Positions 1 to 64,000 of a stretch of DNA of 64,000 nt are shown here, one piece after another. The notes beneath the pieces are model-generated. The model did no database searches. It was given only the letters and a program-made list of their open reading frames with translations, and was not told where the DNA came from. The stretch spans positions 1-64,000 of the forward strand of contig JANYEC010000082.1 of assembly GCA_025363295.1 (NCBI GenBank), written 5' to 3'. A program made the position numbers and the translations under genes. This stretch comes from Akkermansiaceae bacterium (lineage in GTDB: Bacteria; Verrucomicrobiota; Verrucomicrobiia; Verrucomicrobiales; Akkermansiaceae). Numbering within the stretch: the first letter of the stretch is position 1; the number at the start of each line of letters is the position of its first letter.

Positions 1-136
1 CATCGCCTTTTCCTCCAATAAGATTATCGTTGCCACCTAGACCATATAGATGGTCATTATTTGATCCACCCGTTATTTTGTCGCCCTGCTGATCATCATG
101 GCCAAAAATGGCTAATGGATTAATTAAGTTGAACGC
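1..136 (-). pseudogene. RTX calcium-binding repeat fragment (partial)
   Basis: The minus strand is open from about base 136 off the left edge. It reads a glycine/aspartate-rich stretch with GGSNNDHLYGLGGNDNL followed by GGKGD, the nonapeptide pattern of hemolysin-type calcium-binding (RTX) repeats found in secreted proteins. Neither end of the gene is visible. The reading frame abuts a transporter fragment on the other strand at about 128-145, so this piece may have been joined here by rearrangement or misassembly. The family call rests on only about 30 residues. Confidence 0.5.
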
Positions 137-562
137 GTACCTGAAAAAGAATTAGAAGAGGTAAAAGAAGTATTTGCAGAATATGGCCTAAGTGCCGAAT
201 CGCAACAACTTATAGCTACTGAATTATCTAAAGACAAAACCAAATGGGTCAATTTCATGATGCGTTTTGAATTGGGGCTCGAAGAACCTCATCCTGCAAG
301 AGCTAAAAAAAGTGCAATGACCATAGGCATATCTTATTTCATTGGGGGTTTACTGCCATTAACGGCCTATATGTTAACATCTCACCCGCAAGACGGATTA
401 TTACTATCGCTTATTTTAACCTCTATTTGCTTATTTACATTCGGCTATTTCAAGAGCAAAGTTACTGGACAGCCGCCTTTCGTAGGTGCATTAAAAGTAA
501 CCTTTATTGGTTTATTGGCTGCGGCTGCTGCCTTTGCCATCGCCAAATTAATTTCACAATAA
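137..562 (+). CDS. VIT1/CCC1-type iron/manganese transporter, 5' truncated
   Basis: This is the C-terminal part (about 142 residues) of a VIT1/CCC1 family membrane transporter, a family that moves Fe2+ or Mn2+ across membranes. Visible signs are the acidic cytoplasmic helix (VPEKELEEVKEVF), the family box FMMRFELGLEEPHPARAKKSA, and three hydrophobic segments ending in a Gly/Ala-rich helix. Full-length members have about 230 residues and begin with a transmembrane helix that is missing here, because the frame runs into a stop at 125-127 with no plausible start. The ATG at 257 is internal to the conserved box and is not the true start. Base composition is AT-rich, unlike the rest of the window from 1.3 kb on. 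It lies 15 bp before the Rieske gene on the same strand. Confidence 0.75.
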   Translation, partial: VPEKELEEVKEVFAEYGLSAESQQLIATELSKDKTKWVNFMMRFELGLEEPHPARAKKSAMTIGISYFIGGLLPLTAYMLTSHPQDGLLLSLILTSICLFTFGYFKSKVTGQPPFVGALKVTFIGLLAAAAAFAIAKLISQ

Positions 563-577
563 AATTATAAAACACAA

Positions 578-982
578 ATGAACAGAAAAGATTTCTTAGC
601 CCAAGTTGGCATAGGAGCAGCTATTGTATTGGCACCTGCATGTATTGGAGGACTGGCAGGTTGTAAAAAAAGTAGCACCAGTACTCTAGTAGATTTTACA
701 GTTGATACCTCATCGGGCGCTTTGGCTACCAATGGTGGCTTTATTGTAAAAGACAAGGTAATTGTTGCTCGCACAAACTCAGGCACTTTTATTGCGGTTG
801 CAGCCGCTTGCACGCATGAAGGTACCACAGTAAATTACAATGCCAGCAGCAATAGCTTTATTTGCCCTAACCATCAAGCACATTTTAGCAGCACAGGAGC
901 TGTTACACAAGGTCCCGCAAGCACCAATTTAACTCAGTATAAAACCACCTTAACCGGCACTCAATTGAGAGTTTTTTCATAA
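578..982 (+). CDS. Rieske [2Fe-2S] domain protein, probably exported lipoprotein
   Basis: A 134-residue protein with both halves of a Rieske cluster site: C78-T-H80 and C96-P-N-H99, which would bind a [2Fe-2S] cluster through two Cys and two His. The N-terminus has a hydrophobic stretch (residues 9-28) ending in LAGC at Cys29, which looks like a lipobox, so the protein is probably exported and membrane-anchored. It is a short stand-alone Rieske protein of the kind common in Bacteroidota, and its electron partner cannot be told from here. Its AT-rich codon use matches the preceding transporter fragment and differs from everything downstream. Confidence 0.85.
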   Translation: MNRKDFLAQVGIGAAIVLAPACIGGLAGCKKSSTSTLVDFTVDTSSGALATNGGFIVKDKVIVARTNSGTFIAVAAACTHEGTTVNYNASSNSFICPNHQAHFSSTGAVTQGPASTNLTQYKTTLTGTQLRVFS

Positions 983-1290
983 TTGCAAGTGCTTTGAAAT
1001 ATTTGAGGAGTTAAATATTTGAACAAATTATATTTTGTGAATTTTTAATCCTATAATTTAAATAAAGTTAACTATAGCAATAATTTAGAGATTACACAAT
1101 TAATTTTGAATACTATATTTAGTTTTTGGAATTGATAATTAGGTCATACGTACAAAGAAATAAAACTTACCTATTCACCTGGTTTTCAACAAAAGATCAA
1201 GAATTTTAATTAGCTCCTCAAAATGACTTAAAAATGAGTTAAATTTGTTTGAAATAATGTTCAAGCAAAATACAATTAACACATGATTAG
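983..1290. other. AT-rich gene-free stretch
   Basis: About 300 bases of very AT-rich sequence with stops in all frames. I see no gene, no clear hairpin and no repeat. Composition changes abruptly near 1290-1310, where a GC-rich reading frame begins in mid-protein. Confidence 0.6.
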
Positions 1291-1551
1291 ATATACTTTG
1301 AAAGCCAAGCATTGGCATTTTGCCAGCAGGCAGAAGAGATTCAAATCATTGGCTATTCAATCCAGCCGATTGATTACTTCAGTTTTAAGTCAATGATTGC
1401 GGCGGCAAAAGACTGCAAACGAATCATCGTTCGGAATAGAGCTTCCGAAGAGTCCCGTCTCATGCGAACGCTTGAAGGTTTGAAGGAGGAATTTGCAGCG
1501 ACGTGGAAGATTGAATTCCGAGCAGAAGATTTTTTCGCGCGAGTGTCGTGA
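1291..1551 (+). pseudogene. C-terminal fragment resembling SIR2-like domain proteins
   Basis: The frame opens after a stop at 1288-1290 and reads ESQALAF, then AEEIQIIGYSI and PIDYF, and ends at 1551. The pattern A-x-x-I-x-I-I-G-Y-S-[IL]-x-x-x-D is the usual C-terminal part of stand-alone SIR2-like (NADase/sirtuin-fold) bacterial proteins. The N-terminal NAD-binding part is absent, so this is a remnant or the right half of a junction. The family call is an inference from a short motif. Confidence 0.35.
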
Positions 1552-1588
1552 CGGCAACGACAAACCTTCCTATCAATTTTGAATTACC

Positions 1589-1715
1589 ATGATCTCCCCC
1601 TCCATCGACATCACCTGGAGCCTCGCCGAGGCGGAAGCCACGCATGCCGGCTTTTTCGAGATCGGGCTTGCGCACTTTTGGCTGGGTGTTTGCAAAGCGG
1701 TGGATGGATTGAGAC
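1589..1715 (+). pseudogene. Degenerate second copy of the Clp N-domain start
   Basis: Bases 1589 to about 1705 closely match the first 40 codons of the Clp gene at 3331: both read SIDITWSLAEAEA, then HAGF, then EIGLAHFW and GVCKAV. Similarity stops abruptly, and the following bases resemble the later linker around 3840 (GACAGAAGAC), as if the middle had been deleted. With many silent differences, the two copies look like old paralogues rather than a recent tandem duplication. The AlbA-type ATPase gene follows 80 bp downstream. Confidence 0.7.
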
Positions 1716-1797
1716 AGAAGACACAAGAGACGACGAAGAAAGGGCGGCTAGCCATCAATGTTCAAGAGGACCAGCATCAGGAAACAAATCTACTTTT

Positions 1798-3204
1798 ATG
1801 ACCGTTGAAGAACTGAAAATCCTCCTCACTGTGAGGTCTGAGAATGAGCACATCGAGTTCAAGGAAGCGAAAAGCAATTTCCATTTCGAGAAGCTGGTGG
1901 ACTACTGCGTTGCTTTGGCCAATGAAGGAGGCGGACGGATGGTGCTCGGGGTCACCGACAAATTGCCGCGTCAGGTGGTCGGCACAAGCGCTTTTGATAT
2001 TCCAGCGAAAACCTGCGGAGGAATCTTCGAACGCATCCACCTGAAAGTTGCCTGCGAGGAAATCGCCCATCCTTCCGGAAGGGTATTGGTATTCCACATC
2101 CCCTCACGACCTGTCGGCCAGCCAATCGAGTATAAAGGACGTTATTCGATGAGGGCGGGCGAAGAGTTGGTAGGTATGAGTCCAGATCAGTTGAAAGCGA
2201 TCATTGCCGAAGGGCAGCCGGATTTTATCGAGTTGAGTGCCCGCGATTCCTGCACCGAGGAGGAAATCGTCACCCTGCTGGATACGCCGGGCTACTACGA
2301 TCTTAGGGAGCGTCCTTATCCCTCCTCGCGTGCCGAGGTGATCGCTACTTTTGAAAAAAAGGGGTTTATCGGGAAATCCACCAACGGCTACCGCATCACC
2401 AACCTTGGTGCTTTGCTTTTTGCAAAAGACATCACGGCCTTTCCGGCACTGGAGAGAAAGTCGGTAAGGGTCATCGTTTACGACGGCACTACGAAGTCGA
2501 AAGTCAAAGGAGGGAAGGATGTCACCGGGAAGAAGGGCTATGCCTCCGCATTCAATGGTCTGGTGGACTACATTTACGATCAACTACCGGCCAGCGAAGA
2601 GATCCGCTCGGCACTTCGAACAACGACCTACGCTTATCCCAAGAAAGCGGTGCGTGAACTTGTTGGTAATGCCATTGTCCACCAGGATCTGAACGAAACC
2701 GGAACGGGCATCACAGTGGAGATCTATGACGATCGGATCGAGGTCACCAATCCCGGTCTGCCGATTCTCGACGTGGATCGTTTCATCGATGAGAATCAAT
2801 CGCGCAACGAACGCTTCGCCTCGACTTTGCGTTCACTCCGGATCTGCGACGAACGGGGTCACGGGATTGACGAGGTAGTCCGTCACATCGAAGCATTCCA
2901 GCTTCCCCCTTATTTCTGCCGACTGGGAACCCGCCACACGACGGTTGTCCTGTCCCGCTACAAGCAATTGAAGGAATTGACTCCAGACGATCGGAATCAG
3001 GCGGTTTACCAGCACTGTTGCCTGCGATACGTGAACAACAAGATCACCAACAACGAATCGATCCGCGAACGGTTCGGAATCGAAAAGCAGAACTCCGCCC
3101 AAGCCACCCGCATCCTCAACGAGGCTGTTGCCAAAAACCTGATTTGCCTCGCCGACCCGGATGCGGCCCACAAAATCAAACGCTACGTTCCCTACTGGGC
3201 CTAA
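1798..3204 (+). CDS. AlbA_2/Schlafen-type ATP-binding protein (RecG-like C-terminal half)
   Basis: A 468-residue protein. The N-terminal AlbA_2 (Schlafen AlbA) domain shows HIEFKEAKSNFHFEKLVDYC and ALANEGGGRMVLGVTD. The C-terminal part has a GHKL-like ATPase box (RELVGNAIVHQDL, then EIYDDRIEVTNPG) and a C-terminal winged-helix-like region. This architecture is usually annotated as a putative transcriptional regulator or 'ATP-dependent DNA helicase-related' protein. It is common in genomic islands, and its substrate is not known. I chose the ATG at 1798 because the AlbA_2 domain begins directly after it. The same frame is open from 1579 but there it only covers Clp-remnant DNA. Confidence 0.8.
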   Translation: MTVEELKILLTVRSENEHIEFKEAKSNFHFEKLVDYCVALANEGGGRMVLGVTDKLPRQVVGTSAFDIPAKTCGGIFERIHLKVACEEIAHPSGRVLVFHIPSRPVGQPIEYKGRYSMRAGEELVGMSPDQLKAIIAEGQPDFIELSARDSCTEEEIVTLLDTPGYYDLRERPYPSSRAEVIATFEKKGFIGKSTNGYRITNLGALLFAKDITAFPALERKSVRVIVYDGTTKSKVKGGKDVTGKKGYASAFNGLVDYIYDQLPASEEIRSALRTTTYAYPKKAVRELVGNAIVHQDLNETGTGITVEIYDDRIEVTNPGLPILDVDRFIDENQSRNERFASTLRSLRICDERGHGIDEVVRHIEAFQLPPYFCRLGTRHTTVVLSRYKQLKELTPDDRNQAVYQHCCLRYVNNKITNNESIRERFGIEKQNSAQATRILNEAVAKNLICLADPDAAHKIKRYVPYWA

Positions 3205-3330
3205 TTTCTTTGATTCTCACTCTTCTCAAACGCGCAAAAAATCCGCAAACCATTGGAAACCAACAGTTTTTTATTTGATGGGTATTTGATTCTATCGTCA
3301 GAATTCCGTGATCCATTTCCCTGATTTACC

Positions 3331-4074
3331 ATGACTTCTCCCTCCATCGACATTACTTGGAGCCTCGCCGAGGCGGAGGCCGCTCATGCGGGGTTTCCAG
3401 AAATCGGCCTCGCGCACTTTTGGGTGGGCGTTTGTAAAGCAGTGGAAGTGTCTGCTACTGAGTTACTCAAAGCGGGCAGCCTCGAGCTTCAGGCGATGGA
3501 AGGGCAGGTGGAGGCGGACTTTCTGGAAGTGCGGGAGGCGTTTGCCGCACTCGGAATTTCTCCAAAACTGTTGCGCCGTTCGATCCGCGCAAGATTGGGC
3601 AAAGAAATCGGGGGCGCGGGCAGGCCGTTGCATCGGAGCATGGCATTGCGCAAGGTTTTCAAAACCGCCGCTGCGGTGGCGAAGTCCGATGGAGAGCGCC
3701 TTCGGCCCATGCATCTGATTGCCGCTCTGGCCGAGCAATTCTCGCCAGAAATCGCGGAAGCAATGACAAGGCTGGGTTACGATCCTTCAGAAGTCATGCG
3801 GGGGCTGTTTCGTTGGGTTGCCGAGGCAAGGCCGGGGGAAAGACAGAAGACTCCGAGACACAAGATGCCAGATAAGAAGGTGAAAGAGCAGGATTCCGCC
3901 TTGCAGCGCTTCGGGCGGGATTTGACGGAGCTGGCGGCGCAGGGGGCTTTGCCGCCTTTGATCGGTCGCCGGGCGGAGATGTTGAAAATCACCCACATCC
4001 TGCTGCAAAGCCGGAAGAACAATCTGATTCTGGTGGGCGAGCCGGAAGTCGGGAAGACCGAGATAGGGAGGTAA
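3331..4074 (+). CDS. Double-ring Clp ATPase, 5' part of a split gene
   Basis: 247 residues covering the Clp N-domain (about residues 5-150, two repeats), a linker, and the beginning of the first AAA+ ring (LPPLIGRRAEMLKIT, then GEPEVGKT as Walker A with Glu where Gly is usual). The frame then ends in an unrelated GR-stop. Clp/Hsp104 proteins unfold or disaggregate proteins, and intact ones have about 750-900 residues. About 40 residues expected between GKTEI and GEFEERL are gone, replaced by about 780 bp holding a toxin-antitoxin pair and palindromic repeats. The rest of the gene resumes at 4854. As it stands the product would lack any complete ATPase ring and is probably non-functional. Confidence 0.8.
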   Translation: MTSPSIDITWSLAEAEAAHAGFPEIGLAHFWVGVCKAVEVSATELLKAGSLELQAMEGQVEADFLEVREAFAALGISPKLLRRSIRARLGKEIGGAGRPLHRSMALRKVFKTAAAVAKSDGERLRPMHLIAALAEQFSPEIAEAMTRLGYDPSEVMRGLFRWVAEARPGERQKTPRHKMPDKKVKEQDSALQRFGRDLTELAAQGALPPLIGRRAEMLKITHILLQSRKNNLILVGEPEVGKTEIGR

Positions 4075-4160
4075 ATACTGGGAATCAGAAATACAGAAAG
4101 GAAGAGGCGGAGGGCGATTGAGTCATTTACAATACCAAGAAATCCCGTATCTTTCGCGCC

Positions 4161-4406
4161 ATGAACCTGATCACCACGGTTATCGAGCCTGATGCGGACG
4201 GCACCTTGCATTTGCCTCTCCCTGTGGCGTGGCGGCACCAAGCCATTCGTGTTAGGGCGGAACTGGAACCGGTCGGTGTGGCATCGGAACCTGGGATGGC
4301 GGGTTCTGTGGAGAATTTGAAAGGCTTCGGCTGCTTGCGGGGGAAGATTTCGTTGTCCCCGGATTTCGGTGAGCCGCTGGAGGACTTCAAGGACTACATG
4401 GCATGA
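4161..4406 (+). CDS. Antitoxin of a PIN-domain toxin-antitoxin pair
   Basis: An 81-residue protein with a beta-rich N-terminus (MNLITTVIEPDADGTLHLP) and the C-terminal box FGCLRGKISLSPDF followed by EPLEDFKDYM. From memory, that box is typical of small antitoxins (DUF2281-like) paired with PIN toxins, where it folds onto the toxin. Its stop overlaps the toxin start (ATGA at 4403-4406), so the two are translationally coupled. The pair interrupts the Clp gene. Confidence 0.8.
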   Translation: MNLITTVIEPDADGTLHLPLPVAWRHQAIRVRAELEPVGVASEPGMAGSVENLKGFGCLRGKISLSPDFGEPLEDFKDYMA

Positions 4407-4789
4407 GACTGCTGATTGACACGCACGCGCTGCTGTGGTTTTGCGAAGGCAATCCTATTCTGAGTCCGAAAGCCCGGGCTGCAATGGAGAACGACACGAA
4501 CGAACGCTTTGTAAGCCATGCATCGGCTTGGGAGACGGCGATCAAGGTAAGCATCGGCAAACTCAAGCTTATGACAGATTACAGCGTGATTTTTCCCGGT
4601 GTGCTTGAAGCGAACGGTTTTGTGTTTTTGCCACCTGCCGTGGAGCATTATGAGGCTTTGATCACGCTGCCCCGACATCACGGCGATCCGTTTGATCGTC
4701 TGATTATCGCTCAGGCACAAGTTGAAGGGCTTACGATTGTAACTCGTGATGAGGATTTTCCGGCTTATGGAGTGCCTTTGCTCTGGTAG
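4403..4789 (+). CDS. PIN-domain toxin (VapC-like ribonuclease)
   Basis: A 128-residue PIN domain protein with the acidic residues expected of a metal-dependent RNase: D6 in LLIDTHALLW, E44 in SAWETAIK, D95 and D98 in HHGDPFDRLIIAQA, and D116/D118 in TRDEDFPAYG. This is the PIN subgroup with the THALLW and GDPFDR signatures. As a type II toxin it would cleave RNA when not held by the antitoxin encoded immediately upstream, with which it overlaps by 4 bp. It appears complete and intact even though it sits inside a broken Clp gene. Confidence 0.88.
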   Translation: MRLLIDTHALLWFCEGNPILSPKARAAMENDTNERFVSHASAWETAIKVSIGKLKLMTDYSVIFPGVLEANGFVFLPPAVEHYEALITLPRHHGDPFDRLIIAQAQVEGLTIVTRDEDFPAYGVPLLW

Positions 4790-4853
4790 CGTCAGGGATT
4801 CTGGCGTTTCGCCCTCGCGGGACAAGAGCGGCGGTCATAGACGCGCCGCTACA
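4790..4853. repeat. Short palindromic repeats at the right edge of the TA insertion
   Basis: Directly after the toxin stop there are two imperfect or perfect hairpins. CGTCAG and CTGGCG around 4792-4809 pair with one G-U. AGCGGCG at 4827-4833 pairs perfectly with CGCCGCT at 4844-4850 across a 10-base loop. Clp homology resumes at 4854. The position suggests these repeat units formed or marked the right boundary of the insertion. They resemble the in-frame palindromes found further into the Clp gene. Confidence 0.55.
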
Positions 4854-6419
4854 GGAGAATTCGAGGAACGCTTGGAAGCGGTGGTGCGCGAGGCGTCCTG
4901 TGAGCCGAAGCCGATTCTTTTCATCGATGAAATCCACCTGCTGCTGGGAGCGGGATCGGCCAGCGGCAGCATGGACGCGGCGAATATTCTCAAGCCCGCG
5001 CTGGCGCGGGGCGCGATCCGGGTGATCGGCGCGACGACGATCCGGGAATACCGCCAGACCATCGAGAAGGACGAAGCTTTGGAGCGGCGGTTCCAAGCGG
5101 TGAGAATCGAGGAACCGAGTGCGGAGGAAGCGGTGGCCATCCTACTGGCACTGCGGCCGAGATTGGAATCGCATCACGGGGTGGCGTTGGATGAATCGGC
5201 ACTGCGGGCAGCAGTGGAGTGGTCGGTGCGGTATTTGCCGGATTTCAGGTTGCCGGACAAGGCGTTGGATTTGGTGGATCAGGCTTGTGCGGCGGTTAGG
5301 TTTCGGACTTTGACGCCGCAGATTGAAGAGAAGAGTCGGGGCGAGACTCCCCCACAACGGTCTGGAGCGAGACGCTCCAGCCACCATGCTCCCAGCCACT
5401 TGGTGGTGGGGAGAGATGAGATTGCGGCGGCGGTGGCGGCGCGGTGTGGGATTCCGGTGGGGACGCTGACGGCGGATGAGGGGGCGCGGTTGAGGGCGCT
5501 GGAAGGTAAGCTTGGACGACGGGTGAAAGGCCAGTCGGAAGCGATCTCTGCTGTGGCCGAGGCGGTGCGGTTGGCGCGGGTTGGATTGAAGAAGGCGGAG
5601 CGTCCGGTGGGTGTGTTTCTCTTCGTCGGCCCCAGTGGCACCGGCAAGACCGAGCTGGCCAAGGCGCTGGCAGAGAATTTGTTTCACGACGCGCGGCGCT
5701 TGATCCGCGTCGATATGTCCGAGTTCATGGAAGAACACAGCGTGGCGAAATTGATCGGCTCGCCGCCGGGATACGTCGGCCACGACGAGGGCGGTCAACT
5801 CAGCGATGCAATCCGCACGTTTCCCTACAGCGTGGTGCTGTTCGATGAGATTGAGAAAGCCCATCCAAAGGTGCTGGATTTATTTCTCCAGATTTTTGAT
5901 GAAGGCACACTGACCGATGCTCAGGGGCGGAAGTGTGACTTCCGGGAATCTGTGATTATTTTGACCAGTAATTTGGGAAGCGAAGTGGTGAAGAAGCGGA
6001 GGATGGGGTTTGGAGCGGAAGAGGAAGAACACAGGCAAGATGCCTGTGCCCCCGTGGAAGAAGCGATCCGCAAGCATTTGAGGCCGCAGCTGGTGAACCG
6101 GCTGACGAAGGTGGTGCATTTCAAACTGCTGGGAATCGAGACAGCACGGGAGATCCTCGGGAAGCTGGTAGCGGAGTTCAACAATCGACTGGCAGAACGC
6201 AATTTGACTGTGGCACTGAACGAGAGCGCGGAAGAACTCATCCTTCGGGAAGGATTCAGCGAGGAATACGGTGCTAGAAATCTTGAGCGAGTGATGGATC
6301 GAATGTTAGGCTCGTTGGTTGCCGAGGCACTGTTGAGCGGAAAGCTGGTGGCTGGACAGGCGATCCAGGTAGCCGGCGTGAACCACTTGAAACTGAATCT
6401 CGAATCGGATGCCTTATGA
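4854..6419 (+). CDS. Double-ring Clp ATPase, 3' part of a split gene
   Basis: About 521 residues resuming Clp homology at GEFEERLEAVV. The first-ring Walker B (ILFIDEIHLLLGAG) is present, followed by a complete second ring: Walker A GPSGTGKT, DMSEFMEEHSVAKLIGSPPGYVG, Walker B VVLFDEIEKAHP, sensor region ILTSNLGS, and the C-terminal small domain. There is no ClpB middle coiled coil, so the parent was ClpA/ClpC-like in length. Two palindromic repeats have been absorbed in frame (5362-5380 and 6030-6048) without breaking it. No convincing own start is seen; the frame is open back into the toxin gene (ATG at 4746). The stop overlaps the kdpD start (ATGA), so translation of this part may still serve kdpD. 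Confidence 0.8.
   Translation, partial: GEFEERLEAVVREASCEPKPILFIDEIHLLLGAGSASGSMDAANILKPALARGAIRVIGATTIREYRQTIEKDEALERRFQAVRIEEPSAEEAVAILLALRPRLESHHGVALDESALRAAVEWSVRYLPDFRLPDKALDLVDQACAAVRFRTLTPQIEEKSRGETPPQRSGARRSSHHAPSHLVVGRDEIAAAVAARCGIPVGTLTADEGARLRALEGKLGRRVKGQSEAISAVAEAVRLARVGLKKAERPVGVFLFVGPSGTGKTELAKALAENLFHDARRLIRVDMSEFMEEHSVAKLIGSPPGYVGHDEGGQLSDAIRTFPYSVVLFDEIEKAHPKVLDLFLQIFDEGTLTDAQGRKCDFRESVIILTSNLGSEVVKKRRMGFGAEEEEHRQDACAPVEEAIRKHLRPQLVNRLTKVVHFKLLGIETAREILGKLVAEFNNRLAERNLTVALNESAEELILREGFSEEYGARNLERVMDRMLGSLVAEALLSGKLVAGQAIQVAGVNHLKLNLESDAL
5362..5380. repeat. In-frame palindromic repeat, 8-bp stem
   Basis: CTGGAGCG, loop AGA, CGCTCCAG is a perfect 8-bp stem. It falls between ring 1 and ring 2 of the Clp ATPase, where the protein reads an odd Arg/Ser/His-rich insert (SGARRSSHHAP) absent from normal Clp proteins. 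A weaker GAGTC/GACTC pair lies about 25 bases upstream. Confidence 0.7.
6030..6048. repeat. In-frame palindromic repeat, 8-bp stem (HRQDACA type)
   Basis: CACAGGCA, loop AGA, TGCCTGTG is a perfect 8-bp stem with the same loop as the repeat at 5362. It is translated as HRQDACAP inside ring 2 of the Clp ATPase, between GFGAEEE and VEEAIRKHL. I recall HRQDACAT and its reverse-strand reading TGILPV as frequent repeat-derived peptides in planctomycete and verrucomicrobial proteins. Confidence 0.75.
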
Positions 6420-9097
6420 ACGACCACCGCCCCGATCCCGACGCCCTGCTTGCCCAGGTCCAACGTGAGGAAAACCTAGAGAAAAAGGGACGACTCTACA
6501 TCCTGCTGGGAATGTGTCCGGGCGTGGGCAAGACCTACGCGATGTTGTTGTTAGCCCGCCAGCGGCAGAGCGAGGGGCTCAACGTCCTCGCCGGGGTGGT
6601 GGAAACCCACGGCCGGAAAGAAACCGCCATTCTGCTGGAGGGGCTGACCCTTTTGCCCAGGAAGAAGCTCCAGCACGGTGGCCATGCGTTGGAGGAATTC
6701 GATCTCGATACCGCGATCCAGCGCCGGCCGGACCTGTTGTTAGTCGATGAACTCGCCCATACCAACGCGCCTGGCAGCCGCCATTTGAAACGCTATCAGG
6801 ACGTGCTGGAACTGCTTGACGCGGGCATCGATGTGGTCACCACCCTCAACGTCCAACACATCGAGAGCCAGGTGGACATCGTGCGTCAGGTGACCGGCGT
6901 GGCCGTCCAGGAAACGGTGCCGGACTCGCTGCTCGACCGCGCGCACGAGATCCAGCTCGTGGATTTGAGCGTCGGGAAACTGATGATCCGCCTCGGCGCG
7001 GGGAAGGTTTACATGGGCGAACGTGCCCAAGCGGCGGCCGAAGGATTTTTCCGCGAGGGAAACCTAACCGCGCTCCGGGAACTCGCGCTGCGTTTCACCG
7101 CGGAGCGGGTGGATCGCGATCTCGAGGACATCCGCAAGGCGCGGCGGGTCAGCAGCCCTTGGAAGACCAACGCGCGGCTGATGGTGGCGGTGGGGCCGAC
7201 GCCGTATTCGGAGAGTTTGATCCGCTGGACCCGCCGCGCGTCGGGCCGCCATGGCTGCGCGTGGCTGGCGGTGTGGGTCGAGGGCACCCGGCCGCTGACC
7301 GCGCAAGAGCAGGATTTGTTAGCCCGCGGCCTCGGACTGGCGCGGAGACTCGGGGGGGAGGTGGTTCACGCCACCGGGGATGACGTCGCCGCGACCCTGT
7401 TGGAAACCGCACGCGAGCGGAACGTCTCCCAGATTGTCGTCGGCAAGGCTAACCGCCGCTCGCGCTGGAAGCCGACCCTGGCGGATAAAGTCATCACGGG
7501 CAGTGGCGACATCGACGTTTGCGTGGTGCGGCCGGTGATCGGGCGCCCGTCTAACTGTCCGGAATGTCGGCGGCGGGATTTCGCCTCCCAACCGCTTCAG
7601 GAATATGGGATCGCCCTTGGCATCATCGCCGCGCTCACGGCAATCTGCTGGCCGCTGGAGCCGGTGGCCGGCTACACGGTGCCGGCGCTGGTCTATCTGT
7701 TCGCGATCCTGCTGGCGGCGTTCCGCCTCCGCCGTGGGCCCATGCTGTTCATGGCCGCGCTGAGTGCGCTGGCGTGGAATTATTTTTTCATTCCGCCGCG
7801 GTTCACGTTCCAGGTGAGAGCGCTGGAAGACATCATTTTGCTCGGGTTGTTCTTTGCGGTCGCGCTGAGCATGGGCCACCTAACGACCCGGCTGCGAACC
7901 CGCGAGATCGCCGAGCGGCGGCGGCAGGTGGAGACCGACGCGCTGCTCCGCGTCACCCAGAGCGCCGCGCTGGCTCCAGAGACGGCGAAGGGATTGTCCG
8001 AGGCGGTTAGAATTATCAACTCGGTGATCGATGCTGACACCGCGTTGTTAGTCCGGCGGCTCGACCACTCGTTGCCGCCGGGTGCCCATGCCGGGAGCAC
8101 TTGGGAACCGCGGGAACACGAGTTCGGGGTCGCTTCCTGGGCCTACACCAACAAGCAAATCGCCGGACGCTTTACCGACACGCTACCGGAATCCGAGGCC
8201 ACCTGGTTTCCGCTGCAAACCGCGACATCGGTCATGGGGGTGTTAGGACTGCGGCTGGCGGGGGAAAAGCAGTCGCTGGACTTCACCCGTCGCCAGGCGG
8301 TCGAGGCGTTCGCGCTGCAACTCGCGTTGGTGTTGGAGAAGGAGCATTTCATCCAGGCGGTCAGCCAGGCGGAGGTGATGGACAAGTCCGAGCGGCTGCG
8401 GCGAAATCTGTTGGACAGCGTTTCCCACGAGTTGAAAACCCCGCTGGCCATCATCCGCGCATCCATCGAAGGCATGGGGACCGCCGCTGCGAATCCTTAC
8501 GTGGTCGAGATCGACACCGCGACGAAGCGGCTCCAGCGATTGGTGGACGGGCTGCTCCAGATGACCCGGCTAGAATCACAAGTCGTCGAACCTCAGATGG
8601 AATGGAGCGACGTCAACGAATTGGTGGAAGGCGCGATCAAGGCGGCGGGGGACGCGCTGAAAAGCCATCCTTTGAGCGTGGATGTCGCGCCGGACATTCC
8701 GTTGATCAAGACCGATCAGGCGCTGTTACAGCAGTCGCTGGCCAATATCCTGCACAACGCCGCCGTTTACACTCCTGAGAATTCGACGGTGGCGTTAACG
8801 GTTCGTCACGCGGAGCAAAAACTCCGTCTCACCGTCCGTGACCACGGCCCGGGCCTGCCACCCGGCGAGGAGTCGCGCGTCTTCGGGAAATTCTATCGGG
8901 CGGCGGGCGCGCCTGCCGGAGGAACTGGTCTGGGTCTTTCGATCGCACGAGGTTTCATCCAAGCACTCGGTGGCGACATTTCAGGCTGGAACCATCCAGA
9001 GGGTGGCGCGGTTTTTGAAATCCTGCTCAAAGCGGAATTTCTGTTGGAAACAGATGATCACGGCGCTTGCGTCATGGATCGAAACAAGGAGACTTGA
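6416..9097 (+). CDS. kdpD: Sensor histidine kinase KdpD
   Basis: An 893-residue KdpD. In order: the cytoplasmic KdpD domain with GRLYILLGMCPGVGKTYAM (Walker A) and the DELAHTNAPGSRH and TTLNVQHIES boxes; a universal-stress-like domain (about 250-370); four hydrophobic segments (DUF4118, about 395-500); a GAF-like region; the HisKA phosphoacceptor His671 in SVSHELKTPL; and an HATPase domain with DHGPGLP and GTGLGLSIA. KdpD senses K+ limitation or ionic stress and phosphorylates KdpE. The start overlaps the Clp stop (ATGA). kdpE follows after 4 bp, but no kdpFABC genes occur in the window, so target genes are elsewhere or different. GC content is visibly higher than in the genes after 9.8 kb. 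Confidence 0.93.
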   Translation: MNDHRPDPDALLAQVQREENLEKKGRLYILLGMCPGVGKTYAMLLLARQRQSEGLNVLAGVVETHGRKETAILLEGLTLLPRKKLQHGGHALEEFDLDTAIQRRPDLLLVDELAHTNAPGSRHLKRYQDVLELLDAGIDVVTTLNVQHIESQVDIVRQVTGVAVQETVPDSLLDRAHEIQLVDLSVGKLMIRLGAGKVYMGERAQAAAEGFFREGNLTALRELALRFTAERVDRDLEDIRKARRVSSPWKTNARLMVAVGPTPYSESLIRWTRRASGRHGCAWLAVWVEGTRPLTAQEQDLLARGLGLARRLGGEVVHATGDDVAATLLETARERNVSQIVVGKANRRSRWKPTLADKVITGSGDIDVCVVRPVIGRPSNCPECRRRDFASQPLQEYGIALGIIAALTAICWPLEPVAGYTVPALVYLFAILLAAFRLRRGPMLFMAALSALAWNYFFIPPRFTFQVRALEDIILLGLFFAVALSMGHLTTRLRTREIAERRRQVETDALLRVTQSAALAPETAKGLSEAVRIINSVIDADTALLVRRLDHSLPPGAHAGSTWEPREHEFGVASWAYTNKQIAGRFTDTLPESEATWFPLQTATSVMGVLGLRLAGEKQSLDFTRRQAVEAFALQLALVLEKEHFIQAVSQAEVMDKSERLRRNLLDSVSHELKTPLAIIRASIEGMGTAAANPYVVEIDTATKRLQRLVDGLLQMTRLESQVVEPQMEWSDVNELVEGAIKAAGDALKSHPLSVDVAPDIPLIKTDQALLQQSLANILHNAAVYTPENSTVALTVRHAEQKLRLTVRDHGPGLPPGEESRVFGKFYRAAGAPAGGTGLGLSIARGFIQALGGDISGWNHPEGGAVFEILLKAEFLLETDDHGACVMDRNKET

Positions 9098-9101
9098 ATG
9101 A

Positions 9102-9764
9102 ATGACCGCACTGATCATTGACGATGAAATCCAAATCCGGCGCTTGCTCCGGCTTGCGTTAGAGTCGCGCGATTATGTCGTCCGCGAGGCGGAATCTGGG
9201 CGACTGGGTCTGCAAGAAGCGGCATTCCACAGGCCGGATGTGGTGTTACTGGATCTGGGGCTGCCGGACATGGACGGTCTTGAAGTTTTGAAAAACCTGC
9301 GAGAGTGGAGTGAGGTGCCGGTGTTAATTCTATCAGTCCGCGATCAGGAAGATGTGAAAGTCGCTGCTCTTGAAAACGGAGCGGACGATTACGTGACGAA
9401 GCCTTTCAGCACGGCGGAACTCGTTGCCAGGTTGGCGGTCATCCAGCGTCGCCGCCACAGCAGCGAGTCGCCCGAAATTGGCGTCGGGCCGCTAACGATG
9501 CATTTGGACCGACATGAAGTTTTCCTCTCGGGCGACCCATTGAAAATGACCCCCACGGAGTACGCTTTTTTACTCGCACTGGCGCGTCACGCTGGAAAAA
9601 TCGTCACCCAGCGCCAGCTATTGCGCGAGGTTTGGGGTCAGCAAGGGGACGGACAAACGCACTATCTGCGTGTTTACGCCAACCATTTGCGGAAAAAACT
9701 CGGCGACAAACTCATCGTCCAAAACGAACCTGGCATAGGTTACCGATTGCTAGGGCCAGGATGA
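9102..9764 (+). CDS. kdpE: Response regulator KdpE (OmpR family)
   Basis: 220 residues: a receiver domain with D7/D8, phosphoacceptor D51 in VVLLDLGLPDMDG and K100 in YVTKPF, then an OmpR/PhoB-type winged helix (MTPTEYAFLLALARH, VWGQQGDGQTHYLRVY, IGYRLL). It is the partner of KdpD encoded 4 bp upstream. AAGGAG at 9086-9091 is a good Shine-Dalgarno for the ATG at 9102 and favours it over the out-of-frame ATG at 9098. Its regulon cannot be read from the window. Confidence 0.93.
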   Translation: MTALIIDDEIQIRRLLRLALESRDYVVREAESGRLGLQEAAFHRPDVVLLDLGLPDMDGLEVLKNLREWSEVPVLILSVRDQEDVKVAALENGADDYVTKPFSTAELVARLAVIQRRRHSSESPEIGVGPLTMHLDRHEVFLSGDPLKMTPTEYAFLLALARHAGKIVTQRQLLREVWGQQGDGQTHYLRVYANHLRKKLGDKLIVQNEPGIGYRLLGPG

Positions 9765-9854
9765 CTCAACCGTTCCGGGAGGTAGCGAACCCCGGCATTG
9801 ACGCATCGGCTTGATCCCGCTGAACTTCCAGCCCGCCGGATGGCGGAAATTCCC

Positions 9855-11033
9855 ATGGACTACACCGCGAAAATCGCAACTAACGTCGCCTCGATCCCGC
9901 GCTCGGGCATCCGCGACTTTTTCGAACTCGTACAAGGCCGCGATGATGTCATCTCGCTCGGCGTGGGCGAACCTGATTTTGTCACTCCATGGCATATTCG
10001 CGAAGCGGCGATTTACTCGCTTGAAAAAGGCCAAACCACCTACACCTCCAATCTCGGTTTGCTTTCTCTGCGGAAATCCATCGCTCGCTATGTGGGAGAT
10101 TTTTTTCACGTGGACTATGATGCGGCAAAGGAAGTTTTAGTGACCGTCGGCGTTTCTGAGGCAATCGATATCGCACTCCGCGCACTGCTGAACCCCGGTG
10201 ACGAAGTGATCTATCATGAACCCTGTTACGTTTCCTATAGCCCGAGCATCATCATGGCGCATGGCGTCGCGGTGCCGGTGGTGACGACTAAGGAGGATGA
10301 ATTTTCGCTAAAGCCTGAAGCCGTGGCCGCTGTGATCACGCCGCGAACACGCATTATCTTCATCAATTTCCCGACCAATCCGACCGGGGCCTGCGCTTCC
10401 CGCGCTGATTTGGAGGGCATCGCAAAACTCGCCATCGAGCATGATCTCATTGTCATGACGGATGAAATTTATAGTGAGCTGCGCTATGATGAAACCGAGG
10501 AGCATCTATCCATCGCCTCGCTGCCAGGGATGAAGGAGCGGACCATTCTGTTACATGGATTTTCGAAAGCCTTCGCGATGACCGGTTTCCGTTTGGGATA
10601 CGCTTGCGCGCCGCAACCGATCATTGAGGCGATGATGAAAATTCATCAATACTCCATGCTTTGTGCGCCGATCATGAGCCAGAACGCTGCGATCGAAGCC
10701 CTAGAAAATGGCCAACCGGCGATGATCGAGATGCGCAATAGCTATCATCAACGGCGCGATTTCTTGGTGAAGCGACTTAATGAAATCGGCCTCGAATGCC
10801 ATACCCCGGGTGGTGCGTTTTATGTTTTTCCAGATATCCGGAGTACTGGCCTAACAAGTAAGCAATTCGCCATGCAGTTGTTGGAGGAAGAGAACGTCGC
10901 CTGCGTGCCAGGCAGTGCGTTTGGTCCATCGGGCGAGGGATTTCTGCGATGCTGTTATGCGACTGCGTTTGAAGACATCCGCACGGCGACGGACAAGATC
11001 GAACGTTTCGTAGGGCGCTTGAAAAAGGCATGA
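9855..11033 (+). CDS. Class I/II PLP-dependent aminotransferase
   Basis: A 392-residue fold-type I aminotransferase of the AspC/aromatic family. It shows SLGVGEPDF near the N-terminus, NFPTNPTGA, DEIYSELRYD, and the PLP lysine K238 (from this start) in HGFSKAFAMTGFRLGY. The likely substrate is an amino acid such as aspartate, alanine or an aromatic one; the exact one cannot be read off. I chose ATG 9855 (MDYTAKIATNV), where homologues begin; ATG 9840 and TTG 9798 are alternatives in the same frame. The stop overlaps the next gene's ATG by 4 bp. Confidence 0.85.
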   Translation: MDYTAKIATNVASIPRSGIRDFFELVQGRDDVISLGVGEPDFVTPWHIREAAIYSLEKGQTTYTSNLGLLSLRKSIARYVGDFFHVDYDAAKEVLVTVGVSEAIDIALRALLNPGDEVIYHEPCYVSYSPSIIMAHGVAVPVVTTKEDEFSLKPEAVAAVITPRTRIIFINFPTNPTGACASRADLEGIAKLAIEHDLIVMTDEIYSELRYDETEEHLSIASLPGMKERTILLHGFSKAFAMTGFRLGYACAPQPIIEAMMKIHQYSMLCAPIMSQNAAIEALENGQPAMIEMRNSYHQRRDFLVKRLNEIGLECHTPGGAFYVFPDIRSTGLTSKQFAMQLLEEENVACVPGSAFGPSGEGFLRCCYATAFEDIRTATDKIERFVGRLKKA

Positions 11034-11797
11034 ACCCGCAGCCACAAACGCAGGATGACGAGCGGCTTTCCCGGGCCCACGTCGTCCCGTTTGCGGTCTT
11101 CATGGGATTCATGTTAGTGTTGATGATGCTCGGGTATTTGATCGAGTGGAAACATCCGGATGCACCTTGGTGGCGCCAAGACCCGGCGCAATTTGTTTAT
11201 CCCGTTCAGTCGCTCACTACACTTGGGTTTCTGATCTATTATTGGCGGAGTTATACTTTTAATTGGTCGTTGAAATGGACTTTACTCGGGATCGTGTTCG
11301 GTGCTGTCGGCATTGGTTTCTGGCTGCTGCCGACAACCTTGTATGATCTCTGGAAACTCGATGCCCCAACTCACGGCGCTCTCAGGTTGCTAGGCGTGGC
11401 GGCACGCAAGGAGGGCTTCGATCCCGGGATATTCCATCACCCTGTCGCCTACTGGTCGTCGCTGGGCTTTCGGTTTTTTCGTGCGGTGGTTATCGTCGCG
11501 CTCGTCGAAGAAATCCTCTGGCGTGGGTTTATGATGCGCTTCGTCTGTGATTGGGAAGGCGATTTCTGGAAGCAGCCTTTCGGACGCCCGCATTGGCTCT
11601 CTTATCTAATCGTCACCGGACTTTTCATCATCGCCCATGACCCGATCGATTATGCTGGAGCATTTGTTTACGGCAGCTTGACCTATCTCCTCTGTATCTG
11701 GAGTAAAAATTTGGGAGCCTGCGTCATCATGCACGCCACCGCGAATTTGCTGATGGGTGTTTACGCGATGGCCTATGGAAAATACGGTCTTTGGTAG
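11030..11797 (+). CDS. CPBP-family intramembrane metalloprotease
   Basis: A 255-residue membrane protein with about seven hydrophobic segments and the CPBP (CAAX protease/bacteriocin-processing) motifs: EEILWRGFMMRF (EExxxR), FIIAHDP and HATANLLMG. The length and the EE...R / H / H layout resemble the CAAX-protease-related subfamily that often accompanies exosortase systems, but no exosortase is seen here. It probably cleaves or processes membrane substrates. It is translationally coupled to the aminotransferase (ATGA). Confidence 0.8.
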   Translation: MNPQPQTQDDERLSRAHVVPFAVFMGFMLVLMMLGYLIEWKHPDAPWWRQDPAQFVYPVQSLTTLGFLIYYWRSYTFNWSLKWTLLGIVFGAVGIGFWLLPTTLYDLWKLDAPTHGALRLLGVAARKEGFDPGIFHHPVAYWSSLGFRFFRAVVIVALVEEILWRGFMMRFVCDWEGDFWKQPFGRPHWLSYLIVTGLFIIAHDPIDYAGAFVYGSLTYLLCIWSKNLGACVIMHATANLLMGVYAMAYGKYGLW

Positions 11798-11842
11798 GCG
11801 GATATCTTTTGATTCCTCCTTATGGCATCATTCCAGACGGAT

Positions 11843-12670
11843 TCAGATATCAATCTCACCCTCGAAAACAAAGTCCGCCGGGCCAGTTAGGGTGACGTTC
11901 TTGAAGGTCTGATCGCCCGTTTTTTCGAAGCCGATTTCGAGAGTGTCGCCACCTTCGACGTCCACTTTGATAGGGCTTGCGGCACCGGTTAGAAGATGAT
12001 GAATGAGAGCGGCTGCCACCATTCCGGTGCCGCAGGCGAGGGTCTCATCTTCCACACCCCGCTCGAAGGTGCGGATGGAAATGTGATCGGGCGCGAGGAT
12101 GGCGGCGAAGTTGGCATTCGTCCCGGCAGGTGCGAAGGCGGCGTGATGGCGGATCGCGCCGCCATGGGTGAATACGTCGAAGTCATCGAGCTCTTCCGCG
12201 CTTCCGAGGAAAACGACGACGTGCGGGACGCCAGTGTTGACGAAATGAAGGGGTGCGCCCACACCCGGGATTTCCGCGTCGGTATTGAGTTGGAGGTCCT
12301 TGGGTTCGGACATGGCGATGCGGACGTCGTCACCGATCATCTCCGCTGCTAGAGTGCCGGCGATGGTTTCAAAGGTGACCTTCTTGAGCACGATTTCCCC
12401 GAGGTGCGCGGTGAAGCGGCCGAAGCAGCGCGCGCCGTTACCACACATTTCCGCCTCGCCACCATCGGCATTGTAATAACGAAACCGAAAGTCCGCGCCT
12501 TGGGTGGCGGGCTCAACTGCTAACAGCCCATCCGCACCGATGCCACGGTGGCGGTCGCAGAGCGCGGCGATGGTGTCGGCGTCAAGTTCCTTGGAAAGCG
12601 AGAGATCGCGATTATCGACGATGATGAAATCATTGCCGGCACCGTTCATTTTGAAAAAGGGAAGGAGCAT
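11843..12670 (-). CDS. dapF: Diaminopimelate epimerase
   Basis: A 275-residue DapF, which converts LL- to meso-diaminopimelate for lysine and peptidoglycan synthesis. The two catalytic cysteines are visible: C76 in EMCGNGARCF and C213 in TLACGTGMVAA. The N-terminal KMNGAGNDFI is the family signature. It lies 41 bp downstream of trpA on the same strand and may share its transcript. Confidence 0.96.
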   Translation of the reverse strand: MLLPFFKMNGAGNDFIIVDNRDLSLSKELDADTIAALCDRHRGIGADGLLAVEPATQGADFRFRYYNADGGEAEMCGNGARCFGRFTAHLGEIVLKKVTFETIAGTLAAEMIGDDVRIAMSEPKDLQLNTDAEIPGVGAPLHFVNTGVPHVVVFLGSAEELDDFDVFTHGGAIRHHAAFAPAGTNANFAAILAPDHISIRTFERGVEDETLACGTGMVAAALIHHLLTGAASPIKVDVEGGDTLEIGFEKTGDQTFKNVTLTGPADFVFEGEIDI

Positions 12671-12711
12671 GGTAGAGAGAAATTTTGAATGGTGAATAAT
12701 GAATGTTAGAT

Positions 12712-13512
12712 TTAAGACGAAGCCTTGGTAGCTGCGATGAGAGGAGCGGTGAAGTCCCGAACGGCTTGGGCAGCGGTGCTAGGGTAGAGTTCGACTTGTT
12801 TGACGATTGCCGAGCCTACGATAACACCATCTGCGGCGCTGGCAACCATGGCTGCTTGGTCGGGTGTGGTGATGCCAAAGCCGACGCAGACGGGGACGTT
12901 CGTGTGAGCTTTGATCGAGGCGACAAGACTTGCGATGTTAGCCGACGGCGCGCCATGGGATCCAGTGACCCCGGTTCTTGAAAGCGCGTAGATGAATCCC
13001 TCAGCGGACTCTGCTAGAATTTTCACGCGCTCCGGAGGAGTCGTCGGTGCGATCAGGCGGATGTGTTTGAGACCCGCACCGATGGAAAGATCCTTGTTTA
13101 AAGCTGCCTCATCAGGAGGCAGATCTAGCAGCAGAATTCCGTCTGCACCGGCGGCCGCAGCATCGTGGTGGAAGGCCTCGAAACCGTAGGTGAAAATGGG
13201 ATTCAGATAGGTAAAAAGAACAATCGGAGTCTGGTGTGTTTCGCGAAAGCGGCGGATGAGTTCGATCACCCGGATGGTGGTCATGCCCGCCTTGAGCGCG
13301 CGGTCAGCGGCCAATTGGTTTACGATGCCATCAGCGAGGGGATCGGAAAATGGCAGGCCAAGTTCGATGATATCTGCTCCGGCGTCGGCGAGTGTTTTGA
13401 TGATTTCAAGTGAGGTTTCGAAATCAGGATCGCCAGCGGCAACATAGGCGATGAAAGCTTTTTGGTTAGATTCGAGGAGATTGGCGAAGGTGGTGTCGAT
13501 GCGGTTGGACAT
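12712..13512 (-). CDS. trpA: Tryptophan synthase alpha subunit
   Basis: A 266-residue TIM-barrel protein with catalytic E50 and D61 in ADIIELGLPFSDPLADG, plus ALSRTGVTG and VCVGFGI. It cleaves indole-3-glycerol phosphate to indole and passes it to TrpB. I chose ATG 13512 (MSNRIDTTFA); the frame stays open far upstream but that part is antisense to the next gene. No trpB is adjacent, and trpC is at the far end of the window, so the trp genes are dispersed. Confidence 0.95.
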   Translation of the reverse strand: MSNRIDTTFANLLESNQKAFIAYVAAGDPDFETSLEIIKTLADAGADIIELGLPFSDPLADGIVNQLAADRALKAGMTTIRVIELIRRFRETHQTPIVLFTYLNPIFTYGFEAFHHDAAAAGADGILLLDLPPDEAALNKDLSIGAGLKHIRLIAPTTPPERVKILAESAEGFIYALSRTGVTGSHGAPSANIASLVASIKAHTNVPVCVGFGITTPDQAAMVASAADGVIVGSAIVKQVELYPSTAAQAVRDFTAPLIAATKASS

Positions 13513-13520
13513 TGGAAGAT

Positions 13521-13556
13521 GTTGATAGCTGGGAGTTGATAGTTGATAGTTGATAG
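13521..13556. repeat. Short tandem GTTGATA repeats
   Basis: Four copies of GTTGATA(G), the last three nearly head to tail, lie in the 115-bp gap between trpA and the acyl synthetase gene. They read TATCAAC on the gene strand. Function unknown; they could be a simple expansion. Confidence 0.6.
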
Positions 13557-13627
13557 AAAGACGAAGGATGTTGATTGAGAAAGTCTGATTCTTTTCATCA
13601 ATCATCAACCATACACCATCAACTTCT

Positions 13628-15781
13628 TCACGCGTTTTGCCTGGCGAGATTCTCGCAAGATTTGATATCCAGTTTTCCAGAGGCGAGCACCGGGATTTCG
13701 GTGACGGGGATGATTCGTTTCGGGCACCAGAGTGAGGAAAGACCCTCGTCCAGCAGCTTATAGCGCAGATCGATGCATTCCTGTTCGAGCGCGGGGCCGG
13801 CGATGGTGGAAAGGAGAAGGATCGCCTCGCCTTTTTGTTCATCCGGCACGCCAACCACGGCGATTCTGCGCTCGGCTTCGGAATCGAGGCCGAGGACCTT
13901 GTTGATGGCAGCCTCGACCGTTTCGTGCGGCACCATTTCACCGGCGATTTTCGAGAAACGCGAAATTCGGCCCTCGATGTAAAGGAAACCGTCTTCATCC
14001 ATGTGGCCGACGTCACCCGTGCGAAACCAACCATCGGATGTTAGGACTTCCGTTGTTTTTTTCGGGTCGCCGAGGTAACCCGCGAACACGTTGGCACCCT
14101 TGAGCCAGATCAAACCTTGTTGGTTGATAGGAATGGATTTCTCAGTTGCGGGATCGGTTAGTTTAATCGCCATACCCGGTAGCAATTGTCCAACAGAACC
14201 GTGGCGGGATGATGGCAGCGTGACCGTATTTGCGATGGGAGTGGGATCGGGCAGATTCACGTTAGTAGCCGGGGAGGTTTCGGTTAGCCCGTAACCTTCC
14301 TGTGGGCGGACGCCAAATTTTTCTTCAAAAGCGTGGGCCAACGATTGGGGGAGTTTTTCTGCGCCGGTGACGACCAGTTCCAGAGAGGATAGCTGCGCAG
14401 GCTCGATCCGTTTCATATAGCCGCGCAAGAATGTCGGAGTTGATAGAAAGATATTAATTTGATGGAGCGCGATGAGTTCCGCGAGGCGCTTCGTTTCTAG
14501 CGGACTTGGATAAGTCACCATGTTGATGCCTTCGATCACTGGAAACCACAGGGTGACGGTGCAGCCAAAGGAATGAAAGAGCGGCAGACATCCGAGAATG
14601 GTGGAGCCGTGCGGCATGTGTAGCCGCGAGCCGAACTGACAGACGTTTGCGAGCACATTGCGATGGCTTAGCACGACTCCTTTGGGTTCACCGGATGAGC
14701 CTGAGGTGAAAAGTAGCGTAGCCTCGTCCTCGCCGCGGCGTTTGTTCAATCCTAACATTAACCCAAGGACTGCTGATGGGAGGATCTTTGAAATGATGCC
14801 CCAGGTCACGATTTTCTTTCTGAGTGTGGGAAGCACACGCTCGATAAAGATGAGGTCCCGGTTAGGTGGCCACGGAAAGGATGAGACTTTTCTAACGAAC
14901 GGATCTGCGGTGATGAATCGATCCACGTCCGCTTGGCGAATGCTGGACTTGATCGCATCGTGACCGGCGGAAAAATTCAGGTTCACGGGAGTTTTTCCTG
15001 CGAAGACGACTGCTAGATTTGCGATGAGACCGGCTTTCCCTGGCGGGAGAACGATTGCGACACGAGACTTTTCGGTTTCCGCGCGGATAAACTTCGATAG
15101 AACGATGGAAGCTGCTAGAATTGTTCCGTAACTGAATTCGGTATCATCGGCCCCATCGATGATGCGATGCTTGGAGAAGTTTTTTTTGAGCCCCTGAAGA
15201 AGGACCATGGCGAGTGAGTTCTTTAAGATAGAACGCGTGCTATATGCTTCTCCATTCGCTTCGAAAAGCGCTTGTTGAAACGCGGCGACGTTGGAGTCTG
15301 CCGCCGCGATGAGGGGGGCGATGCAGATAACTGCTAGGGGAAGCGAGGAGAGCCGCTCCACGTAAAGACTGGATTCGCGAGGGCAGTCGATGGCAACGGG
15401 CAGGATCGGTAGGCCGAAAGCACAAAGAGCTTTCAAGTGGGAAGAGGGGATATGGCAGGCCGTGGCATTTTGAGTGGTGGAATTTCCCGGAACGTAGATC
15501 AGGACGCCACCATTCGTTAGATATGACTGGAGTTGTGCCCCCGCGGCGGCCGGAGCGGCGTCGGTGGCGGAGAACATCGCGCCGGAGCCGGATTTTTGAA
15601 GGTGGTTGCTGAGTGCCGGATCGTAGTGGGCACTTTCTTCAATGAGCCAGGTGATTTGGCGGCCAGTGAAGAGTTTTTCAAAGTGGAGAAGCTGGTCAAG
15701 CCCGAGACGACCCGGAATCACGAGGCAACCAGTGGATGGAAGGCGTTCTTTGTGAAGGAATTGGATGGGAAAGGAAGACAT
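13628..15781 (-). CDS. Acyl-ACP/acyl-CoA synthetase with degenerate PlsC-like N-terminus (Aas-like)
   Basis: 717 residues from ATG 15781. Residues about 230-717 form an AMP-forming ligase: LLFTSGSSGEPKGVVLSHRN (ATP-binding loop), EGYGLTETSPA, GWFRTGDVGHMDEDGFLYI, and a C-terminal lysine in LASGKLDIK. It would activate fatty acids to acyl-AMP and then acyl-ACP or CoA. The first ~200 residues have the spacing of a PlsC acyltransferase, as in Aas, but the HxxxxD box is replaced by PGRLGLDQ and the FPEG box by YVPGN, so the acyltransferase looks dead. A GTG at 15826 is an alternative start. Confidence 0.8.
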   Translation of the reverse strand: MSSFPIQFLHKERLPSTGCLVIPGRLGLDQLLHFEKLFTGRQITWLIEESAHYDPALSNHLQKSGSGAMFSATDAAPAAAGAQLQSYLTNGGVLIYVPGNSTTQNATACHIPSSHLKALCAFGLPILPVAIDCPRESSLYVERLSSLPLAVICIAPLIAAADSNVAAFQQALFEANGEAYSTRSILKNSLAMVLLQGLKKNFSKHRIIDGADDTEFSYGTILAASIVLSKFIRAETEKSRVAIVLPPGKAGLIANLAVVFAGKTPVNLNFSAGHDAIKSSIRQADVDRFITADPFVRKVSSFPWPPNRDLIFIERVLPTLRKKIVTWGIISKILPSAVLGLMLGLNKRRGEDEATLLFTSGSSGEPKGVVLSHRNVLANVCQFGSRLHMPHGSTILGCLPLFHSFGCTVTLWFPVIEGINMVTYPSPLETKRLAELIALHQINIFLSTPTFLRGYMKRIEPAQLSSLELVVTGAEKLPQSLAHAFEEKFGVRPQEGYGLTETSPATNVNLPDPTPIANTVTLPSSRHGSVGQLLPGMAIKLTDPATEKSIPINQQGLIWLKGANVFAGYLGDPKKTTEVLTSDGWFRTGDVGHMDEDGFLYIEGRISRFSKIAGEMVPHETVEAAINKVLGLDSEAERRIAVVGVPDEQKGEAILLLSTIAGPALEQECIDLRYKLLDEGLSSLWCPKRIIPVTEIPVLASGKLDIKSCENLARQNA

Positions 15782-15906
15782 CGCGTGAGAATGGTTTGAG
15801 TGAAAAGATCCGAGACCTTGGTTCACGTCGATTTAGGCGAGTTTTCCCCGAGGTGACACGGATAATCTCCGGGAAATCACAACCCGCGCGAAGTGGCCGG
15901 GGCCTT

Positions 15907-17121
15907 TTACAAGCCTTCCCTTGGCACGGTGATGAGAAACTTCGTCTCACGGCCCGGCACAGAGGTGACACCGATCGTCCCATGGTGGGCTTCGATGGCG
16001 CGCTTCACAATCGAGAGGCCGAGGCCGGTGCCCTTGATTTCCTGCTGGGAGTGGTGTTTCTCCACTCGGTAAAAACGGCGGAAAATGTGTGGGAGATCGG
16101 CGCTGGGAATACCCACACCATTATCAGCGACCCAGATGTGGTGATTTTCTCCTAGGAGCTGGCAGCCGATCTCGATGTGGAGGCCGCTGTAGGGGTTTTG
16201 TTTGAGAGCGTTTTCGACGAGATTGAAGAGCACTTGGGTCCAGTAAAACCGGTCGCCTTGAAGGGTGATCGTGGGGTCCGGCATTGTGATCAATATTTCA
16301 GCCTTCTGATTGCGGATCACGGATTCTAACCGCTCCAAAATATCATTAATGCACGAGCGAAAACGGAAGGGCTCGACCTTGAGTGCGTTCGCCTCACCGG
16401 ATTCCAAGCGTGAAATGACCAACATGTCCTCGACAATGCGGGAAATGCGGTCGGCATGCTTGCGCATCACCGTTAGAAAACGGCGGGACATCTCCTTATC
16501 ATCGAGCATGTCGTCATCTAGCAGATTTTCAAGATAGCCGTTGATGATGGCGAGAGGCGTCCGCAACTCATGGGATGCATTAGCCACGAAATCCTTGCGG
16601 ACTTGTTCTATCTGATGCGCGGTGGTCACGTCGCGGATGATGACACGGGTGATAGGATCGCTGTCCGGTGGATTGGAAAGCTGTGCGGCATCGATGATCC
16701 AAGCATTGACGCCACGGTTTTCGAGGTCGCCGCGCGGGGATGTCTGCTGGGGGAGGACCACGCGGGACTGCACGGGTTCGCCGGTTTCAAGGCAGCGGAG
16801 TAGGGCATCGGCGAGGCGCGGATCGATGAAGGCTTCTCGAATGGGTCGGTTGAGTAGCTCGCGGTTTCCAAAAAGCGCACGCGCGGCTTCATTGGCGAAA
16901 CGGATTTCAGCGTTTGAATCCACGAGGAGGAAAGGGTCTCCCAGAGCGTCGAGTAGGCGATTGCGCTCATCGCGGGCTTGTTTGAGGTCGAGTTCAAGGC
17001 GGAGTTTCCAAGCGTTAACTTCGGCAGCAGATTCCTTGCGGGAATGGCGGTGACGGAAAACATAAATCGTCAGTGCGGTGATGGCCGAGAGAGTGGCAAA
17101 GATGGCGATTTCGTTAGTCAT
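15907..17121 (-). CDS. phoR: PhoR-type sensor histidine kinase
   Basis: 404 residues: one N-terminal membrane helix (about 5-22), a PAS-like domain (about 55-170), HisKA with phosphoacceptor H184 in ANASHELRTPLAIINGYLENL, and an HATPase with VADNGVGIP and GTGLGLSIV. There is no periplasmic domain, as in PhoR, which reads phosphate status through the Pst transporter and PhoU. Neither of those is in the window. It overlaps phoB by 4 bp (ATGA) and is the second gene of the pair. Confidence 0.88.
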   Translation of the reverse strand: MTNEIAIFATLSAITALTIYVFRHRHSRKESAAEVNAWKLRLELDLKQARDERNRLLDALGDPFLLVDSNAEIRFANEAARALFGNRELLNRPIREAFIDPRLADALLRCLETGEPVQSRVVLPQQTSPRGDLENRGVNAWIIDAAQLSNPPDSDPITRVIIRDVTTAHQIEQVRKDFVANASHELRTPLAIINGYLENLLDDDMLDDKEMSRRFLTVMRKHADRISRIVEDMLVISRLESGEANALKVEPFRFRSCINDILERLESVIRNQKAEILITMPDPTITLQGDRFYWTQVLFNLVENALKQNPYSGLHIEIGCQLLGENHHIWVADNGVGIPSADLPHIFRRFYRVEKHHSQQEIKGTGLGLSIVKRAIEAHHGTIGVTSVPGRETKFLITVPREGL

Positions 17122-17801
17122 TCGTCGGCTTTGGCTACGCAGTAGCCGATTCCGCGCACCGTTTCAACCCACGATCCGTCAGTGCCAAGTTTTTGGCGGA
17201 GGCGTTTCATGTGGGTATCGAGCGTCCGGCTATGGGTCGCATCGCTGTATCCCCAGACGGTGCGAAGAAGATCGTTGCGGTCCTGAGGTTTTCCGGGCCG
17301 TTCGCAAAGAAACAGCAGCAGCTTAAATTCAGTGGCTGTTAGTTCGGCGGGTTCGTTGTTAAGATAGAATTTAAGGGAGTTTTTATCGAATCGGAAGGGT
17401 CCGTAGGTGAAATCGACATGGCCTGGTGACGAGTCGGTCCGTTTCAGAATGGCTTGAACTCGCAGCATCAACTCTTTCGGGCTGAAGGGTTTTGTGAGGT
17501 AGTCGTCAGCTCCGGCTTCGAGACCCTGGATGCGGTCCTCGGTTTGCGCGCGGGCTGTCAGCATGATGACGGGGATATTCACGGTTCGAGCATCGCGGCG
17601 CAGCTCTCGGAACACGGAGTATCCATCGCGTCCCGGCAGCATGAGGTCTAGCACAATTAAATCCGGGCGTTCACGCAGGGCGACTTCGGTGCCTTCGATT
17701 CCGTCGTAAGCTTTGATGACCTCGTAGCCGGCACGGGACAAATTGAAGCCGATTAGGTCGGCAATGTCACGTTCGTCCTCGACAATCAAAATTCGATTCA
17801 T
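17118..17801 (-). CDS. phoB: PhoB-type response regulator
   Basis: 227 residues: receiver domain with D9, phosphoacceptor D52 (LIVLDLMLPGRDG) and K104 (YLTKPFSP), then a PhoB/OmpR winged helix ending SWVETVRGIGYCV. The DNA-binding domain follows the PhoB pattern (LTATEFKLLLFLCERPG, RTLDTHMKRLRQKLG). It probably controls phosphate-starvation genes. The 61 bp upstream contain a GTCACA-based inverted and direct repeat arrangement that could be an autoregulatory site. Confidence 0.9.
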   Translation of the reverse strand: MNRILIVEDERDIADLIGFNLSRAGYEVIKAYDGIEGTEVALRERPDLIVLDLMLPGRDGYSVFRELRRDARTVNIPVIMLTARAQTEDRIQGLEAGADDYLTKPFSPKELMLRVQAILKRTDSSPGHVDFTYGPFRFDKNSLKFYLNNEPAELTATEFKLLLFLCERPGKPQDRNDLLRTVWGYSDATHSRTLDTHMKRLRQKLGTDGSWVETVRGIGYCVAKADE

Positions 17802-17825
17802 TTCGAGGACAACATAGCGGGCGGG

Positions 17826-17867
17826 TTGTCACACAGCGAACTTCTTGCGTGTGACGATTTGGTCACA
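17826..17867. promoter_or_regulatory. GTCACA repeats upstream of phoB (candidate operator)
   Basis: GTCACAC at 17828-17834 and GTGTGAC at 17849-17855 form a perfect 7-bp inverted repeat with a 14-base spacer. GTCACA recurs at 17862-17867, so the two direct copies are 34 bp (about three helical turns) apart. PhoB boxes are direct repeats around TGTCA. The last copy overlaps the stop codon of the preceding gene. Assignment to PhoB is inference. Confidence 0.35.
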
Positions 17868-18768
17868 ATATATCCTTGGCCACGTAACTCCCAGGAGAGG
17901 TGGTGCGAGCCACACCTATTTTCACCCCCGCCGCCAGAGAGGTGTTGACGCCGGTGCGGACACCGTCACCGAGGATCGCACCCAGTTTGAGGCGGCCTGT
18001 ATCCACGGGTATTCCGTTGATGATCGAGACGTGGTGGCGTCCATCGGAGCGGTGATTTTCCGTGCATGTGCCTGCGCCAAGGGTCACGTGAGTGCCGATG
18101 ACTGAGTCCCCGACATAACATTGGCGGGATATATAACTGTTGTTATAGATAATTGAATTTTTCACCTCGGCGCCGTTTCCGACGTAACAGTTCGCGCCGA
18201 TGCTGGTGGCCCCTCGGATGTAGGCATTCGGTCCGATCTGGCTGTTTGCTCCGATGAGGACGGGTCCCTCTATCACTGTGCCGGGTAGAATCCGGGAGCC
18301 ATTGCCAAGTCGAATGTAACCGGAAAGGCTGGCCAGTGGGCTGACATCACCTAACAGCGAGGTCTCATCCATCAGTGAGAGAGCCTCCTCGTTCATCCGG
18401 AGAAGATCCCATGGATATAAAACAGGAAAACAATTTGCATCGGTGACGATTCTATCAGCGCAATTCTCAGGACTTTCTGCGCCTTTCCACGCGAGGATGT
18501 TGCCTTGGGTATCGACTAGGCACGTGCTTATTTGGTTGCTGCCTAGCAGCATCAGCGCAGCCATATCGATCCAGTTATCGATCGGGATTCGAAGAGTGTG
18601 CTCGCCCGCATCAATCGGATCGACGATTTGCATGCCCGCTTGGCGGAGATCTGCGGAGAGCAGCTCCTTCATCGGGATGTTTGCAATCAAACAAGCACCG
18701 AGATCGCGGTTTGAGGTGATCGGTGCACAGAGAGCTGGATTGCGGGGTGGTAAGAGAGTTGCCTGCAT
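17863..18768 (-). CDS. Left-handed beta-helix protein, GlmU/nucleotidyltransferase-like
   Basis: 301 residues. The second half (about 145-300) is a hexapeptide-repeat left-handed beta-helix (IEGPVLIGANSQIGPNAYI, SIGANCYVGNGAEVKNSII, LGDGVRTG). The first half lacks the usual LxxGxGTRM nucleotide-binding loop of GlmU but keeps a short substrate-domain-like region. It resembles the 'UDP-GlcNAc pyrophosphorylase-related' sugar-nucleotidyltransferase family in which only the acetyl/acyl-transferase-like part is recognisable. Substrate unknown. It is the gene upstream of phoB on the same strand, 61 bp away. Confidence 0.7.
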   Translation of the reverse strand: MQATLLPPRNPALCAPITSNRDLGACLIANIPMKELLSADLRQAGMQIVDPIDAGEHTLRIPIDNWIDMAALMLLGSNQISTCLVDTQGNILAWKGAESPENCADRIVTDANCFPVLYPWDLLRMNEEALSLMDETSLLGDVSPLASLSGYIRLGNGSRILPGTVIEGPVLIGANSQIGPNAYIRGATSIGANCYVGNGAEVKNSIIYNNSYISRQCYVGDSVIGTHVTLGAGTCTENHRSDGRHHVSIINGIPVDTGRLKLGAILGDGVRTGVNTSLAAGVKIGVARTTSPGSYVAKDIL

Positions 18769-18919
18769 GGTTTACCTACACTTCACCATGATCATTTTAC
18801 GGATACACGAAAATTCTCCGAAAAATAGGAAAGCTGCGTGTTGGCAACGATGAGGATCAAACCAAGTAAGGCTGATCGCCTACTTAGAACCGATGGGCGA
18901 TGATTCAAAAACCCAACGT

Positions 18920-20023
18920 TCAAGCATGTTTCGCGTGCCACTCGGAATAGACTTTTGGCGAGATCTCCGAGGGCTTGATTTCTGAGCGGCCTCCCCAGAA
19001 AACGTTAGTGTAGGAGACGGGGATTCCGACGGATTCGAGGTGCTTGTCGATCGCAGCTTTGTGTTCGAGCACCCGTGGCTTTTCGGTGCCGTGGACGACT
19101 CCCATGATGTTCACATCGCCGAACTGGGGGCCGCCCTCGCGCCAGTAGCAATGAGTCATGCAGAAGTGCCTGCCCACTTGGGCGCCCGCTTCGATTTCAC
19201 GGCCTTTTGGCACCGCCCAATGGAAGAGTCCGTTGAAACGGGTGACACGCTCGCCCGTCGCGGAGGGCTTGACGTGTTCGAGGAAGGTTGAAAAGCGACC
19301 GATGACTTTTTTCGTGTTGAGTGTCTCGGCCACTTCGCAAAAGCGCTCCAGAGAAACACCTGCGAGTTCCGCCCGTTTCACCCAAGGTTCTGGGCAAATT
19401 TCGGCCGGAGTGAGTTCTTCTTTGAGTGCGAGGAGGACTTCCCATTCTTCCTGGGTGAGCTCCACCGGAGTGGTGGTCATCATTTCCGCAGGTGCATCCG
19501 CCAAGTCTCCGGGCTCCAAAGTCTTGCGGCGCGTGTGGCCGACCCCGAGGGCAAACACCCCGTTCGCCGGCATCAGCAAATATTCGGTGGCACCTGTTAG
19601 CCGCAGTAGGGTAGTGGCGTGCTTGTCGAGGGATTCTCCGACGGGGACTTTCAAGGTGGTCCAGAGGCGGTAACCCGAACCGGAAACTTCGGTGTCTGTC
19701 GAACGGATCACCACATGTCCTGAAAACGGATCCTCCTTCGACATGAAATCAAACGCCGCGTTTAGCTTTTCCTCAGGCACCTTCCACGCGACCAGAGCGC
19801 CGTGTGCCAGTTTCGTGGAAAGCAGTGTCTGGCGGACGCGGCGGACGACCCCGGCCTCGACCATCGCGCGGATTCGCTCGATCACGATTTCAAGAGGCAC
19901 CCCGGATTTTTCCGCGATCATGTGAAATGGGTGGCGCTGGAAACCTGTGATGAGGTCCTCAGAAATAGCCAGAATACTTGCGTTGACCGCTTCGTTGTGT
20001 TCGACAGGGATCGTAGAGTTCAT
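18920..20023 (-). CDS. Fused Lrp/AsnC-type siroheme decarboxylase-like protein (AhbAB/NirDL-like)
   Basis: 367 residues made of two similar halves. The N-terminal half has an HTH (FHMIAEKSGVPLEIVIERIR, then GVVRRVRQ) and an effector-like domain. The C-terminal half repeats the plan: HTH about 185-250 with VIGRFSTFLEHVK, then FHWAVPKGREIEAG and THCYWREGG, then VVHGT. GxFxWxVP, HCYxR and MVHG are features of AhbA/AhbB and NirD/NirL, which decarboxylate siroheme to didecarboxysiroheme on the way to heme or heme d1. No radical-SAM partner (ahbC, ahbD, nirJ) is in the window. A two-domain Lrp-like regulator is the alternative. Confidence 0.65.
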   Translation of the reverse strand: MNSTIPVEHNEAVNASILAISEDLITGFQRHPFHMIAEKSGVPLEIVIERIRAMVEAGVVRRVRQTLLSTKLAHGALVAWKVPEEKLNAAFDFMSKEDPFSGHVVIRSTDTEVSGSGYRLWTTLKVPVGESLDKHATTLLRLTGATEYLLMPANGVFALGVGHTRRKTLEPGDLADAPAEMMTTTPVELTQEEWEVLLALKEELTPAEICPEPWVKRAELAGVSLERFCEVAETLNTKKVIGRFSTFLEHVKPSATGERVTRFNGLFHWAVPKGREIEAGAQVGRHFCMTHCYWREGGPQFGDVNIMGVVHGTEKPRVLEHKAAIDKHLESVGIPVSYTNVFWGGRSEIKPSEISPKVYSEWHAKHA

Positions 20024-20085
20024 ATGGGAAATTTAGGCGTAGAGTAAGGGATTTGTGCCGCACCAGTGACCGGATTTTCGGCAAA

Positions 20086-21423
20086 TCACACGGAAGTTTC
20101 GGCAGCGAGGCGCTTGAGATAGTCCAAGGCAGGCTCGCGGGCAAGGATTCGTCCTTCGAGTTGCTCGGTTTGAATTGCTTCGAGAATTTCCTTAAAACGC
20201 GGCCCTGGCTCCAAGCCTAGTTCCATCAAGTCCCGCCCGTTGACAAGCGCCGGAGGAATCAACGGCTCCGCTGCGAATTCTGCCTCTTTTTTCTGGAGGA
20301 ACTCGTAATTGTCTGTGAACCCGTTCGATGAACCGCAATCCACTCGATGTAATTCCATTTCCTGCTTGAAATTTGGCTCCGCCATGAAACGCTTTAACTT
20401 GGCCGTGCGCATTTGTTTCACGTTCATGAACTGCATGTGCCGCGCCACCATCGGCACCACGGCGGCGATCGTCCCGTTAGAATATTTCAGCCGCCGCAGA
20501 ATGGTTTCCGCCATCTCCGCGCCCATCGCATCGTGGCCGTTGAAACGGATTCTTCCGGCCTCTTCGTCAAAGGTCCGACACGGCGGTTTCGCGATGTCAT
20601 GCAGCAAAACTGCTAGGCAAAGTTCCAGCGGGGCACCCGGCTCTAGCATTTCTAACATAATGCACGTGTGGGTGTAAACATCGCCTTCAGGATGCCACTC
20701 CGGCGGTTGCTCACAGCCGATCAATTCCAAAAACTCGGGTAGGAAATAATTGATCAGTCCGGTTTTAACTAACAATTCAATGCCAGTGCGCCGCCTCGGT
20801 GATAATAGAATTTTCGAAAATTCATCCCTCACCCGCTCGGGGGAAATTTTAACTAACAATGTTGCGCAATCTTTGATCGCCGCCAGCGTTTGCGGCTCGA
20901 TCGCGAATCCCAGCGTTGTCGAGAACCGCACCGCCCGGAGCAGTCGCAAGGAGTCCTCCGTGAAGCGCTCCTGTGGATCGCCGATGGCCCGCAGTGTCCG
21001 CGAATCCAGATCTGCCCGTCCGCCTACAAAGTCGATCACCTTGCCAGTTTCTGGATTTTCGAAGAGTCCGTTGATCGTGAAATCCCGCCGCTGCGCATCG
21101 TGCTCCGGCGTCGAAAACTCCACCGTTTCGGGCCGCCTTCCGTCTTTATAACTTCCATCCGTCCGGAACGTCGCAATTTCGACATGCTGCCCATCATGCT
21201 TCGCGATCACGACCCCGAAATGTGCGCCGACCTCGTTAGATTTTGGAAACAATTTGAGGACTTCCAGCGGTGGCGCAGAGGTCGCGATGTCATAATCCTT
21301 CGGTACCAGCCCGAGCAACTTATCACGGACACAACCGCCTGCGAAATACGCCACATGCCCCGCCGCAATCAGGCGGCGCGCGAATGAGTCAGCAACATCA
21401 CGGGCAAGCATCAGCGAAATCAT
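20086..21423 (-). CDS. cca: CCA-adding tRNA nucleotidyltransferase with HD domain
   Basis: 445 residues. The class II nucleotidyltransferase head shows GGCVRDKLLG and metal ligands D43/D45 in KDYDIATSA, then RRDFTINGL and the RFTEDSLRLLRAVRF box. A C-terminal HD domain (VLLHDIAKP, FNGHDAMG) follows. It adds or repairs the 3' CCA of tRNAs; class, length and the HD domain fit the PcnB/Cca family. The tRNA-Gly at the end of this window has CCA encoded. A second in-frame ATG is 4 codons in. Confidence 0.92.
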   Translation of the reverse strand: MISLMLARDVADSFARRLIAAGHVAYFAGGCVRDKLLGLVPKDYDIATSAPPLEVLKLFPKSNEVGAHFGVVIAKHDGQHVEIATFRTDGSYKDGRRPETVEFSTPEHDAQRRDFTINGLFENPETGKVIDFVGGRADLDSRTLRAIGDPQERFTEDSLRLLRAVRFSTTLGFAIEPQTLAAIKDCATLLVKISPERVRDEFSKILLSPRRRTGIELLVKTGLINYFLPEFLELIGCEQPPEWHPEGDVYTHTCIMLEMLEPGAPLELCLAVLLHDIAKPPCRTFDEEAGRIRFNGHDAMGAEMAETILRRLKYSNGTIAAVVPMVARHMQFMNVKQMRTAKLKRFMAEPNFKQEMELHRVDCGSSNGFTDNYEFLQKKEAEFAAEPLIPPALVNGRDLMELGLEPGPRFKEILEAIQTEQLEGRILAREPALDYLKRLAAETSV

Positions 21424-21456
21424 CTGCCCTCAAGTCCAGAGATTCAAGGCCGTTAG

Positions 21457-21484
21457 TGCGTGGAAAGTCAGTACTTTCCGCACA
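21457..21484. repeat. Intergenic palindrome GTGCG-GGAAAGT / ACTTTCC-GCAC
   Basis: GGAAAGT (21462-21468), loop CAGT, ACTTTCC (21473-21479) is a perfect stem, extended by GTGCG and GCAC with one bulged T. It is the same style of small hairpin as the repeats in the Clp gene but of different sequence. It lies in the 475-bp gap between cca and recF. Confidence 0.65.
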
Positions 21485-21522
21485 GCGGCGGTGCCTGCCT
21501 GAGTCGTCGGTCATCTAACATT

Positions 21523-21714
21523 TTAATCCTTGAGCAATGACTCTAGATACTCATCTTGCTTGGATGGCGCGCGGTTTGGGAATCTCGGGGAGCACACGCG
21601 CCCTCGCGTGTTGTTTTCGACGCCCTCATCGAAAACCTTGTGGAATGGCCTGAAACGCCCGTCTTTGGCGAGGGCGCGTGTGATCGAAGGGAGCTCATGA
21701 AAATTGTCCCGCAT
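21523..21714. repeat. Multi-hairpin repeat in the cca-recF gap
   Basis: Contains ACACGCG/CGCGTGT (21594-21611, 4-base loop) and GTTTTCGA/TCGAAAAC (21613-21636, 8-base loop) side by side, plus a further GCCC/GGGC pair near 21660. Minus-strand frames through it are open for about 60-70 codons but match no protein family I know. I read the block as an interspersed repeat rather than a gene. The remaining 184 bases to the recF end hold nothing I recognise. Confidence 0.5.
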
Positions 21715-21898
21715 TTAGGGCCGTGAAGAATTGATCCTTCGAGGAAAATCAAAACGATCGCAGCGGGTTTTTCGCGGGATGTTTTAATTGGCAGAAGGCG
21801 CTTTGCGGCGTCGGATCGTGAACGTACATGTCACTGAGAACAGTCATCTTTTTGTCTGATGACCCAATATCTCAGGCCATGCAGCACTTTGACAGCCA

Positions 21899-22960
21899 TC
21901 ACATCGCACCGACCGCCCCATTTTTCACCCGGAAGCGGCCGATGTTTGCTAGCTCGGGGGTTTCGTTGAGCCAATCGAGGTGGGTGGTGGTGATCCACTT
22001 TTGCGCACGAGGCGGAAGGTGGTTCATGAGGGCATTTCGGCGCGAGGGGTCGAGCTCGCCGAAGATGTCGTCCATCAGATAGATAGGGAGCTTGCCGCTG
22101 CGCTGTTCGAGGAGTTTCCCTTGGGCAAGCTTGAGGGCGAGGGCGAGGGTGCGTTGCTGGCCCTCGCTGGCGAAGTCGGCGGCGGGCATGCCGTGAAGGC
22201 GGAGGTCGAGATCATCGCGGTGCGGGCCGACGACGGCCTGGCGCATGCGAGTTTCACGCTCCTTGGCTTGGAGCATGGACTCGCGCAAGTCGTGGCCGCT
22301 CCCGGGAAGATATCGAAGGGTGAGCGGTTCGTCTTTTCCGCTGACGACCTGTTGGGCTTCGGCGGCGAGTGGATTGAGTTCGGCGACGAGGCGGGCGCGG
22401 GTGTTCATAAGTATCGTGCCGTGTTCGACCATGATTTCCTCGTATGACAAAATTTCTGCATCGCGCGGGCGGCCTTCTTTGAGCAGAAGGTTTTTCGCTT
22501 TAAGAGCGCGGCGGTAGCGAGACCACGAACGGCGGTAGCTCGAATCGATCTGCGCACCGAGAAAATCCAGATAACGCCGTCGTCCTTCTCCGGGGCCGCG
22601 GACGAGGTCGAGGTCCTCATTTCCCATCCAGACGACGAGGCCACCATCTTCGAGGTAAGCGTTTTGGCTGCTGCGGTTTTCGTCGTACACCTTGAGGATG
22701 AGGCCTTCGCGGGAGTAGCGGACCTGGCGCTCCTGGCCCCACGGATCGCCGGCGATGCCGAAGCCTTTGCCACCGATGCTGGCGAGCGTCATCATCCGGT
22801 GGCTGCGCGGCGAGTGGAGGCGGACGAGCACGCAGAGTGCCTCGAGAATGGACGTTTTTCCCTGCGCGTTATCCCCGATGAGGATGGCTCCTTCGGCTGG
22901 AACGGAAAGGTCCAGTGATTTAAAACAGCGAAAATCTATCAAACGCAGAGAGCGGAGCAC
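21899..22960 (-). CDS. recF: DNA replication and repair protein RecF
   Basis: 353 residues from GTG 22960 (LRSLRLIDFRCF, the usual RecF opening). It shows Walker A GDNAQGKT at 29-36, a central YRRALKAKNLLL region, signature VGPHRDDLDL with ASEGQQRTLALALKLAQ, and Walker B with a D-loop LMDDIFGELDPSRR. RecF loads RecA at gaps. An upstream GTG at 23047 in the same frame would add 29 residues with no family match. It is not next to dnaA, dnaN or gyrB here. Confidence 0.9.
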   Translation of the reverse strand: MLRSLRLIDFRCFKSLDLSVPAEGAILIGDNAQGKTSILEALCVLVRLHSPRSHRMMTLASIGGKGFGIAGDPWGQERQVRYSREGLILKVYDENRSSQNAYLEDGGLVVWMGNEDLDLVRGPGEGRRRYLDFLGAQIDSSYRRSWSRYRRALKAKNLLLKEGRPRDAEILSYEEIMVEHGTILMNTRARLVAELNPLAAEAQQVVSGKDEPLTLRYLPGSGHDLRESMLQAKERETRMRQAVVGPHRDDLDLRLHGMPAADFASEGQQRTLALALKLAQGKLLEQRSGKLPIYLMDDIFGELDPSRRNALMNHLPPRAQKWITTTHLDWLNETPELANIGRFRVKNGAVGAM

Positions 22961-23211
22961 GGCGAAGGAATAAATGGAATTTCGCGGACTGGGAAGTGGT
23001 GAGTGGGTGGGTAGGAAAATTTGGCCTTTGGGTGCCCAGTTGAACACAATTGACGGGGTTGTATTTTCCGAATCTCGGTGGACGTGAGCGAGGCATTGAA
23101 AAAGAGGATTAATGAGCTAGGAATACTTAATCAAATGCCTGTTCAAACTGTGGAGCGGCGGAAACATTAATTGATCGAAGTTTGATTTCCCAATACACAT
23201 AAATTTTTACT

Positions 23212-26200
23212 ATGTCCTCAAAGCAAAGGCTTCTTTTGGTTGTTCTACTCGCTCTAGCAGGTGGGTTGTTTTTTACAGTTATCTGGAAAGATCATCAGCG
23301 AGGCGTGAGCGGACAGACGGTAAAATCAAACCATCGTGCGCCCCGGTCAGGCGCCCGCGCGGGCGTCACGACTGCTGGCAATGATGTCTTTGACTCCTTC
23401 AATAAGTGGAGTGAAAATTACGGCAAAGCAACACCCAGCGAGCGCCCGGCGCTGGAGGAGAAGGGTGTTGTTCTCGCCAGTGCTAGGCGGAAAATGTTAG
23501 CTGATCTTGCTAGAAATGATCCCTCTCGAGCGCTCGGCCTTGTCCTTTCGCTGGCTGAGCTTGCGGGCCTTCCAGAAAAGATTCGCGCGGTTTGTGAACA
23601 ACCGCTCAACACGATTGGCAGTATCGACTTGCGTTGGCGCACTGGTATAGGCGGTAGCGACGACTCCTCGTGCCAACACGAGAACGTGGCGTTCGCTGGC
23701 GATCACTCTTGGAAAGTTAACGGCCCGGATTTTACGGATGCCCGACCTCCGCGCGCAGATATACCGATCGACGGTTACGTAATCGATAGTGAGTTGTTAG
23801 TAGGGCATGATTCCGTTCGTAAGCTGGATTTGGCAAATCTTACTGCAGCAAGGAAGCTTTTTCCACGAGGGAATCCCCTTGGCGTGGACCCAGTAACAGG
23901 AAATCCCGCAAAATCCGAATTTGCGGCGCTCATCGGCGGGAAGATTTTTCTGTTTGAAAATGATGCCGTCATTAACCATGTCATCTCTAGGCTAGATCAG
24001 GCTGATAGAGAAGCGACTGCCAAGAATGTTTTTAAGCCCGATTACGGATTCAAATGGCTTGAAGCGGACGGGGGCATCGGATCTAACGGTGACTCCCCGC
24101 CGGTGGAAGCCACTCCATTTCTAGCAGATACCATCAACGTGCTATTTATCCGTGTGGATTTCACGGACATACAAGGCGAACCTGTTAGCCAAGCAAATCT
24201 TCAGAGCTCATTGGCATCGGTGAATTCACATCTCCAAAATTACTCGTATGGTGCGGCGAGTTTTTCGCCAACACCTACCGTCACGAGTCAAGTCTATCGG
24301 CTGGGTAGCAGCACGACCTACACGTCCAGTGCAAGCGGTAGCAGTAGTCTGATGGCCGCTGCACGCAGCGCTGCTTCGGCGAATTATACGTTGGCGAATT
24401 ATAATGTGGTGGCCATTTATTTTCCGGCACTTACGGGGGCGAATTTTAATTACTCAGGACTGGCTTCGATCGGTGGCTCGGATCACTGGATCAACGGGCT
24501 GACGACGAATTCCTCGCGAATTCAGGTGATGCTTCATGAGTTCGGTCATAACTACGGACTCAATCACGCGAACTATTACGATCCTGCCCATGAAATTGGT
24601 GGCACCTATAATGATCCCGGGGCCGTCAGTTTGGAGTATGGTGATATCTTCGATCGTATGGGCGGAGCGACCGATCCGGCGACCGGGTATTTCGGCCCCT
24701 TCGCCACCGCGCGCTTGAACTGGATGCCGGCTGGAAAAATTGTTCAGGCCACCGCGAACGGCACCTGGCGAATCTATCGGTTTGATACTCCTACTGCATT
24801 GGCTAACCCGCTGCTTGCCTTGCGTGTGCCGATTGGCGGCGGGGCATCTTGGTGGGTGGGCCTGCGGAAACTTTTTCCTGCGATTGCGAACTCGGCTTAC
24901 GTCGTGTCAGACGGAATCTATACCAATCGGCCAACCTTAATCGACATGACTCCTAATTCTCTATCACCGGAAACGAGTGATCGGACAGACGCCGGTTTGC
25001 CTGTCGGTAGCAGTTTCTATGATGCCGTGAAAGGGGTGCGATTGCGGACGCTGGCCAGCGGCGGCGCTTCTCCTAACGAGTGGATCGATGTGCAGGTCGA
25101 GTTTGATAGCCAACTCCAGCTTGTTACCACTGCGCTTGAAGTGGATGAACAGGCGGGCTCTGCGGTTCTCACCTTGCGTCGCACGTTCGGTGCCTCGGGA
25201 GCGGCAACGGTGAACTATGCCACGGCAAACGGAACGGCGACTGCGGGAAGCGATTATTATGCCGTGAGTGGTTCGGTGACATGGGCGGATGGCGACTCAT
25301 CGGACAAGCAGGTGCTCGTGCCGATCCGGCCAGACGCAGTTAACGACGGTGGTGAAACGTTCACTTTCACTCTCAGCGGAGCCATCGGTGCCACCTTGGT
25401 CCCTTCGCAGTCCGTGGCCACAGTGACCTTACGAGAGCCTGGCCAGCGACTCACAAGTTTTCTAGCGGATTTTTTCAATACCACCGTAAAGGCCATTGCG
25501 CGAAATTCTAACGGATCAATCCTCATTGGGGGCACTCTGAATAGTGGAATCACTGGAAACATCGCCCGCTTGAATTCAGATGGCACGAATGACAGCACTT
25601 TCCTCAAAGGCACCGGCTTCAACGGAGAAGTGCGCTCGATCGTGGTGCAAAGCGATGGAAAGATCCTCGTCGGGGGAGCCTTCACCAGTTATGGGGTAAC
25701 TCCTTGTAACCGACTGGTGCGGCTGAATGCCGATGGCACGGTGGACGCGGGATTCGTCACCGCTATGGGCACCGGAGCGGATGCGGCTGTGAATACCATC
25801 GCCATTGAAGCGACCGGGAAGATTCTAGTAGGGGGTGAATTTGCTAACTTCTCGGGCGCCGCAATGGAAGGTTTAGTTCGTCTAACATCATCGGGAGCGA
25901 GGGATACGGTGAACCCACTTAGCCTGCCTTTTGTAACTACCTTTAGCAGCAGCATCAGCGCGCTGCTCGTTCAGGACGACTCAAAAATCATGGCAGTAGG
26001 TGCGTTTTATGGGCCTACCACAGCGACAGGAGCTCGCTCCGGCATCGTGCGGCTTACTACAACTGGAGCCCGCGATGTGACTTTCGATCCTGATGCAGGA
26101 TTGCATTTTGTAGGAAGCGTCGGCACCTTAGGCAATGCAGAAACGATCGTTCGTCAGCCTAATGGAAAATACGTGATCGGCGGCTTTTTCAGCGCTTACG

Positions 26201-26973
26201 ATGAAAATCCTGCACCGAACATCGTTCGGGTGAACTCAAACGGGACCTTCGACAACTCATTCGTGCCGCCAGCATTTGATAACCCTATCAATTCTTTGTT
26301 AGCACAGCCTTCCGGAGCGATCGTGGTCGCCGGGGCATTTAGCAGTCCCGCGAGCGGCCTCGTGCGTCTGCTCACTAACGGAACCGTGGACAGCACTTTC
26401 CAGCAAGGCACTGGATCGAGTGGGATACTTTATTCCATCGCCGCTGATACAGGCGGGGCCTTCTGGGTGGGAGGAAACTTCTTTAGTTATGATGGCGCGT
26501 CCGTCTGGCCGTTGGTCAAGGTCGCGGGGGGCGTCTCCGCTTATGATACGTGGGTTTCCCTAAACTTTACCGCTGCCCAGATTACTGCCGGAATTGCCGA
26601 CCCTGAAGATGATTCTGATGGAGACGGTATCAAAAACATCGCGGAAATGGCGCTAGGAACCTCACCCACAACGTTTAATACTAACACTTTATTTGCCCCT
26701 TTGGCAGGCAGTACCAGTCTGGTCACGAGCGGTCCGGCGTCCTATTTTCAATCGACGTTCGCCCGCAGCTCGGCGAATCCCGGTGTCTGGCTAAGCGCGC
26801 AGTTCAGTTCGAATCTAGCGACCTGGCTACCCGCCAATCCGCTGCCGGGCACGAACTTCACTTATGATATCATTGAGGACAGCACCACCCGTTTTACGGT
26901 GCGTGACAAAACTCCTGCTAACAGCGTGAACCCAAAACGCTTCCTCCGCTTTGTAGCGAAGAAACCCAATTGA
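23212..26973 (+). CDS. Secreted metzincin-like protein with Calx-beta and delta-60 repeats
   Basis: 1253 residues. An N-terminal membrane/signal segment (about 5-24) points outside the cytoplasm. A zinc-protease motif H442-E-F-G-H-N-Y-G-L-N-H452 (HExxHxxGxxH) sits in a domain of about 290-560. A Calx-beta domain follows (about 632-742, VNYATANGTATAGSDY). Then come delta-60 repeats (about 755-1120, repeated SDGKILVGG and RLNADGTVD units), a DSDGDGIKNIAEMALGTSP tail, and a C-terminal beta-rich domain of verrucomicrobial style. It could be a large surface or secreted protease. No neighbour suggests its substrate. Confidence 0.8.
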   Translation: MSSKQRLLLVVLLALAGGLFFTVIWKDHQRGVSGQTVKSNHRAPRSGARAGVTTAGNDVFDSFNKWSENYGKATPSERPALEEKGVVLASARRKMLADLARNDPSRALGLVLSLAELAGLPEKIRAVCEQPLNTIGSIDLRWRTGIGGSDDSSCQHENVAFAGDHSWKVNGPDFTDARPPRADIPIDGYVIDSELLVGHDSVRKLDLANLTAARKLFPRGNPLGVDPVTGNPAKSEFAALIGGKIFLFENDAVINHVISRLDQADREATAKNVFKPDYGFKWLEADGGIGSNGDSPPVEATPFLADTINVLFIRVDFTDIQGEPVSQANLQSSLASVNSHLQNYSYGAASFSPTPTVTSQVYRLGSSTTYTSSASGSSSLMAAARSAASANYTLANYNVVAIYFPALTGANFNYSGLASIGGSDHWINGLTTNSSRIQVMLHEFGHNYGLNHANYYDPAHEIGGTYNDPGAVSLEYGDIFDRMGGATDPATGYFGPFATARLNWMPAGKIVQATANGTWRIYRFDTPTALANPLLALRVPIGGGASWWVGLRKLFPAIANSAYVVSDGIYTNRPTLIDMTPNSLSPETSDRTDAGLPVGSSFYDAVKGVRLRTLASGGASPNEWIDVQVEFDSQLQLVTTALEVDEQAGSAVLTLRRTFGASGAATVNYATANGTATAGSDYYAVSGSVTWADGDSSDKQVLVPIRPDAVNDGGETFTFTLSGAIGATLVPSQSVATVTLREPGQRLTSFLADFFNTTVKAIARNSNGSILIGGTLNSGITGNIARLNSDGTNDSTFLKGTGFNGEVRSIVVQSDGKILVGGAFTSYGVTPCNRLVRLNADGTVDAGFVTAMGTGADAAVNTIAIEATGKILVGGEFANFSGAAMEGLVRLTSSGARDTVNPLSLPFVTTFSSSISALLVQDDSKIMAVGAFYGPTTATGARSGIVRLTTTGARDVTFDPDAGLHFVGSVGTLGNAETIVRQPNGKYVIGGFFSAYDENPAPNIVRVNSNGTFDNSFVPPAFDNPINSLLAQPSGAIVVAGAFSSPASGLVRLLTNGTVDSTFQQGTGSSGILYSIAADTGGAFWVGGNFFSYDGASVWPLVKVAGGVSAYDTWVSLNFTAAQITAGIADPEDDSDGDGIKNIAEMALGTSPTTFNTNTLFAPLAGSTSLVTSGPASYFQSTFARSSANPGVWLSAQFSSNLATWLPANPLPGTNFTYDIIEDSTTRFTVRDKTPANSVNPKRFLRFVAKKPN

Positions 26974-26978
26974 TTGCC

Positions 26979-28859
26979 TCACTTTTTGTCGATCACATCC
27001 GTCGCTAGCTTGCTGAAGGTTTCCCGATCAAGTAAAAAAGGATTTGGATCCGAATCGAGTTGACCATAATAAAACCCAGGATTTGACCCGCGAATGTTAG
27101 GGGCGAAGCGCACGGTTCGCGTAATGAATCCCTTGAAGGTATCCATCTCGTCCGTGGTTCTTTCCATCACTGTGAGTGTGAGAAGTGGAGTTGCGAGAGC
27201 AGCATTGGCTGCTTGGTCGCTCGGTGAGAGCCAGCGGGAAACTTTAAGTCCCTCCAAAATTCCGAGCACATAGTTTGCATGCTCGGGATCGATATCGATC
27301 GCTTTCTCATCGCGTTTACCTTTCCAAGTATCGGCTTTATTATTATAATTGATGAACACGGGAGATTCCATGCCACTCGTTCTAACGATGGTGATTAGAT
27401 TCTGACGATCCACCGATAATAGCCGGGCTTGCCGCCACTCGTAGGGACGAACGGCAATGGAGGCGACGAGCGATTCATCCACTCGCACGACGGTGGGGGT
27501 TCCGATGCGGTTGACGAAATATCCTCCCTTTGCATCGATGCCGAAAGCCAGTTCAAGAACTTGATTGTCCTGTCCCAGAAAGCGCAATTTTAAAAAGGGA
27601 CGATTAAGGCCCCATGGGGTGAAATCCGTAGCGGCGTCAGACTCGTAACTGGTCGCGCGGCCTTCGGTGACTGCCTTGAGCAGTGCGTAAAGGCGTTCTT
27701 CGTTGGCTTCGTGTGTTTGTCCATCAATGGTGGCCATCCACGGCTGTGGTGGGGTTCGTGAAATCACGATGCCAGTTCCAGTTCCCGACTGGATAGAAAT
27801 ACCGCGAAGCGATTGGATATTGAGATTTGTGAGCGATGGATCACGCAGTTCGTTCACGGAAAGTGGGATATCTGCTAGTGAAACAAGATTGGGCTCGGGC
27901 TTCAGAGGGAGATCGAAAATGGTGTTTGGACGATCATTAACAGTTGCCTTGGCGTCGCCTGCGACTGTGGTTTCGGGAGGGGAAACATTCAACACGGTTT
28001 CGACGTCGGAGCCGAAGGAGGTAATTGCTATCTGAGTGGATTGCGCAGCGGATGCGTTGGTGGGCACTGTCACAGAAGCGCGGTCCGAAACTTTGACCGC
28101 CTGCAATTCATAGATGCCTTCGATTAGAGATTTGATGGCCTTAGGATCGGTATGGAGTTCGAGTGGCTTGACCACCCGCCATGGGCTTTTCGGTGTCTCC
28201 CGTGCAAGGGTGAATTCCCCTTGCACAGCACGAATGCGGATTTTCTGCAAGTTGATCGGATTGAAATAAAACGGGCGGTGGTCGCGAAGGAATTTTAAGC
28301 CATCCTTAAACAGCGGCGTAATATCTCCGGTGCAGGCATAGATATATTTTTTCCGGTTTGAATCACGCGGCCAGACGAAAACCGTGGGCACGGGTTTCTC
28401 GATATCCTTCACCCCAGCCAGCCATGGGGTTCGACGACCAATTTTATAGCGCGCCAATACTTGATGGTTTTCATCTTCCAGCCTGATATCCACTCCGCTT
28501 TCTCGGAGTCCGGCTTTCTGGGCATCAAGTTCATCCACGGGACTGAGGTCCTCGACACGCATGCCCAGCGTGAAATTAATAATTCCTACGGCTGCCCGCG
28601 CGTCCATGCGGTCTTTCCAAGGTGAGCTTGATTGCCAGCCGTTTGGCGTGAGGGAAAAAATGGCCCTCATATTATTCTGTGAGACCTTGATAGACTTTAC
28701 CTTGTTAGGCGTAAAAGTCGAATACAACGACTGCCCAACCGGCGTGGGTGGGACGCCGCGAATGGAATCGAGACTGCCGCCCGCCCGCAGCCAGAACGCA
28801 AAGCCTCCGACCAGCATGGCTAACAGTGCGAGAATCAACGTGAATCCGAGGGAGCGCAT
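26979..28859 (-). CDS. DUF4340 domain protein
   Basis: 626 residues with one N-terminal membrane helix (about 5-25, GFTLILALLAMLVGGFAFWL) and a long extracytoplasmic beta-rich part containing two or more DUF4340-like repeats (LARYKIGRRTPW, LELAFGIDAKGGYFV). DUF4340 proteins regularly accompany GldF/GldG-like ABC transporter components, as here: the GldG-like gene ends 6 bp upstream on the same strand. Its role is unknown; a part in an export or gliding-like complex is inference. Confidence 0.8.
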   Translation of the reverse strand: MRSLGFTLILALLAMLVGGFAFWLRAGGSLDSIRGVPPTPVGQSLYSTFTPNKVKSIKVSQNNMRAIFSLTPNGWQSSSPWKDRMDARAAVGIINFTLGMRVEDLSPVDELDAQKAGLRESGVDIRLEDENHQVLARYKIGRRTPWLAGVKDIEKPVPTVFVWPRDSNRKKYIYACTGDITPLFKDGLKFLRDHRPFYFNPINLQKIRIRAVQGEFTLARETPKSPWRVVKPLELHTDPKAIKSLIEGIYELQAVKVSDRASVTVPTNASAAQSTQIAITSFGSDVETVLNVSPPETTVAGDAKATVNDRPNTIFDLPLKPEPNLVSLADIPLSVNELRDPSLTNLNIQSLRGISIQSGTGTGIVISRTPPQPWMATIDGQTHEANEERLYALLKAVTEGRATSYESDAATDFTPWGLNRPFLKLRFLGQDNQVLELAFGIDAKGGYFVNRIGTPTVVRVDESLVASIAVRPYEWRQARLLSVDRQNLITIVRTSGMESPVFINYNNKADTWKGKRDEKAIDIDPEHANYVLGILEGLKVSRWLSPSDQAANAALATPLLTLTVMERTTDEMDTFKGFITRTVRFAPNIRGSNPGFYYGQLDSDPNPFLLDRETFSKLATDVIDKK

Positions 28860-28865
28860 AAAATA

Positions 28866-30407
28866 TTAGACGCGGCGCGAGGACCAAACGAAGGCTCCTG
28901 TCAGGATCAGGAAGACAGGCAGGAAAAATAAATTTACTCGATTGATGAAGGATACTTGGGCATCCAAAATGGGTAGCTTGTAAGTTCCTAACGAGCGCGG
29001 ACCGATGCCTGCAAGCGACTCCCGGTTGATTAGCCAGTTTACCGAGGAGGCGAGGAAATCCATGTTTTCCGCACGTTGGCGCTCGGGGTTGAGAAAATCG
29101 GTGTTAGATATAACGACCATTCGCGAAGTGTTTGCTGAGAAACGATCATCGCTGGCGGCCCCACGGGTGACACAGGCGGCCAGATAGAGTGGGCCTTTGT
29201 GGTCTTCTTTTTCGTCGAATGTTTCATGGCCCTCGCCGAATTTTGTCTCTCCCCAGAAACCGGGTGCGGCCTCGATCAGCCCGATCGGATTGATTTGGCG
29301 GTTCATCAGATCATCCGCGCCTTCACGCACTTCGAGTGACGAACTGGCACCTTCGAAAACAGTGGCTTGGCCTTGAAGATCTTTCGTATAATCGACGCCA
29401 TAAGTAAAAACGCCGCGCGCGGTGGTGGTGATCCGTTTCTCGTCTAACGCAATGACCCGATCACGGCGGGGAGTGATGCCATAGCCTCGCAGAAAAGTGC
29501 GTAGTTTAACTGGAGTGTCACCCGGCTTAAGCAGCACGAGTATCGCACCACGCGGTTTGTTCCAATAGTTTTCGAGAACGGCAAGCTCTTCATCTGTCAG
29601 ATCGTATTTCGGTGCGACCAGTGCGACTCCCTCGGCATCGGCAGGAATCTCCTTGAGTCCTGATAGATTAATACCGCTGAGCTCCACGTTTTGAAAACGC
29701 AGGGTGTTCTCAAGGGATTTCCACGGGGAAGTGTCGCCATCTGCATCGATCTGACTCTTGTCTGCTAGAAAAACCATTTTCTTCGGATGACCTTCGATAG
29801 ATTCGACTAAATGGGCTGTGAGAATGTCCTCACCCTGAAAGCCGGTGATCCGGCGCTGAGTATCCTTGGTGGTGTAAATCGCCATGTCATCGGCAACGAC
29901 GATCTTTACATTTGGATTCAGCGTCTTGGTTCCTGTCTTGTCCTCGCGGGTCACCGGACTGTCATCGTTGCGCGCATCGATAATGAGGATGTCCTTTAAC
30001 AGCGAGATTCCATAAGCGGCGGTGACCTCCTGCATCCGATCCGAGCTGCGCATAGGATCGACGATTTCTAACACGATTTTTTTATTCGAATGCCGTGCGT
30101 ATTCCTCCGCGATGGCTCGGACGCGTTCGTAAAAAGGCGAACTGCGGCGGAACGCCATAATCCATTTGATCGGCTTCTCCCGTTCCTGCACCGCCTTGGA
30201 CTTCAAGTAGTGGCGGGTTGACGGGGCCAGCGTGTAGGCTGCCTCACGGCTGAGATCCCACCGGGTGAAATGGTTAGCTGCTAGATAATTCAGCGTGATC
30301 AAAATCATCGCGAGGAAGGAGATTTGCAACACGGAAAGCGTGCCCAATCCCCAGCGATTCAACGGGCGGGCGGGCTTTTCTTTTGGCACGGATGAAGGTT
30401 CGGACAT
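28866..30407 (-). CDS. GldG-like ABC transporter auxiliary protein
   Basis: 513 residues: an N-terminal membrane helix (about 26-46), a large ABC_transp_aux domain outside the membrane (KPIKWIMAFRRSSPFYERV, ITGFQGEDILTAHLVE, YWNKPRGAILVLLKPGD), and a C-terminal helix (FFLPVFLILTGAFVW). This is the GldG layout. In Bacteroidota GldA/F/G support gliding, while in other phyla the cluster's cargo is unknown. It lies 19 bp after the permease stop and 6 bp before the DUF4340 gene, so the three form one operon. Confidence 0.85.
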   Translation of the reverse strand: MSEPSSVPKEKPARPLNRWGLGTLSVLQISFLAMILITLNYLAANHFTRWDLSREAAYTLAPSTRHYLKSKAVQEREKPIKWIMAFRRSSPFYERVRAIAEEYARHSNKKIVLEIVDPMRSSDRMQEVTAAYGISLLKDILIIDARNDDSPVTREDKTGTKTLNPNVKIVVADDMAIYTTKDTQRRITGFQGEDILTAHLVESIEGHPKKMVFLADKSQIDADGDTSPWKSLENTLRFQNVELSGINLSGLKEIPADAEGVALVAPKYDLTDEELAVLENYWNKPRGAILVLLKPGDTPVKLRTFLRGYGITPRRDRVIALDEKRITTTARGVFTYGVDYTKDLQGQATVFEGASSSLEVREGADDLMNRQINPIGLIEAAPGFWGETKFGEGHETFDEKEDHKGPLYLAACVTRGAASDDRFSANTSRMVVISNTDFLNPERQRAENMDFLASSVNWLINRESLAGIGPRSLGTYKLPILDAQVSFINRVNLFFLPVFLILTGAFVWSSRRV

Positions 30408-30426
30408 GAGGCTGAAATCGCGCGGA

Positions 30427-31179
30427 TCAACGGCGCCAGCGCCGGTAATTCACGACTTGATAGGTTAGAAAAAGACTGAACAACGCGAGACTCAGGAAAT
30501 AAACCACCGGGCGTGTGTCGAACAATCCGCTCGCGAAGTAATGCAGGTGTTGTTGCCAGGAGATATAATGGAAAAACGGCGCTCCTGCGAACGATTCCCC
30601 CCAGATGATCGTGACGAAGCCCATGAAATACTGGATCACCAGCAATCCGATCGTGACAATCCCTGCGATAATCTGGCTGGATGTGAGTGCGGATGCAAGG
30701 CAGCCGATCGCGGTGAATGCTGCGCCCATCAACATCACAATTGCAAAGGTCCCGCTCAGCGCTCCTGGCGACCATGCCGGCGGCAGATCCGTCATCCAGA
30801 CGAACATTTTGAATTGAATGAACGCCGGAATCCACAACGTCGTGTAGAAAATCATCGCCGCGGAGTATTTTGAAAACACCACCTGCCAGGTATGTATCGG
30901 AGCGGTTAGCAGCGTTTCCAAAGTCCCGGACCTCTCTTCTTCAGAAAACAATCGCATCGTGATCAGTGGAAAAATGAACAGAAAATAAAACCAAAAAAGC
31001 GGCGTGTGGAAAGTGACGTAAACCAGACTGTCCCGCACCGGCGTATCGCGGAAGCCCTTCATCGCCGTGGACAGCGAGACGCCCTGCATCACGGTGACGA
31101 AAGTCAGAACGATCCAGCCGAAGGGCGTGAGGAAGTAGCTCTTCAGTTCTTTGAAAGTCAGGATGCGGAACAATCTCAT
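30427..31179 (-). CDS. GldF-like ABC transporter permease
   Basis: 250 residues with six predicted membrane helices, beginning MRLFRILTFKELKSYFLTPFGW, the typical opening of ABC-2 type permeases in GldF-like clusters, followed by EEERSGTLETLLTAP. I chose ATG 31179; the frame is open 15 codons further but without homology. The cognate ATPase gene, normally just upstream, is missing: a VapBC pair lies there instead, and a 43-codon orphan frame ends on the permease start (ATGA). Confidence 0.85.
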   Translation of the reverse strand: MRLFRILTFKELKSYFLTPFGWIVLTFVTVMQGVSLSTAMKGFRDTPVRDSLVYVTFHTPLFWFYFLFIFPLITMRLFSEEERSGTLETLLTAPIHTWQVVFSKYSAAMIFYTTLWIPAFIQFKMFVWMTDLPPAWSPGALSGTFAIVMLMGAAFTAIGCLASALTSSQIIAGIVTIGLLVIQYFMGFVTIIWGESFAGAPFFHYISWQQHLHYFASGLFDTRPVVYFLSLALFSLFLTYQVVNYRRWRR

Positions 31180-31348
31180 GGGGCGGGCGGGAGCACTTCG
31201 TAAGTCATTCCGGCCACATGGCAAAGGTAAAAGGGATGCTTCAACGCAGGTGGGAAATCCGCGAAGTAGGAAATCGTTGCGAAATGGATGGTTAGATCAT
31301 CAGTTGATCAAATTGCAAGGCCGACTGTCCATTGCGGGCTGGATATCC

Positions 31349-31744
31349 CTAAAGGAGTTTAAAGCCATCGAGCTTGGCCGCTTTCCGGTCTAAGGTGTGG
31401 GTGGGCGTGATGGAGCGGGATTTGTTCCTGGCGAGGATGAGACAGTCGGAAAAATCGGCTGCGGACTCAAGGAAGAGGTCGATGGCATCCCCTACAAGTG
31501 CGTGATCCTCCACCCGAAAAACGGGGGTGTTGAGCATGCCTCGGAGGGAGGAGGCAATCTGCGGGCGGGCATACAGATAGCTGCGGGCCAGAACCCAGAC
31601 CAGCTCGGTGACAACGATGATGCTGATCCATGCCGGGTGCTGCACGGAGAATTTTTCCCGCATCAGCCGTTCGGCTTTGCGCACCTGAGCCACGTCATCG
31701 CGGGTTGCGAGACGAACGAGGATGTTCGTGTCAAGAGCCTCCAT
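31349..31744 (-). CDS. VapC-type PIN ribonuclease toxin
   Basis: 131 residues with the PIN acidic set D5 (ALDTNILVRL), E47 (VVTELVWVL), D97/D100 (ADFSDCLIL) and D119 (HTLDRKAAKL). This is the VapC subgroup with a DTNILVR start, different from the THALLW toxin at 4403. It overlaps its antitoxin gene by 14 bp, with the antitoxin first. It lies directly upstream of the GldF-like permease on the same strand. Confidence 0.88.
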   Translation of the reverse strand: MEALDTNILVRLATRDDVAQVRKAERLMREKFSVQHPAWISIIVVTELVWVLARSYLYARPQIASSLRGMLNTPVFRVEDHALVGDAIDLFLESAADFSDCLILARNKSRSITPTHTLDRKAAKLDGFKLL

Positions 31745-31973
31745 CAGAGGCTCCTTCGGCGATGGCCTCGTTCATTCCCTCCACGGAAACGATGCGGGCG
31801 GCTTTGGGAAGAATACCCATAAATTCCTCCAGAGTTCCCTTACCGATGGGCACGACTCTGATCGTACCGTTTTCGATTTCAAAATCGAGCCTGTCCCCGG
31901 CCCGGAGATTGAGCTGTTCTCTGATATTCGCAGGGACGGTGACTTGTCCTTTGCTGGTGATCGTCGTTTGCAT
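31731..31973 (-). CDS. VapB/AbrB-type antitoxin
   Basis: 80 residues: an AbrB/MazE swapped-hairpin domain (TTITSKGQVTVPANIREQLNL, then AGDRLDFEIENGTI) followed by a helical tail that would bind the toxin. AbrB-fold antitoxins usually also repress their own operon. The stretch TTACGTAAAGTAA at 31978-31990, just upstream, is AT-rich and partly palindromic (TTACGTAA) and could hold its operator. Confidence 0.87.
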   Translation of the reverse strand: MQTTITSKGQVTVPANIREQLNLRAGDRLDFEIENGTIRVVPIGKGTLEEFMGILPKAARIVSVEGMNEAIAEGASDGGS

Positions 31974-32146
31974 TCCTTACGTAAAGTAAGGGGTGGGCCA
32001 ATGGGTGTCAAGCGAGCTCATGCACTAACGAATGCAGCTTGAAGAACTCGCCATGCTTCTGAGCGTCCTGCATGGCAAATTCTAACGGGTATTTCTGATT
32101 TGGGTGATGGGGTGGTGTGATTGGGCCATCGGTGCCTGCAGTTCAA

Positions 32147-34288
32147 TCACATGAGGGAAAAGCGCACCGCGATCAGGTTTGCGGAACTCGGGCCGATCAT
32201 AGCTTCGAAATCCCCGGGCTCGCTAATAGGCGTGAAATCGGGACCTGGGAATGTTAGGTCGGCGGTGGTGATTCGGAATGAAACCACCCGCGATTCGCCT
32301 GCCTCCAAAGTGATCCGCTTGAATCCGCGTAGCTCCTTGAGTGGGCGGGTGACGGAGGCGACAAGATCGCGGAGGTATAGTTGCAGGGTTTCGCTCGCGG
32401 AATGGTCCGAGAGATTGGTGATCACTGCGGAAATGGTGATGCTGCCGCCCGCGCTCATTTCTTTGGCGCTCGCGGTTACTGGGCCGTAGGCGAACGTTGC
32501 GTATGTTAGGCCATGGCCGAAGGGGAAGAGGGCGTCGTTAGGCACATCGAGATATTTTGACGAGTAGGCTGTGTTTTGATCAAAGGGACGACCGGTGTTT
32601 TTCTCTCGGTAACTCATCGGCAATTGCCCGACGCATCGCGGGAAGCCCATAGTGAGTTTTCCGATAGGAGCAAATGCGCCGAAGATGACATCCGCTAATG
32701 CCCGCCCGCCCTCGGTGCCGGGTGCCCACGCGTGGAGCATCGTGGTGAATTTCCGCTCCTCCCACGAAAGCTCCAGTGGGCGCCCGCTCATGGTGACAAG
32801 CACGCAGGGCTTGCCTAACTTAAGCATCGCCTTCGCGAGTTTTCGCTGGCATTTGGGAAGCCGGATATTGGCTCGACTCGCGGCTTCACCGTTCATCTGC
32901 CAATTTTCGCCAAGCACGAGAATGATGACGTCCGCGCTTTCGGCAACTTTGATTGCTTCGTCTAGCAGATTATTGTTACTTATCAAGACATCGGAACCTC
33001 TGGCATGAAGAATGACCGCATCGTCGCCCACTGCCTCATGGAGTCCGTCCAGTGGTGAGGCGGCCATCGATTCATCACCTGCGGCGGCCCAGCATCCTAA
33101 CATGTCGCGGCGACTGTCGGCGAGTGGGCCGATCATCGCGATGACGCCACGCCTTTTTAGCGGGAGTAGGCCATTTTCATTCTTCAGCAGCACCATGGAC
33201 TCGCGGGAGGCTTGCCGGGCGATTTTCCGATGACGCGGGTTCATGAAAACTTGTTTTGCATGTTCCTCATGGCAGCGGGCGAAAGGATCATCGAACAGAC
33301 CAAGGTCCCATTTGCTTTCGAGAATACGCATGACCGCGTGATCAATTAGGTTTTCAGAAACAGCGCCGGATTTCCCAAGCTCAGGAAGCTCTATCAAAAA
33401 CAACTCGGAGACCATGTCCATGTCCACCCCGGCGTGGAAGGCTTGTTTTGCCGCATCCGCGTCAGTTCCTGCGGTGCCGTGATTTTTCATTTCGGAAACC
33501 GCAGCGTAGTCAGTGACGATCCATCCGGTGAAGCCCCACTCTTCGCGCAGCAAGTTCGTTAGAAGCCAACGGTTACCACTTGCCGGGACACCATCGATCT
33601 CATTGAAGGCGGTCATCACAGTGCGCGCTCCGGCACCGATGGCAGCCCGGTAGGGTGGGAAATACGTTTCCTCCATCGCCCTGCGACTCATATCCACGGT
33701 GTGATAATCCCGCCCACCCAGCGGCGCGCCGTATAGCGCAAAGTGTTTCACACAGGCCATCACGGACCCCGGATCTGCTAGATTATTTCCCTGATAGCCC
33801 CGCACCATGGAGACGGCGATTTTTGATCCTAGCCATGGGTCCTCACCCGCCCCCTCTGCCACTCGACCCCAGCGTGCGTCCCAGGAAACATCCACCATCG
33901 GCGAATAAACCCAATGCAGTCCATCCGCGCTTGCCTCTGCAGCGGCGATGCGGGCGGACTCTTCTATCAGTTCCAAATTCCATGAACACGACAGTCCCAG
34001 CGGGATTGGGAAAATCGTGCGATGCCCGTGAATCACATCGTAACCAAAAATCAGTGGGATTTGCAGCGGGCTTTGCAGTGCGATCTCTTGCAAGGCGCGG
34101 GTGGTATGAGGAGTATAAACATTAAGCAGTGCGCCGCATTGACCCGTCAGAATTTTCCCCTCGAGGTCGTTTGAATTTTTGACCCCGGTGACATCCATAT
34201 CGCCGGCTAACAAGTTTAACTGGCCGACTTTGTCTTCAATTGACATGCGACCGAGCAGACTGTTGAGAAACGTTTTCTTAGAGTTCAT
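32147..34288 (-). CDS. bglX: Glycoside hydrolase family 3 beta-glucosidase
   Basis: 713 residues: GH3 N-terminal barrel with nucleophile D260 in GFTGWIVTDYAAV and the KHFALYGAPLGGRDY box, a GH3 C-terminal domain (ESMVLLKNENGLLPL, VLGENWQMNGE), and a fibronectin-like domain at the end. It hydrolyses beta-glucosides. The order matches BglX, but no signal peptide is visible (it starts MNSKKTFLNSLLGRM), so the enzyme is probably cytoplasmic. It is divergently arranged with the HlyD-like gene. Confidence 0.9.
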   Translation of the reverse strand: MNSKKTFLNSLLGRMSIEDKVGQLNLLAGDMDVTGVKNSNDLEGKILTGQCGALLNVYTPHTTRALQEIALQSPLQIPLIFGYDVIHGHRTIFPIPLGLSCSWNLELIEESARIAAAEASADGLHWVYSPMVDVSWDARWGRVAEGAGEDPWLGSKIAVSMVRGYQGNNLADPGSVMACVKHFALYGAPLGGRDYHTVDMSRRAMEETYFPPYRAAIGAGARTVMTAFNEIDGVPASGNRWLLTNLLREEWGFTGWIVTDYAAVSEMKNHGTAGTDADAAKQAFHAGVDMDMVSELFLIELPELGKSGAVSENLIDHAVMRILESKWDLGLFDDPFARCHEEHAKQVFMNPRHRKIARQASRESMVLLKNENGLLPLKRRGVIAMIGPLADSRRDMLGCWAAAGDESMAASPLDGLHEAVGDDAVILHARGSDVLISNNNLLDEAIKVAESADVIILVLGENWQMNGEAASRANIRLPKCQRKLAKAMLKLGKPCVLVTMSGRPLELSWEERKFTTMLHAWAPGTEGGRALADVIFGAFAPIGKLTMGFPRCVGQLPMSYREKNTGRPFDQNTAYSSKYLDVPNDALFPFGHGLTYATFAYGPVTASAKEMSAGGSITISAVITNLSDHSASETLQLYLRDLVASVTRPLKELRGFKRITLEAGESRVVSFRITTADLTFPGPDFTPISEPGDFEAMIGPSSANLIAVRFSLM

Positions 34289-34362
34289 AAAATGTAAGAA
34301 GGAGAAAAGTGATTTTATAGATCGTGAAAGACAAGCCTTGCCGCTGCCGTATCGAAATCATC

Positions 34363-35271
34363 ATGGATGGAGATAACCTGCGTTTTCGTTTGGGGCAGCG
34401 GCTGGTCGGAGTCAGTTCCGTCGTGATAGCCAGCGCCGTGATGTGTGGGGTTTCTAGCCAGTTGTATTCCCAGATTCCCTATCAGACTGAGATAGGTGAA
34501 AAGCTTTTATTTAAATCCGCAGGAGCCACGCGGATCGCAGAAAAAGTGCGGGCGAGTGCGCCAGGTGTGGTGGTGGAGATTTCTGTGAAAGCAGGGGATT
34601 TCGTCAGGAAGGGGGATATCCTAGGGCATACCGAACTCGACGCAACGAAGCTTCAACTTGATCTGGCGAAACGTGCATTGGACTCGAAGGCGAATGTGGA
34701 CGCAGCGCAGGGACAGGCGGAGGCATGGTCCGTGACGCGAGAGGAAACCGAAGAACAAGTGAGTCGCCGCAAGCTTGAAAAAACCCGGCTAGATTGGGCT
34801 CTTGCCATGGAAAAGATGTATCGGGCCAATTATGAAGTACAGTTAGAAAGCGAGAATACTCAACAGATTCAATATGACTACTGGAAAGCGCAATATGAAA
34901 ACCGCTTTTTCAAAGCTCCCGTGGATGGGACGGTCACTGAAATCATAGCAGAGCTTGGGAAAAACGTGAACTATGCGACGCATGTTTTCACGATCAGTAA
35001 TGACAGCACGTTTGGGTTCCCTATCAGTGTGCCAGCAGCTCTTGCCAATGCTGTTTCACCTAACGATTCGATTCCCATTCGTGCTGCTGGCTCGAAATCC
35101 ACAAGTCGCGCATTGGTGGATAGCGTGATTGACGACCCGCGCTCAGCAGGAATGAAAATAATCAAATTGCTCATTCAAGCGGCTGATTTTCCCGCCGCAA
35201 CACGGGCGAGTTTGAAAGGCATGAAATTCGACGTACTGCTTCCTCACCAAGCCACCGGCACGAGCGAGTAG
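34363..35271 (+). CDS. HlyD/RND-type periplasmic adaptor, stand-alone
   Basis: 302 residues from ATG 34363. A hydrophobic N-terminal segment (GVSSVVIASAVMCGV) is followed by a lipoyl-like half (SAPGVVVEISVKAGDFVRKGD), a coiled coil rich in Lys/Glu/Arg (about 110-180), and the second lipoyl half (FKAPVDGTVTEI). This is a membrane-fusion protein layout, usually part of an efflux or secretion complex. Neither a pump nor an outer membrane channel is adjacent: the neighbours are a GH3 enzyme and a DEAD-box helicase. The GTG at 34324 is an alternative start. Confidence 0.75.
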   Translation: MDGDNLRFRLGQRLVGVSSVVIASAVMCGVSSQLYSQIPYQTEIGEKLLFKSAGATRIAEKVRASAPGVVVEISVKAGDFVRKGDILGHTELDATKLQLDLAKRALDSKANVDAAQGQAEAWSVTREETEEQVSRRKLEKTRLDWALAMEKMYRANYEVQLESENTQQIQYDYWKAQYENRFFKAPVDGTVTEIIAELGKNVNYATHVFTISNDSTFGFPISVPAALANAVSPNDSIPIRAAGSKSTSRALVDSVIDDPRSAGMKIIKLLIQAADFPAATRASLKGMKFDVLLPHQATGTSE

Positions 35272-35333
35272 GGGGCCGTTGTTACCAATTTAAATCCGTG
35301 CCATCACCTTCCCCAAAGGTTTAACATCCGCAC

Positions 35334-36623
35334 ATGCCGTTCAGCAACTTTGGACTTGAGGCCGAAATCCTCCGCGCCATTCAAAAAGCAGGATACCTCC
35401 GCCCCACCCCTGTGCAGGCGGCGGCCATTCCAAAAATCATGCAGGGAAATGACTTGATTGCCATTGCCCAGACCGGCACTGGCAAGACCGCCGCCTTTGT
35501 CCTGCCGATGTTGAACCGGCTCGCTCAGTCAAACCGCCAAGGCCCACCGCGCGGAGCCAAAACCCTGATTCTCGCACCCACCCGGGAACTCGCCGTCCAG
35601 ATCATGGAAAACATTCGAGATTACGGGCAGTATATGCCAATCCGCGTGGCCGCCATTTACGGTGGCGTGGATGAGGAGGCGCAGATCAAATCTCTGCGTA
35701 AAGGCGTCCATTGCATCGTCGCCACACCTGGACGTTTGATCGATCTGCTAGGCCGCCAAAAACTCGATTTTTCCCAGTTAGAAATGCTGGTGCTCGATGA
35801 GGCAGACCGGATGCTTCATATGGGTTTCTTGCCTGATATTGAGAAAATCGTCGGAGCTTTGCCAAAACGGCGGCAAACTCTCATGTTCTCCGCGACTCTA
35901 TCGAAAGAGGTCGAATCCCTCGCACGCCGCTTTCTCTATCAGCCGAAAATGGTTCAAATCGGAAAGCGCTCGGACCCTGCAGACACTGTGGAGCAATGCG
36001 TCTATGAAGTTCCCGCGCATTCAAAAAATGCTCTTCTGCTAGAACTTCTTCACTCGCCGAAGCTCAAGCGGGTTCTCGTTTTTGTTCGTATGAAAGACGG
36101 GGCAGATCACCTAACGAATTTCCTTAAACTTGCGCGGGTGAAAGTTGCTAAGCTCCATTCGAGCCGCTCTCAGGAACAACGGCTTCAAGCGCTGCAGGAT
36201 TTTAAAGACGGAAAAGTGCAGGTCTTGGTTGCTACCGACATCGTTGCGCGTGGCATCGATATTGACGGCGTCACCCATGTCGTGAATTATGATTTCCCGG
36301 TCAACCCCGAAGATTACGTGCACCGCATCGGCCGCACCGGGCGGGCGGAGGCGGTGGGGGAAGCGATTAGTTTTGTTCCCAAACAGGATCTCAACCTGCT
36401 TCAAATTCTCGAGCTGTTCATCGCCCGCAGGCTTGATCGCAAGCGTTTGCGGGGATTCGATTACCATGCCCCGGTTCCGCCTCCTATGCCTGGAGAAAAA
36501 ACCCCGACTCGTGACTGGCGGAAACGCACACGCGAAATGGAGGCGAAGAAATCTGCCGCTAATTCCGCTAATTCCTCCGCGCGCGCGCCTGAAAGGTCTG
36601 CCGACAAGCGCCGGGAAAAATAA
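35334..36623 (+). CDS. rhlE: DEAD-box ATP-dependent RNA helicase (RhlE-like)
   Basis: 429 residues with all helicase motifs: Q-motif (RPTPVQAAAIP), motif I AQTGTGKT (45-52), PTRELAVQI, DEAD at 155-158, SAT (MFSATLSKEV), RGIDIDGVTHVVNYD and HRIGRTGRAE. The C-terminal tail is short and basic with Ser/Ala/Arg. It would remodel RNA in ribosome assembly or RNA decay. The short basic tail and the motif set fit RhlE better than DeaD or DbpA. Confidence 0.92.
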   Translation: MPFSNFGLEAEILRAIQKAGYLRPTPVQAAAIPKIMQGNDLIAIAQTGTGKTAAFVLPMLNRLAQSNRQGPPRGAKTLILAPTRELAVQIMENIRDYGQYMPIRVAAIYGGVDEEAQIKSLRKGVHCIVATPGRLIDLLGRQKLDFSQLEMLVLDEADRMLHMGFLPDIEKIVGALPKRRQTLMFSATLSKEVESLARRFLYQPKMVQIGKRSDPADTVEQCVYEVPAHSKNALLLELLHSPKLKRVLVFVRMKDGADHLTNFLKLARVKVAKLHSSRSQEQRLQALQDFKDGKVQVLVATDIVARGIDIDGVTHVVNYDFPVNPEDYVHRIGRTGRAEAVGEAISFVPKQDLNLLQILELFIARRLDRKRLRGFDYHAPVPPPMPGEKTPTRDWRKRTREMEAKKSAANSANSSARAPERSADKRREK

Positions 36624-36647
36624 GTTAGGAAAGCGGGCCCTTACGAG

Positions 36648-37778
36648 TCAAACCGCAGCGCGGGCCAAGTCGCAAATACTGAGATTGCGCATGTGTGCGA
36701 GTGCTTTCTTGAGAGTGCTCCACCATGAGCCGCTGCGGTAAGTGACTCCGTGTGCTTCACAAACCTCTCGCACCTCGCCGGAAATTTTCCTGATTCGGTG
36801 AGGCGGTATTTTTGGAAATAGGTGATGCTCAATCTGGCGGTCGAGTCCACCACAGAGAATGGATATCGGTAACCACACTTCAAAATTGTTAGTTGCCTCC
36901 ACCTGCATTGCATACCACTCGCCTTTTCCGCTCGCACGGGTGCCCTCGGGGAAGTCCGCGACTTCCTCACCAATGTGTCCGCAATAGATGGTGGCCGCCG
37001 AGTAGAGATCGCGCAGAGTTTCCGCCATCCAATTTCCTAGCAGAACTTTCCAGAACATCGAACCGGCGAGCAGCGGGAAAAAGATATAGTTCCATGCATA
37101 ATAGGGTAAATATTTGCTCAGCGCTTTCACGTGAGCGTCTTTGATTGTTTTCCAAGAACGATCCTGTGGAGTGTGGTGATCGTCAGCACGCTCATTTCTA
37201 AAATAAAGATCATTGAGTCCGGTAAAATGCAGGTTCATGAAAAAAGTGAAATTTGGCGCCAACATGGCTAGCAGAAATGGGAATTGCAGCCGGTGGAGGA
37301 AATTGTGTGGCGTATGTTCCGTGAGGCGGGCCGGCCCAAAGTTAGTATCAGGATCTTTACCCGCGACGTTGGTGTAATGGTGGTGCATCACATTATGCCC
37401 TTGTTTCCAAGCACCTTCATGGATCGGAGTATCCCACGAGAATGTTTTCGAGGAAAAGCGCTCTGCTCCGGGGAGTTTATCATACACTCCGTGCAAGACG
37501 GTGTGACCAATTTCTATCGCCTGTAATTGCTTATGCAACCACAGGGCTCCAACTCCTGCTAGAAATCCGACGGGCTCGAAACTGAAATGAATCATCACCC
37601 GCCCGATGACCTCCATCCCACGCGAAAAACGATTCATGCGACTAAGTTGAACGACGTCTTCTTGACCCAGTTCGCTTTCCACGCGCACGCGAATCGCATC
37701 GATCGCAACTCCAAAACGCTTCATGCGTTCGTTGTATAAGGAAGGTGACGCCGCAGGAGGCGCTGCGATTGTAGGCAT
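36648..37778 (-). CDS. Membrane fatty acid desaturase
   Basis: 376 residues from ATG 37778 (a TTG at 37790 is 4 codons earlier). Three histidine boxes bind the di-iron centre: HTVLH (92-96), HNVMHHH (128-134) and QIEHH (315-319). The QIEHHLFP box with a Q in place of the first His is typical of front-end/linoleoyl-CoA desaturases. Several hydrophobic segments separate the boxes. It introduces double bonds into membrane fatty acids, and its position specificity cannot be read. Confidence 0.9.
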   Translation of the reverse strand: MPTIAAPPAASPSLYNERMKRFGVAIDAIRVRVESELGQEDVVQLSRMNRFSRGMEVIGRVMIHFSFEPVGFLAGVGALWLHKQLQAIEIGHTVLHGVYDKLPGAERFSSKTFSWDTPIHEGAWKQGHNVMHHHYTNVAGKDPDTNFGPARLTEHTPHNFLHRLQFPFLLAMLAPNFTFFMNLHFTGLNDLYFRNERADDHHTPQDRSWKTIKDAHVKALSKYLPYYAWNYIFFPLLAGSMFWKVLLGNWMAETLRDLYSAATIYCGHIGEEVADFPEGTRASGKGEWYAMQVEATNNFEVWLPISILCGGLDRQIEHHLFPKIPPHRIRKISGEVREVCEAHGVTYRSGSWWSTLKKALAHMRNLSICDLARAAV

Positions 37779-37916
37779 GAAGTTGTCCAATAAGGGTTTT
37801 CTGAATACGAGACAGATGGCGCATCATGATGCTGCTACGCCGGGAGCGTTCCTGATTGAAAGCGCTACAATACTCCAGTGGAAAATAAGTCAAAACCTTA
37901 TGAGGTTAGTAGGTTT

Positions 37917-38798
37917 TCATCGTCCTACCCCATCAGCAAGCCAATCCAGACGGCGTTGGAGCTTGATCTGCCTTTCCGGAGACGGGTTCGGATAGAGGAT
38001 GGGATACCACGCGGTCATTACCACCGCACGAGCGACGAGGCAGTGGTGGAGCGCGTCGAGATCGATGCGCCCGCCGGACTGGCGATACGAATCAAGGATT
38101 GCATCCGCGGTGGTGTGATCTTCATCGAGCAGGCGCGCATTCCAGATGATAGATGCAAGGTCCCATTCCACCGGACCGCAGAAGGTGTCCTCCCAGTCGG
38201 TCCATAACAGGCCGAGCGTGGTGTTCATGAGGTTTCCGGGATGGGCATCACCGTGCAGCGGCTGATAGGAAAATTTTGAAAGTGCTTTGACGGACGCAAC
38301 AAGCCGCTCACGCAGCAAGTCAAGGGTGGCCAGGGGGAATAGCGCGCGCTTCTCCAGAGTGTCTAACAAATCAAGACTCTCGTTCAGGATTGCGAGTTCG
38401 GGCAACTGTTCGGGAAATAATCTCAGTAGCTTATGGCACTGATAGAGTGTGCTGCCAATTATCGCTGGGGCAGCCTCGGTAGTGATACTTGTGACGTATT
38501 GCCAAAAGTTGAGCGTGTAACCTAGATGTTCGTGCGGGACGGGGGGCAAAGAAGGATGTATGGGAATCACCGGAGCACCGTGCTGCGCAAGGTATTGCGC
38601 CACGGCATTTTCCCGCTCGAACCAAGCGCTGCCGTTGCGCGGACCTTGCAGATCCTGCACCACGCGGGCGACAAGTGTGTCCGTGAGCCGGAGCACCAAC
38701 GTGCTGCCGTTTTGCAGAATTTCACAACGGTCCGGTGTGATCCCGTGGGCGGCGGCTGTTTCCGTCGCGGCGCGGATGGGCAGTTGGAGGTCGGGCAT
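37917..38798 (-). CDS. Aminoglycoside phosphotransferase-family kinase
   Basis: 293 residues with the APH/choline-kinase catalytic loop LHGDAHPGN (D184) and metal-binding D201 in LLWTDWEDTFCGP followed by VEWDLASI. The N-lobe is atypical. The substrate could be an aminoglycoside, a small alcohol such as choline or ethanolamine, or another hydroxyl compound; the sequence does not decide. It is 6 bp downstream of the KH-domain gene on the same strand, so it is probably co-transcribed with it. Confidence 0.82.
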   Translation of the reverse strand: MPDLQLPIRAATETAAAHGITPDRCEILQNGSTLVLRLTDTLVARVVQDLQGPRNGSAWFERENAVAQYLAQHGAPVIPIHPSLPPVPHEHLGYTLNFWQYVTSITTEAAPAIIGSTLYQCHKLLRLFPEQLPELAILNESLDLLDTLEKRALFPLATLDLLRERLVASVKALSKFSYQPLHGDAHPGNLMNTTLGLLWTDWEDTFCGPVEWDLASIIWNARLLDEDHTTADAILDSYRQSGGRIDLDALHHCLVARAVVMTAWYPILYPNPSPERQIKLQRRLDWLADGVGR

Positions 38799-38804
38799 CG
38801 GGGC

Positions 38805-39455
38805 TTATCTACCCTTTTGAACTAACGGTTTATCCTCACTAACATCTTCTTCATGCGAGAGGATTTCTAGCAATGCATGCACTCCATGCATCGCTGCGGC
38901 CTCTTTTAAGATGCTGCGAATGGCGGAAGCTGTGTGACCCTCTTTACCGATCAACATCGCCATGTCCCGTTTCACGAGTATCAGTTTGAATCGCACCACG
39001 TCGGGCTCGATTTCTTGAATCCGGATTTGCGCGTGGTCCGGCTCATCGATCAAGTTGACGACCACGTATTGAAGAAAATTTTTCAAGCGAACCATGAGCG
39101 CCTGCATTTCCGTATGGCCCGGACCCTTGTGTAATAATTCGTTCGAGTTTCGTGGTTTTGTTTTGTCTTGGACTGTCGGAGAGCTGTTAAAATCCCACTC
39201 CATCACCTTGTAAGCGGCCGCCCGTTTGACCAGATCCACAAAATCAACCTCTCGATTCGCAATTTTATTCACTGCGGGCACGACGGTTCTGAAGTCCCAC
39301 TCCATCACTTGCAGGTTCCCTAATTTTCGTAAGGAGTGGCTAAGTTCGAGGTCGCTGATATCCTTGTTTAGGAGCGCCATGAAATCCCACTCAGTGACTT
39401 GGATCTCGCCGAGCCGTTTGAGAGAAGTGGTGATTTTTTTGATTTTTTTCGGCAT
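38805..39455 (-). CDS. KH-domain RNA-binding protein with three EWDF boxes
   Basis: 216 residues in two parts. Residues 1-95 contain three copies of a box [IL]-Q-V-[MT]-E-W-D-F or KVMEWDF, with EWDF at 22-25, 52-55 and 86-89, each preceded by a basic SLK/RxLG-like helix. Residues about 115-200 form a KhpA-like KH domain with DMAMLIGKEGHTASAIRSIL (GKEG loop at 170-173). KH domains bind single-stranded RNA; KhpA family members are normally about 75-90 residues long. I know no function for the EWDF part. I chose ATG 39455 (MPKKIKKITT); the frame is open upstream into the LysR gene. LysR ends 22 bp upstream. Confidence 0.72.
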   Translation of the reverse strand: MPKKIKKITTSLKRLGEIQVTEWDFMALLNKDISDLELSHSLRKLGNLQVMEWDFRTVVPAVNKIANREVDFVDLVKRAAAYKVMEWDFNSSPTVQDKTKPRNSNELLHKGPGHTEMQALMVRLKNFLQYVVVNLIDEPDHAQIRIQEIEPDVVRFKLILVKRDMAMLIGKEGHTASAIRSILKEAAAMHGVHALLEILSHEEDVSEDKPLVQKGR

Positions 39456-39477
39456 CGAATTGGGTGGTGGATTTATT

Positions 39478-40404
39478 TCACGAAACGACGGTGATAGATG
39501 GTTCAACTTCGCGACCCTGCGCTCGGTCTTCGAGCAATTGAACGAAGTGCTTGATGTGGTGCGACGGCAGGTGACGCTGCCAGACCGCCCACATGTGGAA
39601 ATCGAGATTCGCTTTGGGGGCGGTGATTGGGATGATGACGACGTTCTGAGTTGCCAGATCTAACACATGAGGCAGTAACGAAATCCCCTGATCCGCCGCG
39701 ATCAGCGTGACCATCGAGTCAAAGCCGTCCACCTGCCGCACTTTGCTTGGCCGGATACCTTCCTCGGTATAAAATTGGGAGATCGTTTCGCGATGGTTAG
39801 AGCGGCCGTCTTCCCCGAGGCACAACAGGGTTTCCGCACGGATTTCCATCAGAGAGATTCCTTTTCTATCTGCTAGAGGATGCTGCCTTGAGATGGCGAT
39901 TCCGTAAATTGAGTGGACCACGCACAAGCTGCGCAGGCTGGTGATATTGAGTATCTCATTACCGTAAGCGAAGCCAATGTCGATGCGGCCCTTCGTAAGC
40001 GCATCGAGCTGTTCTCCGGGCAGCATTTCCACGAACGCCACTTCCACTCCCGGATACTTTTGATGAAAAATCTTCAGTGTCTTCGGCAGGAAATCCGTGG
40101 CGATGATTCCCACGCTGCCAATCTTCAGTTTACCTCGGTGGCCGGATTGTGCCTGGGTTGCGCGTTCGATCGCCCTTTCGGCATGAATCAGGAGTTCCTG
40201 CGAGTCCTCGAGAAACAATTCCCCGGCTTTGGTTAGAGAAACGCTCACGGTGTCTCGATCTAACAATTTTACCGAGATTTCCTCCTCCAGATCCTTCACC
40301 TGCTTGCTCAGCGCTGGGCGGCTGATATTGAGGCGTTGCGCGGCCTTCCGGAAACTTAGTTCCTCAGCGACCGCGACAAAGTATCTTAAATGCCTTAATT
40401 CCAT
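39478..40404 (-). CDS. LysR-family transcriptional regulator
   Basis: 308 residues from ATG 40404: an N-terminal winged HTH (MELRHLRYFVAVAEELSF, RLNISRPALSKQVKDLEEE) and a periplasmic-binding-like effector domain (LKIGSVGIIATDFLPKTL, GRIDIGFAYG, GISLLPHVLDL). The frame is open 41 codons further upstream without homology. It is divergent from the RND efflux operon, with 121 bp between the two starts containing two dyads, so it probably controls that operon and its own gene. Confidence 0.9.
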   Translation of the reverse strand: MELRHLRYFVAVAEELSFRKAAQRLNISRPALSKQVKDLEEEISVKLLDRDTVSVSLTKAGELFLEDSQELLIHAERAIERATQAQSGHRGKLKIGSVGIIATDFLPKTLKIFHQKYPGVEVAFVEMLPGEQLDALTKGRIDIGFAYGNEILNITSLRSLCVVHSIYGIAISRQHPLADRKGISLMEIRAETLLCLGEDGRSNHRETISQFYTEEGIRPSKVRQVDGFDSMVTLIAADQGISLLPHVLDLATQNVVIIPITAPKANLDFHMWAVWQRHLPSHHIKHFVQLLEDRAQGREVEPSITVVS

Positions 40405-40413
40405 CTCGCGCGA

Positions 40414-40434
40414 CTGGTAATCTAAAGTTACCAG
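40414..40434. promoter_or_regulatory. Candidate LysR operator, T-N11-A dyad
   Basis: CTGGTAA (40414-40420), spacer TCTAAAG, TTACCAG (40428-40434) is a perfect 7-bp inverted repeat with a T-N11-A core (T40418, A40430), the classical LysR-type recognition shape. It lies 10 bp before the lysR start and about 90 bp before the efflux operon, as expected for autoregulation and divergent control. Confidence 0.6.
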
Positions 40435-40455
40435 CATGGAAACATCAAAGTTATT

Positions 40456-40473
40456 CTGATTGAGGAAAATCAG
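40456..40473. promoter_or_regulatory. Second dyad in the lysR-efflux intergenic region
   Basis: CTGATT, spacer GAGGAA, AATCAG is a perfect 6-bp inverted repeat about 40 bp from the first dyad, on the efflux side. It could be the activation half-site of the LysR regulator or overlap the efflux promoter. Its sequence differs from the first dyad, so a common protein is not certain. Confidence 0.35.
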
Positions 40474-40525
40474 GCGATAGAGTAGCCCACCCGAGTTTCT
40501 GTCAGTTTTTCGTCCGACCACCACC

Positions 40526-41641
40526 ATGCGCCCTTTATTTTTTGTGCTTTTTCCCGCCGTTTGGCTGTGTCTCCCGAGTTGTGGGAAAAAGGCCGTCCCG
40601 ACACCTCCTCAGATGCCCCCAGCTGCGGTGTCGTTCCTTCCTGCCTCCATGGAAACCGTCACCATCACTCGCGATTTACCGGGTCGTATCGATGCCTTGC
40701 GCGTCGCGGAAATCCGGGCCCGGGTTGCGGGAATCCTCTTGAAAAAAACATTTCAGGAGGGTGCCGATGTGAAAGCGGGTGACGTGCTTTTTCAGATCGA
40801 CCCTGCGCCGCTGCAAGCCGCTCATGACAGCGCTGAGGCGAACCTTGCCCGTGCAGAAGCCAACTCCAGACAAGCAGAAAACCAAGCGAGCCGCTCACGC
40901 GAGCTTGTCGCAGTCAATGCTGTTAGTAAGCAGGAGGCGGATAATTCGGAATCCGCACTCACGGTCGCCGCTGCAGAAATCCTTGCTGCGAAAGCCGCCC
41001 TCGCGACGGCCCAGCTCAATCTCGGCTATGCTGCCGTGACCGCTCCCATCTCAGGCCGCATTGGCAAGGCACAGGTAACCGAAGGTGCGCTCGTGGGCCA
41101 AGGAAATGCCACTTTGTTAGCTGTTATTCAACAGCTTGATCCGATCTACTTTGATTTCACCCAGTCTAGCAGCGATCTCATCGCCCTTAAGAAATCTGGA
41201 GCGGCTCACAACGAAGCCACGCTCCTGCTAGAAGATGGCAGTGAATACGAATTCCCAGGTCGCATTCTTTTTTCCGAAGCATTCGTGGACGAAACAACGG
41301 GCATGGTGAGTCTTAGGGCAGAATTTCCCAACCCTAAGCGGGACCTGCTCCCCGGCATGTTCGCTAGGGCGCGGGTGATCCAATCCGTGCGGGAAAACGT
41401 GATCACCGTTCCTCAGCGCGCCCTCACTCGCGGAGCTGGCGGCGCGGGCACACTCATGGTCATCGATGATTCTAACCACGCCCAACTCCACATGGTGCAA
41501 ACCGGTGAAATGACGGGAGACAAATGGGTCGTGAACTCCGGGCTCAAAGCAGGCGAGCGAGTGATCATCGAAGGCTTGCTCAAGGCGAGGCCTGGTGCAC
41601 CCGTGGTCCCGGAGCCTTTTGTCCCCGCCCCGAAAAACTAA
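40526..41641 (+). CDS. RND efflux periplasmic adaptor (AcrA/MexA-like lipoprotein)
   Basis: 371 residues. The N-terminus MRPLFFVLFPAVWLCLPSCG is a lipoprotein signal with a lipobox ending at Cys19. The lipoyl halves (RVAGILLKKTFQEGADVKAG and ITAPISGRIG-like VTAPISGRIGKAQVTEGALVG), a coiled coil between them (about 90-150), and a beta-barrel domain follow. This is the AcrA/MexA architecture. It is the first gene of a three-gene operon with the pump (12 bp downstream) and the outer membrane channel. Confidence 0.92.
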   Translation: MRPLFFVLFPAVWLCLPSCGKKAVPTPPQMPPAAVSFLPASMETVTITRDLPGRIDALRVAEIRARVAGILLKKTFQEGADVKAGDVLFQIDPAPLQAAHDSAEANLARAEANSRQAENQASRSRELVAVNAVSKQEADNSESALTVAAAEILAAKAALATAQLNLGYAAVTAPISGRIGKAQVTEGALVGQGNATLLAVIQQLDPIYFDFTQSSSDLIALKKSGAAHNEATLLLEDGSEYEFPGRILFSEAFVDETTGMVSLRAEFPNPKRDLLPGMFARARVIQSVRENVITVPQRALTRGAGGAGTLMVIDDSNHAQLHMVQTGEMTGDKWVVNSGLKAGERVIIEGLLKARPGAPVVPEPFVPAPKN

Positions 41642-41653
41642 TTTTCCAATTTC

Positions 41654-44600
41654 ATGGCTCAATTCTTTATCGACCGCCCGGTTTTCGCTTGGGTGATCTC
41701 CATCCTCATCTGTGTCCTCGGTGGCATCGCCATCACCGGACTTCCCGTTGCGCAATACCCGAGTGTCGCCCCGCCTTCGATCTCTATCACTGCCAACTAC
41801 GCAGGTGCTTCCGCAGAAACATTGAGCGATACGGTGACTTCTGTGATTGAGCAACAACTCAACGGGATCGACAACCTGCTCTACATGTCGTCCGCCAGCG
41901 ATGCGAATGGAAATGCCGTTATCACGCTCTATTTCAAACCAGGCACCAATCCGGATGTGGCCCAAGTGCAGGTGCAAAACAAGGTGCAGCTCGCTACGCC
42001 AAGCCTCCCTCTAACTGTCCAACAGCAGGGCGTGGTAGTGGCAAAGGCGACCCGGAACTTCATGATGTTCATCTCGCTCTCTTCGGAAGACGAGAGCATG
42101 GACGCAATTGGTCTCGGGAATTACCTTGCCTCTAACGTGCTTGATCCGATTCGGCGCGTGGCGGGCGTCGGCGAGGTCATCCAGTTCGGCACGCAGAACG
42201 CCATGCGCATTTGGCTCGATCCCGACAAGCTCGTGAGCTTCAAACTAACACCTGCCGATATCTCGGCGGCGGTCCAAGTGCAGAACACACAGGTGCCTGT
42301 CGGTCAGCTCGGCCAGCTTCCGGCGGTGACCGGCCAGCAGCTCAACGTGATTTTACAAGGTCGTGCAACACTTCGTGAGGTCGAGGAATTCAAAAACATT
42401 GTCCTTCGCGTGAATCCTGACGGCTCGCGGCTCTATCTGCGAGATGTCGCTCGTGTCGAGCTTGGCGGGCAGGACTACTCGATTAAAGCCCGCATCGACG
42501 GTAAGCCGGCGTCTGCCGCCGCCGTGAAGCTTTCGCCCACCGCCAATGCGCTTGACACCGCCGCCGCCGTGCGGAAAGAAGTGGATCGGCTAAAGGAGTT
42601 TTTCCCGGCGGGCGTGAAGGTGACTTACCCGTTAGACACTTCGTTATTCGTTAGAATTTCCGTCGATGAAGTGCTCAAGACGCTTATCGAGGCGATCATT
42701 CTGGTGTTCCTGGTAATGTATCTTTTTCTCCAGAATCTCCGCGCCACTCTCATCCCCACGCTGGTCGTTCCGGTCGCCCTGCTAGGCACTTGCGGAATTC
42801 TGGCAGCTTTTGGATTTTCTATCAATGTGCTCACCATGTTCGGCATGGTGCTCGCCATTGGCATTCTAGTGGACGACGCGATCGTGGTGGTGGAGAACGT
42901 CGAGCGCATCATGAGCGAGGAGGGACTTCCCGCCAAGGAGGCGACGCGAAAAGCGATGAGCCAGATTACCAGTGCGCTGATAGGAATTACTCTCGTTCTC
43001 ACCGCCGTCTTCATCCCGATGGCGTTCTTCGGTGGCTCTGTAGGCACGATTTATCGGCAGTTCACAATGTCGATGGTGTCCTGCATGATATTCTCGGTAT
43101 TTCTCGCGCTGTCTCTAACTCCCGCACTTTGTGGTTCGCTCTTGAAACAAGTCGATGCCGGACATCATCAAGCCAAGCGCGGTTTTTTTGGTTGGTTCAA
43201 TCGCTCCTTCGATGCCTTTACGAACCGTTACCAAAGCTGGGTGGCCATGTTAGTGAAGCGGACTTTCATCGGCATCATCACTCTGATAGGGATTTTATTC
43301 CTCGTGTTCACTTTGTATCAAAGGATGCCATCCGCATTCTTACCGGAGGAAGACCAAGGCTATTTCCTGACGCTCATTTCACTGCCCGTTGGCGCAACCG
43401 ATGCTCGCACTGGCGAGGCACTGTTGAAGGTTGAGGAGTATTTGGCCAAACAATCTGAAATCGAACACTACTTCACCGTCGCGGGTTTCAGCTTCGCCGG
43501 ACGAGCGCAAAACTCAGCCCTTGCTTTCATCCGCCTCAAGCCGTGGGAAGAGCGGGCGGGAAAAGATCACCACGTGCAAGCCGTGATCCAGCACGCACTC
43601 AAGGGCCTCAGTGGCATCAAGGATGCTATGGTTTTCTCGGTGAATCCGCCGGCGATTCCTGAGCTTGGGACCTCATCCGGTTTCGATTTCTGGCTGCAGG
43701 ATGTCGGCGGTGTCGGCCATGAAACGTTAATGGCGGCAAGTGGCCAGCTTTTGGGAATGGCCGCGAAAAATCCTGCGCTGATGCAAGTCCGCCCCCAAGG
43801 CCTAGCGGATGCGGCGCAAATGAAGATCGAGCTCGATCAGGACAAGGCCAGTGCACTGGGTGTTTCTCTAGCAGATATCAATGCGACAATGCAAACCGCG
43901 TTTGGCTCCAGTTATGTGAACAACTTCGTCAACGGTCCGCGCGTCCAGCGGGTAATTGTCCAGCTCGATGCGGCGTTCCGCATGACGCCGGAAGATCTCG
44001 GCAAGGTCTATCTCCGAAATAAAGTCGGTGGAATGGTGCCCCTGTCCTCATTCACTAACATTCATTGGACGTATGGCTCGCCGCAGCTTCAGCGGTACAA
44101 CGGCATCCCTTCGATCAATATCGTGGGGGCCGCTGCGCCCGGACTGAGCTCTGGGGAAGCAATGTTAGAAATGGAAAAAATGGCCGAGCAACTTCCCCGT
44201 GGCGTAGGCTTCTCCTGGAGCGGTCAATCCCTCGAAGAAAGGATTTCCGGAAATCAAGCGCCCATGCTTTACGGCATTTCCCTGCTGATCGTTTTTCTGT
44301 GCCTCGCCGCTCTTTACGAAAGTTGGTCGATCCCTGTCGCAGTGATCATGGTTGTTCCGTTAGGGATTCTTGGTGCTCTTGCGGCGGTCTCTTTTCGCGA
44401 ATTGCCGAATGACGTCTATTTTAAAGTTGGGTTACTCACCACCGTCGGCCTTTCCACGAAAAACGCGATCCTCATCATCGAGTTCGCGCTCGATCTTCAG
44501 AAAGAAGGAAAGGGTTTGATCGAATCCATTCTCGAAGCAGTGAAGCTCCGCTTGCGCCCCATCCTAATGACTTCGATGGCCTTCATCCTGGGCGTAATGC

Positions 44601-44779
44601 CACTCGTGATCAGCAATGGGGCCGGGTCAGCCAGTCAAAACGCGATCGGCACCGGAGTCGCCGGAGGAATGATCTCGGGCACCATCCTCGCGATTTTCCT
44701 CGTTCCGGTTTTCTTTGTTTTCGTGAGCAAGATCGTTGCCCGCTTTACCGGGAAAAAAGGAGAAATTCATCATGCGTAA
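41654..44779 (+). CDS. RND multidrug efflux pump (AcrB/MexB-like)
   Basis: 1041 residues, normal for the hydrophobe/amphiphile efflux-1 family. It begins MAQFFIDRPVFAWVISILIC. The proton-relay aspartates are in helix 4 (LAIGILVDDAIVVVENVER), and GQDYSIKARIDG, GVMPLVIS and the usual duplicated 6+6 helix layout are present. It exports drugs, dyes or detergents from the inner membrane and periplasm using the proton gradient. The stop overlaps the channel gene start by 8 bp. Confidence 0.95.
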   Translation: MAQFFIDRPVFAWVISILICVLGGIAITGLPVAQYPSVAPPSISITANYAGASAETLSDTVTSVIEQQLNGIDNLLYMSSASDANGNAVITLYFKPGTNPDVAQVQVQNKVQLATPSLPLTVQQQGVVVAKATRNFMMFISLSSEDESMDAIGLGNYLASNVLDPIRRVAGVGEVIQFGTQNAMRIWLDPDKLVSFKLTPADISAAVQVQNTQVPVGQLGQLPAVTGQQLNVILQGRATLREVEEFKNIVLRVNPDGSRLYLRDVARVELGGQDYSIKARIDGKPASAAAVKLSPTANALDTAAAVRKEVDRLKEFFPAGVKVTYPLDTSLFVRISVDEVLKTLIEAIILVFLVMYLFLQNLRATLIPTLVVPVALLGTCGILAAFGFSINVLTMFGMVLAIGILVDDAIVVVENVERIMSEEGLPAKEATRKAMSQITSALIGITLVLTAVFIPMAFFGGSVGTIYRQFTMSMVSCMIFSVFLALSLTPALCGSLLKQVDAGHHQAKRGFFGWFNRSFDAFTNRYQSWVAMLVKRTFIGIITLIGILFLVFTLYQRMPSAFLPEEDQGYFLTLISLPVGATDARTGEALLKVEEYLAKQSEIEHYFTVAGFSFAGRAQNSALAFIRLKPWEERAGKDHHVQAVIQHALKGLSGIKDAMVFSVNPPAIPELGTSSGFDFWLQDVGGVGHETLMAASGQLLGMAAKNPALMQVRPQGLADAAQMKIELDQDKASALGVSLADINATMQTAFGSSYVNNFVNGPRVQRVIVQLDAAFRMTPEDLGKVYLRNKVGGMVPLSSFTNIHWTYGSPQLQRYNGIPSINIVGAAAPGLSSGEAMLEMEKMAEQLPRGVGFSWSGQSLEERISGNQAPMLYGISLLIVFLCLAALYESWSIPVAVIMVVPLGILGALAAVSFRELPNDVYFKVGLLTTVGLSTKNAILIIEFALDLQKEGKGLIESILEAVKLRLRPILMTSMAFILGVMPLVISNGAGSASQNAIGTGVAGGMISGTILAIFLVPVFFVFVSKIVARFTGKKGEIHHA

Positions 44780-46151
44780 GTCATCTGTTATAACTCTTTT
44801 TATCGCACTTCTATCAGGGGCCTGCTCACTTGTGCCGGCGCTTGATCCACGGTCCTCTCCGGTCTCCGCAAAGTTCCCGGGGAAAACCGGCGGCGAAGTC
44901 TCCGCCGACATCGCTTGGCAAATTTTTTTCACGGATCCACGCTTGAGAAAACTTGTTGAAGTGGCTCTGGCGAACAACCGTGATTTGAAGATTGCCACGC
45001 TTAACGTAGAGCAAGCTCGTGCCCAATATTCCATTTCCCGCAGTGAGTTGTTCCCTTCGCCAAGCGGGCACGCATCCAGCGAACGCAAGCGTGGACTCGG
45101 CCCCCCAGGCTCTAGCGGTTCTTCGTTAGTATCTGGCTCTTACGAAGTTTCTGTGGGTTTGGTATCTTATGAACTCGATCTCTTTGGCCGCGTCCGCAGC
45201 TTGAATAGTGCGGCGTTAGAAACCTATTTCGCAAGTGACGCCGCACGGGTCGGAGCCCAAATCTCGCTGGTTGCGCAAGTCGCGAACCAATACCTCGCCG
45301 AGCGTGCGCTTCAGGAACAAATCTCCCTCGCGGAGCAGACTTTAGTCGGCATGGACAGCGCTTATGACATCATGAAAAAACGATTCGACGTTGGAACCGT
45401 CTCAGAGCTCGAACTTAGCTCCATGGAAATCCAGCGCCAAACCGCCAAGGTGGATCTCGCGACCTTTCGCCAGCGCAGTCAGGAAATCACCAACTCATTG
45501 GTGTTTCTAGCAGGTGGATCGATTCCCTCCAACCTGCCTAACGGGCGCTCGCTCGACCAGGTCGTGGTGGCCGAGGTCAAAGCCGGAGTTTCCTCGGATC
45601 TGTTATATCGCCGCCCCGATATTCGTGAGGCAGAACACCTGCTTCGTGCGGCGAATGCCAATATCGGCGCCGCGCGTGCGGCTTGTTTTCCAAGCGTCAC
45701 ACTCACTGCAAGCGGCGGCACTGCCAGTCGCAGTTTTTCCAAGCTCTTCACCAGCGGCACAGGCACTTGGTTATTTTCACCAAACGTGAACCTCCCGATT
45801 TTCGACGGCGGAGCTAACATAGCGAACCTCAAATCCGTAGAAGTTAGTAAGCAGATCGCCATCGCCAATTACGAAAAATCGATCCAGACCGGCTTCCGCG
45901 AGGTCGCGGACAGTCTCTCCTCCCGCAGCGGGTTGGCCGAGCGCATTACGGCGACGGAAAGCCTCGTTGCCGCCCAACAGAAACGCACCTATCTCGCCAG
46001 TGCTCGCTACACAAAAGGCGTGGACAGCTATTTCGAAGTGCTTAACGCCACCCTCGATCTATTCAACGCTCGCCAGCGGCTCATCCAGCTCCGCCTCGCC
46101 CGCGCCTTCAATTCCGTCAATCTCTACAAAGCCCTCGGCGGCGGTTGGTGA
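44772..46151 (+). CDS. RND outer membrane channel (OprM/NodT-type lipoprotein)
   Basis: 459 residues from ATG 44772. The signal peptide ends in LLSGACSLVP (lipobox Cys17). Two outer membrane efflux repeats follow: LVEVALANNRDLKIATLNVEQA with YEVSVGLVSYELDLFGRV, and YRRPDIREAEHLLRAANANIGAARAAC with LFSPNVNLPIFDGG. This is the TolC-family channel for the pump in the same operon. ATG 44736 is an in-frame alternative but lies inside the pump gene and has no signal peptide. Confidence 0.93.
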   Translation: MRKSSVITLFIALLSGACSLVPALDPRSSPVSAKFPGKTGGEVSADIAWQIFFTDPRLRKLVEVALANNRDLKIATLNVEQARAQYSISRSELFPSPSGHASSERKRGLGPPGSSGSSLVSGSYEVSVGLVSYELDLFGRVRSLNSAALETYFASDAARVGAQISLVAQVANQYLAERALQEQISLAEQTLVGMDSAYDIMKKRFDVGTVSELELSSMEIQRQTAKVDLATFRQRSQEITNSLVFLAGGSIPSNLPNGRSLDQVVVAEVKAGVSSDLLYRRPDIREAEHLLRAANANIGAARAACFPSVTLTASGGTASRSFSKLFTSGTGTWLFSPNVNLPIFDGGANIANLKSVEVSKQIAIANYEKSIQTGFREVADSLSSRSGLAERITATESLVAAQQKRTYLASARYTKGVDSYFEVLNATLDLFNARQRLIQLRLARAFNSVNLYKALGGGW

Positions 46152-46191
46152 GCGCCTTCTCGCGTCGTTTTCGAAAGACAGCTGGCCGTCT

Positions 46192-46512
46192 CTAGGTGCT
46201 GCCCGGGAGCCTGCTGCGGTGGAGGTCGGTGTAGATTTGCTCAGGGCTGTAGTTGCACTCAAGCTTCACGACAATCATTGCGGCAATTGCCTCGGTGATC
46301 ACAGTGGCCCGGGGAATCTTCGATGCCTTTCGTTGAAGAGCTCTTGAGTGGGCTTGCCCAGGACGGGTAAAGTTCTTGGAAACCTCCTTGCTGATCGTTC
46401 CTTGACTGAAACCGAGCAGCTCAGCGATCTGGACTTGAGAAGCTTTTTGTTTGATCAGGCGGGCGATGATTCTACGGTCCTCCTGACGAAGGTGGCGGAT
46501 TGTTTTTGGCAT
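46192..46512 (-). pseudogene. IS30-family transposase remnant (N-terminal part)
   Basis: 106 residues with a helix-turn-helix of IS30 type (RHLRQEDRRIIARLIKQK, AELLGFSQGTISKEVSKN) and the box NYSPEQIYTDL that follows it in IS30 transposases. The DDE catalytic domain is missing: the frame stops 40 bp from the efflux operon end. No terminal inverted repeats were found. It is a decayed insertion sequence. Confidence 0.7.
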
Positions 46513-46542
46513 TGTTTGTTTTTGTCGACGCGATGCTAACAA

Positions 46543-46828
46543 AATCCGCCCTTCTGTTCTAAATTATTCCTCAGGTGTTACAAACCGCCATACATTAAAT
46601 CTGCGGTGGGAGAATAAATAACTTTGTGCAAAAAACATCACAAGTTCCCAGAAAAACTGTGACGTCAAGGTAGTCGCGATTTTACGCTCGATCTCGGAGC
46701 CCATTGCCCCCCATCATACACGGCCCCCTTCGCGTTGAAAACGGAGTGTCCGAAATCAGTAACGGAGTGCCATAAACGTCAAAGAGTCCCCACACCGAGA
46801 TTCTGCTTCTTTGGTCTGCAAGGGTTAC
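46543..46828. other. Gene-free stretch with two ACGGAGTG direct repeats
   Basis: Nothing coding is seen. ACGGAGTG occurs twice at about 46739 and 46763 (AACGGAGTGTCC and AACGGAGTGCC). Such closely spaced terminal direct repeats occur at ends of some IS21-like elements, so this may be a remnant of a mobile element end near the IS30 fragment. Weak evidence. Confidence 0.35.
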
Positions 46829-46859
46829 AAAAAAACCCCACACTCCGAAGGGTGTGAGG
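46829..46859 (-). terminator. Rho-independent terminator of tgt-yajC-secDF
   Basis: On the minus strand CCTCACAC and GTGTGGGG form an 8-bp stem (one G-U) around a CTTCGG-type tetraloop, followed by seven T. It lies 23 bp after the secDF stop. Confidence 0.85.
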
Positions 46860-46882
46860 CTTTATCCATAGATTGTTTCCGA

Positions 46883-49312
46883 TCAGGGTGCCGCTGCTGC
46901 GGTCTCTGCCTTGACGGTGCTGGCGAGAACGTCCTCGCGGATGCTGCCTCCCTTGCGGCTGCTCCACCAGAGAGCGATCGGTGAGGCGATGAAGATTGAG
47001 GAGAAAGTTCCCACGATGATTCCGATGAAAATGATGAATCCGAAATCGCGCAAGCCGGAACCGCCGAGGAAGGTGAGAATAGCGACGCTGATCAAGGTGG
47101 CACCGGAAGTTAGTAACGTTCGGGAAAGCGTGGCATTGATCGCCTCGTTCATAATCTTCTCAACGGACCCAGTGCGGACAAGGACCGTTTCGCGAATTCG
47201 GTCGAACACGATGATCGTATCGCTGATCGAATAACCGGCGATGGTCAACACCGCGCCAACGTGAATCAGCGAGAGTTCACCACCCATCAGAACGACGATG
47301 CCGACGCAAATAATAATATCATGGAAAATCGCGATAAATCCGCCCAAGGCGAAGGAAAACTCGAAGCGCCAAGTCATGTAGAGCAAAATTCCCAAAAGGC
47401 CGGCGAGAATCGCTAACAGTGATTGGGTGAGGAACGAGCCACCGATGACTGCGGAAACTTCTTCTTGGCTGGCATCGATCTTGTAGCTGCTAGAATCGGC
47501 TTTTTTCTCTGCTAGAGCCGGGATCGCTTCGCGGAGTTTGCCGACGATGGCAGGTGCATCATGCGTGGCGCAGCGAACTGTTAGCAAGGCACCGGTGGTG
47601 GCGTTGCTTTCCTGTTGCGGATAGGCCGCTTTGGAGAGTTTGAGACCTTCGAGAGCTTTGTTAACCTCTTCAATCGGAATGCTGGTCTCCTTGCCCAACA
47701 AGAATTGAATGCGAGTGCCACCGGTGAAGTCGATGCCAAGTGCGCGTTCGCCACGGACGGCGAAAGCACCGAAGGAAACCACGATCGTAGCGAGGGCCAG
47801 ACCGATCGCGAGGCGACGCTTGCCCAAGAAGTCGTAGTTGGCCGACTTGATGAGATCGAGGAAGGTAAGTTTCTTAAAGAGACCAAAGTCGATTCCCCAA
47901 CGGAACAACACCCGGGTGACTAAAATGGTGGAGAAAAGCGAGGCGGTGATACCGATCGTTAGAGTGACGGCGAAGCCTTTGATGGTGCCGCTTCCTAACC
48001 AAAAGAGGATAACAGCGGTGAGCAGCGAGGTGAAGTGGGAATCGAAAATGGCGGTGAAGGCTCTTTCGTAAGAGACGTCGATGGCGTTTTTCAGAGTTTT
48101 TCCCCTAGCAAGTTCTTCGCGCAATCTTTCGTAAATCAGCACGTTCGCGTCCACGGCCATACCGATGGTGAGCACCATACCCGCGATGCCAGGGAGAGAG
48201 AAAGTAAAGCCGAACATGGCCATGATGCCAAACAGGATGATCGTGTTTACAATGAGTCCGATGATCGCGATGAAACCGGACATCCGATAGTACGCTAGCA
48301 CAAAAAGGAAAGTCATTCCCAGTGACAGTGCACCCGCAAGCAGGCCTTGGTGAATGACTGCGGCTCCCAGAGTGGGAGAAACCGTGCGCATTTCATCAAC
48401 GACTAACGGGTTTTCTAGCGGGTTCATCAACGAGTTCGCGAGGCTTTGCACTTCGCCAGGTTCGTGGAGCCCTTCGATAATGAATTGCTTGCCGAGCGGG
48501 ACTTGGTTGACGACTGGAGCACTGATGACTTCTCCGTCGAGCACGATGGCAATACGGTCCACGCCCGGGCGCATGTGCTGGGTGAGGGCGATCATTTTGT
48601 CGGTGCCATCCCCGTTGAGGATGATCGAAACGGCATCGGCTTGTTGTGGTGATGGAGTGGCGTTGGCAATGTCCGAACCGCCAAGAGCCATTCGGCGATT
48701 AAGGAGGATCGGGCGGGAGAATTCCGTCTTCTCGCTGTCCTTGCTTTTCATCTTGTAAGCGCGGTAGCCGGGAATGATTTCGCTGCCAGACAAGACGCGT
48801 TCCGCGAGCGACTTTTTGTCGGGGCCAAGCTCTTCGTTACGCGAGCTAACTTCGCGGAGTTCCAGCTTGGCAACCTTTTCGAGAGTTGTGCGAATTTTTG
48901 CGGAATCGTCAGGAGAAACCCCGGGCATCTGCACGAGGATGCCACTGCTGCCTTGGCGCTGGATGAGTGGCTCCGTGTTGCCCATGCCGTTGAGGCGCTT
49001 TTCAATCACAGTGATCGCTTGATCCACTTGGTGATCGGTGATGGGCATTTTGTCTCCGTTGTCCGCTTCACGCTCCTGGAGGCGCAGGGAGAACGAGGAC
49101 CCGCCCAAGATGTCGATGCCACCCTTCAGCCGCTCCTTCGGTGGAGTGGCGGCGAGAATGCAGAGCCCGACGACACCGATCAGCAGAACTGTGCCGACGT
49201 TGCGTTTCCGCCGCTCGATTTCGGTCGCAAAATACCAGAAAAATAAAATCATCAGCACGAGTGCGGTGATGAAGAGGGTCAACGGATCTTCGTAAAAGGC
49301 GAGGGCGAGCAT
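46883..49312 (-). CDS. secDF: SecD-SecF fusion, protein export membrane component
   Basis: 809 residues joining SecD and SecF in one chain, with 12 predicted helices. SecD part: GIDILGGSSFSLRLQE near the start, a periplasmic P1 region, and AIVLDGEVISAPVVN. SecF part: RALGIDFTGGTRIQF and GYSISDTIIVFDRIRE. The D1 motif and helices use the proton gradient to pull exported proteins through SecYEG. It is last in the tgt-yajC-secDF operon, followed by a terminator. Confidence 0.95.
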   Translation of the reverse strand: MLALAFYEDPLTLFITALVLMILFFWYFATEIERRKRNVGTVLLIGVVGLCILAATPPKERLKGGIDILGGSSFSLRLQEREADNGDKMPITDHQVDQAITVIEKRLNGMGNTEPLIQRQGSSGILVQMPGVSPDDSAKIRTTLEKVAKLELREVSSRNEELGPDKKSLAERVLSGSEIIPGYRAYKMKSKDSEKTEFSRPILLNRRMALGGSDIANATPSPQQADAVSIILNGDGTDKMIALTQHMRPGVDRIAIVLDGEVISAPVVNQVPLGKQFIIEGLHEPGEVQSLANSLMNPLENPLVVDEMRTVSPTLGAAVIHQGLLAGALSLGMTFLFVLAYYRMSGFIAIIGLIVNTIILFGIMAMFGFTFSLPGIAGMVLTIGMAVDANVLIYERLREELARGKTLKNAIDVSYERAFTAIFDSHFTSLLTAVILFWLGSGTIKGFAVTLTIGITASLFSTILVTRVLFRWGIDFGLFKKLTFLDLIKSANYDFLGKRRLAIGLALATIVVSFGAFAVRGERALGIDFTGGTRIQFLLGKETSIPIEEVNKALEGLKLSKAAYPQQESNATTGALLTVRCATHDAPAIVGKLREAIPALAEKKADSSSYKIDASQEEVSAVIGGSFLTQSLLAILAGLLGILLYMTWRFEFSFALGGFIAIFHDIIICVGIVVLMGGELSLIHVGAVLTIAGYSISDTIIVFDRIRETVLVRTGSVEKIMNEAINATLSRTLLTSGATLISVAILTFLGGSGLRDFGFIIFIGIIVGTFSSIFIASPIALWWSSRKGGSIREDVLASTVKAETAAAAP

Positions 49313-49373
49313 GATTTAAATATGAATGTTAGACTCCAAAAATGGGGCGAGGAATCGCTGGGGTAAGGACGGC

Positions 49374-49709
49374 TTACGAGGCGGAAACGTCTTTTTTATG
49401 GACAGTCGCAATCGCGGGTTTGTCGAATTCGAGCATCGTGCCCTCAGCGACTTTAATGATGACGGTATTTTCCTTCACGTTATGGATGATGCCGTGAATG
49501 CCTGAGGTGGTGACCACTTTATCGCCGGACTGAAGCGAGGAAATACGCGCCGCCATTTCTTTCCGCTGAAGCTGCTGTGGGCGGATGAGGAGGAAATAAA
49601 GCATGACGACCATTAGGCCCATCATGATCATAGGATTTCCAAGGATGCCACCAGGGGCGGCAGGCGTTTCAGCGAGAAAATGGACGATGGAAGCGTGGAT
49701 TGGAATCAT
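49374..49709 (-). CDS. yajC: Preprotein translocase subunit YajC
   Basis: 111 residues: one membrane helix (about 28-43, MIMMGLMVVMLYFLLIRPQ) followed by QQLQRKEMAARISSLQSGDKVVT, the YajC signature. ATG 49709 overlaps the tgt stop by 4 bp. The longer open frame upstream is antisense-like extension into tgt. YajC forms a subcomplex with SecDF, whose gene is 61 bp downstream. Confidence 0.95.
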   Translation of the reverse strand: MIPIHASIVHFLAETPAAPGGILGNPMIMMGLMVVMLYFLLIRPQQLQRKEMAARISSLQSGDKVVTTSGIHGIIHNVKENTVIIKVAEGTMLEFDKPAIATVHKKDVSAS

Positions 49710-50839
49710 AGGGAATCGGATCGAGTGTAGCGCCGGATGAAGGAGTCTTTGTAGGCGGAGTAGTTTCCCGCTGCGATTGCTTCCCGCGCCCCGGCGACGA
49801 GGGACAGGTAGAAATGCAGATTGTGGAAGGAAAGCAACCGCAAACCGAGGATTTCGCCCGCCCGGAAAAGGTGCCGCAAGTAGGCACGGGAAAATCCGGC
49901 GACGTGTGGATGCGCACTTTCGCAAACGGGTCGTGGGTCCTTGGCGTGAGTCAGGTTCTTGATATTGATCGGCCCATCGAGCGTCATCGCCATCCCGTGG
50001 CGGGCGATTCGGGTAGGCATCACGCAGTCAAACATGTCCACCCCACGGGCAATCATTTCCAAAATCTGCGGCGGCGTGCCTAGCCCCATCGCATAGCGCG
50101 GCTTGTCTTGGGGCAGAAATGGCACGGCATTTTCGATCGCCCGGAACATCTCGTGCTCGGGCTCGCCCACGGAAACCCCGCCAATCGCATACCCATCGAA
50201 GCCGAGTTCCACCAGTTCTTTAGCCGATTGTTCACGCAGATCCGCAAAGATCGATCCCTGCACGATCCCGAAATGCTGCTGCCTGCCCCCGCCGGAGCGA
50301 GGCTCGTTTTCCGTGACCCAGTCCTTACAGCGCTTTGCCCAGCGAGTCGTCAGTGCGAGGGATTTGGAAGCGTAGGCTTCATCGCAAGGATAGGGCGGGC
50401 ACTCGTCGAATAGCATCGCGATGTCGGAGCCGAGCGCACCTTGGATTTCCATACTGAGCTCGGGAGTGAGCAGCATTTTCGAGCCATCGAGATGATTGGA
50501 GAAACGCACGCCCTCCTCGGTGATCTTTCGGAGTTTGGCCAACGACCAAACTTGGAAGCCGCCCGAATCGGTGAGCATCGGCTTATCCCAATGACAGAAA
50601 CGATGCAGCCCACCCAGCTCGCGGATCAGCTCATGCCCCGGCCGCAGCCACAGGTGGTAAGTGTTGCCCAAGATGATTTGCGCACCGAGCTCTTCGACCT
50701 CCACCGGGTGCAGCGTTTTGACCGTGCCTTGCGTGCCCACCGGCATGAAAATCGGTGTTTCAACCGTTCCATGAGGCAAAACGAGACTGCCGCAGCGGGC
50801 GGAACTTTGGAAATCGGTGGAGAGAAGGGTAAAAGACAC
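49706..50839 (-). CDS. tgt: tRNA-guanine transglycosylase
   Basis: 377 residues from GTG 50839 (SFTLLSTDFQSSARCGSLVLPHG, as in other Tgt proteins); an upstream TTG at 50884 adds 15 residues without homology. FMPVGTQGTVK and DSGGFQVWSL are present, with the catalytic Asp region MFDCVMPTR; GGVSVGEP is the family sequence around the base pocket. It exchanges guanine for preQ1 in tRNAs with GUN anticodons. In the usual zinc-binding region, Cys/His residues are only partly visible. First gene of the tgt-yajC-secDF operon. Confidence 0.93.
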   Translation of the reverse strand: MSFTLLSTDFQSSARCGSLVLPHGTVETPIFMPVGTQGTVKTLHPVEVEELGAQIILGNTYHLWLRPGHELIRELGGLHRFCHWDKPMLTDSGGFQVWSLAKLRKITEEGVRFSNHLDGSKMLLTPELSMEIQGALGSDIAMLFDECPPYPCDEAYASKSLALTTRWAKRCKDWVTENEPRSGGGRQQHFGIVQGSIFADLREQSAKELVELGFDGYAIGGVSVGEPEHEMFRAIENAVPFLPQDKPRYAMGLGTPPQILEMIARGVDMFDCVMPTRIARHGMAMTLDGPINIKNLTHAKDPRPVCESAHPHVAGFSRAYLRHLFRAGEILGLRLLSFHNLHFYLSLVAGAREAIAAGNYSAYKDSFIRRYTRSDSL

Positions 50840-51016
50840 GGAAAAGGCGGAAGTAGTCCAGAATTTCGCAGGGGCCAAGCCCAAACACCAGCCATCCAGC
50901 TCGAAAAATAGTTGCAGAAATTTAGAAACTTCTGCGACCCGTCGGAGTTCTCATGATACACAGGTGAACAGCGGTCTGCCCTAGCTAGAAAATTCCGAAA
51001 AATTTTCAGTGGCACG

Positions 51017-51045
51017 TTGCTTCGCTCGAATTACTTTCCTATGTT
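51017..51045 (+). promoter_or_regulatory. Sigma70-like promoter for the small CxxC protein
   Basis: TTGCTT (51017-51022), a 17-bp spacer, TATGTT (51040-51045). The start codon is 35 bp further on. Between them lies a 12-bp direct repeat AACCAACAAATT / AACCAACAAAT (51057-51079) directly before the ATG. Confidence 0.45.
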
Positions 51046-51079
51046 TCAAAGATACAAACCAACAAATTAACCAACAAAT

Positions 51080-51319
51080 ATGAAACTCCTACTCAGCGCT
51101 ATCTGCGCATCATTCCTAGTTGCCCCGCTCGCCTTTTCCGAAGGTTGTGAAAAGGGCAAATGCGACAAGGACAAAGCAAAACAAGAAGAAGGCACCGTAG
51201 CTGCATGCGACAAATGCAAAAAAGGTGACGAAGAGAAAAAGGAAGAAGGCACTGTGGCTGCGTGCGACAAGTGCAAAAAAGGTGACGAAGAAAAGAAAGA
51301 AGAAGGCACGTTCGCCTGA
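51080..51319 (+). CDS. Small secreted Lys/Glu/Cys-rich repeat protein
   Basis: 79 residues: a clear signal peptide (MKLLLSAICASFLVAPLAFS) followed by a highly charged mature part. Two tandem copies of a 19-residue unit (EEGTVAACDKCKKGDEEKK) and a partial third are encoded by 57-bp near-identical DNA repeats. Each unit carries one CDKC (CxxC) motif, plus a preceding EGCEKGKC with two more Cys. Metal binding or a role against oxidants in the periplasm is possible but is inference; I recognise no family. The gene stands alone with its own promoter and terminator, so it is probably strongly expressed as a single unit. Confidence 0.7.
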   Translation: MKLLLSAICASFLVAPLAFSEGCEKGKCDKDKAKQEEGTVAACDKCKKGDEEKKEEGTVAACDKCKKGDEEKKEEGTFA

Positions 51320-51346
51320 GTCACCCCATCCGTTTAATTTTCCAAA

Positions 51347-51376
51347 AGCTGCCGGATACCCTCCGGCGGCTTTTTT
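51347..51376 (+). terminator. Rho-independent terminator of the small repeat protein
   Basis: AGCTGCCGGA and TCCGGCGGCT form a 10-bp stem (one G-U) with loop TACCC, followed by TTTTTATT. It lies 27 bp after the stop codon. Confidence 0.9.
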
Positions 51377-51529
51377 ATTGGAGTGAATCGGTTATCATAA
51401 GAGCGCAGGTGACTAAAGCGATTTTATCAACTCTCCTCCGGTGTCATTCCACTTAGCGCAATGCGACACCCCATTTTCCACAATTTCTGAGTTCCCGTAG
51501 CACTAAGTTGGTAGCAGTCTCGCTCAGCG

Positions 51530-54500
51530 ATGAACATTCTTGCTCCTAACCTGCTCATTCTGGCATCTGCGGGATCCGGGAAGACCTTTCAATTGGGGAA
51601 CCGGGTGATTGGGCTGGTGGTGCGCGGGGTGGCTCCGGAGAAAATCGTCGCACTGACTTTCACGCGTAAGGCGGCAGGCGAATTTGCGGACTCGGTTCTA
51701 ACGAAATTGGCAAGGGCGGCGTGCGAGGAGACCACTGCTGCCAGTTTGCGAAAAGATCTGGGTCAACCGGGGGCGGATTTCGGCGAGGCGCTGGAGCGAG
51801 TGGTTAGAGCATTACCGCGATTCACGCTGGGGACGATGGATGGATTTTTTTCACGCGTAGTCAGAGGGTTTCAGTATGAGTTAGGGTTGACCGGCGGAAA
51901 ATTCGATCTACTCGAAGGCCCACGAGCGGAGGCCGCAGCGGATGAAATTCTAGCAGCAATTCTGGGGGAAGCCATGGAGTCTGACGGAGGAGAGGAATTT
52001 TTACATGCGTTCCGGCGAGCGACGCTCGGTAAGGAATCCCAAGGAGTGAAGGAGAGTCTGCGGAAGTTCGTACAAGCGTGGCATGGCTGCTACCGAGCAA
52101 AACATGATTTGGAGTGGGGGCCGGATTTTCTAGCAGGGGTGGATCGTAAGGAGTGGGAAAAACAGAAGTTCGCGATCGAAGCGCGTGTTTCACGGGGATT
52201 AGATGGAATCGAATACACAGAAAAGCGGCAGCGCCAGGCCTTGCAGAAGGTGATCGAAACGTTAGTGAATCACACGATCGGCAGCGGTAGCCTAGGTGGA
52301 GGCTCAAAGCTGATGGAAAGCATCATGAAAGCAGCGTCCGAACCTAACGGACCGATGAGAGTGAATTTTTACAAGGAATTTCTCATCTGCGGACCCTCGG
52401 CGGATGCACTGCGGGAAATGGTGAATCTCGCCGCCCGCTGCGAGATGGCGGCGGCAATTACGCGTACACGTGCGGTGCGCGAGGTGGTCTCGGTTTACGA
52501 TTCGCTTTGTGAAAACAAGCTCCGGCGGCGCGGAATGTTAGGATTTGATGATGTGAAAATCCTCATGGGCCAATGGGCGAAAAACGAGGACGCTCGGTTG
52601 CGGCGCGAGGCGGTGGATTTCCGGCTGGATGCACGGTTCGACCATTGGCTGTTAGATGAGTATCAGGACACTAGCGGTGCGGATTGGACAGGGCTCGTGC
52701 CACTGATTGATGAGGCTGCTGGAGACAGCGAAGGCAGTGTCTTCATCGTCGGCGATAAGAAACAAGCAATCTACGCTTGGCGTGGTGGTGAGATGGGTTT
52801 GTTCGATGAGGTGATAGAACGTTACAATGGCGGGCTGGAAGTTGAGCCGTTGACAGTATCTTGGCGCTCCTGCCCGGAGGTGTTAGCACTGGTGAACCGG
52901 GTCTGCGGCGATGTTTCCACGATGCGGGAATTTTTCGGTGATGCGGCCGATCGCTGGGACTGGCAGGACCATTTTTCAGCGGAAAATTTAAAGGACCCGG
53001 CCAAGCGCGGCGAGTCCCGCGTGGAGTTCGTGGAAGGAAAATGGGAGGAGCGCTTGGAGCGGCTGGGTGATTTGTTAGGAGAGCTCGGCGTTGGAAAGTG
53101 TGAAATGACCTGCGGCGTGTTGGTAAGAAGCAATTCTAGGGTGCGAGAGATCGCGGACGACTTGCGGGCGAGGGGATTTGATGTGATCGAGGAAGGTCAA
53201 CGCGAACCCGCGAAGGATCATCCAGTGGGCATCGCGCTCGGGCATTTACTCAAATGGCTGGCCGATCCTGCGGATGCGTTCGCTTGGGAAGTAGTGGAAA
53301 TGTCTCCGCTAGCGGATGGGCTGCGAGCGAAGTTCGGGGATCACTGGCAGTCAATCTGGGAGGGTCTGCTAGGCAACGCCTCGGAGCTGGGATTCGCGGG
53401 GATGGTGGAAGTGACTGCGGAAATCTGTTGGGCCGATTGGTCGGATTTCGGACGGCGGCGCGCGGGCGACCTCATCATGACTCTCGCCAATCTGGACGCC
53501 CAAGGTGGTGCAACTGCCAGAGAAGCTGCGGACCGAGTGGCGCGGCTGACTGTTTCCCAAAGCCCCGGAGTGGCAGCGGTGCAGGTGATGACGATTCATA
53601 AATCAAAGGGTCTTGGATTTGATGTCGTGATTCTGCCAGATATACCAAATGACAGCGTGCCCTCTGCACAGCATTTCGACATGGCAGAAGGTCCGGGCTG
53701 GATTACCGAACCTCCGCCGAAATGGGTGCGTGAGCTTTTGCCGGAAATGAAAGAGGCCGAGGAAAAATGGGGCATGGGCCAGCGATACGAAGCGTTCTGC
53801 ACATTATATGTAGCACTCACCCGTTCGAAGCGCGGACTTTATGTTCTGTTGGAACCGCCATCCTCAAGGCAAGACGTGAACAAGCCTTCCCTAGCTAACT
53901 GGCTGGCCACCTCGGTAGGGGCCACCGGAGACCCCGGGGTAATCTATCAAGAGGGTGAGTCGGACTGGGTGCACGAAGTTCCCCTGCTAGAACAAAAAGA
54001 GAAAACCAGCACTCGATCCACACTTGGAAATGCAGTGCCACGCCGTGAGAGAACGATGCCGAGCGCTGCAAAAAAAAGCGATGGTGCTGTTGCCCAGTCT
54101 GCCACGGGCATGATCTTCGGCACTGAAGTGCATGCCGCGTTTGAACAAATCGGATGGATCGATGAGGAGCTCCCTAACTTGCCGCAGAATGATGCCGGAA
54201 ATCTGGTGGCCGAACTCTTGAAACTGCGAGCGCTGCGTACTCTTTTCGAGCGTGGTGGGCGCTCTATCGAACTCTTCCGTGAACAGCCAATCGACGCGAT
54301 GTTAGACGGAAAATGGCTGAGCGGAATCATTGATCGCCTGCATCTCCACCGTGATTCATCAAACGCGGTGACATCGATCGAGGTGATCGATTTCAAAACC
54401 GATGCGGTAAATGGCATGGAACAGTTAGCCACCCGCTATTCAGGCCAAATGAATGCTTACCGGAGTGTGATCGAGCGGGCCTATCCGTTTGCACAGGTTA

Positions 54501-54547
54501 GCTGCATCCTTCTTTCAACGAGGTGTAGCGAGTGCATTCGTGTTTGA
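51530..54547 (+). CDS. AddA-like UvrD helicase with C-terminal RecB nuclease domain
   Basis: 1005 residues. Helicase motif I is ASAGSGKTFQLGNR near residue 12; other motifs include VALTFTRKAAGEF, LGTMDGFFSRVVRGF, LDEYQDTS, VGDKKQAIYAWRGG and VMTIHKSKGLGFDVVIL. The C-terminus has GTEVHAAFEQ, GIIDRLHLH and EVIDFKTDA, the RecB-type nuclease of AddA/RecB. It would resect double-strand breaks with an AddB partner, but no addB lies on either side. The short C-terminus after the nuclease (ILLSTRCSECIRV) is normal in length for the family. Confidence 0.87.
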   Translation: MNILAPNLLILASAGSGKTFQLGNRVIGLVVRGVAPEKIVALTFTRKAAGEFADSVLTKLARAACEETTAASLRKDLGQPGADFGEALERVVRALPRFTLGTMDGFFSRVVRGFQYELGLTGGKFDLLEGPRAEAAADEILAAILGEAMESDGGEEFLHAFRRATLGKESQGVKESLRKFVQAWHGCYRAKHDLEWGPDFLAGVDRKEWEKQKFAIEARVSRGLDGIEYTEKRQRQALQKVIETLVNHTIGSGSLGGGSKLMESIMKAASEPNGPMRVNFYKEFLICGPSADALREMVNLAARCEMAAAITRTRAVREVVSVYDSLCENKLRRRGMLGFDDVKILMGQWAKNEDARLRREAVDFRLDARFDHWLLDEYQDTSGADWTGLVPLIDEAAGDSEGSVFIVGDKKQAIYAWRGGEMGLFDEVIERYNGGLEVEPLTVSWRSCPEVLALVNRVCGDVSTMREFFGDAADRWDWQDHFSAENLKDPAKRGESRVEFVEGKWEERLERLGDLLGELGVGKCEMTCGVLVRSNSRVREIADDLRARGFDVIEEGQREPAKDHPVGIALGHLLKWLADPADAFAWEVVEMSPLADGLRAKFGDHWQSIWEGLLGNASELGFAGMVEVTAEICWADWSDFGRRRAGDLIMTLANLDAQGGATAREAADRVARLTVSQSPGVAAVQVMTIHKSKGLGFDVVILPDIPNDSVPSAQHFDMAEGPGWITEPPPKWVRELLPEMKEAEEKWGMGQRYEAFCTLYVALTRSKRGLYVLLEPPSSRQDVNKPSLANWLATSVGATGDPGVIYQEGESDWVHEVPLLEQKEKTSTRSTLGNAVPRRERTMPSAAKKSDGAVAQSATGMIFGTEVHAAFEQIGWIDEELPNLPQNDAGNLVAELLKLRALRTLFERGGRSIELFREQPIDAMLDGKWLSGIIDRLHLHRDSSNAVTSIEVIDFKTDAVNGMEQLATRYSGQMNAYRSVIERAYPFAQVSCILLSTRCSECIRV

Positions 54548-54604
54548 TCCCTTCTTTTTATTTGGCTTGCGAATCCATTCATCCAAACATCGTATCTTTC
54601 ACGG

Positions 54605-55951
54605 ATGAGCGAAACCAACCCCTATGCACCGCCGAAGGTCGCCGAGCCGGAATCCGCGTCTCTGCGATACTGGCAGTGCTACGGTGCCCGTGTGATGGCA
54701 AGAAACGGGGCGATGTTGCCAAAAGTAGATTTAGAAACCGGAGTATTCGAAGCCGAAATGACCGCAGTTGCTAGAACCTATCAGATCGCAAGTGTAAGCC
54801 GCCTCATGACGGTAGGCCCGTTGATCGCCATGTATTTGATCGTAAGAAATGTTTATCATATCGCCGGCCCAGGATTGCTATGGGGCGTGATCGGTGGCTC
54901 GGCGATCGTAAATTGGCTCATCCGCCTCAGAGGAACCACGGGCGGCACTATCACCGTGTGGGAGTTCCGAGAAGCTGGCAGAGAACGTCGCCGGAAGCTA
55001 CGGCAACGTTGGCGGAACGGGTTATTGTTTCTTTCATTGGCAGTCATGATTCTAACTGCATTTCCCGCACAAATTACTAACAAACTGAATTTCCATGGAT
55101 TCATGTTTTTCGTTTCGGGTTTCGGCCTGCTCGTGGTTTACACCGCGTGGGCATTTATTGATCGACCTACAACCCCCAGCGAGTCCGGCGGGGCGGGATG
55201 GCTACGCATCAGAAATGTCCATCCGGAGGCCATGGTAAAATTACGCCTGCTCGAAGCCGAGGAATTAAAAGATAACGCAACCTCCGAGATTCCCTACAGA
55301 CGCAAGGTCCACACCACTTTCTATCATCGATACCCTTTGCGTTCTTTGTTAGGCGAAACGCGTAAAAATCCATTCATCGTATTTCTAATCGCCACCATGA
55401 AATTGCTCCGCTCCAAACGGCTGGAGCGAGATAGCTTTGATTTCACCGAGGCAAAGGAAATCCCGGAGGATCAAGCTCATCAAAATCTGCGGGAAAAATT
55501 TAGTTCTTGGATCATGGCTCACCCAGACTGGTCGGTGTTGCTCATCGAGCGCTTGTCTTCGCCCGCCGGGGACCTAACGGTTGATACGGCAATTCTCATT
55601 TCCTCCGATTTGGCGCACAGCCTCAGTTTTCATCACACATGGCTTGAGCAAAAATCGACACCGGGCACCACCGAGTTTGCATTTCTCACTTGGGTCACAA
55701 ATCAAAGGCTTATTTGCACCACCCACATGCACCTGCTTCCGATCAATCGCCCAAATGTAGATACTGTGAGAGTTCGCGGTTCGGAAGAAATGGTATTTTC
55801 CGCCCATCTCCATCGCTGCACAGCAATGGAAATCGATCCGGCCCCCAGCCGTGCCGTGCTCCGTGAACGTTTCCAGCGGGAGAAAGCGGAACTGGCCGAT
55901 CTCCTCGAATCCCGAGGTCTGCGAGGACCCAATCGCGTGGCTGGATCATAG
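54605..55951 (+). CDS. Uncharacterised membrane protein (NPYAPP start)
   Basis: 448 residues, family not recognised. The start MSETNPYAPP is a Pro-rich motif common in planctomycete and verrucomicrobial membrane proteins. Four hydrophobic segments lie at about 60-80, 85-105, 140-158 and 162-182, followed by a soluble ~260-residue region with no motif I know. The gene stands alone, 57 bp after the AddA-like gene on the same strand, and may be co-transcribed with it. Confidence 0.7.
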   Translation: MSETNPYAPPKVAEPESASLRYWQCYGARVMARNGAMLPKVDLETGVFEAEMTAVARTYQIASVSRLMTVGPLIAMYLIVRNVYHIAGPGLLWGVIGGSAIVNWLIRLRGTTGGTITVWEFREAGRERRRKLRQRWRNGLLFLSLAVMILTAFPAQITNKLNFHGFMFFVSGFGLLVVYTAWAFIDRPTTPSESGGAGWLRIRNVHPEAMVKLRLLEAEELKDNATSEIPYRRKVHTTFYHRYPLRSLLGETRKNPFIVFLIATMKLLRSKRLERDSFDFTEAKEIPEDQAHQNLREKFSSWIMAHPDWSVLLIERLSSPAGDLTVDTAILISSDLAHSLSFHHTWLEQKSTPGTTEFAFLTWVTNQRLICTTHMHLLPINRPNVDTVRVRGSEEMVFSAHLHRCTAMEIDPAPSRAVLRERFQREKAELADLLESRGLRGPNRVAGS

Positions 55952-56069
55952 AAATTCACCGAGCAAAATTGCGTGCCCTCATCCGGCTTGCTGTTCTGGG
56001 AAATCCCCCCTTGAATGCGGAATACTTCTCTGCGGTCGCTTCTTTTCACCGACAAAATTCCCCGCTCTC

Positions 56070-56846
56070 ATGAACATTGCTAACCGTTTAAAGCCATGGA
56101 TGTCGCTAGCCTTGCTCGTCATCGCACCAGGCTCCTGCCACAAATCCGCGCCTGCGCAGTTAGGCTATCAGGTTGTTTCCACCCGCCCGCACGACAGCGC
56201 CGCCTATACCCAAGGTTTTGAAATATCAAACGGGCGCCTGTTTGAAAGCGCTGGCCAATACGGCCAATCAAGCCTCCGGGAAAATGAACTCGCTACAGGG
56301 AAAGTCATCCGCAAACGACCACTTGCGAAGCAGGTATTCGGGGAGGGGCTCACCCTGCTTCAAAAGGAACTCTGGGTACTCACATGGAAGGAAAATACCG
56401 CCTATGTTTTCGAGCCAGAGACTTTCAAACTGATCCGCTCACATACCTACAAGGGCGAGGGTTGGGGACTCACTAGCGATGGCACCCAACTGATCATGAG
56501 CGATGGCAGCAGCGAGCTAAAATTTATGAGCCCAAAAGATTTCTCCGTTCTCAAAACCCTCACGATCAAAGATGGTAGCGCACCCGTGAAAAACCTCAAC
56601 GAGCTCGAATGGGTCAAGGGTGAGATCTTTGCGAATGTTTACATGACGGACCGCATCGCCCGGATTTCACCGGCGGACGGACAAGTCACCGGCTGGCTGA
56701 ACCTCGCGGGCTTGCGGAACGGACTCTCAAAGCCAAACGGCGCCGAGGTTCTCAATGGTATCGCCTACGACAAATCGTCTGGCCATCTTCTGGTGACTGG
56801 GAAATATTGGCCTCAAATGTTTGAAATCAAGATCGTCGAGAAATAG
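56070..56846 (+). CDS. Glutaminyl-peptide cyclotransferase (plant-type)
   Basis: 258 residues from ATG 56070, with an N-terminal signal or lipoprotein-like segment (SLALLVIAPGSCHKS). The rest is a beta-propeller-like fold with HDSAAYTQGFEI, LFESAGQYGQSSLREN, WKENTAYVFEPETF, LNELEWVKGEIFANVY and LNGIAYD, the signature of the plant/bacterial glutaminyl cyclotransferase family. It turns N-terminal Gln into pyroglutamate on exported proteins. Confidence 0.88.
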   Translation: MNIANRLKPWMSLALLVIAPGSCHKSAPAQLGYQVVSTRPHDSAAYTQGFEISNGRLFESAGQYGQSSLRENELATGKVIRKRPLAKQVFGEGLTLLQKELWVLTWKENTAYVFEPETFKLIRSHTYKGEGWGLTSDGTQLIMSDGSSELKFMSPKDFSVLKTLTIKDGSAPVKNLNELEWVKGEIFANVYMTDRIARISPADGQVTGWLNLAGLRNGLSKPNGAEVLNGIAYDKSSGHLLVTGKYWPQMFEIKIVEK

Positions 56847-56910
56847 CTCCGCTCCGATAGTTCCTGCCACGGCTTGCCAAGTGGGCACTCTCGTCTATTT
56901 TGCGCCAACG

Positions 56911-57747
56911 ATGAGTCTGCCCACCCCCTTTTCCGAACCCGCCATCCGCGATCCCAAAAAGCTGCGAAACACAGCGCTGGTTCTTTTCGCGATCATGTTG
57001 CTCGGCGGTTGGCTGGTGTTAAAACGTTATGCAAACTCGCAAGCTGAGACCGCACGAAAGGCCTACGCGAGTTTCTCTAACGAAGCACATGGCTCTCTCA
57101 CGGATTCCGACACTGAAAATCGTCCCGCCTATATCTATAGGATCACCAAAGAGCGCGACTTGCGGATGCTCCGCCAAGACGGAGCCCAAGTCAACTTGGC
57201 TGACCTTCGTGGTAAAGTGGTCGCTATCAACGTTTTCAGCCTCAGAGACCCACAAGCTGCCGAACGCAGTTTCGCTGTAATGAAGCGTCTCGCCGAAAAA
57301 CGCGCAACAGACCCGAATTTCATCCTTGTTTCCCTGATTATCGATCCGATTCCTTCTGAGAAATTGATCACCACACTCGCCGATACTTCTATCACCCGTG
57401 CCATCAAACTTCCTCAATGGTGGCTGGGTAGCAACGAACCGAAGACGCTGCATAAATTCATTAAAAACGAACTCAAAGCGAATACCTATCCGAATGAAAT
57501 TTCCGGTAAATGGGATTACGATGCCTCGATTGTGCTGATCGATAAAAACGGCCACATTCGCCGCGGTGTCGTTCCACAAAAACGTGGAGGCCCGCCATTC
57601 ATCGCTACTTTTGATTTCGATCAAGCGGCCAAATGGGATGAGAAAGGTGTTAAAACCGGCACCGACCGCAACAACGTCGATGAACTCGAAGTCCTGCTTA
57701 ACCACACCATCGACAAACTCCTCGCTGAACCTGCTAGAGACTCATGA
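56911..57747 (+). CDS. Sco/SenC-like thioredoxin-fold protein without copper ligands
   Basis: 278 residues: one N-terminal membrane helix (about 20-37) and a Sco-like thioredoxin-fold domain (VNLADLRGKVVAINVFS, then LVSLIIDPIPSEKLI, DASIVLIDKNGHIRRG). The Cys-containing loop of Sco proteins is replaced by FSLRDPQA at about 109-116, and the conserved His by Asp/Tyr in WDYDASIVL. It therefore cannot bind copper in the Sco way, and a structural or inhibitory role is possible. It overlaps the next gene, a ligand-carrying Sco protein, by 4 bp. Confidence 0.7.
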   Translation: MSLPTPFSEPAIRDPKKLRNTALVLFAIMLLGGWLVLKRYANSQAETARKAYASFSNEAHGSLTDSDTENRPAYIYRITKERDLRMLRQDGAQVNLADLRGKVVAINVFSLRDPQAAERSFAVMKRLAEKRATDPNFILVSLIIDPIPSEKLITTLADTSITRAIKLPQWWLGSNEPKTLHKFIKNELKANTYPNEISGKWDYDASIVLIDKNGHIRRGVVPQKRGGPPFIATFDFDQAAKWDEKGVKTGTDRNNVDELEVLLNHTIDKLLAEPARDS

Positions 57748-58472
57748 AACGCAACACCACCATTGCCTTATTTTACACCGGCGTCGCCGCCATTTGCGCC
57801 GGCGTCATCAGTCTTTCGATCTATCTGAGCAAAGGACTGAATGCGCCCTATCAAGCACCGCTCGTCATCAACAGTGGGAAGGATACCGCGCCCGAGTGGT
57901 TCGAAATTACCAAGGATCTACCGGCGACCAATCAAGATAACCAAGCCGTCAAACTCTCGGACCTACGCGGCAAGGTTTGGATCGTCGCCGAGTTTTTCGC
58001 CATCTGCCCAAACTGCGCCATCCGCAATGGCGCGGAGCTGCGTCAAATTTACGATGAGTTCAAAGGCAACCCCGATTTCCACATCGCCTGCATATCAGTC
58101 GATCCCGAAAACGATCATCAGGAACAACTCGCAGATTACGCAAAGGCCGTCGGTGCCGAAACAAAAAATTGGTGGTTCCTCAATGCGGGCACCGCCGAGA
58201 CCACTCATCATTATCTTGAGCATGAACTGAAATTTTTTGGTATCCGCGAGCGGAAGGACCCTTTGGATATCGAGACCAATGGCAAGTATGCCCATGATCT
58301 CGGATTCATTTTAGTGGATCGCAATTTCCATGTGATCGGAAAGTGGCCACTCGCCGATGCCCGCTCCGAAGATGCTAAAAAACTCGATCCTAACATGTAT
58401 CAAAAACTTAAGGACGAGTTACTCAACCGAATCCGCACCGAACTCGCTAAGAAGCCAACTCCCGGTATCTGA
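57744..58472 (+). CDS. Sco1/SenC-family copper protein
   Basis: 242 residues: an N-terminal membrane helix (about 7-28) and a thioredoxin-fold domain with C88-P-N-C91 in FFAICPNCAIRN and a His in YAHDLGFILVDRN. The Cys pair is CxxC rather than the usual CxxxC of Sco proteins. Sco proteins deliver copper to the CuA site of cytochrome oxidase subunit II or reduce it. The cluster with DUF420 (next gene) supports a role in cytochrome oxidase assembly, although no oxidase genes are in the window. Confidence 0.82.
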   Translation: MKRNTTIALFYTGVAAICAGVISLSIYLSKGLNAPYQAPLVINSGKDTAPEWFEITKDLPATNQDNQAVKLSDLRGKVWIVAEFFAICPNCAIRNGAELRQIYDEFKGNPDFHIACISVDPENDHQEQLADYAKAVGAETKNWWFLNAGTAETTHHYLEHELKFFGIRERKDPLDIETNGKYAHDLGFILVDRNFHVIGKWPLADARSEDAKKLDPNMYQKLKDELLNRIRTELAKKPTPGI

Positions 58473-59035
58473 TGAACGACGAACGCAAGCAATGGCTCAC
58501 CCGCGCACCTCAGGAAGCGCTCTCGAAAAAACTCGGCATCGCCGCGTGGATTCTATCAACCGTGGTCTTGCTGCTCGTCGTAGCCATGCAGAAAATTAAG
58601 TTGCCACTTCCGGATGGCTGGTCCACTTCGTTTCTACCGCCGATCCATGCCGGGATCAACGCCGTCGCCGCTGTCGTTTTATTAATCTCTCTCATCTTCA
58701 TCAAGCTCGGTCAGGTGAAACTCCACCGCGCCACGATGGTGCTGGCCATGATTCTATCTGTTTTATTCCTACTCTCCTACGTCGCCTATCACATGACAAA
58801 TGATCCCACCCGCTACGGCGGCGAGGGTCCGATGAAAACCGTTTATTTCGTCCTGCTGATCAGTCACATTCTTTTTGCGGCGGTGAGTCTGCCCTTCATC
58901 CTCTTCACCTTCATCGCCGGCTGGACCAACCGCTTCAGCGATCACCGCAGACTCGCGCGCTGGGTATTTCCGCTATGGCTCTACGTCGCTATCACTGGCC
59001 CTATCTGCTATTGGATGTTGAAACCGTATTATTGA
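58472..59035 (+). CDS. DUF420 membrane protein (cytochrome oxidase maturation-linked)
   Basis: 187 residues with five predicted membrane helices and conserved histidines in PPIHAGINAV, VKLHRATMV, YVAYHMTND, LISHILFAA and SDHRRLARWVFPLWLYV. DUF420 (CtaM/YozB-like) genes are found beside Sco and cytochrome oxidase assembly genes and help mature the oxidase. Its start overlaps the Sco stop by 1 bp, so the two Sco-like genes and this one form one operon. Confidence 0.9.
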   Translation: MNDERKQWLTRAPQEALSKKLGIAAWILSTVVLLLVVAMQKIKLPLPDGWSTSFLPPIHAGINAVAAVVLLISLIFIKLGQVKLHRATMVLAMILSVLFLLSYVAYHMTNDPTRYGGEGPMKTVYFVLLISHILFAAVSLPFILFTFIAGWTNRFSDHRRLARWVFPLWLYVAITGPICYWMLKPYY

Positions 59036-59173
59036 AGGTAAGCGCCTGAAGATACTTTGTTTGCGCCACTTACATTTTCTATATCTTATTAGTGCTTGCG
59101 ATCACTGGGATCGCCATCAAGAACGCCGAAAGCAGTCGGCCTTTATTAAAAATTCTTTATCCTCTATCAAACC

Positions 59174-59401
59174 ATGAAAAACTCAAATCTCACCATTATT
59201 GGCGTCATCATGATCCTGCTCGGAGCGGGCGTGCTGATTTACCGTGGCTACAATGTCACTCGCGAGGAAACCGTTCTCAATGTCGGCCCACTTGACGTGA
59301 AGGCGACCACCCACGAACGCGTGCCGTTGCCAGCACCGCTCGGTTGGGCCTTAGTCATCGGCGGTATTGTGGTGCTCGTTGGCGGAGTCGCCCGGAAGTA
59401 A
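59174..59401 (+). CDS. Small two-helix membrane protein
   Basis: 75 residues: two hydrophobic segments (about 7-24 and 55-72), a short external loop with VLNVGPLDVKATTHERVPLP, and a basic end. Many bacteria have similar DUF3185-like small membrane proteins of unknown function. It stands 139 bp after the DUF420 gene and converges with the metallopeptidase gene, whose stop is only 13 bp away. Confidence 0.6.
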   Translation: MKNSNLTIIGVIMILLGAGVLIYRGYNVTREETVLNVGPLDVKATTHERVPLPAPLGWALVIGGIVVLVGGVARK

Positions 59402-59413
59402 AGTAGCTTCCTA

Positions 59414-60523
59414 TCAGTTTTTTTGGCTGAGTTTCCGCAGCGAGGAATGCACCTGCCAAAGTTTGGCCACAGTGGCCACGTTGAGGACAAACGGCGAGGG
59501 ATGGGGCTGTCCCAGTCCTTCTGCTAGATCATTAATGAGTAAGCTCAGACGGATCCAGCGGTTTACATCAGCGATGAATGCATGCCCCGCAGATTGATCC
59601 ACCGTTGCGGGCAATGTGGCGACATTGAATTCTGCAGCGAAAAGTCGCAGGTCGTTCGGCTCTAACCCGAAGTGTCTTGCGAGACTCAGGCCTTCCTCAA
59701 GATGAAGGTAATGCCCAAATGTTTCTGCCCAATCTTCCCATGGATGACTGGAGGCATAGGCCGAAATATATGTCTGCGCCCAGTTAGAAGGGGCACCATT
59801 TTGATGATGGTTTTGCAGCGAGGTGTCGTAGTTCTGCCGTTCATCTCCGAAACAACTGCGGAAAATTTCTAACCATGATTCATCGTGGCTCAGCAGATCC
59901 CAGTAATAGTGACCAAGTTCGTGACGAATATGGCCGGCTAAAGTGCGGTAATTCTCTCCCATCCTCTCGCGCATGGCTTCCCGTTCCGAATCATCCGCCT
60001 CGCTGATATTTAGTGTGATGACTCCATCTTCATGACCGGTTAAAACCAGTTCTCCCGGCAAGGACGCCATAAATTTAAATCCGAGGCCGGTGGGACTTGC
60101 GCTTTTGCTTTTCATCGGTAGCCCAAGCCGCAGAAGTTGAATAAGAACCCGACGTTTCGCGGCTTCGGCCCTGCCCCAGAGTTTTGCATTTCCGGGGATG
60201 CCAAGTTGAGGAATCAACTGCGTGAGTTGACAGGAGAGACAGTGATCTCCGTTCGTTTCAGCTCGCAGCATCCAGTTACAATTGCATGCTGTCTTACGCA
60301 GCAAACACATCCGAAACGCTTGCCCAGAGAGCTCAGGAATCGTTGTGTGCCAGTAACCTGTTACCGGATCTGTGGCGAAAGAGACTACCCTCTGCGACAC
60401 AGGGTCAAAGCCGACTTCCGCACCGCAGGCAACGCACTGAGAATTGTGCGCATAGAGTGGATTACCACAGATACAGACGTCAAGATGATCGTTGACGAGT
60501 GGAACTGATAGAATCGTGCTCAA
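59414..60523 (-). CDS. Putative zinc-binding metallopeptidase with zinc ribbon (Peptidase_Mx type)
   Basis: 369 residues: an N-terminal zinc-ribbon (CICGNPLYAHNSQCVACG) and a metallopeptidase domain with H-E-L-G-H in IRHELGHYYWDLL, followed by the downstream acidic/His box HPWEDWAETFGHYLH that often supplies the third zinc ligand. This matches the putative zinc-binding metallopeptidase family (Mx). The protein has no signal peptide, so it works in the cytoplasm. Substrate unknown. Confidence 0.82.
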   Translation of the reverse strand: MSTILSVPLVNDHLDVCICGNPLYAHNSQCVACGAEVGFDPVSQRVVSFATDPVTGYWHTTIPELSGQAFRMCLLRKTACNCNWMLRAETNGDHCLSCQLTQLIPQLGIPGNAKLWGRAEAAKRRVLIQLLRLGLPMKSKSASPTGLGFKFMASLPGELVLTGHEDGVITLNISEADDSEREAMRERMGENYRTLAGHIRHELGHYYWDLLSHDESWLEIFRSCFGDERQNYDTSLQNHHQNGAPSNWAQTYISAYASSHPWEDWAETFGHYLHLEEGLSLARHFGLEPNDLRLFAAEFNVATLPATVDQSAGHAFIADVNRWIRLSLLINDLAEGLGQPHPSPFVLNVATVAKLWQVHSSLRKLSQKN

Positions 60524-60566
60524 AAACTAACAAAAGTGAAAGGGGGAAAGTTCTGAGTCGCTTATA

Positions 60567-61025
60567 TCACTGCTGGCCCGCAGCTCGGGCGGCCTTATCG
60601 GCACGCCGTGCGGCTTCGTCTGCTGCATCAGCGGCGTTCTCTGCATCTTGCCGCGCCTTATCCGCACGGTTCTCAAGGCGATCTTTTGTCGCCTCATTCG
60701 GGCGCACGTTTAGGAGATCCTTCACCTTTTCGACGATTGGAGGCTCTGATCTAACACCATTGTCAGGAATGACAATCACGGGAGGCGGCGCGTCCACCAC
60801 ACCTGTTTTCTCCTCAACTTTGCGACGAGCCTCGGTGATTTTCAGTTCGGCCTCCAGCCGAGCATGATCTGCCTTCGCTTCGGCGGCGATAATTTCATCA
60901 CGGGCCTCAGCTCTGACTTCGTTGATCTTTTGTTGTTCGCTCTTTTTTTCACATGAGGTGAAGAGAATGACTGCAAGGGAAATGCTGGTCAGAAAAATCG
61001 GAATACAGGCGTTAAAATTTTTCAT
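60567..61025 (-). CDS. Ala/Glu-rich coiled-coil lipoprotein
   Basis: 152 residues. An N-terminal signal peptide ends in ILFTSCEKK (lipobox Cys25), then a charged coiled-coil-like region (QKINEVRAEARDEIIAAEAK, LEAELKITEARRKVEEK), a Pro-rich spacer (DAPPPVIVIP), and an Ala-rich coiled-coil C-terminus (NAADAADEAARRADKAARA). It could be an outer membrane spacer or Lpp-like protein, but this is inference. It stands alone between convergent and divergent neighbours, with a 201-bp gap containing a run of ten C at 61165-61174. Confidence 0.7.
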   Translation of the reverse strand: MKNFNACIPIFLTSISLAVILFTSCEKKSEQQKINEVRAEARDEIIAAEAKADHARLEAELKITEARRKVEEKTGVVDAPPPVIVIPDNGVRSEPPIVEKVKDLLNVRPNEATKDRLENRADKARQDAENAADAADEAARRADKAARAAGQQ

Positions 61026-61226
61026 GGTCGTTTGTAGGTGTTAGAATGTATGTCTTAAATTTCTCTTACGGCTTTCTCAGAATTTTCGCCGACTAATTAA
61101 CAATTTGTGCTGCACTGGAGGTTTTCACAATGGGGTGAAACCCCACCTCTCTTGGCTCCCATTTCCCCCCCCCCAGGAATTGTGCCAGCAGTGGCCCATC
61201 CTTTGTGACTTCTGCACCCCTACGAT

Positions 61227-62852
61227 TCACCTCGGATAGAGCGTGTCTTCCCTCTGATTGTTTTGAGGGGTGTCGTCTTGGCCCGGAGTGCCGAGGGTGA
61301 TTTTTGAATTCACATGAATCTCTTCACCTTTCGTTAGGCTACTGAGTCGGACGGGCATCGAAAAAGTCTGAATGGCACCGGGAGCGATATTCGTCGCATT
61401 GAATTTCCGACTTCCGAGTGGGGTGTTGATCTCTAAAAGGGTGTTGATGAGTTGCGAGGTGCCGCGATTTTGGACGGTCACTTCGAGTTCGTCGTTCATG
61501 CCGACACCCGCTGCTTTGACAATCCGCTGGTCGGTGATTGCGCCATCCACGATTCCAGGCACGCTACGGTTCATCACGCGAGCCATGTTCAGGATTCCCA
61601 CGCCGAATTCGGAGTCCGGGCCGGGAAGCCCAGCTTCATCGGAATAACTCATCACAATTTCCGCGGCTTGTCTGGCACTCATGGTAATGCCATATCCATT
61701 CGACATAGTGGCGGCAATCGCTCCGGTGACGATCGGCGCGCTAGCAGATGTCCCGCTGATTTTCGCATACCGATCTCCCGGCCATGCTGCATTAATCGCA
61801 TAACCGGGCGCGGTGACGGATAAATAGGTGCCGTAGTTAGAGAAATCCAGATGCTCGCCACGAGCATCGACCGCCCCCACGCTGATCACACTCGGATAGG
61901 CGGCCGGATAACAAGCGTCCTCCTGCTCTGAGTTTCCAGAAGCGGCGACAATGACGACGTTTTGGTCGCGGGCTAACAAAACAGCCTCCTCAATGAGCGG
62001 ATTATTTTCTCTCGTACCCATTGAGATGTTGATGATTTGCACCTTGGCATCCAGCGCTGCAAGAATGCCCGCAGCGAGTGCGAAAGAATCCGCCTTTCCT
62101 GTTTCATCACCTACCCGGATCGAGACCAAGTCCGCTGCCGGTGCGACTCCGGGAGCGGTGGGGCTATTTCCCGCGATCAATGAAGCCACTGCGGTTCCAT
62201 GGCCAAAGGTGTCATTTAAATTTTCTGGAAATGGGGTGATGGCGATGGACTTGGATAGACCGGGCAGATCCGGATGCGGGACAATGCCGCTGTCGATCAC
62301 CGCAATCCTAACACCCGCGCCCCACGATGAATTATCCGAATGGATGCCCAACCAGGGGAGGACGGAATCGCCAAAGCCGACAAGGCCATCCTGCGCAGCG
62401 AGCCCCGGCGGACTTGGTGCGGGGAGCGCGGGGAGTGAATCGTAGGTCGTGATATTCTCCCCATTGAGTAAACTTGAAAGTTCATCCCAGTCGTCGAATT
62501 TCAGTCGCATCGCCCGTAAAGAATCTAAATGATTAATGAGCCGGATCTTGCTGCCGGTGAGGGTGTAGATAAATGTCTGATAGGTTTCCTCGGAGGGGAA
62601 ACGCAGAATGATTTCGTCGGGTTTACTGCTGGCGAAAAGCTCGACCGTTGTGCCATCCCGGAATTCAGCGCGAGAGACGCGCGGGGCGGTGCTACGAATC
62701 TCGCGAGTTGGCTTGGGAGAAACGACTGACGGAAAAGAGCCTATTTTCACAGGCACTGTCGCACTTCCCAAACCACGGATCAGCCAACCGCCGACAAGCC
62801 CGCAGAACGCGAGGAGGCCTAGGATGAGGATCGGACGGAAATTGGGTTTCAT
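61227..62852 (-). CDS. Subtilisin-family (S8) serine protease
   Basis: 541 residues: an N-terminal membrane segment (about 7-27), a prodomain-like region (about 60-130), and a subtilase domain with the catalytic triad D187 (IAVIDSGIVPHPD), H218 (DTFGHGTAVASLIAG) and S369 (KISGTSASAPIVTG), and oxyanion N307 (AASGNSE). A C-terminal Ig-like domain follows (GMNDELEVTVQNRGTSQLI). It is an exported or membrane-anchored protease. Confidence 0.9.
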   Translation of the reverse strand: MKPNFRPILILGLLAFCGLVGGWLIRGLGSATVPVKIGSFPSVVSPKPTREIRSTAPRVSRAEFRDGTTVELFASSKPDEIILRFPSEETYQTFIYTLTGSKIRLINHLDSLRAMRLKFDDWDELSSLLNGENITTYDSLPALPAPSPPGLAAQDGLVGFGDSVLPWLGIHSDNSSWGAGVRIAVIDSGIVPHPDLPGLSKSIAITPFPENLNDTFGHGTAVASLIAGNSPTAPGVAPAADLVSIRVGDETGKADSFALAAGILAALDAKVQIINISMGTRENNPLIEEAVLLARDQNVVIVAASGNSEQEDACYPAAYPSVISVGAVDARGEHLDFSNYGTYLSVTAPGYAINAAWPGDRYAKISGTSASAPIVTGAIAATMSNGYGITMSARQAAEIVMSYSDEAGLPGPDSEFGVGILNMARVMNRSVPGIVDGAITDQRIVKAAGVGMNDELEVTVQNRGTSQLINTLLEINTPLGSRKFNATNIAPGAIQTFSMPVRLSSLTKGEEIHVNSKITLGTPGQDDTPQNNQREDTLYPR

Positions 62853-63017
62853 GAAAGATGAATGGTTCCGCCGAATGCAAAGATCGGTTTCTCGAACCCC
62901 CGTGAAAGGCCAGAGTTACTACCTAAGTTCCGTAACACAAACGAGTGAATCATAAACTGGCGATACTCATCTGAAAAGCCAGAATCCTGAGGCAGCAGGG
63001 TCTTGATCGCAGAATCC

Positions 63018-63806
63018 TCAGCTTAATTCCAAGGCCAAATAGGCCTCAATTTCGCGGCTAGGATCATCCGCGCGCATCAACGCCTCGCCGATCAGCACCG
63101 CATTTGCGCCCGCTTCCAAAGCACGGCGGGCGTCTTCGAGCGACTTGATTCCACTTTCAGAAACTAACAAAACATCGTCCGGCACCTCTTCCGCGAGCAC
63201 TTCGGTGGTGGCGAGATCGACGGCGAAAGTTTTCAAATTTCGGTTGTTTACACCGATCAAATCCGCACCGAGCTCAAGGGCTCGCTCCATTTCCCGCAGA
63301 TCGTGGACTTCGACGAGCACATCTAGCATGAAGGACTTCGCCTCGTCGTAAAGACGGCGCAGCGTTTGATCATCCAGCGCAGCGACGATCAGCAAAATGG
63401 CATCCGCTCCGGTCACGATGGCTTCGTGGATCTGCACCTCGTGGATCATGAAATCCTTGCGCAACAACGGCGCGGCGGAAAATTTCGAGATTTGAGTGAG
63501 GTAAGTGAGCGAGCCTTGGAAATATTTTTCGTCCGTGAGGATCGAGAGGCAGCACGCGCCGCCATCGAGGTAGCGCTTTGCCTGGCGGACAGGATCGAAA
63601 TTCGGATCGATGAGGCCCACCGAGGGCGAGGCTTTTTTAACCTCGGCAATCACGCCCAGTTTTCCCGGCCCACGGTCGAGCGCGCTGCGGAAGCCGCCGT
63701 AGTCGTTGCGTTGGAGGGCGGCTGCCCGCAACAAGGCGGCGCGGGGCATGAGGGCCTCGACCTCAAGATGCTTGGTGGCGATGATTTCAGCGAGCTTATC
63801 AGACAT
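63018..63806 (-). CDS. trpC: Indole-3-glycerol phosphate synthase
   Basis: 262 residues from ATG 63806. TIM-barrel motifs include IAEVKKASPSVG, PLLRKDF, VLVEVHDLREME, LIGVNNRNLKTF, LVSESGI and GANAVLIGEALM, covering the catalytic lysines and glutamates. It closes the indole ring from CdRP in tryptophan synthesis, the step before TrpA/TrpB. It is not next to trpA (about 50 kb away), so the trp pathway is dispersed in this genome. Confidence 0.95.
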   Translation of the reverse strand: MSDKLAEIIATKHLEVEALMPRAALLRAAALQRNDYGGFRSALDRGPGKLGVIAEVKKASPSVGLIDPNFDPVRQAKRYLDGGACCLSILTDEKYFQGSLTYLTQISKFSAAPLLRKDFMIHEVQIHEAIVTGADAILLIVAALDDQTLRRLYDEAKSFMLDVLVEVHDLREMERALELGADLIGVNNRNLKTFAVDLATTEVLAEEVPDDVLLVSESGIKSLEDARRALEAGANAVLIGEALMRADDPSREIEAYLALELS

Positions 63807-63917
63807 GGCGTGGCGCAATGGAAACTCACCGCAGCAGGAATGCCCATGGAAAATTTGTGAAATTTGGCTTGCCCGCCCCCACCCCGCATGTAGAAAGCCC
63901 TCGACGCGTTTCCCGAC

Positions 63918-63992
63918 GCGGGCGTAGCTCAGTGGTAGAGCGCCACCTTGCCAAGGTGGATGTCGTGAGTTCGAATCTCATCGCCCGCTCCA
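63918..63992 (+). tRNA. tRNA-Gly (anticodon GCC)
   Basis: A cloverleaf: acceptor GCGGGCG/CGCCCGC, D-arm GCTCAGTGGTAGAGC, anticodon stem CCACC/GGTGG with loop TTGCCAA (anticodon GCC), T-arm GTGAG/CTCAT with TTCGAAT, discriminator T, and an encoded CCA at 63990-63992. Runs of T follow directly after it. Confidence 0.96.
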
Positions 63993-64000
63993 TTTTTTTC

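Follow-up and report, generated by a model that had tools for sequence, protein, structure and literature searches.

A KhpA-like KH protein of Akkermansiaceae with a tandem-repeat N-terminal module

Results

Gene and genomic context

The window analyzed here is a stretch of 64,000 nucleotides from an Akkermansiaceae genome (contig JANYEC010000082.1). On its minus strand, from 39455 to 38805, lies a gene whose translation in the window is a protein of 216 amino acids, which we call the EWDF-KH protein after its two most recognizable parts. The coding sequence (38805–39455) begins with an ATG at 39455, although a longer alternative frame would begin with a TTG at 39506. Because the N termini of the orthologs coincide with the ATG (with starts of the form M-[PAS]-x), we took the conserved position 39455 as the start.

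A gene for a LysR regulator (39478–40527) and one for an APH-family phosphotransferase (37917–38798) flank the EWDF-KH gene on the same strand, and the short gaps of 22 and 6 nucleotides suggest that the three may be co-transcribed. The order LysR, EWDF-KH, APH-like kinase was not kept in other species, and apart from loci on the same contig that had been fetched twice and one weak pair, no common neighbor gene was found among the orthologs. Because the neighbors differ in this way, we rejected an operon or a partner protein deduced from gene neighborhood. The start of the LysR gene adjoins a divergently oriented RND efflux set (an HlyD-type adaptor, an AcrB-like pump and an outer membrane channel; 40526–46151 of the window), which the LysR protein likely regulates. 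Just beyond it (46192–46542) is encoded an HTH_38 protein of 116 amino acids that resembles the N terminus of an IS30-type transposase and is possibly a transposase remnant.

The KH domain and its relation to KhpA

The C-terminal part of the protein is a KH-II domain of the KhpA/KhpB type (residues 117–205; 38841–39107, minus strand), as supported by Pfam, AlphaFold2 and Foldseek. The match to KH_KhpA-B (PF13083) runs from residue 125 to 198 and over the entire model (positions 1–73 of 73), with an E value of 1e-12 and a score of 48.2 bits, above the curated cut-off of 32.1. An AlphaFold2 prediction from 16 orthologs recovered the KH-II fold and its order of elements with a pLDDT of ~90, and Foldseek matched the domain to the KH domains of ribosomal protein S3, Era and KhpB. 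The domain carries a GKEG sequence (residues 170–173; 38937–38948, minus strand) as its GxxG, the phosphate-binding loop of KH domains, and both glycines were present in 28 of 28 orthologs. The middle residues of the loop and its neighbors vary more than in stand-alone KhpA, so RNA binding may have changed. In Streptococcus pneumoniae, KhpA binds single-stranded RNA and forms homo- or heterodimers, and changing the loop to GDDG abolishes the binding of RNA (PMC6403258).

The same genomes keep a gene for a stand-alone KhpA-like protein of ~98 residues, which shares with the EWDF-KH protein the KH-II domain with its GxxG but lacks the repeat module and linker. Based on its length of 216 amino acids, the existence of this separate 98-amino-acid KhpA-like gene and scores well short of the NCBIfam KhpA equivalog cut-offs (50.9 versus 85 bits and 35 versus 106 bits), the EWDF-KH protein is not KhpA in the strict sense. 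KhpB (EloR, Jag) is likewise a multi-domain protein with a KH domain of the KhpA/B type, and the Thermus KhpB (9lrg) was among the Foldseek matches, but its domain order differs; a Pfam search found neither an R3H nor a Jag-N domain in the EWDF-KH protein, which scored 16.5 bits against the Jag_EloR cut-off of 145. The genome also contains a third, weaker match to a KH domain of the KhpA/B type, below cut-off, in a frame of 159 amino acids (G000:C64:8937-9098) that has a similar length in relatives and whose product is possibly a KhpB-like partner.

The KH domain of the EWDF-KH protein is 57% identical to the 98-amino-acid KhpA of its own genome, and the stand-alone KhpA-like proteins of relatives are 70–88% identical to that copy. 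For the EWDF-KH orthologs, identities were 41–62%. On a tree of KH domains (88 columns, with many forks unresolved), the fused forms clustered together and separately from the stand-alone forms, with the exception of two rows that were labeled stand-alone: a module-bearing contig fragment (L095) and a frame-broken gene (L093) that sits between the two groups. The EWDF-KH gene thus appears to be a paralog of stand-alone KhpA with a single origin, and most simply, a single event of duplication and fusion took place, after which the protein changed faster.

The EWDF boxes are the cores of ~30-residue repeats

Upstream of the KH domain lies a module of 92 residues (residues 1–92; 39180–39455, minus strand) with three boxes: VTEWDF at residues 20–25 (39381–39398), VMEWDF at 50–55 (39291–39308) and VMEWDF at 84–89 (39189–39206), with a consensus across units of V-x-[ED]-W-[DE]-F. 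A sequence-only reading of this locus had described a KhpA-like KH domain preceded by three such boxes about 30–34 residues apart; both the layout and the spacing (measured as 30 and 34) were borne out. Its claim that each box follows a basic SLKRLG-like stretch held for the first two (SLKRLG and SLRKLG), whereas LVKRAA before the third is only loosely alike. Searching coding DNA patterns in the 3.48-Mb genome assembly, we found exactly three occurrences of the box pattern, all within the EWDF-KH gene, and none of a backwards control. A looser pattern also gave six scattered matches, close to the four given by its own control, and therefore does not point to a second box-bearing protein in the genome.

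To compare the units, separate profiles of units 1, 2 and 3 were each built from 26 orthologs and aligned with hhalign. Unit 1 (core, residues 8–30; 39366–39434) matched unit 2 (residues 38–60; 39276–39344) with a probability of 97.8%, and unit 2 matched unit 3 (residues 74–92; 39180–39236) with 97.6%; units 1 and 3 matched each other with 47.4%, and 16 column-shuffled profiles reached at most 5.4%. Matches so far above the shuffled controls led us to reject a chance origin of the boxes and identify them as the cores of true internal repeats. The boxes proposed from sequence alone are thus real, although the repeating element is a unit of ~30 residues, with the box as its core.

The number of units also varies, such that the count of three, correct for the window protein, does not hold throughout the family. 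One ortholog (L007) has five boxes, spaced 30, 30, 27 and 34 residues apart. Its extra units are direct repeats with a spacing of 90 nucleotides, and over 70 nucleotides their identity to the reference copy is 86% and 83%. Another ortholog (L094) lacks the third unit. In a further genome (L093 in G718:C150, minus strand), the module and KH domain lie in different frames, broken at an A7 run at positions 1010–1020 of the reverse-complemented locus; the cause may be an assembly or sequencing indel, a real mutation or slippage. Because the KH domain follows in the other frame across this run, we rejected a stand-alone, KH-less module in this genome, and there is no clear evidence of a separate module gene.

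Distribution of the family

A profile search of 260 Akkermansiaceae genomes found the module encoded in 32 of them, which belong to 2 of the 16 genera, and orthologs were also retrieved from a sample of the class. No further match at E < 0.01 emerged from 387 genomes of the phylum; the weaker matches that the module profile gave in the rest of the phylum (E 0.01–0.1) were short and partial, many of them in large proteins, and were judged to be due to chance. An exact-peptide scan of 84,980 species, which alone covered phyla outside Verrucomicrobiota and leaves room for distant relatives there, returned 11 loci, labeled only as Luteolibacter, Akkermansia, Akkermansiaceae, Verrucomicrobiaceae or Verrucomicrobia. 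Phages, plasmids and IMG/VR yielded no matches, leading us to reject a phage or plasmid origin. Judged from these searches, the EWDF-KH protein is confined to some of the relatives of Akkermansia that are free-living. The suggestion that the layout was undescribed also stood, in that no Pfam, NCBIfam or PHROGs family matches the combination of a KH domain with EWDF boxes, nor is this architecture named in the open-access literature that we found. Although phmmer reported a weak match of the module to a designed TPR (E = 0.015), no TPR family of Pfam matched at E values up to 1, and we rejected a TPR origin.

Such patchy occurrence, together with the frame broken at the A7 run, is what one might see if the gene were a leftover of duplication without a distinct function. 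Substitution rates speak against this idea, which we regard as highly improbable: in the module, dN was 0.09–0.20 and dS 0.21–0.80, with dN below dS in every close pair, by which measure the module is under purifying selection, and the gene has been retained over the deep divergence of its orthologs.

Conservation of the module as a unit

For 28 full-length orthologs with three units, mean pairwise identity was 55% over residues 1–92, 20% in the linker and 53% in the KH domain. The polar linker (residues 93–116; 39108–39179, minus strand) ranged in length from 9 to 31 residues, whereas the module was gap-free in 15 orthologs; units 2 and 3 had no indels in any of the 28, and unit 1 had indels in a few members. 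The boxes themselves proved to be conserved, a point on which the sequence-only reading had staked its case. Box 3 was the most constant, with Y82-K83-V84-x-x-W87-D88-F89 nearly invariant and the tryptophan present in 27 of 28 orthologs; box 2 likewise kept its tryptophan in 27 of 28, and box 1, the most degenerate, in 21 of 28 (lost in seven). Conservation also extended to residues between the boxes, namely E37, L42, R43, L45, G46, A66, E69, R78, A80, Y82 and K83; all of these but R43 and L45 were counted among the invariant or almost invariant positions.

This pattern bears on the original interpretation of the boxes as short linear docking motifs. Read in that way, each EWDF box would be an independent motif in a disordered array and bind a single partner molecule, with everything else serving as spacer. 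The array would account for the multiple acidic, tryptophan-bearing boxes, their varying copy number and the low AlphaFold2 confidence throughout the module, for which pLDDT was mostly <50 in the window protein (from a shallow alignment) and pTM was 0.25 in the five-unit version, with no confident module fold. In a spacer, however, neither the conserved inter-box residues nor the absence of indels in units 2 and 3 would be expected, and the composition of residues 1–92 (GRAVY −0.24, net charge +1.6, pI 9.0) is atypical of disorder. By the charge–hydropathy rule of thumb, these residues would be classed as folded and the linker (GRAVY −1.68; pLDDT <50 to residue 108) as disordered. The low confidence of AlphaFold2 could reflect either a young family with a shallow alignment or a module that is disordered on its own, and the conservation pattern favors the former. 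Because inter-box residues are conserved, units 2 and 3 are free of indels and only the linker varies freely, one repeat domain fits better, and the boxes seem to belong to a single small domain of this kind and not to be separate docking peptides; we consider the docking array unlikely.

The same residues can be read in two other ways. The module might be a second RNA- or DNA-binding element, in which the SLKRLG stretches would touch phosphates and the box tryptophans would stack on bases, raising the affinity of the KH domain. The conserved basic residues preceding the boxes (R43, K/R44, K77, R78 and K83) and the module's high pI are consistent with such an element, but the boxes are acidic (E/D at two positions), the net charge is small, and no known nucleic-acid-binding family matched above sub-threshold noise, making this reading unlikely. 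Alternatively, the acidic boxes, with their W, D and F residues, might mimic RNA and fill the KH cleft until displaced. Acidic C-terminal domains reportedly act in this way in the RNA chaperone Hfq, which offers a functional analogy only: in both proteins a segment is attached flexibly to a core that binds RNA, but Hfq has an unrelated fold, and the attached segment of the EWDF-KH protein is, by contrast, conserved throughout. Acid-aromatic boxes flexibly linked to an adjoining RNA-binding domain would suit such autoinhibition, yet conservation extends far beyond the boxes, the KH residues beside the GxxG vary and the linker length is very variable. We find autoinhibition improbable.

A partial likeness to Peptidase_S74

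The one recurrent lead from known families was Peptidase_S74 (PF13884), of which unit 2 repeatedly matched profile positions 7–32 of 58. This half-profile match scored 19.5 bits for the window module, as much as 22 bits in proteins with three units and 30.9 bits in the five-unit ortholog, compared with a cut-off of 22. Compared directly at the profile level, 14 S74 domains of the class gave a probability of 45% and a score of 24.7 (12 shuffles and a reversed control gave ≤13.7), and the box fell on the strand after the first helix (LPITEWQYK in L148 and IRVTEWDFK in L007), a strand that AlphaFold2 does not predict in the module. S74 domains occurred in 30 of 188 genomes of the class (L124–L153); one genome (G101) had as many as 11, and many of the domains lay in large proteins. 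These domains, also called ICA domains, trimerize and self-cleave by means of a Ser-Lys dyad (PMC8326128). A conserved S-D-x-x-x-K, present in the compared S74 domains, was absent before unit 2 in the ortholog alignment; the GFIAQE...VFPE half of the domain is likewise lacking, and the EWDF unit is tandemly repeated and does not sit within a tail fiber or surface protein. With no full-length match, no Ser-Lys motif and no second half, we rejected membership in S74. The likeness to the α1–β1 half could be due to descent or to convergence of a helix and strand. We consider it quite unlikely that the unit represents a novel modular repeat domain, possibly derived from the α1–β1 half of S74, that oligomerizes the KH protein.

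Discussion

We propose, with a probability of about one-half, that the EWDF-KH protein is a lineage-specific paralog of KhpA whose tandem module of ~30-residue units would provide an assembly surface for an RNA binder. According to this proposal, a duplicated KH-II domain would have acquired the N-terminal units; its GxxG loop being intact, it would still bind single-stranded RNA, and it may also dimerize as KhpA does. The module would be a surface for protein–protein contacts, in which the tryptophans and phenylalanines of the boxes could serve as repeated hydrophobic contacts; by making the protein oligomerize, or by binding a partner, it might hold more than one KH domain, or an enzyme that acts as partner, on one RNA, and the flexible linker would allow each KH domain to search for RNA independently. 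Because KhpA homodimerizes and pairs with KhpB/EloR through helix α3 of its KH domain (PMC6403258), an additional surface for contacts would lead to complexes of higher order.

Going by the sequence features described above, self-assembly or partner binding is the most likely function of the module. The likeness to the α1–β1 half of S74/ICA, part of a homotrimerizing domain, would fit an assembly role, if weakly, whereas the lack of a confident AlphaFold2 fold for the module and of a conserved neighbor pointing to a partner argues against it.

Hardly any open-access work seems to have dealt with post-transcriptional regulators in Verrucomicrobiota; what a literature search on the phylum, KH domains and RNA-binding proteins brought up concerned Borrelia. 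An extra KhpA whose module is conserved and expandable offers a defined protein and defined residues (W53, W87 and the GxxG) with which the organization of KH-protein complexes can be probed, and the catalog of domains gains a repeat module that as yet has no name. If the unit were indeed a new oligomerizing repeat domain, it would constitute a lineage-specific, expandable scaffold for RNA–protein assemblies in Verrucomicrobiota.

Follow-up and report, generated by a model that had tools for sequence, protein, structure and literature searches.

The sequence at 51080-51319 on the forward strand of the window (the whole stretch of 64,000 nucleotides analysed here) is a genuine, conserved gene. 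It encodes a 79-amino-acid protein with an export-type start followed by units that each carry a pair of cysteines, and it belongs to a family of Cys-pair repeat proteins which, in the samples searched, appears to be largely confined to one bacterial group. Of the 73 genomes of the same genus, 66 keep the gene with a recurring promoter, leader and terminator, and no library searched has a name for it. The chances are about even that the protein is an exported, intrinsically unfolded and unmodified metallothionein-like thiolate buffer for metals outside the cytoplasm. We infer the metal binding, the choice of metal and the buffering role from the properties described below.

The gene and its expression signals

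The reading frame, taken from the ORF listing, starts with the hydrophobic N-terminus MKLLLSAICASFLVAPLAFS. Residues 1-20 (51080-51139, forward strand) resemble a Sec-type signal peptide when judged by eye, and this N-terminus is conserved in the alignment of relatives, which points to export of the window protein. The mature part consists of three units on the same strand. Unit 1 (EGCEKGKCDKDKAKQEEGTVA, 51140-51202), delimited by unit splitting and sequence comparison, carries one CX4C pair, C-EKGK-C. Units 2 (ACDKCKKGDEEKKEEGTVA, 51203-51259) and 3 (ACDKCKKGDEEKKEEGTFA, 51260-51316) were delimited by comparing the DNA copies, and both carry a CX2C pair, CDKC. The mature window protein has no histidine. 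TRF reports a tandem at 51170-51309 with a period of 57 bp, 2.5 copies and 85% matches, whose two full 57-bp copies are units 2 and 3; this agrees with an earlier reading of the sequence alone (the sequence-only reading), which had described 57-bp DNA repeats encoding CDKC. Its suggestion that the units were recently duplicated had to be given up. Nine of the 57 bases differ between units 2 and 3, mainly silently (seven codons are silently changed and one is replacing in an unfiltered comparison), so these are not fresh copies. An 85-amino-acid frame is open antisense to the whole gene (51067-51324, reverse strand) and is probably a by-product of the Lys/Glu-rich codons.

The locus is a complete single-gene unit made up of a putative promoter, an A/C-rich leader, the reading frame and an intrinsic terminator. 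The same reading had placed the promoter at a TTGCTT-17-TATGTT pair starting at 51017. This pair is present in the sequence, and a promoter of the gene's own is retained here, but comparison with the relatives probably places it about 8 bp further upstream. There an A/T-rich block (GAAAAATTTTCA, 50997-51008) is the counterpart of the GAATAANNT block of the relatives, according to a by-eye comparison of 31 upstream regions. It is followed by a putative -35 element GTGGCA (51009-51014; CTGGCG in many relatives of the genus) and, 17 bp past it, by a putative -10 element TACTTT (51032-51037; TANNNT in relatives), all on the forward strand and both elements assigned from their position in relatives. 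In many same-genus relatives the arrangement GAATAA..T...CTGGCG, 16-18 bp, TANNNT is seen by eye before the gene. A strict form of this pattern matched in ten of the 73 genus genomes, once in each and always 40-49 bases before the repeat gene, while a reversed control pattern gave no match in the 73; the pattern had been drawn by eye from the 31 regions, and seven of the ten matches lie in genomes of that set, the three others being G159, G172 and G192. The window promoter is a variant, GTGGCA-17-TACTTT, and together with its A/T block it fails the strict pattern. A wider regulon under the same promoter was considered and rejected, as the strict pattern was found only before the repeat gene and no regulon was seen at that stringency. 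A sigma-70 scan of 50500-51800 let no site pass, TTGCTT-17-TATGTT included, and no metal-regulator box could be recognised by eye upstream of the gene. Rfam gave four matches in 50800-51600, all of them under the gathering score. In genus g22 a different arrangement, GGAACAAA ... GTTC, recurs upstream of the repeat gene (L112-L114, L116-L119, L121); it is either an imperfect inverted repeat or an ECF-like promoter, and differs from the CTGGCG type found in the genus of the window.

The putative leader (51048-51079, forward strand) is A/C-rich, lacks a Shine-Dalgarno sequence and contains a 12-bp tandem, AACCAACAAATT, at 51057-51079, found by tandem search. In 67 family leaders the 30 bases before the ATG have a mean A+C content of 83% (minimum 63%), compared with a mean of 54% (maximum 67%) before 39 mechanically called window ORFs with unverified starts. 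A Shine-Dalgarno-like motif is found in none of the 67 leaders and before seven of the 39 ORFs; since it is rare in the window ORFs too, only the A/C richness sets the family leaders apart.

Downstream, folding places an intrinsic terminator with a hairpin and a T run at about 51344-51376 (forward strand). For 51325-51385 the folding energy is -23.7 kcal/mol (z -4.6 relative to 200 shuffles), although a simple terminator scan did not pick it up. A terminator-like hairpin within 90 nt of the stop codon is found in 58 of 63 full-length family genes (the exceptions are L006, L030, L031, L122 and L131) and in 0 of 63 shuffled stretches, which supports the terminator noticed in the sequence-only reading. 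The putative promoter in its shifted position, the A/C-rich leader lacking a Shine-Dalgarno sequence and the predicted terminator all recur in the family. Together these signals would suit steady expression, and the -35 element is far from consensus.

Distribution, design and turnover of the family

Absence of relatives had been named beforehand as grounds for doubting the gene, and relatives turned out to be common. With E 1 as the limit, a search with the window protein gave matches in 39 of 59 genomes, its own included, and the same-order matches of this single-protein search were at noise level (E 0.04-0.45). The count of 66 among the 73 genus genomes, which again includes the genome of the window, was obtained with a profile of 20 members. 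The same profile found relatives in 95 of 260 genomes of the taxonomic family, spread over five of 16 genera. It matched 22 of 189 genomes in the order sample, and only G044 (E 6.8e-10) among these is not from the family; at E 1e-4 it matched 15 of 387 genomes in the phylum sample, where the two matches beyond the family are marginal. Among the genomes listed for genus g18 none of the 13 gave a match. Seven same-genus genomes gave none, and three of these (G029, G160 and G163) have a completeness of 92% or more. Relatives lie on 28 named contigs, every one with a MAG title: 12 Akkermansiaceae, eight Verrucomicrobia, -aceae or -ota, four Prosthecobacter debontii, three Akkermansia muciniphila and one Luteolibacter sp. 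For the A. muciniphila and P. debontii bins the species assignment in the title is probably wrong. Relatives in viral contigs were also looked for, and none of 25 stretches with the pattern was confirmed.

The anatomy of the family was studied in 67 distinct proteins, 63 of them full-length, after one partial protein contained in another had been dropped; L032 and L115 contributed no member. The full-length members have 56-199 amino acids (median 126) and consist of units of mostly 16-24 residues. Exactly two cysteines are found in 281 of 317 automatically split segments, the exceptions including proteins that the splitter failed to cut, and the number of cysteines in the mature part is even in 52 of the 63 full-length proteins. 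Consecutive cysteines are separated either by 0-5 residues (400 gaps) or by at least seven, never by six; among the short gaps, 204 are of two residues, 69 of three, 86 of four and 33 of five. The conserved feature is therefore the Cys pair itself, mostly with two to five residues between, and the CxxC repeat originally proposed is right about the pair and wrong about a fixed spacing. A spacing that drifts while the pair stays is what would be expected of flexible chelation and not of a thioredoxin-like CxxC. A unit with the motif HCGKC is found in 29 of the 63 full-length proteins and is missing from 34. The 38 segments containing this motif hold 71 of the 82 histidines, and 30 of them have a further histidine downstream.

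The composition of the proteins is extreme, with K 26%, E 17%, D 13% and C 11%; K, E and D make up about 57% of the mature part, and cysteine 10.7% of it in the 63 proteins. Among 6908 residues there are one arginine, no tryptophan, no tyrosine and eight phenylalanines. Forty-five of the 63 proteins end in LA, and the units carry similar x-L-A tails. AlphaFold2, run with a 20-member alignment, gave a mean pLDDT of 50.4 and a pTM of 0.16 with no residue reaching 70, and no fold is thus predicted for the family.

Members range from two to about ten units; a few proteins were left uncut by the splitter (for example L013 and L029), and their unit counts are lower bounds. In 26 loci linked to tgt, 16 of the 17 pairs with at least 93% identity between their TGT proteins differ in the length of the repeat protein, and the closest pair (98.6% TGT identity) has five units versus seven. 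The number of units thus turns over fast and differs between very close species; the sequence-only reading had foreseen a copy number that may vary between strains, and the variation seen here is between species. Adjacent units of equal length show a pS of 0.324 and a pN of 0.025 in 84 pairs which were pre-filtered to at least 70% amino acid identity, a filter that lowers pN. Of these pairs, 39 are identical in protein but different in DNA, and eight are identical in DNA; the units seem to be under selection for their protein sequence. The window array spans only 140 bp and has diverged copies, and the single-contig genome G004 encodes a family member of 174 amino acids. Repeat collapse by assembly error, which had been raised beforehand as a doubt, is therefore unlikely to account for the family.

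The repeat gene stands alone, with no conserved functional partner beside it, and the neighbour survey, the reading frame and the conserved N-terminus bear out the earlier description, that of a Cys-repeat protein which is encoded on its own and has an export-type start. All neighbour counts are lower bounds, as the flanks are unequal in length. Of the 67 loci, 24 have TGT as one of the two genes next upstream (a tblastn search of the whole loci gives 26) and ten have an S4/FtsJ methyltransferase in such a position; a NUDIX gene lies downstream in 16. In other genera the neighbours are different. We take the neighbourhoods to consist mostly of housekeeping genes, as far as their sequences suggest, and no partner with a role in metal handling or protease maturation was seen among the recurrent neighbour clusters (the larger ones of 125 were annotated). 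In one locus only, L023, what is presumably a metal-type ABC transporter operon (binding protein, ATPase and two permeases, 4661-8232) begins downstream, about 130 bp from the repeat gene, and in one other, L028, a gene that we assume to be Fur-like lies near it.

Possible functions of the Cys pairs

That the units are active in metal or redox chemistry, as was first suggested, is plausible. In the mechanism proposed here the exported, unfolded polypeptide would act like an extracytoplasmic metallothionein. Each unit would offer one thiolate pair (mostly CX2-5C), in some relatives together with histidine, on a Lys/Glu/Asp-rich linker almost without arginine and aromatic residues, and outside the cytoplasm it would bind a soft metal ion (Cu(I), Zn or Cd). 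The capacity of a protein would depend on how many units it has, a number that changes readily. The spread of the family, the Cys-pair rule, the drifting spacing, the His module, the composition, the missing fold, the low pN and the lack of a partner gene speak for this reading. Against it count the absence of histidine from the mature window protein and of HCGKC from more than half of the family, the failure to recognise a regulator box, the mostly housekeeping neighbours and the lack of a metallothionein match in Pfam. Thiols outside the cytoplasm may moreover oxidise, and the genome of the window has a VKOR. If the protein does bind metal, metal buffering outside the cytoplasm would be feasible by an unmodified repeat protein with a capacity tuned by repeat number, and the family would provide a natural series, from two to about ten units, in which such tuning could be measured.

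The pairs might instead form a disulfide/thiol redox buffer in which the units switch between dithiol and local disulfide and so protect the envelope from oxidants or mis-paired disulfides. The regular presence of exactly two cysteines per segment would suit this rather unlikely reading, as would VKOR matches in two of five genomes (that of the window and one of four others tested), whereas the drifting spacing does not, and the HCGKC...H module of some relatives fits metal better. In addition, three of the five genomes carry the repeat protein with neither VKOR nor DsbA above cut-off, these two being the only disulfide enzymes searched for. DsbA (PF01323) was above cut-off in none of the five and gave one sub-cut-off match in the window's own genome. 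At G000:C70:53667-54422 of that genome a VKOR match is directly followed by this partial DsbA match, each in a 409-amino-acid open frame, which is probably a VKOR-DsbA fusion. We find it unlikely that the protein is a charged, disordered polyampholyte of the envelope or matrix (for surface coating, desiccation or colloid binding) whose Cys pairs merely cross-link chains; the high content of K, E and D and the lack of a predicted fold are as this would demand, but the number of cysteines per unit is tightly held, and at about 11% of the mature part they seem to exceed what cross-linking needs. Very improbable is a polyprotein in which the recurring tail GTLA/PALA, similar to the signal-peptide end AFA, is a cleavage site releasing near-identical Cys-pair peptides. 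Such tails do end the units as well as most of the proteins, and units often start just past an alanine, as expected of a mature protein. Variable residues, however, come after the tail, and neither a protease nor an exporter is prominent among the recurrent neighbours in the larger annotated clusters.

It is distinctly unlikely that the repeat protein is a RiPP precursor whose cysteines are converted to thiooxazole-type metal ligands by an MNIO acting in trans, as for bufferins, oxazolins and the CxxxxC type. The design is shared with oxazolin precursors, which are described as having a Sec signal and a varying number of short repeats, each with two Cys motifs (PMC12452194). The repeat protein occurs in all 12 genus genomes that are MNIO-positive, and the MNIO-linked CxxxxC-type precursors of the genus have a K/E-rich tail ending in I-L or I-I in common with the repeat family and, in several cases, an A/C-rich leader as well. 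The genome of the window encodes an MNIO (PF05114) with DUF2063, but on another contig, so that the two co-occur there only in a weak sense. MNIO matches are nevertheless found in just these 12 of the 73 genus genomes, whereas 54 genomes with the repeat protein gave none, the single-contig G004 among them, so that in most hosts the protein cannot be dependent on MNIO. As MAGs are incomplete, single absences of MNIO are weak; among the 48 genomes with at least 90% completeness and at most 5% contamination, ten have an MNIO and 38 gave no match. As a control, the CxxxxC-type precursor is found in ten genomes, all of them MNIO-positive (the MNIO-positive G164 and G193 lack it). The window protein has no EGKCG motif, it showed no similarity to one CxxxxC-type precursor in BLASTP (E 17), and no MNIO is among the recurrent neighbours listed for the repeat-gene loci. 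PMC12452194 states that many precursors of bufferins are encoded away from MNIO genes, which counts against the co-occurrence argument. On the strength of the co-occurrence test an MNIO-dependent precursor was still set aside as the main reading.

The precursors themselves deserve a short description. In the window's own genome a Cys-rich precursor with CKGKDGC repeats lies near the MNIO, in a cluster with MNIO and DUF2063 (L034, G000:C83, 1071-3968). A second, very similar copy followed by DoxX is found on another contig (L144, G000:C54:5501-5809); this copy has an ATG start, and in the one near the MNIO the corresponding codon is ATA. The CxxxxC-type precursors read at 11 loci in the genus finish in a K/E-rich tail whose end is I-L or I-I, which takes the form G-x-I-[LI] in ten; their selection required a K/E-G-like tail and is circular for this feature, and a dropped locus (L149) was read separately. 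The same tail is present in five genus precursors obtained without the tail filter, and it is missing from two precursors found in other families of the same order (L035, L037). A K/E-rich tail with a hydrophobic end (EGTIL, EGTLA), and often an A/C-rich leader, is thus shared by the precursors at L140-L150 and the 67 family loci. The repeat family can be compared with RiPP metallophore precursors in some of the same genomes. A doubtful extension of the metal buffer reading is that the protein is an unmodified, length-tuned extracytoplasmic metallothionein, near-universal in one genus, which evolves as units with one metal site each are gained and lost, and which has a tail module and a leader type in common with the MNIO-linked precursors of that genus. 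It would then form a bridge, crossed in either direction of evolution, between thiolate buffers and peptide metallophores made by enzymes.

Comparison with known families

The window protein has no Pfam match at cut-off and no match in NCBIfam. For 20 members of the family no metallothionein family was found in Pfam (E up to 1) or in NCBIfam (E up to 0.01), and DUF2282 was not among their Pfam matches. Pfam gave 22 families at E up to 1, which were taken as chance matches of Cys-rich sequence; the best were Defensin_beta_2 (E 0.00089, two of 20 members), IBR_1 (E 0.0039) and Furin-like (E 0.006, one member each), the cut-offs being known for the window's member only, whose match is below cut-off. 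The NCBIfam match HPE1_fam_CxxC (E 0.0044, one of 20 members) was likewise taken as chance. The only matches among solved structures, to a designed helical repeat (E 0.0087) and to alpha-synuclein (E 0.86), were regarded as due to low complexity. A description of the Cys-pair repeat family was not among the literature matches listed.

As described in PMC12452194, the CxxxxC family resembles the repeat family in its signal peptide and repeated Cys pairs. The precursors of the genus, assigned to this published family by motif and operon, are also Lys/Glu-rich with a K/E-rich tail end and in several cases an A/C-rich leader. The repeat family differs from that published description in having no tie to MNIO, a gap of mostly two to five residues instead of four only, and no BLASTP similarity. 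From Buf_EGKCG and the oxazolins it is set apart by the absence of EGKCG repeats from the window protein, by the lack of an MNIO partner in most genomes and by the lack of a predicted β-helix (PMC12452194). It is equally unlike a thioredoxin-like CxxC redox protein, as its gap mostly varies between two and five residues and no fold is predicted. Two traits usual in metallothioneins are present, a high cysteine content in paired thiolate motifs and a scarcity of aromatic residues combined, as a prediction only, with no fold without metal; as noted, no known metallothionein family was matched in Pfam or NCBIfam.

Bacterial metallothioneins of the SmtA/BmtA type are small, Cys-rich cytosolic proteins with an occasional histidine that are expected to be unfolded without metal. 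The repeat family shares the small size, the cysteine content, the occasional histidine and the expected lack of a fold without metal with these, but has an export-type start, a modular build and a variable length, and gives no metallothionein match in Pfam. The Csp copper-storage proteins are four-helix bundles with many cysteines in spacings of the CX2-3C type, and exported members exist. The repeat proteins are similar in their export-type start, in the many cysteines per chain and in the CX2-3C type of spacing; unlike Csp they are poor in large hydrophobic residues once the N-terminus is set aside, and no fold is predicted for them. The family is restricted to a lineage and of a known kind, small repeat proteins that are Cys-rich and exported, and what is unusual in it is the design of the Cys-pair repeat.
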